In this document: piece by piece, positions 1 through 28,386 of the stretch
Layout: each line of letters opens with the position of its first letter
Numbering within the stretch: position 1 is the first letter of the stretch
Virus record (IMG/VR): IMGVR_UViG_3300020020_000136
Span: 1 to 28,386 of that record
DNA length: 28,386 bases
Reading direction: 5' to 3' (one strand)
From: a virus
Program-made: the position numbers and the translations under genes
The notes under the pieces: generated by a model
What the model saw: only the letters and a program-made list of their open reading frames with translations
Databases searched by the model: none
What the model was told of the DNA's origin: nothing

Positions 1-1974
1 GGCCTCCTGGATGCCGGTAGTCCGCAGGATGTCCTCGTAGACTGGATTCACCTCGTAGAGATTGGGATCGACACCGGCGCCGGCATAGGCTTGCAGAAGC
101 TGCTTGATGTCCTGGTTGGGCTGCAGCGCGTTCAGCTCGATTACCGCGTTGGCTTCGCGGTTGGTGATCTTCTCCAGATCCTCGGCGTCGAGCGCGCCAG
201 CGACCACCCCTATGAACGGCCGGCCGGCGATGCGTTGCTCCTTCAGGCCCTCGCGGCAGCGGTTATATTCCAGCTGCATGTCGCGGATCAGCCGGACGTC
301 GGACGGCGGATACAGCTCCTTCTCGTCCTCCAGGCCGTTGAAGATTAGCGCGTACCAGGGATAGAACCGCTCGTTGTAGACATCTGGCGAAGCCGGCTCG
401 CGCAGGAATTCCTTGTAACCGTCGCAGACGGTGTAGACCAAGCCATCCTTGCGCGAGTAGATCTGCCACACCAGCGCGTTCTTGTCCTCGCGCTGCTCGT
501 CCTTGTCCTTGGATGTGGACCAGTTCGCCATCATCTGGACCGGGTCGTTGGCGTCATTGTCGCCGTATTCGGTGCAGTGGCCGCGCACGTCCACGCCGTA
601 GATCTCCTCGATCTCTGAGGTCGAGAGCAGGAATTCTTCGGCCACCCAATCGGCGGCGACCCAGTTTTTCAGGTCGATGCACTTGATGTCGGGGATGATC
701 TTGGTGGATTGCGGGAAGTCAAACGTCAGCCGCTCGCGCACGACAGCGCCGGCCTGCGCCGCCAAGTCGGCCAGCAGCAGACGGATCTGCTCGGCCTCCT
801 TGTCATCGTCATCGGTGATGTCGTCGGCGGCGTCGGCGGCCAGCCGCTCCAGCGTGGCAAGCCGCTCGTTGGCATCGGCGATGCCCTTCTCCAGGTCGGG
901 GCGCAGGGCCATCACCCGCTCGTAACCGAGCTTGACGTAGGCCACGCCATTGGTCACCGCGCGGCGCACCGTCATCTTGAGCATGCTCTTGAAGGGGTGC
1001 GGCTGGTTATCGACCTCGTAGGCGTACAAAAGCTCAAGCGTGCGCGCGAGCTTGTCCATCATGATGTTTTCGTTTTTGACGCGGGCAGCGTCCATCATGA
1101 TGTCCAACCCGGAGCCGACCGCCTGCGCCATCATCGGCGACCCCGGCGGCACCATGCCGCCAGCGGCACCCGCGGCCGCGGCCATGCCGAGCTGGTCGCC
1201 GAGGCCGCCGCCGCCCTGCATCGAGCCTGGGATCGGTCCCGCGCCCATGCCGGGCATGGTAGCGCCGCCGAGCTGACTGCCCATCGCGGCCGAGATCGCG
1301 TTCAGGCTTCCACCTGGCGGGCCACCGACAAGCCCGCCAGGGGCGCCACCCATGGGAGGGGAAGGAGCACCCCCCGCCATCAGAGCGTCAATCGAGGTAG
1401 TGTTCTGGCCCGCGGTCGGCATCGCGCCGCCGATCGCCCCGGAGGCGGCCTGCATCACGCCGCCCATCATCTGTGGCGGTATGCCGCCGCCCATGCCGCC
1501 GCCGCCGGGCATGCCGGCCATCTGGGCCTGCTGCATCATCATGGCGCCGGACTGCATCAGCTGGTTCAGCGTGGTCTGGCTTTCGTCCCAGCTGGTGGCA
1601 TTGAGGCGGGGCCGCTTCTTAGCCACGGCCTTGGGATTCTTGGCGTAGAGGAAGGCTGTTTTCTGAGCGACCAGGCGTAGCGTGAGGTTCGCGACGTAAC
1701 GCCGATCGCTGGTGTCCTTGGACCACTGCTTGCCAAAGGCGAACTCCTGATCCTCGCGCATACGTTCGAAGCTGGGCTTCCAGTACCGCTTGGCCTTCTT
1801 GACCTTGTCGGTCCAAGCCTGCACCAGCCGGCGGCGGCGCTGCGGCGAATCCGGCGCGTTGCGCGGGATCATGTTGGGCTGGCCGGTATTGGGGTTGATG
1901 TCCGGCGCGCTGTTGGAATCCGGGTTGCCACCGGACAGCAGATCCATCATGGAGTTGTCGAAGGTGTCTACCAT
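1..1974 (-). CDS. Phage portal protein, C-terminus outside the window
   Basis: Forms the dodecameric ring at one capsid vertex through which DNA is packaged and ejected. The frame is open from an ATG at 1974 to the window edge (658 codons seen), so the C-terminus is missing. The start overlaps the terminase stop by 7 bases, the usual terL-portal order. Residues 45-120 are basic and aromatic (YWKPSFERMREDQEFAFGKQW-like portal N-terminus). Residues about 140-290 are a Gly/Met/Pro/Ala low-complexity insertion. Residues 355-410 look coiled-coil with an acidic DDITDDDDKE run. Residues from about 420 on (IIPDIKCIDLKNWVAADWV, later YPWYALIFNG, LIRDMQLEYNRCREG) fit the wing and stem of large P22-like portals. 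The family assignment rests on motif recall and the neighbouring terminase. The low-complexity insertion is unusual. Confidence 0.85.
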   Translation of the reverse strand, partial: MVDTFDNSMMDLLSGGNPDSNSAPDINPNTGQPNMIPRNAPDSPQRRRRLVQAWTDKVKKAKRYWKPSFERMREDQEFAFGKQWSKDTSDRRYVANLTLRLVAQKTAFLYAKNPKAVAKKRPRLNATSWDESQTTLNQLMQSGAMMMQQAQMAGMPGGGGMGGGIPPQMMGGVMQAASGAIGGAMPTAGQNTTSIDALMAGGAPSPPMGGAPGGLVGGPPGGSLNAISAAMGSQLGGATMPGMGAGPIPGSMQGGGGLGDQLGMAAAAGAAGGMVPPGSPMMAQAVGSGLDIMMDAARVKNENIMMDKLARTLELLYAYEVDNQPHPFKSMLKMTVRRAVTNGVAYVKLGYERVMALRPDLEKGIADANERLATLERLAADAADDITDDDDKEAEQIRLLLADLAAQAGAVVRERLTFDFPQSTKIIPDIKCIDLKNWVAADWVAEEFLLSTSEIEEIYGVDVRGHCTEYGDNDANDPVQMMANWSTSKDKDEQREDKNALVWQIYSRKDGLVYTVCDGYKEFLREPASPDVYNERFYPWYALIFNGLEDEKELYPPSDVRLIRDMQLEYNRCREGLKEQRIAGRPFIGVVAGALDAEDLEKITNREANAVIELNALQPNQDIKQLLQAYAGAGVDPNLYEVNPVYEDILRTTGIQEA

Positions 1975-3545
1975 CCCTGCAAACTCCTGGCGCGCCGGCT
2001 CTGGCCTTCGCGACGGCGCGTCTGCTGAAACATCTCAGCGAACGTGCCTTCCTTGATGTCCGGCTCCGGGGGCCGGTTACGGGTCCGGCCGTGCATCTTG
2101 GCCAGACCTAACCCTATCAGAGCCATGGCGTCCACGAAATCGTCCTTAGCGCCGTGCGGGAATTTCAGGATCTGGTCCTGGGCGTCGGCCCACCAGCGGG
2201 TGAAGGTCGGGAAATGCACCATCTTCATGGAGCACCTGGCCTGGATCGACTGCGCCCGCTGTTGTTTATCCGCGGCGGGATTGATCGGGTCGATCGCGCA
2301 ATACACCTGCTTCTCGATCATTCGCTTGCGGAGGAAGGGGCCGAGCGACTTGTGGATGGCGCCGCCTTCCGCCCACCAGAACTGCGGCTTGTACTTCTTC
2401 ATCAGCGCGATCATGCCCTCGATCGCGGCATGGCTGTCGAGCTTGGCCCAGACCACGTCCGGCATGATCCAGAGGTTATCCTTCTCATCGACGCCGACGA
2501 TCATCAGGCAGGTCTTGTCGGCCACGCGGTCGGTGGAGACGGCATGGTCGGAGGAGCCGTAGAACCGCATTTTGCCCCAGGACGGCATGTCGTCCATCTT
2601 GGTGTAGGGGACGAGGTCGGCGCTCTGAAAGAAGGCGCCGCCCTGCGGCGACGGTCGGCCCTGGTACAGCGCGGAGAAGCCTCTTGGGTCGGTGGCGCGG
2701 ATCTCTTCCAGGTATTCCTTGGTGAACCGCTCCGGCCATAGTGGTTCTCCGGGTAGGCGGCCCAGGATGTCGTTGTCCTCGGCCAGGGCGGGCAGATCGA
2801 TCTTGCGCCAGCCCTTGGCCTCTTCCGGGTTGTAATACGGGTTCATCGGATCGATCAGCCGTCCGACGAGATCGTCCTCCGTCCACCTGGTCTGAACGAT
2901 AACAATCGTCCCGGTGGAGTCCATGAGCCGTGTACGGAGCACCTGATTGTACCAGGTCCACAGCTTCTCCCGCACCAGCATACTGTCTGCCTCAGTACGA
3001 TCCTTGATCGGGTCATCCAGCAGGATGCAGTGACCACCCCGGCCAGTGATGGATGAACCGCGGCCCACCGAGAAAACCACGCCATCGCGCGTCGTCTGGA
3101 CACGATTGACAGCACTGGCGCCTACCTTGATCTCCACGTCGGGGAAGACCTGGGCGTACTCAGGAGTCGCCATGATGTCGCGAACTCTTCGTCCGAGATC
3201 CCAGCTGTAATGTTCGTTATAGGTCGCCACGATAATACTTCGTTCAGGGTGTCGGCCGATGTACCAGGCGGGAAACATCGCACTAGCAAGTGTAGTTTTG
3301 CCAAATCGGGGTCCGACATTGATCATCAGCCTCCGGTAATCGCCGCGCTCGACTTCTTCCAGCGACTTGCCGATGACGCGATGAAACTGCTGCGGCATGT
3401 ACAGCGATTTCGTCACGTCATCGTCAAAGTTGGGGTCAGGCATCATCAATTGCGTAAACGCAATCAGATCCTCGCGGGCGGCGAGGATCGCGCGCTTGCG
3501 CCGCAGCAGCTTGAGTTGGCGCTCCTGCTCAGGAGTTTTCGTCAT
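1968..3545 (-). CDS. terL: Terminase large subunit (packaging ATPase and nuclease)
   Basis: Motor of DNA packaging: it docks on the portal, hydrolyses ATP and cuts concatemeric DNA. The 525 residues are full length for the family. The N-terminal ATPase has a P-loop at residues 78-85 (GPRFGKTT), a Walker B at 174-179 (ILLDDP) and a coupling motif near 214-221 (IVIVQTRW). The C-terminal RNase H-like nuclease shows D333 in SSDHA, E393 in WAEGG and D469/D472 in KDDFVDA, the expected acidic triad. It is followed with a 7-base overlap by the portal and preceded with a 17-base overlap by a small Lys/Pro-rich gene. No obvious small terminase lies directly upstream. Identification is firm; the subgroup is not resolved. 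Confidence 0.95.
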   Translation of the reverse strand: MTKTPEQERQLKLLRRKRAILAAREDLIAFTQLMMPDPNFDDDVTKSLYMPQQFHRVIGKSLEEVERGDYRRLMINVGPRFGKTTLASAMFPAWYIGRHPERSIIVATYNEHYSWDLGRRVRDIMATPEYAQVFPDVEIKVGASAVNRVQTTRDGVVFSVGRGSSITGRGGHCILLDDPIKDRTEADSMLVREKLWTWYNQVLRTRLMDSTGTIVIVQTRWTEDDLVGRLIDPMNPYYNPEEAKGWRKIDLPALAEDNDILGRLPGEPLWPERFTKEYLEEIRATDPRGFSALYQGRPSPQGGAFFQSADLVPYTKMDDMPSWGKMRFYGSSDHAVSTDRVADKTCLMIVGVDEKDNLWIMPDVVWAKLDSHAAIEGMIALMKKYKPQFWWAEGGAIHKSLGPFLRKRMIEKQVYCAIDPINPAADKQQRAQSIQARCSMKMVHFPTFTRWWADAQDQILKFPHGAKDDFVDAMALIGLGLAKMHGRTRNRPPEPDIKEGTFAEMFQQTRRREGQSRRARSLQGW

Positions 3546-3759
3546 GCTTGTACTTGGCCTTCGGCACGTCCGGCAGGGTGCGGAGTGTGGCCTTGGGCTT
3601 GGAGCTGACCGCGTTTACGGTGGGGTCCACCGCCTGCGGGCCTTTGGCCGGCGAGGTGTGGTGGCTGAAGGTGTCCTGCGTCCTGGAGAAGTTCGGCGGC
3701 GCCTTGGGTGCCGGCGGGGCCTTGATGTTGACAGTCGGTGCCTTGGTCATCTTGGCCAT
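3529..3759 (-). CDS. Small Pro/Lys-rich protein upstream of terminase
   Basis: I do not recognise this 76-residue protein. It is rich in Pro, Lys and Ala (KAPPAPKAPPNFS, KPKATLR), has a net positive charge and no predicted membrane segment, and looks disordered. Its stop lies 17 bases inside the terminase large subunit gene and its start lies 1 base after the stop of a 36-residue basic gene, so it belongs to the leftward late operon. The place just before terL is where a small terminase often sits, but the protein has no helix-turn-helix and is too short. A basic DNA-binding or scaffolding accessory role is possible, on position and charge only. Confidence 0.6.
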   Translation of the reverse strand: MAKMTKAPTVNIKAPPAPKAPPNFSRTQDTFSHHTSPAKGPQAVDPTVNAVSSKPKATLRTLPDVPKAKYKHDENS

Positions 3760-3760
3760 G

Positions 3761-3871
3761 TTACTTGCCTTTCTTGGGTGGCTTGCCCTGCCGCGCGCTT
3801 TGCACTGCAGCGGACGGTTTGGTCGGCTTGCCGACCGCTTTCGGACCTTTGCCGCCTGATTTTGTAGCCAT
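3761..3871 (-). CDS. Very small basic protein (36 aa)
   Basis: Short open frame beginning MATKSGGKGPKAVG and ending RQGKPPKKGK. About a quarter of residues are Lys or Arg, with many Gly and Pro. A good Shine-Dalgarno (TAGGAG) lies 7 bases before the ATG, and the stop is 1 base before the next gene's start, which argues for a real gene in the late operon. Composition suggests an unstructured nucleic-acid-binding peptide. I recognise no family. Confidence 0.55.
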   Translation of the reverse strand: MATKSGGKGPKAVGKPTKPSAAVQSARQGKPPKKGK

Positions 3872-3880
3872 TTCTATCTC

Positions 3881-4054
3881 CTATCCATGAATAGGTGCTC
3901 CGAACACTTTCCAGCCTAGCAGCAAGAACAACACAAACAACAGCAACGTGTTGCCGAGCGGGCCGTAGGTGCCGGGCACCCTGCCGTAATAGGTGAGGAT
4001 GCCGAACACGAACCAGATCAGCATCAAGATCCAGAAGACTAGTCCCAGGGTCAT
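3881..4054 (-). CDS. Small membrane protein with two hydrophobic segments
   Basis: 57 residues from an ATG with a strong AGGAGGTGACC ribosome site; an upstream in-frame ATG would give 78 residues but lacks such a site. Two hydrophobic stretches (about 3-23, LGLVFWILMLIWFVFGILTY, and 36-50, LLLFVLFLLLGW) are joined by a short Gly/Pro turn, so it is probably a two-helix hairpin in the inner membrane. It lies beside a tiny lipoprotein gene in the late operon. Size and topology fit a class II holin, but no lysin is visible nearby and the loop is not charged in the usual way. Lysis role is inference. Confidence 0.65.
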   Translation of the reverse strand: MTLGLVFWILMLIWFVFGILTYYGRVPGTYGPLGNTLLLFVLFLLLGWKVFGAPIHG

Positions 4055-4056
4055 GG

Positions 4057-4248
4057 TCACCTCCTGTTGCCGACGCAGCGCGCGACTTGCACCGGCGTGC
4101 GCGCGGTGTTCTTGCACTGGATCTCCGCGGTGATGGCGTCCACCTCGGCCTTCTGGTAGACGCTGGGGTCGTACAGCTCGACGCCAATACGCTGTTGCGC
4201 GCAGCCTGTCGTCAGCAATAACGCCGCGATAGCTGCTGCGCGGGTCAT
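4057..4248 (-). CDS. Small lipoprotein
   Basis: 63 residues with a classical lipoprotein signal: an Arg in the N-region, a hydrophobic run (AAAIAALLL) and a lipobox TTGC ending at about residue 16, so Cys becomes the lipidated N-terminus. The mature part is about 47 polar residues with two more Cys (CKNTARTPVQVARCVG), which could form a disulfide in the periplasm. The ATG at 4248 has GGAG 7 bases before it; a GTG one codon upstream is an alternative. The small size and the adjacent two-helix membrane protein resemble a holin/o-spanin arrangement, but the Pro-rich stretch typical of o-spanins is absent. Confidence 0.65.
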   Translation of the reverse strand: MTRAAAIAALLLTTGCAQQRIGVELYDPSVYQKAEVDAITAEIQCKNTARTPVQVARCVGNRR

Positions 4249-4592
4249 CACCTGCTCCGCGCTTTGGGCTTCGACTTTGTCGCCGCGGGCGCGCCGGTCA
4301 TCCGGGAGACGAACTCATCCTCGGACAGCGGCGGCTGGCCTTCCAGGGCACGAACGCGGTTCTCATGGTCGAACAGCACCGTCTGCTCCGGGGTCGGCGG
4401 CGGGGGCGGCGGCGGTTCGGGCGCGACGTAGGGGTCCGCGGTGTTGCCGGCCTCCTTCCACTGGACGTATCCCGGCCTCATCTGGTCGCCGTTATAGTCC
4501 CGGTTCGCCATGTCCGCGGGTATCCATGCGCCGTCTGAGGCGCGAATGACGGCGCAGGGTTCTTCAGCTGCGGTGAGTTTGTAATCTGCCAT
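4248..4592 (-). CDS. Tail-fibre-associated small protein
   Basis: 114 residues. The N-terminus (MADYKLTAAEEPCAVIRASDGAWIP) followed by ADMANRDYNGD and KEAGNTADPYVAPEP is a pattern I know from many phage fibre-associated or tail-assembly proteins, where the 'IPxDxANRDYxxYxxWxxxGNTxDPY' stretch is conserved. Then come a run of seven Pro and a basic tail (KSKPKARSR). The ATG shares one base with the TAA of the fibre gene upstream, so the two are translationally coupled and probably act together, for example as a fibre chaperone or tip component. Function is inferred. Confidence 0.6.
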   Translation of the reverse strand: MADYKLTAAEEPCAVIRASDGAWIPADMANRDYNGDQMRPGYVQWKEAGNTADPYVAPEPPPPPPPTPEQTVLFDHENRVRALEGQPPLSEDEFVSRMTGAPAATKSKPKARSR

Positions 4593-5791
4593 TAGAGCCT
4601 CGCGTTCGCTGTAGAACCGATGTTAAAGGACGGAACCGCACCCGCTTGATACCCGCTGGCTCCGTCCACGCTGGTAGAAAACAGCGAGAACCCCGGTTCT
4701 ACGATTAACGCAAAGCTCGGGAGTGCGCGCTTTTGTACTTTGAAAAACCATGTGACATGGCTGTTGGTGCCAGCAGGCGACAAAGATCCTGCAATAGAGA
4801 CACTGAGCCTTTCAAAGTACCTCATGCACGTCAGCAGCTCCTGATCGAAGGGCCGCATGATAAATGGCGATCGTTCGGCCACGGGCACTTCTATGCCGGG
4901 CAGGGCAATAAAGCCGCTGATAAGGAACTGATTCTCCGCATTAGAGGCGTTGATGGATGTGGGTCCGGCGTAGGCTTCTCCTGTAAACCACGCATTGGCG
5001 GCGGGCGCTCTATAAAGTGAGCCAGCCATCAATGTTATTGAAATCGTCGCGCTTCCCCGTTCATCTATCAGCCACGCTCCGTTAACGGGTCCGGGGATTG
5101 TTATCGTTATGTACTGCCAGGTGTTTGCGGCATTGACGGTGAACAAAAACGGATACGATATAGTGGCGTCGTAGTTGATTATCGATCCTGAATAGGTGCC
5201 GGGCTGTCCGGTCCAGACCCAGAAGGCAATCGTGAGAGGCTGCGCGTTTGGCGTGCCCCATCGCATACGCGCGAAACGAAAACCCTCTATGAGCTGAAAA
5301 ATACGGTAGAGATCATTCGGTGCCGGAGATGGAGTGCCTGCGGTTGTGTAAGTCTCCAGACTTGCAGTGAAGCCCGGCGGAAAAATACTGGTATTTTTGC
5401 CGCAACTCACAACGCCGGCGGCGCTCATATTTTGCACTACCCAGTTATCTATAATGTACATGGCAGTGTTTTGAACTACAGCGGGACCGGCCTCTTGGGC
5501 AACTTCCATCGACCCGTTTACCTGAATCCCTGAATATGCCATCGCGTCCATGGGTGCTGCCGGGATCTTCGGATGGACGTGATCCTCTCTCGCGTAGTCG
5601 GTGGCAACGCCGATCGACGCAGTTGCTGCGTCCATCAGCGGCAGCGCGTCGGCGGGCTTGGCCGTGGTGATCTGGGCGCCGACCGTGGTCCACTTGACGC
5701 CGTCGAAGGTGTACTGCGGAACGCCGGCGACAGCCGGCACCGGATACTTGTCGTTGAGCTGCGGGGAGGGAGGGAAATCAAGAGCTGCCAT
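4592..5791 (-). CDS. Tail fibre protein, paralogue 2 (shorter copy)
   Basis: 399 residues from MAALDFPPSPQLND; I chose this ATG because it overlaps the TGA of the upstream paralogue (TGATG) with GCGAGG before it. Residues 1-45 are the short 'PPSP...YTFDGVKWT' module common at the start of phage fibre proteins. Near residue 65 is YAREDHVHP, resembling the His-containing intertwining motif of trimeric fibres. From 'AMAYSGIQVNGSMEVAQ' onward the sequence parallels the 556-residue gene product upstream, including LPGIEVPVAERS and IMRPFDQELLTCMRYF. After that point the two diverge, yet both end in ARL. The C-terminal part is probably a beta-rich, host-surface-binding domain. Confidence 0.75.
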   Translation of the reverse strand: MAALDFPPSPQLNDKYPVPAVAGVPQYTFDGVKWTTVGAQITTAKPADALPLMDAATASIGVATDYAREDHVHPKIPAAPMDAMAYSGIQVNGSMEVAQEAGPAVVQNTAMYIIDNWVVQNMSAAGVVSCGKNTSIFPPGFTASLETYTTAGTPSPAPNDLYRIFQLIEGFRFARMRWGTPNAQPLTIAFWVWTGQPGTYSGSIINYDATISYPFLFTVNAANTWQYITITIPGPVNGAWLIDERGSATISITLMAGSLYRAPAANAWFTGEAYAGPTSINASNAENQFLISGFIALPGIEVPVAERSPFIMRPFDQELLTCMRYFERLSVSIAGSLSPAGTNSHVTWFFKVQKRALPSFALIVEPGFSLFSTSVDGASGYQAGAVPSFNIGSTANARL

Positions 5792-7461
5792 CAGAGCCTC
5801 GCATCTAACATAAACGTACCGGCCCACAGGTTTGCCGGAACATTCATTACCGCGGGTATTGTTGTGTTTACGATAATGAGCGCTCCTGCGCCGTCTGCGT
5901 ATAAGCTAATGGTTGATATGTCGTAGCTCCCTATACCCGCCCGACTAATGGCGCCTGCGTAGGCGCGCGGTACGATCGTCGGATCAGACCTCATCGGTGG
6001 TACGAACTGCAGCTGGAAATGAGCTTCGGAGGCGCTGATTTCCATGAAGTGCCCGGACAGCCACGGGCTCATCTGCAAATAGCGCCTGCACGTCACCAGT
6101 TCCTGATCGAAGGGCCGCATGATGAGCCCCGAGCGTTCGGCGGCGGGGGCTTCGATGCCGGGAAGAATGACAACACCAGTGATGGAGGCATAGCCGCTTG
6201 TTGTCGCCAGAAGATTTGGCGTTGCGTTTGACGTCATCTCTACCGTGAGCGTTGCGCCTTTGTCGTTTCCACCCGACCAAGTGCCGGTAGTCCGCGCCGG
6301 GAACGTAATCGTCACCCACTCAAACGCCGCACCGCCTGCAATCGTGAATGGCATCCACGGCGTTACCGTAGTGCCGTCCTTGTTATACATAACCGCGCGG
6401 TAGGTGCCGCCCAGAAAGGCCCTGACCCAGAAGCCTACCGTGACCGGCATCGCTGCAGCCGTACCCCATTTTACGCGCTCGAACCTGTAGCCTTCGATTG
6501 GGTGGTCGAACCGCACTACCTCTTCAACGCCCATCGACGCTTGCGCGATAGTGACGGTAAATTGAAAGCACTGAGTAAAACCCGGTACTTCCGTGGCGAG
6601 CAACCCCTGCTGAGCGAAAGCAACCTGCCCACCTCCAGAGAGACCTACGCCCGCGATCCAGCCATCCAGAACATAGGCGCTAATACCCGAACCGGGGACC
6701 GTATATATTGGAGCATTGCCGTTCTCTTGGCTGACTTCCATCGACCCGTTGATTTGCATTCCTGAATATGAAAGCGCGTCCACGGGCGCTGCGTAGATAT
6801 TCTTCCGCGCCTGAACCTTCTGCGTGTCGGTCAGCGCCTGCGCCGAATCGTACAGCACCGCGCGAGCAGCGATGCGGTTATCGAACTGCGAGGCGTCCGG
6901 CTGTGGGGAAGCGATCACCCACTGCGTGGTGTTGCCGTCGTTGTAGCGGATGTAGAGCTGGCCACCGACGCTGTCATACCAAAGCGTCGAATCGATCGGA
7001 TCAGGCGTCGGCTTGACGTTCGACACGATCACGCTGGACTTCGCTGCCACCAGCGCATCGACATAGCTCTTGTTGGTGGCGTGGACGCCCGCGGTCGGGG
7101 CTGCTGCCGGCAATGACAGCGCGCCGGTCATCACGTCGCCTGCGACCTCGACATATTGCGGGTCAACGGCGCCGGCGATCATGTCCCACTGCGCGGGAGT
7201 GAAGACAGCTGGCGATACTGCGACCTTGGCGCGGTAAAGGATGCCAGCGTTGATGACGTAGCTGCCGACGGCGTATTGGGCGCGGACGTCGAAGTAGCGC
7301 ACCGCGAGCAGCGGCAGTGGCGAGCCGACGGTGCCGGCGGCGGCATCGCCAACAGCTAGTTGTCGATTCGCGGTGTTGACCGAGATCTCGCCAGGCTCAA
7401 GCGGATTGGGAAAGGCGGTGGCAGGATTCGAACTCCGGCGATGCCGGTACTGGCTCGTCAT
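5791..7461 (-). CDS. Tail fibre protein, paralogue 1 (longer copy)
   Basis: 556 residues from MTSQYRHRRSSNP; this ATG has GAGG 5 bases upstream, better than the ORF's earlier Met. Residues 8-45 contain NPLEPGEISVNTANRQLAVGDA, the classic N-terminal fibre module. A second segment (YVEVAGDVMTGALSLPAAAPTAGVHATNKSYVDALVA) matches the widespread phage fibre repeat with 'GDxMTGxLxLP'. Next comes a 'WYDSVGGQLYIRYNDGNTTQWV' module, also present in the collagen-like protein. The last 300 or so residues are shared with the shorter paralogue. Function is receptor recognition at the tail tip, by family knowledge. It ends with the TGATG overlap to its paralogue. Confidence 0.8.
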   Translation of the reverse strand: MTSQYRHRRSSNPATAFPNPLEPGEISVNTANRQLAVGDAAAGTVGSPLPLLAVRYFDVRAQYAVGSYVINAGILYRAKVAVSPAVFTPAQWDMIAGAVDPQYVEVAGDVMTGALSLPAAAPTAGVHATNKSYVDALVAAKSSVIVSNVKPTPDPIDSTLWYDSVGGQLYIRYNDGNTTQWVIASPQPDASQFDNRIAARAVLYDSAQALTDTQKVQARKNIYAAPVDALSYSGMQINGSMEVSQENGNAPIYTVPGSGISAYVLDGWIAGVGLSGGGQVAFAQQGLLATEVPGFTQCFQFTVTIAQASMGVEEVVRFDHPIEGYRFERVKWGTAAAMPVTVGFWVRAFLGGTYRAVMYNKDGTTVTPWMPFTIAGGAAFEWVTITFPARTTGTWSGGNDKGATLTVEMTSNATPNLLATTSGYASITGVVILPGIEAPAAERSGLIMRPFDQELVTCRRYLQMSPWLSGHFMEISASEAHFQLQFVPPMRSDPTIVPRAYAGAISRAGIGSYDISTISLYADGAGALIIVNTTIPAVMNVPANLWAGTFMLDARL

Positions 7462-7494
7462 GTGCGCCTCAATCAGGTAGCAATCAAAAAGCAA

Positions 7495-7842
7495 TCAATC
7501 GCGCTTGTAGTAACCACGCTTGATCCGTTTTCGGATGTCGGCATCGACTACATGTGGAGCAGCATACACCGCCGGGCGCCCGGCGGATATAGGGCCTTCA
7601 ACCGGCTCTGAAATTGGCAAACCTGGCGGCGGCACCGGCGGCGGCACGTCGGCCAGCACATAGGGCGGCGCGACGGTGCCTTCCGGCAGGACCACCGGCG
7701 GGAAGTTGGCGTCGTATTCGGTCTTCTCGGTCGCGATCGCGTTGGCGGCGTCAGCTGTAGCGTACAGCTCGTTCAATACGTTGCGCGGACCCTGGAAATC
7801 GTTCGGGTTGGTGAGGCGGTTCGGCCGCGGAGGATTGTTCAT
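7495..7842 (-). CDS. Hypothetical Pro-rich protein in tail operon
   Basis: 115 residues from MNNPPRPNRLTNPND. This ATG overlaps the stop of the 26-residue gene (ATGA), so I prefer it to an upstream Met that would run back through the neighbouring gene. The N-terminal part contains FQGPRNVLNELYATADAANAIATEKTEYD, which looks helical. The middle is Pro-rich (PPYVLADVPPPVPPPG), and the C-terminus is basic (DIRKRIKRGYYKRD). I recognise no family. Late-operon location suggests a virion or assembly role. Confidence 0.6.
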   Translation of the reverse strand: MNNPPRPNRLTNPNDFQGPRNVLNELYATADAANAIATEKTEYDANFPPVVLPEGTVAPPYVLADVPPPVPPPGLPISEPVEGPISAGRPAVYAAPHVVDADIRKRIKRGYYKRD

Positions 7843-7919
7843 GCCAGTGCCCACAGAGCTACCACCAGCAGCAGGAGTGCTGCCAGTGCTAGCCCGATGA
7901 TAACACGATAATCGTTCAC
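7839..7919 (-). CDS. 26-residue single-span membrane peptide
   Basis: Reads MNDYRVIIGLALAALLLLVV then ALWALA. A GTG start shares four bases with the stop of the upstream Lys-rich gene (GTGA), and its TGA shares four bases with the next ATG (ATGA). Such perfect double coupling in a third frame is hard to explain unless it is translated. Residues 6-25 form one uninterrupted hydrophobic helix after a short polar N-terminus. It could be a tiny lysis or holin-like peptide, or a membrane anchor. Function is unknown, and no homology claim is made. Confidence 0.6.
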   Translation of the reverse strand: MNDYRVIIGLALAALLLLVVALWALA

Positions 7920-8479
7920 TTCTTGCGTTTGACGCCTGGCTTGTCGGCGTCCTCTTCTTCCGCCTCGGTGTAGATCGGCGGCGGATCGGCGCGCTCGCCG
8001 GGGCCGTGCGGGTTATCCATGTCGTTGGTGTCGTTGTTGCCCGGTCCCGACACCGGGACGTATTCACCGGCGGCACCAGGAGAGCCGCGCAGATCGACTT
8101 CGTCGCTCTGCTGCTGGCGCATCGCCTCGGTCGGCGACAGCGGCGAGTTGGCTGGCGTGCCCATCGGGTCTTCCTGATCGATGAAGGCGCCGGCCGGCTC
8201 GCCAGAAGGCGTCAGCGGCTTGTCCTTGTTGATCTCGGAGGCGCGTTCGCCGCTGCGGGGATTAGCCGGTTCGGGCGTTTTGGCCGTATTCTTGGCCTTT
8301 TCCGCCGCTTTTCGCTCTTCCTCGCGCTGATTCTGCGTCTTGTCTGGTCCAGCCATGGTTTTAGCCCTCTTTTCAGGTTGTGAGCGTTTCACGGCGGATT
8401 TTTTGACCTTGGAAGCCGCTTTGCCGGGCTTTTTTCCCGGTTTTTCGGGCTTTTTGCCCTTCTTCGGCTTCCTGGGCAT
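7916..8479 (-). CDS. Lys/Pro-rich disordered protein, possible internal start
   Basis: 187 residues from an ATG that overlaps the upstream TGA (TGATG) and follows a strong GGAGGAAT site. Residues 1-40 are extremely basic (PRKPKKGKKPEKPGKKPGKA, SKVKKSAVKR), and residues 45-70 are a charged helix (REEERKAAEKAKN). The rest is polar, Gly/Pro/Asp-rich and probably unstructured, ending EEEDADKPGVKRKK. An internal ATG at 8356 (MAGPDKTQNQ) has its own GAGGGC site, so a shorter 145-residue product without the basic head is possible. The histone-like head may bind DNA. I do not recognise a family. Confidence 0.65.
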   Translation of the reverse strand: MPRKPKKGKKPEKPGKKPGKAASKVKKSAVKRSQPEKRAKTMAGPDKTQNQREEERKAAEKAKNTAKTPEPANPRSGERASEINKDKPLTPSGEPAGAFIDQEDPMGTPANSPLSPTEAMRQQQSDEVDLRGSPGAAGEYVPVSGPGNNDTNDMDNPHGPGERADPPPIYTEAEEEDADKPGVKRKK

Positions 8480-8889
8480 CAATTCCTCCGCTTTTTCGTC
8501 GCGCCCTCGCGGGCGACATCCGTAAACGTCAGAGTTGACGCCGCCGATACCGACGGGCCGGTCCTGACCGTGACGGCAACGGTTCCGGCGGCGAAAAGTG
8601 CCGGTGAAATCGGCGTGGTCAGGCTGGATTCGTCAATAAAGGTTGTGGGCGCGTCGGTGCCGTCTAAGCAGATGATGCTTTCGGCGATGAAATCGTTGCC
8701 GGTGGCGGTCAAAGTAAAATCCGGGTCGGTCACCACGGCGGTGTCGGGGTCAATGCTTGCGAGCACCGGCGGCTCGACGTTTTCGCCGGCGCTGCCGACC
8801 AGTGGCAGGTCGCCGGTCTTGACGATGATGTTGGCGGGACCGCGGATAACCAAGGTTTCGCCGGCGGGGACTTCGTAGTGCTGCGCCAT
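8479..8889 (-). CDS. IPT/TIG-like Ig-fold structural protein
   Basis: 136 residues. The N-terminal 35 (MAQHYEVPAGETLVIRGPAN) resemble a short beta module. Residues 40-125 (PPVLASIDPDTAVVTDPDFTL, GNDFIAESIICLDGTDAPTTF, then a TVAVTVRTGP strand) have the pattern of IPT/TIG-type Ig-like domains, which decorate phage tails and capsids and bind surfaces weakly. Start and stop both overlap neighbours by a single base (TGATG), and GGAGGAA precedes the ATG. Likely a tail or head decoration protein. Confidence 0.65.
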   Translation of the reverse strand: MAQHYEVPAGETLVIRGPANIIVKTGDLPLVGSAGENVEPPVLASIDPDTAVVTDPDFTLTATGNDFIAESIICLDGTDAPTTFIDESSLTTPISPALFAAGTVAVTVRTGPSVSAASTLTFTDVAREGATKKRRN

Positions 8890-9101
8890 CAGAATGTTCC
8901 TCCATCGATAATCGCGGGCATCGAGGTGACGATCACCCAGCTCGCGTTGCTTCTTGCGTATTGCTGGCCGTCCATCGGCGCCTCGCCGACGCCGCCGCCG
9001 GTGCTGATCGGCAACCAGGCGTAATCGGCCCAGCGAAAACTGATGCCGTGGCCGGTGTAGATCTGGCCCGACGTCGGTGCTGAGGGAAAATCAAAAGCCA
9101 T
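8889..9101 (-). CDS. Small fibre-module protein
   Basis: 70 residues from MAFDFPSAPTSGQIYTGHG; this ATG follows the upstream stop by 1 base, whereas the earlier in-frame Met lies inside the previous gene. The 'FDFPSAPTSGQIY...FRWADYAWLPI' stretch is the same module found at the N-terminus of the shorter fibre paralogue (LDFPPSPQLNDKY...FDGVKWTTVG). Here it stands alone with a C-terminal tail (GGVGEAPMDGQQYARSNAS) resembling the joint before a fibre body. It may be a fibre adaptor or a remnant of a longer fibre. Confidence 0.6.
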   Translation of the reverse strand: MAFDFPSAPTSGQIYTGHGISFRWADYAWLPISTGGGVGEAPMDGQQYARSNASWVIVTSMPAIIDGGTF

Positions 9102-9102
9102 G

Positions 9103-9936
9103 TCACTGCTTCCATACGCGGACACGCACGGTGCCGCTGGCCAAGTCCAGCGTGCCGGCGGTCTTGTTCTGGAATTGAAACTTGACGGTGTTGGCGGCGG
9201 AAACCCAGGCCAGCAACGTCATGCCGGTGAGGTCGAGTGAAAAACTCACCGAGCAGAAGTCGCCCATCGCAGCCCCCGTCACCGTCAGGGTCTGGATCGC
9301 GCCGACCGCGCCGGTCGCGAGCGAGGCCGGGTCGTAGACCACGCTGCCTTGCAGATACAGGCCGGTGATGTCGGTCGGGGTATGGGTGTGCGTGGCAGGC
9401 GGAAAGGTCGCGGGCTTGCCGGTGATGTCGGCCCAATCGCTGGAGCCAGAGCCTGCACCCGGCGCGCCGGCCGGGCCGATGGTCCCGACCCACTGCGTGG
9501 AGGTGCCGTCATTGTAGTAGACCAGCAGCGTTCCTGAGTCGGTTTCAAACCAAAAATCGCCCGCGACAGGTGCGGGAGGCGGCGTGTCGCCGACCCATGC
9601 CGGCGCGCCATTCGCCCCGCGCGGTCCTGTCGGCCCGGTGAGGCCGGTGGCGCCCTGCGGTCCCTGGATGCCCTGCGGCCCCTGCGAGCCGGTGTCGCCT
9701 TTAATTCCTGGAAGGCCCTGGTCGCCCTTCTGCCCCGGAGGTCCGGCGTTGCCGACCGGACCTGGCGGGCCGGCCACGCCTTGCGGCCCTGCCGGTCCCG
9801 GCGCGCCGACGGCGGCAGCGAACGTGGTCGGGATGACGCCGCCGGGACCGGAGACGCCGATCGCGGTCACCGCCTCGGAAGCGTCGGCGTCATTGCTGGT
9901 GGGTATCCACAGCGCGATGCGGGCGTTCTGGCTCAT
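9103..9936 (-). CDS. Collagen-like tail fibre protein
   Basis: 277 residues from [20 protein letters not shown]; the ATG overlaps the upstream TGA (ATGA). Residues 44-112 are 23 unbroken Gly-X-Y triplets ([10 protein letters not shown]..., [20 protein letters not shown]), expected to form a collagen triple helix without hydroxyproline. After it come a module [23 protein letters not shown] shared with the fibre genes, a short Gly/Ser linker, a His-rich [13 protein letters not shown] motif typical of trimeric fibres, and a beta-rich C-terminus. This is a trimeric shaft-and-tip fibre. Codon use in the repeat is strongly GC-rich. Confidence 0.85.
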
Positions 9937-11336
9937 GAGATGATCAAATCCGATGCGTGCCAGGTGCCCCACATTCGGCAACCGACTTGAGGTGCAGTAG
10001 ACATCGTCAGCGTGTTGCCGGTGGCCGAGAAATCGACCGACGGCTCCTGCACGATGCCGTCGATCGAGATCATGATCTCGCCGACCGCGTTGGCATTGGT
10101 CGGCTGATCCCCCAGCGTCGGGTTCGGATAGGTCATGGTGAAGATGCGGTTGATGCCGTCGGGGACGGGAGCAATCTTGATCTTGAACACCGAGATAGCG
10201 CCGGGCGCGAGCTGGCTAGCCTCGACCAGCAGATCCCACTGCACAATAGAGTTGGCGGTGGCGCCGACGTTGAGGGTCAGCGATGAAGTCGCCTTGTCGA
10301 TGGTGTAATCCATCCCGATCACCAGCCGCACACCGTTGAGGTGGACGTCGCTGTCGTTGTCTGTGACCAGCGGGATCTTGCCGTCCTTGTCGGCGCCGGT
10401 GAACACAGTCTGCCCGGCGGTTGCGATATAGACGAAGTTATCTTGGTAGGCCGGCGTCAGGGTGTAGGGCGTGGTCCACTGGGTGCCGTCCCAGATGTAG
10501 AGCTGGTTGTTGGTGGTGTTGTAATAAAAGGAGCCTGGTGCCAGCGGATCAGGCGCAGTGATGCCGGTTTCCGGGTTGGCTGACCCAGGGAATGGCGGCT
10601 GCGGCCAGGCGCCGAGGTAGTAGAAATTCCAGTTGCCGACCAGCTGGTAGGCTTGCAGCGCCCACCACTTCGCGCTCCAGAGGCCGGCGAGGCCGCCTTC
10701 GACGGGTTGGTAATAGAGGCCGTGGCCCCACGGCGTGCCTTGGGTGTAGGCCGGCGCGTCCTCCGGGTTGACCACCGGGCCTGCGAGATATTCCGCCCAG
10801 GCCGCGGACTGCTCTTGATTAGTTTCGCTGACCTCGGCGTGGGCTTGACTGTAATTGGCCCAGTTCTCGGCGTCGTTGGTTTCTGCTTCCACCGTGGAGG
10901 TGGCGTTGATGGCGAGGTGGGTGTTGTGCTCGATCGTGGCGTTGGCGGCGTTGATCGCGGTCAGGAAGGTGGCCGCGGTGTTGGCGGCGGCCTCGGCGTC
11001 CAAGGCGCGCAGGTGGGTGTTGCGCTCGCTGGCCAGCACCTGGCCGGCGGCGTTGATGGTTGCCTGGGCCTCGGCGATCACCCGGTTCTCAACGCTGTTG
11101 ATCTCGGCGCGGGTGTGCTTGAGTTCGACCGCGAGCTGGTCGGGACCGACGATATTGTTTTTCAGCCGGCCGTCATCCCTGCGGATCTCGGCCAGGGCTA
11201 CTTGCGTTGACTGGATGGCCTCGATCAGGTTCTGGATCTGGGCGTCGAGCCGGTCGCCGGGAAAAGGCCCGCGGGGGTTGTTGCGGGCGATGTCGGCGAA
11301 GGATACCTGCCGAGCCGGCGGCTTAAGAGCTGCCAT
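9933..11336 (-). CDS. Tail fibre protein with N-terminal coiled coil
   Basis: 467 residues; first gene of the leftward structural operon. Residues 10-60 ([20 protein letters not shown] followed by a helical [23 protein letters not shown]) form a phage fibre N-terminal motif I have seen before a long helix. Residues 60-180 are Ala/Asn/Glu-rich helical repeats, likely a trimeric coiled coil. Then come aromatic Gly/Pro-rich blocks ([13 protein letters not shown]), a [19 protein letters not shown] module, and beta-structured modules from about 310 ([28 protein letters not shown]), which resemble phage tail 'NGVRLxxGxDYT' repeats. Expected to attach to the tail and to lead to the receptor-binding tip. 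The start ATG is only 51 bases from a divergent gene. Confidence 0.8.
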
Positions 11337-11387
11337 GTGCTAGCTTTCATGCCGGCCTGCCGAGGGCCATTACAGGCGAGGTGATTT

Positions 11388-11882
11388 ATGGCACTGGATG
11401 ACGCAAAAAGGAAGCCGCTGTCGGCCGAGCATTTGGCAGCACTCGATGGCTTGGACCGCGGGGTGACGTTCAACACCGCCCACACCGTGGCGCGCGAGCT
11501 GATCGAGATGGGGTTGGCCTTCTCCGATTGGGGACGGCTCGCCATCACCGAGGCGGGTCGCATTGCACTACGGCGGCCGCTGCAGTCGTTTCGAATTATC
11601 GATGAGCACGTCGCCGACTTATCCGACGAGCAGTTCTTCGCGGAGGGCGTGCGCGCGATCGATCCGATGACGGCGCCGCATCTTGTTCACGCATCGCAAT
11701 CGAAGATGGAGCGCACAGCGATCGTGTTGGTTGAAGAAGAACCTTACGAGCCGTTGCCGCCGGCGAGCGATGACATTCAACGCGCGGTGCGAGCTGCTGG
11801 AGTTGCAAGCGGCATCACTGGCGTGTGGGTCGAAGACAAATGGGTGCATGCATTCATTGAGGCGTTCGTGAGCGGCGAGTGA
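11388..11882 (+). CDS. Winged-helix-like protein of unknown function
   Basis: 164 residues, with GAGGTG before the ATG. Residues 10-63 (LSAEHLAALDGLDRGVTFN, VARELIEMGLA, DWGRLAITEAGRIALRR) follow the helix-helix-wing pattern 'LxxRGLxxxx...ITExGRxAL' of winged-helix DNA-binding domains. The remainder is acidic, with ADLSDEQFFAEGVRAID and a terminal GVWVEDKWVHAFIEAFVSGE, and is unfamiliar. The gene is divergent from the structural operon, 51 bases away, so it could regulate late transcription. That is inferred from position and fold only. No terminator with a U tract follows. Confidence 0.6.
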   Translation: MALDDAKRKPLSAEHLAALDGLDRGVTFNTAHTVARELIEMGLAFSDWGRLAITEAGRIALRRPLQSFRIIDEHVADLSDEQFFAEGVRAIDPMTAPHLVHASQSKMERTAIVLVEEEPYEPLPPASDDIQRAVRAAGVASGITGVWVEDKWVHAFIEAFVSGE

Positions 11883-12149
11883 AACTCATCACATAAAAAA
11901 CTCACAACACAAAAACGCAGCAACAAAAATTTTGCCACGCAGCACTGCGAACGCGCGCGCCGTGTAGCTTTGGCCACGCCGGGGGGTGATTGTGTTGCGC
12001 ACGATTAGGTTGTGCGCCATTTAATTGCACGCAATTCAACGGCGCGCTGCGGCCGGCCCTATGTTATATAAACATGGGGTCTTTGCCTATAACCTACTGA
12101 AATCATTGGGCTTTCACTATCGCGCCAGGCGCTTGGGAAGCAATAGGGA
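11883..12149. promoter_or_regulatory. AT-rich intergenic region with inverted repeats
   Basis: 267 bases between convergent genes with no convincing gene. The first 60 are A-rich. Inverted repeats: GCGCAC and GTGCGC (11997-12017, 9-base gap); AATTGC-AC-GCAATT (12023-12036, perfect 14 bases); ATGTT-ATATA-AACAT (12061-12075); GCGCC-A-GGCGC (about 12121-12131). These look like protein-binding sites, or the last could be a weak transcription stop for the leftward gene ending at 12150. No recognisable paired -35/-10 was found. Confidence 0.4.
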
Positions 12150-12404
12150 TTATTCCAGCTCTGCTATCGCCGCATCCAGCTCGCTCGCTGTTAGATCAGC
12201 GCCGCGCTTGCCGATCGTCGCTGATTTATCGTCGCTGAAATACTCTAACAGCGTTCGGCCGGCGCTTGCCTTTGATGCGGCGCTTGCGTCGTTATCCCTT
12301 AGCACGTTCAAAAGCGCCTGCTTAACTTCATCGCGGAGAGACGCCGTTGATGATTGCTCTTGTGGCTTTGCGCTTTGCACTATCGGTTCTCTTGTTCGTC
12401 GCAT
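12150..12404 (-). CDS. Possible terminase small subunit-like protein
   Basis: 84 residues. The region LRDEVKQALLNVLRDNDASA-ASKASAGRTLLEYF, then GADLTASELDAAIAELE, resembles the C-terminal helical oligomerisation part of some phage small terminases ('xxxASARTLLExxG...LTxxELxxxIxxL'). It lacks the expected N-terminal helix-turn-helix. The start overlaps the upstream gene by 77 bases in another frame, with GAGGG 8 bases before the ATG supporting separate translation. Placement about 9 kb from terL is unusual. It may instead be a small accessory protein. Similarity is weak. Confidence 0.4.
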   Translation of the reverse strand: MRRTREPIVQSAKPQEQSSTASLRDEVKQALLNVLRDNDASAASKASAGRTLLEYFSDDKSATIGKRGADLTASELDAAIAELE

Positions 12405-12609
12405 GCTTTGCCCTCTTGATATTCCATTGCTGCAGGTGACCGCCGTGCAATCTGCAGCGACTCACGCCGTGCATTGCTAATTGGCCGCATGGTTTACCGC
12501 TATGCCGTGCAACGCCGTCGCACTTGATACGGTTAACATGCCCTTGTTTTATCGCATGCTTTGCCATTGCTGCACGCCAAGCCGCATTGCCTGATCCGCT
12601 TGTTTTCAC
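12328..12609 (-). CDS. HGG-motif zinc-knuckle protein
   Basis: 93 residues starting at GTG; the upstream context is purine-rich but has no clear Shine-Dalgarno, so an internal Met at 12567 is an alternative. Residues 28-58 read IKCDGVARHSGKPCGQLAMH-GVSRCRLHGGH: three Cys and a His-Gly-Gly in the spacing of the 'HGGxSTG' family (CxxxTRxGxPCxxPxxxxGRCRxHGG), a small zinc-binding domain frequent in alphaproteobacterial phages, often near packaging genes. The C-terminus is basic (KRAKHATNKRTDSAKRKATR). It is expected to bind metal and nucleic acid. Function is not established. It is more AT-rich than the operons around it. Confidence 0.6.
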   Translation of the reverse strand: MKTSGSGNAAWRAAMAKHAIKQGHVNRIKCDGVARHSGKPCGQLAMHGVSRCRLHGGHLQQWNIKRAKHATNKRTDSAKRKATRAIINGVSPR

Positions 12610-12699
12610 TTTTTTTCTCTTTTTTCAGATTTTCTGATTGACTCGCTCTGTATCATATGAGACAAGAACGCATCGAAACGAAACGAGACGGAACATAAC
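12610..12699. promoter_or_regulatory. Divergent promoter region
   Basis: The 90 bases between two divergent starts. A TATCAT at 12651-12656 could be a rightward -10, and the complementary TATGAT a leftward -10, both within the near-palindrome TATCATATGA. Matching -35 boxes are poor (TTGACT at 12638 is only 7 bases from the rightward box). A pentamer-like repeat CGAAA-CGAAA-CGAGA-CGGAA runs from 12674 towards the rightward start and may be a binding site or part of the leader. A T/C-rich run lies at 12607-12626. Confidence 0.35.
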
Positions 12700-13344
12700 A
12701 TGCTAATCAAAGAAGCGCAGGCCATTACCGGCTCAATTGGTTATCCCTCCAAAATGCCGGGAACAAGCTACGGCCTATCGGCCGAAAAGTGCATCACCGG
12801 TTCCAAGCTTGCGCAGATTGAAGGCTCCACCTGCTTCAACTGCTATGCGCTTAAAGGCAATTACATTTACCCATCGGTAAAAGCCGCGCATGAAAAGCGC
12901 CTTTCCGGCATCAATCATCCGGCATGGCCTAAAGCAATGGCCGGCATGTTGCGCGCCGCGCATCGGCCTAACAAAAAGGGCGAGCAATTGCCTCCCTATC
13001 ATCGTTGGCATGATAGCGGTGATTTGCAGTCTGTGCCGCACTTGGAAGCAATCTGTGAAGTGGCGCGGCTAACACCGGAATTGATGCACTGGATTCCCTC
13101 GCGCGAGCTGTCAATTCTCAAAGAGTTTTTGGCCGGTGGTGGTGTAGTGCCGGACAATCTGATCATTCGCATATCGGCCACTATGGTCGATGGCGCGCCA
13201 ACTAAAGCATGGTCGCATACTTCAACTGTACAGACCGAGCGCACCGAGGATTCGTGTCCCTCGTTGCTGCAGGATGGCAAGTGCGGAGCATGCCGGCGGT
13301 GTTGGGATAAATCGATACAGAATATTCCGTATCCGATTCACTAA
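12700..13344 (+). CDS. GP88-like Cys-rich phage protein
   Basis: 214 residues. It has the layout I associate with the 'gene product 88' phage family: a Cys cluster near the start (C31, then STCFNCYALKG with C45 and C48), the central RWHDSGDLQSVPHLEAICEV motif at about 102-121 with ELMHWIPSRE after it, and a C-terminal cluster C186, C195, C198, C201 (CxxCxxC). The eight Cys suggest metal or iron-sulfur binding. The spacing is not the CxxxCxxC of radical SAM enzymes. No biochemical role is known to me for the family. The gene is less GC-rich than its flanks and divergent from the HGG gene, so it may be a horizontally acquired unit. Confidence 0.65.
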   Translation: MLIKEAQAITGSIGYPSKMPGTSYGLSAEKCITGSKLAQIEGSTCFNCYALKGNYIYPSVKAAHEKRLSGINHPAWPKAMAGMLRAAHRPNKKGEQLPPYHRWHDSGDLQSVPHLEAICEVARLTPELMHWIPSRELSILKEFLAGGGVVPDNLIIRISATMVDGAPTKAWSHTSTVQTERTEDSCPSLLQDGKCGACRRCWDKSIQNIPYPIH

Positions 13345-13367
13345 ACCGCGCACCCCATAGCTTAGAC

Positions 13368-13392
13368 GGCCGGCACCGCAAGGTCACCGGCC
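13368..13392. terminator. Hairpin with GCAA loop downstream of the GP88-like gene
   Basis: GGCCGG pairs with CCGGCC, continued after a small bulge by ACC/GGT around a GCAA tetraloop. It lies 24 bases after the stop at 13344. There is no U tract, so it could slow but not clearly stop transcription; an mRNA-stabilising 3' hairpin is equally possible. Confidence 0.4.
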
Positions 13393-13429
13393 ACTAGGGC
13401 GTGGAAGCATCACTGGCGATGTTTTCGCA

Positions 13430-13444
13430 TTTCAAATTTTGAAA
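13430..13444. promoter_or_regulatory. 15-base palindrome before small-gene operon
   Basis: TTTCAAA-T-TTTGAAA is perfectly symmetric and ends 10 bases before the ATG at 13455. The start's AAAGG ribosome site overlaps its right arm. A protein bound here, or an mRNA stem, would block both transcription and translation of the operon. The HTH protein encoded at 14527 in the same operon is a candidate ligand; that link is a guess. Confidence 0.4.
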
Positions 13445-13454
13445 GGTTAAGACA

Positions 13455-13787
13455 ATGGAATATCTCGACTCGGTGGTTGTCGATGTTACCCGCGGCGATG
13501 AAATCGACACCATCGAAATCATGGTCGCCGATAACATCCTCAGCCGTGGCGATGACACCATAGACGGCCGCGGGCTGTATCCTGGCCTAGTGTGGGATTG
13601 CGGCGCCTATCTGGACGCAGTGCATTGGAACGCCGAAGGCGAAACCATCGCCTACCTGATCAACGAAGGTCAGATTCTGGAAGATACCATAGAAGCCTAT
13701 TCCGACCCCGACGGCGATCATCCGGCAGTCACCTGGAAAGTCCGCCCCGCATCAATCGCAGTCCTGCGCAAGCATGGGATTATCTGA
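13455..13787 (+). CDS. Hypothetical acidic protein
   Basis: 110 residues; first gene of a rightward operon. The start ATG has GAAAGG upstream. Strongly acidic, with VVVDVTRGDEIDTIEIMVAD, then VWDCGAYLDAVHWNAEGETI and DPDGDHPAVTWKVRPASIAV. The alternating hydrophobic/acidic pattern suggests a compact beta-rich cytoplasmic domain. No family recognised. The stop lies 2 bases before the next start. Confidence 0.65.
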   Translation: MEYLDSVVVDVTRGDEIDTIEIMVADNILSRGDDTIDGRGLYPGLVWDCGAYLDAVHWNAEGETIAYLINEGQILEDTIEAYSDPDGDHPAVTWKVRPASIAVLRKHGII

Positions 13788-13789
13788 TC

Positions 13790-14002
13790 ATGGCACGCAT
13801 GAAGCCCGCACCCGCGACCCGCTACATAGTCCGCGACAAGGCAACGCAGGGAATCGATTTCCTGCTCTGGGGTGATGATGACCCCAGAGCAGCGCAGCAC
13901 AGCCTAGCCGAAGCCATAGCCGAAGGCCTGGAAGTTGAGCTGGTAGTGATGCCAGCCGATGACATGGACGAACACACCCGCAACCTGATTGAAGGAAAAT
14001 AA
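13790..14002 (+). CDS. Hypothetical small protein
   Basis: 70 residues from MARMKPAPATRYIVRDKATQ. An open frame extends further upstream, but there it only shadows the previous gene, and this ATG sits 2 bases after the preceding stop. The N-terminus is basic and the remainder acidic (FLLWGDDDPRAAQHSLAEAI, VMPADDMDEHTRN). Position 1 base before the next gene indicates co-translation. Function unknown. Confidence 0.6.
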   Translation: MARMKPAPATRYIVRDKATQGIDFLLWGDDDPRAAQHSLAEAIAEGLEVELVVMPADDMDEHTRNLIEGK

Positions 14003-14003
14003 C

Positions 14004-14207
14004 ATGAAGATGTTTTTGGATACCGTGCACTTCAGCCCGCACCGGCACTTTGGCGTAGTGCTCGACACCGAGGGGTTCATCCTCGGAAAAACCCCAATGT
14101 TCCGCACCGCAAAGCAGGCGTTCAACGCCGCGCATACCCTGCGCGACGAGATCATGACCCGTGATGCCCTGGTAATCGCCCAGGCCACAGAAGAGGCAGG
14201 ACTGTGA
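14004..14207 (+). CDS. Hypothetical small protein
   Basis: 67 residues from MKMFLDTVHFSPHRHFGVVL; AAGGAAAA precedes this ATG, and an upstream in-frame Met lies inside the previous gene. Segment TPMFRTAKQAFNAAHTLRDE looks helical, after a beta-type first half with three His residues. No family recognised. It overlaps the next gene's start by one base. Confidence 0.6.
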   Translation: MKMFLDTVHFSPHRHFGVVLDTEGFILGKTPMFRTAKQAFNAAHTLRDEIMTRDALVIAQATEEAGL

Positions 14208-14530
14208 TGACCCAATACAGCAAGGTAGCCGTAGAGAAGGCCATCCAGGCCTCCCGCCGTAGCGGCCAACATATTGGCAAGCGCGAAGCCCAGGCCATCC
14301 ACCGCCTGCTAGCCGGGCGCGGTGCGCCCCGCTACGGCATCTGGTGCGAAGTCTGGGGCGGTGTCACTGGCAGTCGCAGTAGTTGGGCCAAAGGCCCAGC
14401 TGGCGAAGTGCTGGAATTCGCCAGCCAGGAGGAAGCCGTAGTCGAAGCCGAGGCCAGGATGGCCCGCACCCAGGGCGATGTCAGGCGTACCGCCAACTTT
14501 GCCTATACCGCAGCCGAGCTGGAACCATGA
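14207..14530 (+). CDS. Hypothetical protein
   Basis: 107 residues; ATG at 14207 (a GTG one codon earlier is possible) overlaps the preceding TGA. The N-terminal 40 residues are helical and basic (VEKAIQASRRSGQHIGKREA, IHRLLAGRG). The middle is Trp/Gly-rich (YGIWCEVWGGVTGSRSSWAK), and the end is a charged helix (EEAVVEAEARMARTQGD). A nucleic-acid-binding accessory is possible from charge. I recognise no family. Stop overlaps the HTH gene (ATGA). Confidence 0.6.
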   Translation: MTQYSKVAVEKAIQASRRSGQHIGKREAQAIHRLLAGRGAPRYGIWCEVWGGVTGSRSSWAKGPAGEVLEFASQEEAVVEAEARMARTQGDVRRTANFAYTAAELEP

Positions 14531-14718
14531 CCAAGGAACGCTTCATAGCCGGGCTGGAACGGCTCGGCCACAACATCTCGACCGGGCACCGCCTGCTGGG
14601 GATAGGCCGCGCCACCATGTACCGGATCTCCAGGGGCACCTCCGAAGTGCCCCCGGTAGTCCAGCGCCTGATGGACATGTACGAAAAATTCGGCGTGCCG
14701 GAGGAACACCGGCAATGA
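14527..14718 (+). CDS. Small Cro/XRE-type helix-turn-helix regulator
   Basis: 63 residues from MTKERFIAGLERLGHNISTG. The pattern LERLGHNISTGHRLLGIGRA then TMYRISRGTSEVPPVVQRLM is a helix-turn-helix of the Cro/YdaS-like kind: helix, turn with small residues, recognition helix starting at GRATMYRISRG. The gene overlaps both neighbours by ATGA. It probably represses a promoter of its own region; the palindrome at 13430 is one candidate target. Confidence 0.7.
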   Translation: MTKERFIAGLERLGHNISTGHRLLGIGRATMYRISRGTSEVPPVVQRLMDMYEKFGVPEEHRQ

Positions 14719-14843
14719 AGGAAGCCGTCGCAACCCTCATGATCATCTTGGCCGCCATCGGCCTGATAGCCTTCGCCCAAGCGTTCGATGAGCCGCCCGA
14801 ACCGCCGCCGCCGCCCGCCAACGTCGAAGCGATCGCAGTATAA
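14715..14843 (+). CDS. Small single-span membrane protein
   Basis: 42 residues from MKEAVATLMIILAAIGLIAF. A hydrophobic helix at 5-23 is followed by an acidic, Pro-rich tail (AFDEPPEPPPPPANVEAIAV). The ATG overlaps the HTH gene's stop (ATGA). Topology could be N-in with the tail outside, or a signal-anchor. Last gene before the convergent terminator. Function unknown. Confidence 0.55.
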   Translation: MKEAVATLMIILAAIGLIAFAQAFDEPPEPPPPPANVEAIAV

Positions 14844-14846
14844 AAA

Positions 14847-14871
14847 ACGGCCCGGCGTAGTGCCGGGCCGT
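14847..14871 (-). terminator. Intrinsic terminator for the leftward replication operon
   Basis: A perfect 10-base stem, ACGGCCCGGC with GCCGGGCCGT, and a 5-base loop. On the minus strand it is followed by TTTTTT (seen as AAAAAA just left of the stem), so it ends transcripts from the 17596-15108 genes. On the plus strand no T run follows, though the stem may still protect the 3' end of the rightward operon. Confidence 0.8.
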
Positions 14872-14920
14872 AATCGTTTGGCCGGGTCGGCCGCGCCGTC
14901 GGCCGGGTAGTCTGGCCGGG

Positions 14921-15172
14921 GTGAGCCCAGCATGTGCAGGGTAGTATATATATATATAACTTTAGGGATTCCTTAGAAGCTGGGGCAAAAAAGCGGGCTC
15001 ACTTGGGCTCACCACGCTTTTCGTGCGAGTTTTCAGTACCTTACCTGAGCCCAGCTGTTGAGCCCACCCCCTCGGTGAGCCCAGCAAAATGTGGGCTCAG
15101 GAACTTTTTAGAGGGTTTCCGGCGGTTCCATTTCCCCTGTGAGCCCACCCTTTCCCGAAGGGCTGGGCTCAC
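14921..15172. other. Candidate replication origin: nine TGAGCCCA repeats and AT tract
   Basis: Nine near-identical 8-9 base repeats on both strands: forward (TGAGCCCA) at 14921, 15046, 15059, 15075 and 15139; reverse (TGGGCTCA or CGGGCTCA) at 14994, 15004, 15092 and 15164. The last forward/reverse pair (15139 and 15164) forms a hairpin inside the 3' end of the primase-helicase gene. A (TA)7 run at 14945-14959 could be an unwinding element. The cluster lies between convergent operons, so it is unlikely to be promoter operators, and it abuts the replication initiator genes. This fits an iteron origin; no function is proven. Confidence 0.55.
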
Positions 15173-16628
15173 GGTTAGGCACCGCCTTCAGCACCGTCTG
15201 GGTAGTGTCAATGTGCCCCCATTTAGCCGCGTGTTCCCGCCGTCCTGTTTCACTCAGTGCGGCTGCCGCGGCGGCCCGTGACCGGAAGCAGTAGAGATGC
15301 AGCTGCCGACCGCCGATCCGCATCCGGGCCGGCTGCCCGTTCGGTAGTTTGACCCGCACGCAGTGGTCATTGAACGCCCCCTCCAGCTGCCCCCGCCACA
15401 GCGCGCCGGAGCCGCCCGACCGCTCGTCGCCGGTCAGCTGCCCCTCGACCTCCCGCTCAAGGAAGATCTTGGGGAAGACCAAGCCGCGATCGTCATCCGC
15501 GGCGAAGTCGAGCAGGGCATGCTCGACGTCCGACAGCGCGAGATCCGCCATCTCGGCCTTGCCGGCGGTCTTCAGCGGAGCAAAGGCGTTGAACTGCGAG
15601 AGATCAGAGCTGGCCAGGTAGTCGGCCAGGGCGGCGATGTTGCCAGGCCCCCGCAGCCAGGCGTCCATCTCGACCCCCTCAGCCGGCGTCATCTCGCGGC
15701 CATTACGGAGCACAGTGATGCGGCGGTCACTGGCGGGAATGGCTGCGGCGTTGGCGTGATTGGTAGCGATCCAGATCGAGCAGTAGGACATGCCGTCGAA
15801 CGCCGGCAGTCCCTTGACCTTGAAGCTGCGCCGCTTCGGCGCCGGGTCCATCACGTTCTTCAGCGCAGTGTACACGCTGCGCTTCTCACCGCGGCGATAG
15901 GCCGTCGGAGAGCTGTGCGCCTCATCGACCGTGACCAAGAGGCAGTTGGCCTGCCAGTCGGTGTAGACCGCCTGCGCGGAGGTGCCGGCCAGGATCTCGA
16001 AATCCTCCGACTTGCAGTAGGCTTCGCCATATAGCGCGTGTGCTATCCTAAACATGAAGCCGCGGCCGGTGCCGAACTTGCCCTCGCGCGGCCCATCCTC
16101 ATTGTCGGCCACGAACCAGATGCTGATGCCCGGCACTTGCGGGTTCAACATCTTGTAGGCCAGCCAGTCCAAAAACCAGTTGCGTTCGGTCATGTCAGGC
16201 AGGAAGCGGTCGAGGAAGTCGAGGAAGGGCTGGATGTCGCCCAGCTCCGAGCCTGTGTGCTGCGGCTGTCGGTAGGTGTTCTTGTAGATCTTGCCGTCGG
16301 CATCGACGTAGCCGGGAAAGCCACGATCCGGCGCCATCCTCACCCCGGCGATGGCGGCCCTGGCCGAACTGAGCAGCCATAGCGCGGTAGCGAACACCCG
16401 CACCGGCTTGCCCTTCTCCTTGATCTTCTCTTCCTCCCACCAGTGCATGTACGAGGTCTTGAACGCGGACAGCGACATCGTGCAGTGCGCGCTCGGCTCA
16501 TACAATTGCACTACCCGGTCGGCCCGCTCGTCATAGCCGTGGGTCTTGATCAACCACATCGCCTTGTCCGCGATCGGATCGGCTCCACCCGGCCGCTGCG
16601 GCGGCGGCGATATTTTCTGCTTGATCAC
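15108..16628 (-). CDS. Phage primase-helicase, SF3-like (DUF5906 type)
   Basis: 506 residues from a GTG with GGAGG 7 bases before it; a longer reading from ATG at 16643 would put that ribosome site inside the coding region, so I prefer the GTG. Motifs of the DUF5906/SF3 ATPase family: FGTGRGFMFRIAHALYG near 185-201 (Walker A position), LLVTVDEAH near 230-238 (Walker B with DE), CSIWIATNHANAAAIPASDRR near 283-303 (sensor Asn and Arg finger). The A motif has Arg where Lys is expected. It unwinds DNA with the prim-pol encoded just upstream, 2 bases away. The C-terminus (EPSPSGKGGLTGEM) is encoded by repeat-containing DNA. Confidence 0.8.
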   Translation of the reverse strand: MIKQKISPPPQRPGGADPIADKAMWLIKTHGYDERADRVVQLYEPSAHCTMSLSAFKTSYMHWWEEEKIKEKGKPVRVFATALWLLSSARAAIAGVRMAPDRGFPGYVDADGKIYKNTYRQPQHTGSELGDIQPFLDFLDRFLPDMTERNWFLDWLAYKMLNPQVPGISIWFVADNEDGPREGKFGTGRGFMFRIAHALYGEAYCKSEDFEILAGTSAQAVYTDWQANCLLVTVDEAHSSPTAYRRGEKRSVYTALKNVMDPAPKRRSFKVKGLPAFDGMSYCSIWIATNHANAAAIPASDRRITVLRNGREMTPAEGVEMDAWLRGPGNIAALADYLASSDLSQFNAFAPLKTAGKAEMADLALSDVEHALLDFAADDDRGLVFPKIFLEREVEGQLTGDERSGGSGALWRGQLEGAFNDHCVRVKLPNGQPARMRIGGRQLHLYCFRSRAAAAAALSETGRREHAAKWGHIDTTQTVLKAVPNREPSPSGKGGLTGEMEPPETL

Positions 16629-16630
16629 TG

Positions 16631-17596
16631 CTAGTCCTCCCATGTGTGTTTGTGCTCGACCATCAGCTGCTTCAGTTGCTTCTGGAATTCGGGGTCGTCA
16701 TCAGGTGAAAGACTCTTCCAACGGTGCGAGACGCCGTACTTGGTATCCCATAGCGCGAGGCCAGCGCCGCCCTTGTTGACCAGCACCCGGTCGGGCGTGC
16801 GCGATTCCTTGTCCCACAGGTCGGCCCGGCCCTTCATCTTGGCCGCACCGGCGCGCTTCTCCAGCTCCGACAGTTTCACCCGCTCGCCAGTGGACAGCGT
16901 GAACACCATGTCCGGCGTAAGATCATACACCCGCTCGCCATGGACATGGTTCTTCGACATCGCGATCTGTTCAAGGCCGAGGCCGAGCATCACCTCCTCG
17001 CAGGCGGTGATCATCAAGGGGATGTCGGCCTCCGGGAAGAACGGCAGATCGGACAGCTGCACGTCCAGGATCGAGGCGCCGATGTAGCCGTACTCGCGGC
17101 CTTCCGAGTGATAGCCATGCACCGCGACGTACCGCTTGTCCCTGCCGGTGAAATACTCAACCAGGTGGGGCTTGTCGGAATCCGATTTGAACCTGGCGGT
17201 CCAGTGCCGCTTGCGTGCGGTGTTGCAGCGACCGATCAGGGCCAGCGTGGTGCCGCCCGACGTTCTCCACAGGCAGTCGGCCATGAACTCGGGCCACCTT
17301 GCCTCCAGCCTGATCGTCAGTGCATCCCGCACTGCGGCGCTGCGCACGTCGAGGTCGATCACGAACACATCATGCCCGAACATGCGGATGCCGGCGGCTT
17401 TGCCCCGCCACATCGAGATCGATTCGTCATCATTGCAGGTATACGGCCAGCCCTGGAACGGCCCATCGCGGCCGCGTAAGGGTATGACATCAAAGCCGTT
17501 ATCGCGGATCTGCTGCCAAACCCGGCGGTAATGGTGGACCGGCTTCGGCTGCAGCGGGACGGCTTGCTTTAGAGCTGCGGGATGGTACACATTCAT
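16631..17596 (-). CDS. Primase-polymerase (AEP superfamily)
   Basis: 321 residues; ATG preceded by GAGG. The N-terminal domain has the archaeo-eukaryotic primase layout: YRRVWQQIRDNGFDVIPLRG, FVIDLDVR (residues 78-85, D81 and D83 metal ligands), RTSGGTTLALI (111-121), then a VEYFTGRDKRYVAVHGYHSE block containing the conserved His. Makes primers and may synthesise DNA. The C-terminal 120 residues (KLSELEKRAGAAKMKGRADL and the end PDDDPEFQKQLKQLM) look like a PriCT-like tail, which is uncertain. Its stop is 2 bases before the helicase start, so it forms a split primase-helicase. Confidence 0.8.
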   Translation of the reverse strand: MNVYHPAALKQAVPLQPKPVHHYRRVWQQIRDNGFDVIPLRGRDGPFQGWPYTCNDDESISMWRGKAAGIRMFGHDVFVIDLDVRSAAVRDALTIRLEARWPEFMADCLWRTSGGTTLALIGRCNTARKRHWTARFKSDSDKPHLVEYFTGRDKRYVAVHGYHSEGREYGYIGASILDVQLSDLPFFPEADIPLMITACEEVMLGLGLEQIAMSKNHVHGERVYDLTPDMVFTLSTGERVKLSELEKRAGAAKMKGRADLWDKESRTPDRVLVNKGGAGLALWDTKYGVSHRWKSLSPDDDPEFQKQLKQLMVEHKHTWED

Positions 17597-17635
17597 GGTG
17601 TCCTCGGCTTCAGGGATGGGGTGGACGATACATAG

Positions 17636-17663
17636 AGGCCGCGGGGGTCAGATCCCGCGGCCT
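17636..17663. terminator. Strong hairpin between VRR-NUC and prim-pol
   Basis: AGGCCGCGGG pairs perfectly with CCCGCGGCCT around an 8-base loop (GGTCAGAT). It lies 4 bases downstream of the VRR-NUC stop at 17667, in the leftward direction. No T run follows on the minus strand, so it may be a leaky terminator or attenuator separating the nuclease from the prim-pol, or an mRNA-stability element. Confidence 0.5.
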
Positions 17664-17666
17664 TTG

Positions 17667-17954
17667 CTATCTGAGCAGCGCGTCAATATCGGCCGTATTC
17701 GCGATTTGTACAGCCACTGCCCCTAGTGTGCTGTACTGCCGGCGCCACTCTATCTGGTGGGCGGTTAGCCGCCCGCCGCGCGGCCGCTTCACCTCGACAA
17801 AGAACACCCGCCCGCCCGGCAGCACCACAATACGATCAAAATATCCACGGTTGCCCAGACAAGTGACCTTGTCGCAGCGGCCGCCTAGTGCCCGCACCCG
17901 CCGCACCAGTTCTGTCTCCACCACGTTTTCTTTATCAGATAGTTTGACAGGCAC
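17667..17954 (-). CDS. VRR-NUC domain endonuclease
   Basis: 95 residues, full length for the stand-alone phage form. It has E15, D40 in GNRGYFDRIVVLPGG, FVEVK at 52-56 and Q67 in LTAHQ: the PD-(D/E)XK core of VRR-NUC (Holliday junction or flap nuclease). The start is a GTG at 17954 with AAGGA 10 or more bases upstream, so the start is less certain. In many phages this gene sits with PolA and an SNF2 helicase, as here. It is divergent from the DUF2800 gene across 47 bases. Probably processes replication or recombination intermediates. Confidence 0.85.
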   Translation of the reverse strand: MPVKLSDKENVVETELVRRVRALGGRCDKVTCLGNRGYFDRIVVLPGGRVFFVEVKRPRGGRLTAHQIEWRRQYSTLGAVAVQIANTADIDALLR

Positions 17955-17968
17955 GGCGATCTGTGTCC

Positions 17969-17982
17969 TTCTGTGGTCAGAA
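17969..17982. promoter_or_regulatory. Inverted repeat in divergent gap
   Basis: TTCTG-TGGT-CAGAA lies in the 47-base gap between the divergent VRR-NUC and DUF2800 genes. It is short enough to be chance. If real it would be an operator for both. A TTGACA at 17944-17949 has no -10 at the right distance. Confidence 0.25.
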
Positions 17983-18001
17983 AACTGAAATTGAGGATGA
18001 C

Positions 18002-19264
18002 ATGACCAAGCATAGCACGTTGATTGGTGGCTCTACTGCAGATCGTTTGCTGCACTGTCCTGGTTCTTTCCGGCTTATCCAGAACCTGCCCGATCAGACC
18101 GAAGTCCCTTCCGAATATGCGAATTATGGCTCGGCCATGCACGCGGTCATGGACGCGCTGATGGCCATGTACAATGACGGCTTTCCTGACATCGAAGTGA
18201 TGATCGAAACCGCCCGTGAACTGATCGGCGACCACTTCTACGATCGTGAGCTGACCAAACAACACATCGAAGACTCCATCATTCCCGCGATCGAATCGCT
18301 CTACCAGCTCATGAACGAATACGGCGGCGGCTTCCGGGCCGTCGCCAATGAGCTGAAGGTCAAGTTTCCGAACGTGCCCGGCGCCTTCGGCACCACCGAC
18401 CTCCTGATCGCCAGCGCCGATCGCATCATCCTGGTCGATTGGAAGTTCGGTATGGGCGTGCCGGTGTACGCGCTCTATGAAGACAAGGTGCTCGGCGATC
18501 GCGTCAACTCGCAGCTGCTCTATTACTTCGCTGCCGCCATCAACACGCAGCCGAAGCTGTTCTCAAAGAAAAAGTTCGCCGTCGCCATCATCCAGCCGCG
18601 GGTGCAGGACGAGGCGCGCCGGCTCACCCACACCACCATCACCCGCAAGGAAGTCAGCAACTTCATCGATGACGTGGTCGATGCGGTCGATGCCGCGGTC
18701 GGCAAGAACCCACCGCTGGCGGAAGGCGACCACTGCCGCTGGTGCCCGGCGCATCCGGTTTGTCCGTTGAAAGTCACTGCGCTGTTTGAGCTGTCCGCGA
18801 TGGGGCCTGTGCCTGCCCGGCCGGTGCCGGCCAACGGCGATGACGGCACCTACGGTGAATTCCTCGCCAAGGCCAAGCGGCTGGTCGACATGCTGTCGGA
18901 CTACCAGAAGCAGGTCGATGACGCGCTCCACACCTATCTGGCCAACGGTGGCACCGTCCCCGGCTGGCACCTGAAGTACAAGACCAAGCTGCGCCAGTGG
19001 GTCGATGAGGAAACCGTCGTTCCCTGGCTGCGCGATCACGGCTTCGATGAAGAGGAGATCTGGCAGACCAAGCTGCAGACCTTTGCCGTCGTTGATAAGG
19101 TCGCCAAGCGCCGCGGCGTCAAGATCCCCGACGAATTCCGCGTGGCGCCGGAATCCACCGACACCACCATTGCACCTGATAGTGACACCACCGGGCGCAT
19201 CGCTAGCCCGGCGACGGTCGAGGCCGAGTTCGCGGCTGCACTGAAGTCCTTGCGCCACGGCTGA
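18002..19264 (+). CDS. DUF2800 / PD-(D/E)XK nuclease
   Basis: 420 residues from MTKHSTLIGGSTADRLLHCP; this ATG has GAGG upstream. Motifs of the Cas4/RecB-like DUF2800 family: C19 in LLHCPGS, YGSAMH at 42-47, GTTDLLIAS (130-138), VDWKFG at 145-150 (D and K catalytic), QLLYYFAAA (171-179), and C245, C248, C254 in CRWCPAHPVCP. With C19 these would bind a [4Fe-4S] cluster. Likely an exonuclease for recombination or replication. First gene of the rightward replication operon. The C-terminal 160 residues are helical (KRLVDMLSDYQKQVDDALHT). Confidence 0.85.
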   Translation: MTKHSTLIGGSTADRLLHCPGSFRLIQNLPDQTEVPSEYANYGSAMHAVMDALMAMYNDGFPDIEVMIETARELIGDHFYDRELTKQHIEDSIIPAIESLYQLMNEYGGGFRAVANELKVKFPNVPGAFGTTDLLIASADRIILVDWKFGMGVPVYALYEDKVLGDRVNSQLLYYFAAAINTQPKLFSKKKFAVAIIQPRVQDEARRLTHTTITRKEVSNFIDDVVDAVDAAVGKNPPLAEGDHCRWCPAHPVCPLKVTALFELSAMGPVPARPVPANGDDGTYGEFLAKAKRLVDMLSDYQKQVDDALHTYLANGGTVPGWHLKYKTKLRQWVDEETVVPWLRDHGFDEEEIWQTKLQTFAVVDKVAKRRGVKIPDEFRVAPESTDTTIAPDSDTTGRIASPATVEAEFAAALKSLRHG

Positions 19265-19313
19265 TGCTGCGGCACAAGTAACCTGCCGGCATCCGCCGGT
19301 CACCTTCGTAAAA

Positions 19314-19325
19314 TGCCTTAAGGCA
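19314..19325. promoter_or_regulatory. Perfect 12-base palindrome upstream of SSB-like gene
   Basis: TGCCTTAAGGCA lies 15 bases before the ATG at 19341. It overlaps the place of a ribosome site and could be a protein-binding site or a weak mRNA stem. Another short stem (GCCGGC...GCCGGT) lies just to the left. Confidence 0.3.
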
Positions 19326-19340
19326 GATTGGACTGAAACT

Positions 19341-20168
19341 ATGGCTAACGAACTCGTAAAACGTAACCTCGGATCTTCCTCCCTCACTACCTTCGATGAC
19401 GATCTCGCTGCCCGCCTCCTCAGCGGCATCGAGGACAGCCAGGCCACCACCATGGTGGCCGGTGACGGCGTCGATCTCATCAAGATGGACAAGGGCACCG
19501 GCGCCTGGGGCATGGGCCAGGCCGATGATCCGATGCAGGTCGGGTCCAACTGGCTGATCAACATCCTCTCGGTCTGCCACGGCAGCGTCTGTTGGTCCGA
19601 CTACAAAGGCACCCGCAAGAACGAACGCCTCGGCGAGGTCATGGTCCCCATGTCCGAACCGAAGCCGCCGAAGCCGGCGCCGATCGATGGCTTCCCGTTT
19701 AAGGAACAGCGTTCATTCGAGGCTTACTGCCTCAATGGCGAGGACGAGGGCCGCAAGGTCCAGTTCAAGAACGGCAGCGTCGGCACCATGAAGGCGATGA
19801 AGAAGCTGGAGGACGCCATCAAGGCGCAACTGCGCAACAACCGCGCCTTCCCGAACCCGGTGGTCCAGTTCGAACAGGACAGCTACAAGCACGGCGACTA
19901 CGGCCGCATCTGGAACCCGATCTTCAACATCGTCGATTGGGCGGATTTCGAAGGCAACCTGCTGTCCGAGCTTGATGCCCCCGAACAGGTCAAGGCCACA
20001 GCACCTGCGCCGAAGCCGGCTCCTGCCGCCGCGGCCAAGCCCGCGATCAAGGCCAAGCCGCCGCTCAACGTGGTGCCCAAGGCGCCCGTACAGGAGGTTC
20101 TGGAGCCGGAGGCGGCTGATACCGCCACCGCCGTCCGCGGCCCCCGGCGCCGCCCGCCAGCGGCCTAA
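19341..20168 (+). CDS. Single-stranded-DNA-binding-like phage protein
   Basis: 275 residues. It sits between the DUF2800 nuclease and DNA polymerase, where phages with this module carry a DUF2815/SSB protein. The core (about 40-215) has aromatic-rich beta segments (VGSNWLINILSVCHGSVCWS, EAYCLNGEDEGRKVQF, YGRIWNPIFNIVDWADFEGN), as in OB-fold proteins. The tail from 220 is Ala/Pro/Lys-rich (KATAPAPKPAPAAAAKPA) and ends in basic RGPRRRPPAA instead of the acidic tip of bacterial SSBs. SSB function is inferred from position and style. It may be a different replication cofactor. Confidence 0.5.
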   Translation: MANELVKRNLGSSSLTTFDDDLAARLLSGIEDSQATTMVAGDGVDLIKMDKGTGAWGMGQADDPMQVGSNWLINILSVCHGSVCWSDYKGTRKNERLGEVMVPMSEPKPPKPAPIDGFPFKEQRSFEAYCLNGEDEGRKVQFKNGSVGTMKAMKKLEDAIKAQLRNNRAFPNPVVQFEQDSYKHGDYGRIWNPIFNIVDWADFEGNLLSELDAPEQVKATAPAPKPAPAAAAKPAIKAKPPLNVVPKAPVQEVLEPEAADTATAVRGPRRRPPAA

Positions 20169-20181
20169 AGGCTACCTTCTA

Positions 20182-20203
20182 CCGGGCACCTTCGGGTGCC
20201 CGG
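20182..20203 (+). terminator. UUCG-tetraloop hairpin between SSB-like gene and polymerase
   Basis: CCGGGCACC, loop TTCG, GGTGCCCGG: nine perfect base pairs closed by an extra-stable tetraloop. It starts 13 bases after the stop at 20168. No T run follows. The most likely role is mRNA 3' protection or partial attenuation, giving more SSB-like protein than polymerase. Confidence 0.5.
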
Positions 20204-20233
20204 CCTGCCTGCGCCATCCCCAAAGGCACCCCC

Positions 20234-22408
20234 ATGCGCGACCACGGCCCCACCATCGACCCCGATAAGGTCTGCTGGTTCGACTTCGAATCGAAGTCCG
20301 AGCAGGATCTGCAGGACGTCGGCGCCTACCGCTATGCCGATGACGAGACCACCTCGGCCATCATCCTGGCTTGGGCGATCGGCCGCGAGCCGGTCAAGAC
20401 CCATACTGCGTTCGCGGTCGGCCAGCCCTTGACCTGGTTCAGCCTGCCCCACGGCTTCCTGCGTTTCCATGACCGGGCGCTGAAGGATTCCAGCTACAAG
20501 TTCGCGGCGCACAACGCCGCCTTCGACCGCGCGCTGTTGAACTACGCCGTCGATGGCTCGGTTTACACCCCGCCGGAGCTGGTGATCGACACCGCGTTCC
20601 AGGCCACCGCCTCCGGCCTGCCGCCGGACCTGGCCGGTGCGGCCAAGGCTGCCGGGGCCACCCACAAGGTCGAGAACGGCGACGAATACATCAACCTGTT
20701 CTGTGCGCCCGGCGCCACCGCCACCCCGCAATCGCACCCGGAGCAGTGGGGGCTGTTCTGCATCTACGCCGCCGGCGACGTCGATGCCATGCGCTCGCTG
20801 TTCCTGCGAACCCGGCAGCTGTCGGCGCAGGAATGGGCCGAATATCACGCCATGGAAAGAATCAACGAGCGCGGCATCGGCGTCGATGTGGACTTCGCCG
20901 GGCGGGCCGACGAGCTGTCGAAGGAGGCGCGAATCCGCGCCGGCCTCGAGCTGCGGCAGTTGACCGCTGGCGCGGTCAGCGGCGTCAATAACGTCAAGGA
21001 TATGGTCGGCTGGCTGCGCGACGTGCTGCCGCCCGGCGGCGACGGCATCAAGATCCTGACCAAGCGCGAGGAAGAGGAGGACGATTACGGCACCGTCACC
21101 AAGCCCGGCAAGTTCTCGCTGACCCGTGCCCGCGTCGAGAAGCTGATCCCCTATTGTGAGGCGGTCGATAACGAAGCCGCGGCCAGGGTTCTGAACATCC
21201 GGCTGTTCGGCGGCTCGGCGGCACCCGCCAAGTACGGCAAGATCCTGCGGCAGGAGATCGCCGGCTGCGTCTACGGACAGTATGTGCCCGGGGGCGCTGC
21301 CATGACCGGGCGGGCTTCTTCCCGCGGCATCCAGATCCAGAACCTGGTCCGCAAGTCCCTGCCTTACGAGCACGCCGCGATCGAGGCCATCCTCGCCGGC
21401 TGCGACTTCGACACCTTGGCGGCGCTCGGCGATGACACCCCGGTGATGCGCAAGCTTGGACTCCTGATTCGTACCGTGTTCGTTCCGCGTTCGATCGACA
21501 ACGTCTTCGTCGGTTCCGACCTCAGCCAGATCGAGGCCAGGATATTGCGATGGCTGCCGGATACGCCAGCGGCCGAGAAGAGCCTGCAGATCATGCGCGA
21601 CTGCGATGCCGACAAGACCGTGCCGGACATCTACGTCCGCGCCGCGGCTGCGGTGTCATCGCTCGAGATCGCCGACATCGATGAGGAGCTGCGCCAGCGC
21701 GGCAAGGTGTTTGAATTGGCCCTGGGGTTCGGCGGCGGCGCCGGTGCGGTGGTGGCGATGGGGTCGAACTACGGCCTCTATATGCCCGAGTACGAGATCA
21801 AGGAGGCGGTGCGGAAGTGGCGGGCGGCCAACCAGTGGTGCGTCCGCTTCTGGGGCAAGCACGATGACGATAGCTCCTACGGCCTGTGGGGCGCTGCCAA
21901 CCGCGCGCTCGAGAACCCGCACAAGCCGCAGGCGGCCGGCCGCGTCACCTACATCTTCCTGCCCGGCTACCTCGGCGGCTCGCTGCTGTGCATGTTGCCG
22001 TCGGGCCGGGCGCTGACCTACCGCGGCATCCGCTACGAGACGGTCACCGACTACGATGACGATGACAACATCATCGGCAAATCCCGCCAGCTGCGGTTCT
22101 GGAAGGGCCGCACCCGGTCCAAGATCTGGCACGGCACGCTGTGCGAGAACGTGGTGCAGGCGGTGGCGGCCGACGTGCTGCGCGGCATCTTGGTGCGGCT
22201 GGAGGCCGACGGCTTCAATATCCGCCTGCACAGTCATGATGAAGTGCTCGGCGAGGTTAACGCACAGAATGCCAACGCCTATGCCGAGGCCCTGCGTTGG
22301 CAGATGCGGCGCGGCTTTGAGTGGTCCAAGGGGCTGCCACTGATGTCCGGCGAAACCATCCAGCCCTATTACAGCAAGTGGAAAAAACCGAAGGAGATCA
22401 AGTCATGA
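20234..22408 (+). CDS. Family A DNA polymerase with 3'-5' exonuclease
   Basis: 724 residues; AAAGG 7 bases before the ATG. Exonuclease motifs: FDFES (16-20, D17 and E19), AHNAAFD (92-98) and YAAGD (178-182). Polymerase motifs: A at SDLSQIEAR (428-436, D429), B region with RQRGKVFELALGFGG (488-502), and C at HSHDEVLGEV (666-675, HDE). All catalytic residues are present. Length is usual for phage PolA lacking a 5' nuclease. It replicates the phage genome together with the SSB-like, SNF2 and VRR-NUC proteins of the module. The stop overlaps the next start (ATGA). Confidence 0.95.
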   Translation: MRDHGPTIDPDKVCWFDFESKSEQDLQDVGAYRYADDETTSAIILAWAIGREPVKTHTAFAVGQPLTWFSLPHGFLRFHDRALKDSSYKFAAHNAAFDRALLNYAVDGSVYTPPELVIDTAFQATASGLPPDLAGAAKAAGATHKVENGDEYINLFCAPGATATPQSHPEQWGLFCIYAAGDVDAMRSLFLRTRQLSAQEWAEYHAMERINERGIGVDVDFAGRADELSKEARIRAGLELRQLTAGAVSGVNNVKDMVGWLRDVLPPGGDGIKILTKREEEEDDYGTVTKPGKFSLTRARVEKLIPYCEAVDNEAAARVLNIRLFGGSAAPAKYGKILRQEIAGCVYGQYVPGGAAMTGRASSRGIQIQNLVRKSLPYEHAAIEAILAGCDFDTLAALGDDTPVMRKLGLLIRTVFVPRSIDNVFVGSDLSQIEARILRWLPDTPAAEKSLQIMRDCDADKTVPDIYVRAAAAVSSLEIADIDEELRQRGKVFELALGFGGGAGAVVAMGSNYGLYMPEYEIKEAVRKWRAANQWCVRFWGKHDDDSSYGLWGAANRALENPHKPQAAGRVTYIFLPGYLGGSLLCMLPSGRALTYRGIRYETVTDYDDDDNIIGKSRQLRFWKGRTRSKIWHGTLCENVVQAVAADVLRGILVRLEADGFNIRLHSHDEVLGEVNAQNANAYAEALRWQMRRGFEWSKGLPLMSGETIQPYYSKWKKPKEIKS

Positions 22409-22722
22409 CCCCCGCCCAAAGAGAGGCGCTGGCCTACACCGCCCCGATCATGAAGACCTTCATGATCGAGTGGTTCTACAGCACCTACGAAGACCCGGTC
22501 GAAAGCTGCCCCTATGATTCCGCCGAGGGCGGTTACCAGTACATCTGGGGTGAGCCGTCCGATGCTAACGAGATCATTCAGAGCCAGTTCGGCGGGATCT
22601 TCTCGGAAACGCTGATGAACGAGGTGGTCGAGTATATCGAGGAAACCTCGCCCGACACTGACGAGTGGGTGCCGATCCCGCGCGCTGAAGACTACGCCGT
22701 GAACGAGCAGGGGCATGATTAA
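22405..22722 (+). CDS. Hypothetical acidic protein
   Basis: 105 residues from MTPAQREALAYTAPIMKTFM, ATGA-coupled to the polymerase. Very acidic (EDPVESCPYDSAEGGYQYIW, EYIEETSPDTDEW). An acidic DNA-mimic or a polymerase partner can be imagined, but nothing beyond composition supports it. No family recognised. It overlaps the next gene by 8 bases. Confidence 0.65.
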   Translation: MTPAQREALAYTAPIMKTFMIEWFYSTYEDPVESCPYDSAEGGYQYIWGEPSDANEIIQSQFGGIFSETLMNEVVEYIEETSPDTDEWVPIPRAEDYAVNEQGHD

Positions 22723-23125
22723 GCCGCTGCCTCCCGAGGTGCGCAAGCGCCTGGCGCTGATGCTGCCGTTGCTGGCCTCCAGCAACGGTGGCGAATGCGC
22801 CGCCGCCGCCAACGCCATTAGCCGGCTGCTGAAGGGCCACGATCTGGATTGGCATGATCTGACCGCCGCGATCGCGGAGCCAACCAGCGCGCCGCGCAGC
22901 CAGCCTGCATCGTCTCCTAGGCGGTCTCCGAAGGAGCGCAACCTGACACCGGAGGAGGTCAAGATCCTGGTGTCCGCTATCTACGCGGGCCGCGGCCACC
23001 TCGACGCACGGGCTAGGGCGTTCCTGGATGGCCAGCTGGCGCGCGCCAAATACGGCCGGGTGCTGTTCTCGGACAAGCAGTGGGCCTGGCTGATGGATCT
23101 GACGAAGCAAGCGGAGGCGACATGA
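22715..23125 (+). CDS. Hypothetical protein with DUF2786-like N-terminus
   Basis: 136 residues. Residues 8-48 (VRKRLALMLPLLASSNGGEC, AAANAISRLLKGHDLDWHDL) resemble the helical DUF2786-type or ArdC-adjacent motif 'RxxLALxxSxNxxEAxxAAxAxxRLLxxxxLxW'. A Ser/Pro/Arg linker (TSAPRSQPASSPRRSPKERN) leads to a second helical part with ARAFLDGQLARAKYGRVLFS and SDKQWAWLMDL, a motif I recall from phage proteins next to helicases. Probably helicase- or polymerase-associated; function unproven. ATGA or GGAGG-driven start of the next gene lies at its end. Confidence 0.55.
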   Translation: MIKPLPPEVRKRLALMLPLLASSNGGECAAAANAISRLLKGHDLDWHDLTAAIAEPTSAPRSQPASSPRRSPKERNLTPEEVKILVSAIYAGRGHLDARARAFLDGQLARAKYGRVLFSDKQWAWLMDLTKQAEAT

Positions 23126-23352
23126 TGGCATACAAATATACCAGCCAGACCAGCAGCGGCTGGACTATCGAGACGGACCCCGACGCCCCCGCGGACAAGC
23201 GGTGGCGTATCACCCACCCGGAGTATGGCGAGCGGTTCTTCCCCAAGAAGGAGGAGGAAGATCACAGCCGCAATTACATTCTGGAGTTCACCATTAAGCA
23301 CATGATGGAGCAGACGGAAAAGAAACTCGGCAAAAATTGGTTTAAACGATGA
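23122..23352 (+). CDS. Hypothetical small protein
   Basis: 76 residues from ATG 23122 (ATGA with the stop before), or 75 from ATG 23125, which is better spaced from GGAGG. The sequence AYKYTSQTSSGWTIETDPDA then KRWRITHPEYGERFFPKKEE looks beta-rich and binding-like. The rest is a charged helix ending KLGKNWFKR. It overlaps the helicase gene (ATGA), so it may be a helicase accessory. No family recognised. Confidence 0.6.
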   Translation: MMAYKYTSQTSSGWTIETDPDAPADKRWRITHPEYGERFFPKKEEEDHSRNYILEFTIKHMMEQTEKKLGKNWFKR

Positions 23353-24737
23353 GACATAAATCAGAGCTGCGGCACTATCAACAACGCATCGCCGGCTTCC
23401 TGTACGAGCACGATGAGGCGATCGGTGTCGCTCGTCCTGGCGGCGGCAAGACGATAGCCTCCTTGACGGCGATTGAAGAGCTGATCCGCGACAAGCACAT
23501 CCGCCACGCGCTGGTGATCGCGCCCAAGCGCGTGGCGCGGATGGTGTGGCCTGATGAGGTTGCGTTGTGGAGCCACACCCAGGGCCTGAACTATGCCGTG
23601 CTGTCCGGCACCCCGCGCGAGCGCGCCGAGCTGCTGGCCGACGCACCGGGGCGGCAGATCACCCTCGTCGGCCTCGACGTCGCCGAGTGGCTGGTCAAGG
23701 AGCTGCAGCAATATCCCGACGATCACCCGCTGTTTGACCTACTGGTCATCGATGAGATCTCCAAGCTGCGCAGTCCGACTGGCAAGCGTGCCCAGATCCT
23801 GCTGCGCGCGGCGAAACGCTGGAAAATGATCTGGGGCCTCTCCGGCACCCTGCGTCCTTCCGGGGCTGAAGACCTCTTTATGCCGGCGACCGTTGTCACC
23901 CGTGCCAAGCTGTGGGGTCGATCGTTTTACAGCTGGCGCAAGCAGCGGTTCTATCCGCTTGATTACAATGGCTACACATGGGCGCCGCTGCCGGGTGCGG
24001 AGGAAGTTATCAACCGCGAGATCGCACCGCTCTGCGTCACCCTTCGCGAGGACGAGCTGCCGCAGCTGCCGGAACTGTCGATCATTTTCGATCGCGTCGT
24101 GCTGCCGTCCGCCGCCCGTAAGCAGTACGATGACATGGAGCGCAAGCTGATGACGGGCGCTGGCGATAATGTTGTGCTGGCGGCTACGGCTGCGGTTGCC
24201 ACGGGAAAGCTTGCCCAGATCGCCAACGGTTTCATCTACGACAATCAGGGTGTCACCGAGCGAATCCACGATGAGAAGCGGGATTGGCTCCAGGACATTG
24301 TCGACAGTGCGGCTGGGCCAACGCTGCTGGTCTACGAATATCGCGAAGACCTCGAAATGATGCGCGACATCCTCGGTGAGGATCTGCCGTACCTTGGCGA
24401 TGGGGTCACCGACGTGAAATCGGACGCTCATATCGCAGCCTGGAATCGCAAGGAACTGCCGTTCATGGCGTTACATCCTGCTTCCGGCGGCCACGGGCTG
24501 AACCTCCAGCACGGGGGCAGTGACATGGCTTGGATCAGCCCTACATGGTCGCCGGAATTATGGGAACAAACGATCGCTCGCCTGCATCGTTCCGGTCAGC
24601 ATAACCCAGTGATTGTCCGTGTCTGTTCGGCCGCCGACACAGTTGACCAGATGAAGATCAACCGCGTGCATCTGAAGATGACGGCGCAGCAGGCGTTTGA
24701 AGCGTATTTGCGCCAGGCGAACTACGAGCTGACCTGA
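23349..24737 (+). CDS. SNF2-type DEAD/DEAH-box helicase
   Basis: 462 residues. Walker A PGGGKT (30-35), motif Ia APKRVARMVW (58-67), Walker B LLVIDEIS (131-138), motif III LSGT (164-167), motif V ASGGHGLNLQHG (378-389), and motif VI QTIARLHRSGQ (407-417). This is the compact phage SNF2 helicase normally paired with VRR-NUC and PolA. It probably remodels or translocates along DNA during replication or recombination. It closes the rightward operon. Its 3' end overlaps by 16 bases the end of a convergent small gene. Confidence 0.9.
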   Translation: MRHKSELRHYQQRIAGFLYEHDEAIGVARPGGGKTIASLTAIEELIRDKHIRHALVIAPKRVARMVWPDEVALWSHTQGLNYAVLSGTPRERAELLADAPGRQITLVGLDVAEWLVKELQQYPDDHPLFDLLVIDEISKLRSPTGKRAQILLRAAKRWKMIWGLSGTLRPSGAEDLFMPATVVTRAKLWGRSFYSWRKQRFYPLDYNGYTWAPLPGAEEVINREIAPLCVTLREDELPQLPELSIIFDRVVLPSAARKQYDDMERKLMTGAGDNVVLAATAAVATGKLAQIANGFIYDNQGVTERIHDEKRDWLQDIVDSAAGPTLLVYEYREDLEMMRDILGEDLPYLGDGVTDVKSDAHIAAWNRKELPFMALHPASGGHGLNLQHGGSDMAWISPTWSPELWEQTIARLHRSGQHNPVIVRVCSAADTVDQMKINRVHLKMTAQQAFEAYLRQANYELT

Positions 24738-24952
24738 AGGTCCAGCTCCATCTGCCCGGGGTGATGAAAGGCGTTCTGCGGCTCGATATAGCCGCGGACC
24801 AGGGCGTCGGCGATCTGCGAGTTGAGGGCGAAAAGTTGATCGCGACGAAGCTTGTAGCGAGCCGGGTGCTCGCCGCTGACGGAAAGATTGAGGGTGGGTT
24901 CGGTGGCGGTCGGCAGGGTCAGGAAGACGTAACGAGCTGGGATATTAGGCAT
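24722..24952 (-). CDS. Hypothetical small protein
   Basis: 76 residues from MPNIPARYVFLTLPTATEPT; GGTGG lies just before this ATG, and the longer reading crosses a hairpin. The pattern suggests an N-terminal beta hairpin with a helix (HPARYKLRRDQLFALNSQIA) after it. Ends YIEPQNAFHHPGQMELDLQV. No family recognised. Convergent overlap with the helicase 3' end. It lies beyond a terminator of the leftward operon, so it may have its own promoter. Confidence 0.55.
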   Translation of the reverse strand: MPNIPARYVFLTLPTATEPTLNLSVSGEHPARYKLRRDQLFALNSQIADALVRGYIEPQNAFHHPGQMELDLQVSS

Positions 24953-24990
24953 GGTTCCACCCTGGTTTTTGACGCCCCTGGCAACAATAA

Positions 24991-25010
24991 GCCGCCGCAA
25001 ATGCGGCGGC
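24991..25010 (-). terminator. Hairpin terminator after the leftward early operon
   Basis: GCCGCCGCA and TGCGGCGGC are perfect complements separated by AA. On the minus strand the stem is followed by TTATTGTTG, moderately T-rich. It lies 41 bases after the stop at 25052. A second short stem, TGTCC-CCAG-GGACA at 25031-25044, lies between. A leaky terminator for the leftward operon is plausible. Confidence 0.55.
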
Positions 25011-25051
25011 CATATTGCACCAAGGTACATTGTCCCCAGGGACAGGGGTGA

Positions 25052-25784
25052 TCACAAAGTACACACCCGGCAGGCGCCGATGTCGCGCAGGCCGGCGGCG
25101 GTTTCCTTCACCGTCCGCGGCACCCGGCCACCCTCGAATTCGGCGCGCAGATCCTTCAGGGAGGTGGCCCAGGTGTCGCGGCCTGGGGTGCGGTAGGTAG
25201 CGCCCAGCTCGGCTTCGTCGGCCTCGGCGTCGGCCCACAGCTCGGGGAAGTCACGCCACAGCGTCCACCACTCGCCGATTCGCTGGTGGTAGCAGCGGGC
25301 GCAGTCGGTGCGGCGCGGGATCGCAACCTGCTTTTCGAACAGGTATTCCCAGACGTGCTTTTCGGTCCAGCCCCACTCCCGCAAGGGAAAGCGCATCTCG
25401 ACGCCACCGATGTCGGCATAGGCGCCGCCGGCGCGGCCCTCCTCGTCGGCGCGCAGGCCGACATAAGAAACACAGGGCGTGTTTTTTATCAGCCAGGCCC
25501 GGTACGGCTCGATCTTGAGAATCCGGGTGCAGAACCTGGCGCGAAAGTTCGGCAGCATCTTCTCTTTGCGGATGACGCCCTTCAGTCCGGTGGTGTGCAT
25601 CACAGGCAGGATGCGCTTGCCGAGGCGATCGCCGGAGCGATCGCCAGTGCTCGTACATCTCCGGCAGCTCGTCGCCGGTGGGCGTGCAGACATAGGTGTA
25701 ATCGACGTCGGGGTTCAGCTCGCGCAGACGCAGGGCCAGGGCGGTGGAGTCCTTGCCGCCGGACAAGGCTACGACATGCTTCAT
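25052..25784 (-). pseudogene. PAPS-reductase-like protein, split by a one-base frameshift
   Basis: The PAPS reductase/PP-loop family continues in two frames. Frame 1 starts at ATG 25784 (ATGA with the methyltransferase): MKHVVALSGGKDSTALALRL, with the PP-loop SGGKDST at 8-14, through LPEMYEHWRSL (to residue 50). Frame 2 continues from GDRLGKRILPV to the stop at 25052: LKGVIRKEKMLPNFRARFCT, LKIEPYRAWL, a CARC pair and a C-terminal CRVC. Removing one C near 25634 restores a single 243-residue protein of normal length. The extra base lies in the loop of a perfect hairpin. It may be a true inactivation, a programmed shift or a sequencing error. Family members are ATP-pyrophosphatases; phage substrates are unknown. 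Confidence 0.75.
25624..25645. repeat. Perfect inverted repeat at the frameshift site
   Basis: GGCGATCGC-CGGA-GCGATCGCC: nine perfect pairs around a 4-base loop, containing two GCGATCGC octamers. The suspected extra base (25634) lies in the loop. Such a structure favours polymerase slippage and sequencing compression, and could also act as a pausing element. Confidence 0.7.
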
Positions 25785-26347
25785 GGTTTGTCCCTGTGCA
25801 GCCAGCGCATCTCCGGCTCGCCGGCGTAGCCTTTCTCGAATACCAGCCAGCAATAGTCGCTCTTGCCGCCGCCGACCTTGCCGCCGGAGGCGATGACGTG
25901 GCCTGGCGGCATCGACGGCCGCGGCGTCAGCAGCCAGACCCTGCGCAGCGGTGTCTCGATCAGCCAGCGTGCGGCGTTGAGCCGGGCGGTGGGCATGATG
26001 ATGGCGGCTTTGTAGCGGGCGCGCTCGACCGCGCAGAATACGATTTGCGCCATTTTATCAAACGGCGGATTCGTAACGATATTATCGTGCGGGCTTAGGT
26101 GCTTGGTGAAGTCCTGCGGCGTGGAATCCCAGCCGCGATCGACCAAGTCGGAGCCGTAGGCGGTATAGCCGGCGGCGAACGCCGCCTTCACGATGCGGCC
26201 GAAGCCGCAGCAAGGGTCGTAGATCCGGCCTTTGAATTTTTCCTCTTCGAACAGGCGCTTAGACACCCATTCCGGCTCGACGTAGTGCTCGTTGACGCGG
26301 GGATATGCGGGGCTATGCGGGGCAACGTGGGTCCAGGGCTGGCTCAT
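25781..26347 (-). CDS. DNA adenine methyltransferase-like protein
   Basis: 188 residues. SAM-binding motif I YDPCCGFGRIVKAAFAAGY at 43-61, an acidic GSDLVDRGW at 65-73, and the catalytic NIVTNPPFDKMAQIVFCA (89-106, NPPF at 93-96) typical of N6-adenine or N4-cytosine methyltransferases. A Gly-rich VIASGGKVGGGKSDYCWLVF block follows. No separate target-recognition domain is visible, so specificity may be low or protein-assisted. ATGA coupling to the PAPS-reductase-like gene suggests one modification pathway. Likely protects phage DNA or marks it; inferred. Confidence 0.8.
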   Translation of the reverse strand: MSQPWTHVAPHSPAYPRVNEHYVEPEWVSKRLFEEEKFKGRIYDPCCGFGRIVKAAFAAGYTAYGSDLVDRGWDSTPQDFTKHLSPHDNIVTNPPFDKMAQIVFCAVERARYKAAIIMPTARLNAARWLIETPLRRVWLLTPRPSMPPGHVIASGGKVGGGKSDYCWLVFEKGYAGEPEMRWLHRDKP

Positions 26348-26583
26348 TCGTCGGGTCCGTTGGCGTCGGTGAAATCGTGCATGCCTTTCGGCACCGCGCG
26401 GCCTAGTGACCAGAAGCTATTCCAGTCATCCTCGACTTCGGTGGTGCGGGTCTTGGTCACCGAGATCCAGCGGCTTTCGAGGTCGCGAACGTACTTCTCA
26501 GCTTCGTCCTGGGTCTGAAACCGCAGGCCGTTGTCGTACCATTTGGGATCGCCGGCGACGATCACTTCGGGCTTCCAGGACAT
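26344..26583 (-). CDS. Hypothetical phage protein
   Basis: 79 residues from MSWKPEVIVAGDPKWYDNGL; ATG overlaps the upstream TGA (TGATG), and the longer reading runs into the previous gene. The sequence RFQTQDEAEKYVRDLESRWI followed by a TRTTEVEDDWN stretch is a pattern I have met in many alphaproteobacterial phage proteins of unknown function: a small alpha/beta domain. The C-terminus is acidic. ATGA with the methyltransferase gene. Confidence 0.65.
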   Translation of the reverse strand: MSWKPEVIVAGDPKWYDNGLRFQTQDEAEKYVRDLESRWISVTKTRTTEVEDDWNSFWSLGRAVPKGMHDFTDANGPDE

Positions 26584-26906
26584 CAGTGCAGCTCCAGCAG
26601 TTGTTTGTACATCGGGTCTTTGTCGGTCATGAACCAAACCGAGAAGTGGTAGTCGGTCGCCCGCTTCAGCACCTTGGCTATTTCAGGATCGCGGTTCACC
26701 GCTTCATGAATCACCGCGACATCCCGCTTTCGCAGCGGCCCAGTCATCAGTATCACCGGCAAAGGTACGGGCTGGCCGATCGCCTTCTCGGCCACTTCCA
26801 TCATCTTGGAGGCGGCCGGCTCCACGTCGTGCGCGTTGTTGGTCATGAGGTAGCTGTGGACGTAGGCATCCCGCCCCAGCGGCACTGAGATCAGATAGTG
26901 TTTCAT
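26583..26906 (-). CDS. Hypothetical protein
   Basis: 107 residues; GGAGG precedes the start, which overlaps the previous gene by ATGA. Alternating strands and helices: MKHYLISVPLGRDAYVHSYL, VILMTGPLRKRDVAVIHEAV and FSVWFMTDKDPMYKQLL. A Rossmann-like or ferredoxin-like alpha/beta fold is plausible. I recognise no family. Middle of the leftward early operon. Confidence 0.65.
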   Translation of the reverse strand: MKHYLISVPLGRDAYVHSYLMTNNAHDVEPAASKMMEVAEKAIGQPVPLPVILMTGPLRKRDVAVIHEAVNRDPEIAKVLKRATDYHFSVWFMTDKDPMYKQLLELH

Positions 26907-27184
26907 GCGTGCCCCCTCCTCGGCGATCTTGCGATCTTGAGCGCGGCGTCGATGTCGCGGCTCATCCCCTCCATGACAGCGGTGAATTCGTCGCGACCGC
27001 CGCGGCTGTGGGCGTCAATGCTCATGTAGGTTTGAGCGGCGCCCATGAAGAACGTCATCTTCATGGCGCTGATCTGATAGCCCTGCGCGCCGGTGCTCTG
27101 CAACGATGCGGCCAGCTCTTCCCACGCCTCGGCCAGGGTGCTGTCACCGTCGGCCACAAACATCACGTCAGCTTTCTGTATCAC
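26903..27184 (-). CDS. Hypothetical protein
   Basis: 93 residues starting at GTG (GGAGGAAGACAA before it; GTGA overlap with the preceding stop). First part VADGDSTLAEAWEELAASLQ helical, central QISAMKMTFFMGAAQTYMSI hydrophobic but not a clear membrane span, C-terminus basic (RSPRRGHA). No family recognised. Part of the coupled leftward operon. Confidence 0.65.
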   Translation of the reverse strand: MIQKADVMFVADGDSTLAEAWEELAASLQSTGAQGYQISAMKMTFFMGAAQTYMSIDAHSRGGRDEFTAVMEGMSRDIDAALKIARSPRRGHA

Positions 27185-27522
27185 TTGTCTTCCTCCAGTT
27201 TTGCGATCGCCGCCGGCGTCGGCGTCGGCCCGTCATCGATCTCATCGATCGTTGTCAGCACGTCCTTGGCCTCTTCCATCAGCAGCGCGGCGTTGGACAT
27301 CTTGGTGGCCAGCGTGATCAGCAGCTTACGAAAGCGGATGCTTTCGTGGCGGTAACGATCGCGCTCCTCCACCATCATGACAACGCGATCCTCCTCGCGG
27401 TGCAGATCGGCTTTCAGCTGTTCGATCGTTTCCTTGGCGAGGATCAGACTGTCGTTCATGTGGTTGACCTCGGCGAGTGCTGCCGCACGGCGTTCGGTGG
27501 CGTCGGGCATTATCTGGTTCAT
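27181..27522 (-). CDS. Coiled-coil protein
   Basis: 113 residues, almost entirely charged helix: SLILAKETIEQLKADLHREE, DRVVMMVEERDRYRHESIRF and LLITLATKMSNAALLMEEAK show heptad-like spacing. Ends in a Pro-containing segment (DDGPTPTPAAIAKLEEDK). Probably a dimeric coiled-coil scaffold or regulator. ATGA with the HTH gene upstream. No family recognised. Confidence 0.65.
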   Translation of the reverse strand: MNQIMPDATERRAAALAEVNHMNDSLILAKETIEQLKADLHREEDRVVMMVEERDRYRHESIRFRKLLITLATKMSNAALLMEEAKDVLTTIDEIDDGPTPTPAAIAKLEEDK

Positions 27523-27779
27523 ATAGTCCTCTGGGGTTGGGATGGGGTCTTCTTGCGCTTGGCCGCCGCGGGTTGCCGCATCGGCCAGAGATAGTCGGGT
27601 GCGACCCGGCCACGGGCTTTCAGCTCGTTCTGGATCAGCAGGTAGGTGTCGGTCGGAAATTTGCCGTCCGCGCGCCAGTTATAGACGGCGGTCGGCAGCG
27701 CCGACGTCATCTCGGCGACCTCGGCGATACCGCCCAGGGCGTCGATGACGTCTTCCACGGTTGTGATGTTCATAACCAT
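27519..27779 (-). CDS. Small HTH DNA-binding protein (Cro/YdaS-like)
   Basis: 86 residues from ATG 27779; ATG 27773 is an alternative. Residues 8-45 (VEDVIDALGGIAEVAEMTSA, ALPTAVYNWRADGKFPTDTY) carry the helix-turn-helix of Cro-like phage regulators, 'VA..tsalptAVyNWR..G.fP'. The C-terminus is basic (RQPAAAKRKKTPSQPQRTI). First gene of the leftward early operon. Its start codon lies inside a 15-base palindrome, suggesting autorepression. Divergent from a small membrane protein gene at 27877. Confidence 0.75.
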   Translation of the reverse strand: MVMNITTVEDVIDALGGIAEVAEMTSALPTAVYNWRADGKFPTDTYLLIQNELKARGRVAPDYLWPMRQPAAAKRKKTPSQPQRTI

Positions 27780-27876
27780 TGGTTATCCCTATTACAGATA
27801 ATTTGAGTTCGCAACCTTGCAACTCACAATATCTGAGATACTGTGGATATGTGGAATCAGCAACAGGGGAACTGCC
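27772..27876. promoter_or_regulatory. Divergent early control region with operators
   Basis: Contains ATAACCA-T-TGGTTAT (27772-27786, perfect, over the leftward start), GAGTT-c-GCAA-cc-TTGCAACTC (27805-27825, near-perfect arms), and ATATC...GATAT (about 27829-27850). On the minus strand a TTGCAA is followed after 16 bases by TATCTG, a weak promoter for the HTH operon. Rightward, AGGGGA is 6 bases before the ATG at 27877. A Cro/CI-type switch for the two divergent units is likely, with the HTH protein as ligand. Confidence 0.5.
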
Positions 27877-27969
27877 ATGATGGATTTGACTGCCGTGCTC
27901 GCCGCCGCCATTACCGTGCTCGGCGTGGTCCTGATCTACGCCGCCCTGATCGCGGAGTGGCAGCGGTGA
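27877..27969 (+). CDS. 30-residue single-span membrane protein
   Basis: MMDLTAVLAAAITVLGVVLI followed by YAALIAEWQR: one hydrophobic helix with a short charged end. AGGGGA lies 6 bases before the ATG. The stop overlaps the next gene's GTG (GTGA). Too small for a domain; an inner-membrane peptide of unknown role. First gene of the rightward unit. Confidence 0.6.
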   Translation: MMDLTAVLAAAITVLGVVLIYAALIAEWQR

Positions 27970-28268
27970 ACGACCTTGTGACACGGCTGCGCCATATCAA
28001 AGCTGGTTATGTAACCGTCGCACTGGAAGGGCTTGCGACGGAAGCCGCCGCCCGCATCGAGGTGCTGGAGGCGGCGCTGCGGGAGCCGGACGGTGTGCAG
28101 AACCTTCGCGCCATTATGTCTGATCAACCGTACCGCAACAGCGGGCTGAGCGTTCACGAAATTGAAGTCATCTTGGCGAACAAGGGTGGCTTTATGCCTG
28201 ACGAAGCGACGGCCTGGTTTCGTGAGGCGCGCGGAAGGTTAGGCATCGCACCGGAGCAGGACAAATGA
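27966..28268 (+). CDS. Hypothetical helical protein
   Basis: 100 residues from GTG 27966 (GTGA overlap). Residues about 5-42 (DLVTRLRHIKAGYVTVALEG, ATEAAARIEVLEAALREPDG) are a coiled-coil segment seen in many phage proteins. The rest (SDQPYRNSGLSVHEIEVILA, ATAWFREARGRLGIAPEQDK) is unfamiliar. The coding DNA for ARIEVLEAALRE is repeated in the next gene. ATGA overlap with the next start. Confidence 0.65.
   Translation: MNDLVTRLRHIKAGYVTVALEGLATEAAARIEVLEAALREPDGVQNLRAIMSDQPYRNSGLSVHEIEVILANKGGFMPDEATAWFREARGRLGIAPEQDK
28051..28085 (+). repeat. Direct repeat, copy 1 (copy 2 at 28308-28342)
   Basis: A 35-base stretch starting CCCGCATCGAGG and ending GCGCTGCGGGAG recurs at 28308 in the next gene. 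The first 34 positions differ at only one site (T versus C). Both copies encode ARIE(V/A)LEAALRE in the same frame. Confidence 0.85.
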
Positions 28269-28386
28269 ACGAAGCAGAACTGGGTTTTGAATTGAAAAAT
28301 GCCTTAGCCCGCATCGAGGCGCTGGAGGCGGCGCTGCGGGAAGCACGCCAGTATGTTTCTGATGCTGGTGGAGATGAAGATTGCGA
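28265..28386 (+). CDS. Hypothetical helical protein, cut by window edge
   Basis: At least 40 residues from ATG 28265 (ATGA). MNEAELGFELKNALARIEAL followed by EAALREARQYVSDAGGDEDC: same helical ARIExLEAALRE segment as the gene before, so probably a partial duplication or a common coiled-coil module. C-terminus outside the window. Confidence 0.6.
   Translation, partial: MNEAELGFELKNALARIEALEAALREARQYVSDAGGDEDC
28308..28342 (+). repeat. Direct repeat, copy 2
   Basis: Matches 28051-28085 in all but one of the first 34 bases. Placed about 257 bases after the first copy, in the adjacent overlapping gene. Confidence 0.85.

Follow-up and report, generated by a model that had tools for sequence, protein, structure and literature searches.

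PICI origins lie immediately 3' of rep and carry sets of iterons on either side of an AT-rich region (PMC6092414). Phage P4 needs its crr element in cis to replicate, and this element is located immediately 3' of the alpha gene. The C-terminal domain of the SCCmec protein Cch2 binds direct repeats just downstream of its own gene (PMC7581432), and ORF904 of pRN1, a prim-pol/SF3 replication protein, has its origin just downstream in a sequence that is poorly conserved among relatives (PMC4234260). PLE satellites swap replicon modules and alter their iterons to evade an origin-cutting nuclease, with the matched pair kept (PMC8263062). We found no report of the rep-ori layout in autonomous phages in the open-access literature. 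The overall layout of the locus described here is already known from SaPI/PICI and P4; the novelty is the concerted change of the iterons and the exchange of helicase and iterons as a cassette.

The window (the whole stretch of DNA analyzed, a 28,386-base IMG/VR virus record) was originally predicted to carry nine copies of a short word on both strands. We located all nine within 14922-15171, eight of them exact (TGAGCCCA) and one near-exact (TGAGCCCG), with some of the predicted starts one base off because the 9-mer GTGAGCCCA had been counted. Exact TGAGCCCA does not occur anywhere else in the record, and when the window was simulated 40 times with a second-order Markov model, no word reached more than four copies per 260 bases, compared with eight here. 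The whole-genome count of one-mismatch forms, proposed as a check, bore out clustering but not overall abundance: the record holds 15 in total, fewer than the shuffle mean of 27.65, and the signal is thus the clustering of TGAGCCCA. A second cluster of comparable strength was not found in the window, in agreement with the impression by eye, for a record that may be incomplete. Cumulative GC skew, also proposed as a check, peaked near 12 kb and was lowest near 21 kb; it did not switch at the cluster and was uninformative.

The cluster extends from about -64 to +187 relative to the helicase stop. The genes ahead of it, up to 14843, are on the plus strand and the helicase gene is on the minus strand, so the cluster sits between convergent genes and, as predicted, invades the 3' end of the helicase gene, where two iterons overlap the codons for the C-terminal tail. 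The predicted (TA)7 run was found as well; it separates iteron 1 from the other eight, and a tract flanked by iterons is also present in most relatives. The final inverted pair does form a hairpin (16 bp, 88% complementary). Iterons 2 and 3 make up a pair facing the AT tract with 10-bp spacing, and similar pairs were seen in relatives and in P4 crr. Coordinates are listed in Table 1.

Table 1. Features of the proposed origin region and its neighboring genes (positions in the window).
Feature	Position	Strand	Remark
Terminator-like hairpin with T run	14847..14871	-	Past the origin in the reading direction of the helicase gene
Small HTH-like gene	14527..14718	+	Convergent neighbor; the cluster in relatives does not depend on it
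Iteron 1, TGAGCCCA	14922..14929	+	Separated from the helicase by the AT tract
AT tract, proposed unwinding element	14942..14966		(TA)7 at 14945-14958; AT tract at matching place in relatives
Iteron 2, TGAGCCCG	14994..15001	-	One mismatch; head-to-tail with iteron 3
Iteron 3	15004..15011	-	Exact TGAGCCCA
Iteron 4	15046..15053	+	Exact TGAGCCCA
Iteron 5	15059..15066	+	Exact TGAGCCCA
Iteron 6	15076..15083	+	Exact TGAGCCCA
Iteron 7	15092..15099	-	Exact TGAGCCCA
AAAAAGTTCC, conserved single-copy non-iteron element	15100..15109	-	Mid-origin
Iteron 8	15140..15147	+	Exact TGAGCCCA; within last codons of helicase gene
Iteron 9	15164..15171	-	Exact TGAGCCCA; within last codons of helicase gene; hairpin with iteron 8 at 15139-15172
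DUF5906/D5-type helicase, 511 aa	15108..16643	-	Proposed initiator and iteron-binding protein
Helicase C-terminal domain	15180..15548	-	Proposed iteron-binding; three helices, three strands, two helices
Partner protein	16631..17596	-	Homologous to the N-terminal prim-pol part of relatives' fused primase-helicases

Because the terminator-like hairpin lies beyond the origin, helicase transcripts may cross the origin. The element AAAAAGTTCC is common to seven close relatives, the window included (the others being L011-L015 and L108), with one copy in each and always in the same orientation; it is possibly a second binding or priming site. We also observed that AAAAAGTTCC(A) is kept in mid-origin in these loci although the surrounding iterons differ.

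The helicase matched DUF5906 above the cut-off, and its structural model matched the helicase region of NrS-1 (6k9c, E=2e-17) and the SaPI5 primase-helicase (7ola, E=5e-8) in Foldseek, with low model confidence in the C-terminal tail from residue 482 on. Sequence searches of the helicase gave no match to Pox_D5 and only chance-level phmmer matches to PDB sequences. The C-terminal domain has a predicted winged-helix-like topology and winged-helix proteins were frequent among its weak fold matches, none of which was significant when the domain alone was searched against the PDB (best E=0.15, with 1ka8 outside the top 50). Prim-pol adjoins or is fused to the helicase in every relative, and one of the fused relatives, L021, matched Prim-Pol (PF09250). 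The replication module further encodes a VRR-NUC-type nuclease, a DUF2800 protein, a family A polymerase, an SNF2-type helicase, and a 275-aa protein of a DNA-metabolism family. The terminase and tail fiber genes in the record identify a tailed phage, and with a terminase large subunit, tail fiber genes, and a phage DNA polymerase it is not a phage-inducible satellite island. Outside this module, a PAPS reductase-like gene (phrog_424, 25052-25693) has copies in L011, L012, and L016 that are 79-81% identical.

When the helicase and the polymerase were each used as single queries against IMG/VR, no relatives were identified. Genome contigs likewise gave none with the helicase and no match in an alignment search. 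A scan of the collection with a loose pattern for the window's own iteron pair returned mostly single copies and no clear relative among the matches listed. The nearest named phages are Nsp-JY18 and Mel-JY33, whose helicases are about 30% identical to that of the window and which carry a cluster at the corresponding place with the word ACCCGGGT. An alignment of the window with these two phages identified 11 IMG/VR loci and a second round added seven more. After duplicates were merged (L016 = L017 = L018, and the two JY phages as one), 17 distinct relatives remained, made up of IMG/VR loci and phage Nsp-JY18.

An iteron cluster, mostly built from another word, accompanies the 3' end of the corresponding helicase gene in 16 of the 17 relatives; L103 shows only traces of one. 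The words are GTGGACCAG, GTGGCCTAG, GTGGACAG, GGGGACAG, GTGTGGCCC, TGACCCA (two loci), TATGGACCC, CCTGACACG, CGTGGGCA, CGAGGGCA, TGAGACC (two loci), AATCCCAA, TTTGTGTCTG, and ACCCGGGT; those of L102, L105, and L020, where the clusters are weak by count, were read by eye. In most relatives the layout runs from iteron arrays to an AT-facing head-to-tail pair, then through the AT tract, and ends in one or two iterons of reversed orientation. When sequence windows were ranked without preset words, the helicase-end site came out at the top of its locus for 11 loci out of 18, a set that counts the window itself as one. Elsewhere in the remaining seven loci, some stretches scored as high or higher, and some of these were taken to be coding repeats. 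The conservation in relatives that was to be checked therefore holds in a stronger form, in that position and layout are kept while the word changes.

Three side observations concern the words and the records themselves. The helicase and origin of L016, L017, and L018 are identical across three different metagenome datasets. The 94,958-base record IMGVR_UViG_3300021082_000020 (L018, L019, L045, L050) holds two different helicases with differing iteron words and two terminases, and is a composite of two related phages that arose either in assembly or as a tandem. GTG is found at one end of the words of many loci, and of P4's, which may be coincidence; the pRN1 primase has been reported to start at GTG (PMC4234260).

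All nine GTGGACA iterons of L013 read GGGGACA in L108, a T to G change that is consistent with the strand of each copy in both orientations, while 53 of the 54 remaining iteron columns are identical. Of 209 positions outside the iterons, 179 are identical, and the T/A columns there show this base change in three cases out of 101. The helicase core is 98% identical between these two loci, compared with 86% for the C-terminal domain. Across loci, word similarity followed C-terminal identity given the core (partial Mantel r=0.45, p=0.005 for nine close taxa; r=0.27, p=0.016 for 18 taxa) but did not follow the core given C-terminal identity. As the words were set by eye and the partial Mantel test is known to be liberal, we take these correlations as supporting evidence only.

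Comparisons of loci, among them two pairs of phages that are otherwise nearly identical, pointed to exchange of the helicase together with its iterons. Between L108 and L105, both flanks are mostly 83-100% identical, with lower values in the border bins, compared with only 30-72% (per 100 nt) over the whole segment from helicase start to last iteron. In L013 and L015, the flanks beside the block are mostly 88-99% identical and the helicase gene, its last third most of all, differs along with the iterons. The pattern is reciprocal for L013 and L108, whose cassettes are 81-97% identical with flanks mostly at about 60-80%. From these alignments, the exchanged unit is the iterons together with the helicase gene or, in the main, the C-terminal part of that gene, with prim-pol mostly staying in the flank.

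Against this background, the locus resembles the SaPI/PICI rep-ori (SaPIbov1, SaPI5 Rep, EcCICFT073) in having the proposed origin directly 3' of an initiator helicase gene, iterons that flank an AT-rich region, and a helicase of the D5/SF3 Rep type, the window helicase model matching 7ola of SaPI5. SaPI/PICI elements are satellites, however, whereas these are tailed phages with their own terminase, tail fiber genes, and family A polymerase; the window also has primase and helicase as separate genes, and its iteron word varies among close relatives. P4 alpha and the window helicase both match DUF5906 (PF19263) above the cut-off, and the type 1 repeats of crr (GGTGAACAG) are likewise found in both orientations with a head-to-tail pair ahead of an A-rich tract. 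The P4 word is one base apart from the L013 word, GGTGGACAG. In contrast to the window, P4 has a Toprim-type primase, two cis sites (ori and crr, compared with the one cluster of a possibly incomplete record), and a terminator between alpha and crr rather than beyond the origin. The C-terminal Pox_D5 winged-helix origin-binding domain of the P4 alpha type (1ka8) was not matched by the window C-terminal domain at this sensitivity. SCCmec Cch2 shares the D5-type helicase and a putative origin downstream of the gene, but has only three 5-nt iterons and another polymerase system, and pRN1 ORF904 differs in being from an archaeal plasmid and in having a 100-nt stem-loop with no iterons.

Several other functions were considered for the repeats. 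The HTH-like gene is the convergent neighbor of the cluster here and lies near it in L011-L016, L019, L105, L106, and L108, and a phage repressor such as its product could use the repeats as operators to control transcription. We found no promoter-like site there, however, and the site is between convergent genes. The HTH gene is missing in the more distant relatives and was not found in L020, L021, L102-L104, L107, L009, or L010; almost every one of these loci has a cluster. The flank of L108 and L105 that includes this gene is 97-100% identical, yet their iteron words differ. Operators are thus a most unlikely explanation. The chance that the cluster is a cis site of a non-replicative kind is close to negligible: attP arm sites, packaging sites, and partition sites do have short repeats in both orientations, and the attP arm repeats of P4 adjoin crr, but no integrase or ParB was recognized among the window genes examined, the large terminase gene is 11 kb distant, and the invariant partner of the cluster across relatives is the helicase.

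An origin whose iterons are read by another protein (prim-pol, the HTH protein, or a host factor), with the helicase merely recruited, would be in keeping with the constant adjacency or fusion of prim-pol and helicase and with RSF1010, which uses separate proteins to recognize, unwind, and prime (as described in PMC4234260). It is nevertheless very unlikely, since the cassettes of L108/L105 and L013/L015 carry the helicase and the iterons with prim-pol mostly in the conserved flank, and since the word tracks the C-terminal domain of the helicase. The original prediction had named the prim-pol/helicase or its partner as the binder; because of the cassette swaps, the candidate narrows to the helicase.

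The cluster is very probably the replication origin of the phage, of the rep-ori type, given its uniqueness, its conserved position and layout, the co-variation of word and C-terminal domain, the exchange of helicase and iterons as a cassette, and a helicase model whose fold is D5/SaPI5-Rep-like. An origin combining iterons, an AT-rich element, and a neighboring initiator, as originally predicted, is accordingly the reading best supported by the clustering and by conservation in relatives. Within it, we infer binding, melting, self-loading, and start sites as follows. The TGAGCCCA iterons would be bound by the neighboring D5/DUF5906 helicase through its C-terminal domain; helicase hexamers assembled on the arrays at both sides would then melt the (TA)7 tract and load themselves. 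The partner prim-pol would prime and the phage family A polymerase would extend.

More broadly, origin specificity in these phages may be a diversifying "lock and key," in which every lineage pairs a word of its own with a helicase C-terminal domain that reads it, the word changes array-wide, and helicase and origin cassettes move between backbones, with origin-hijacking satellites, origin-targeting nucleases, or co-infecting relatives as plausible agents of selection. We consider this proposal about as likely as not. PLE is a precedent for selection on such cassettes, since its RepA-origin modules are likewise swapped, with altered iterons and the matched pair kept. PLE differs in that its RepA initiator is unrelated, it is a satellite, and its selecting nuclease, Odn, is known, whereas no such agent is known for the window phages.

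We also looked at named tailed phages with related primases, ten of them hand-picked from tblastn matches and BPP-1 added for literature reasons. The top-ranked cluster was just 3' of the primase gene in five of these 11 (Escherichia phage 611R5, Stenotrophomonas phage S1, Klebsiella phage Soft, and Vibrio phages 1.017.O and LP.1), a proportion that is not a frequency because the set was hand-picked. No cluster was found 3' of the primase in the other six (phiM5, KPP23, 7-7-1, two Manatee Spring phages, and BPP-1), and BPP-1 had no iterons where a stem-loop had been proposed. The clusters of the five named tailed phages (L110, L115, L116, L117, L118) are unannotated in their records.

With a matching layout in autonomous tailed phages, the five named ones included, direct prediction of the origin could be extended to many phages. 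Close pairs in which every iteron differs by one base are a natural experiment on the stepwise change of specificity of an initiator DNA-binding domain. The same pairs offer a way to ask whether replication specificity evolves under conflict, as it does in PLE and ICP1.
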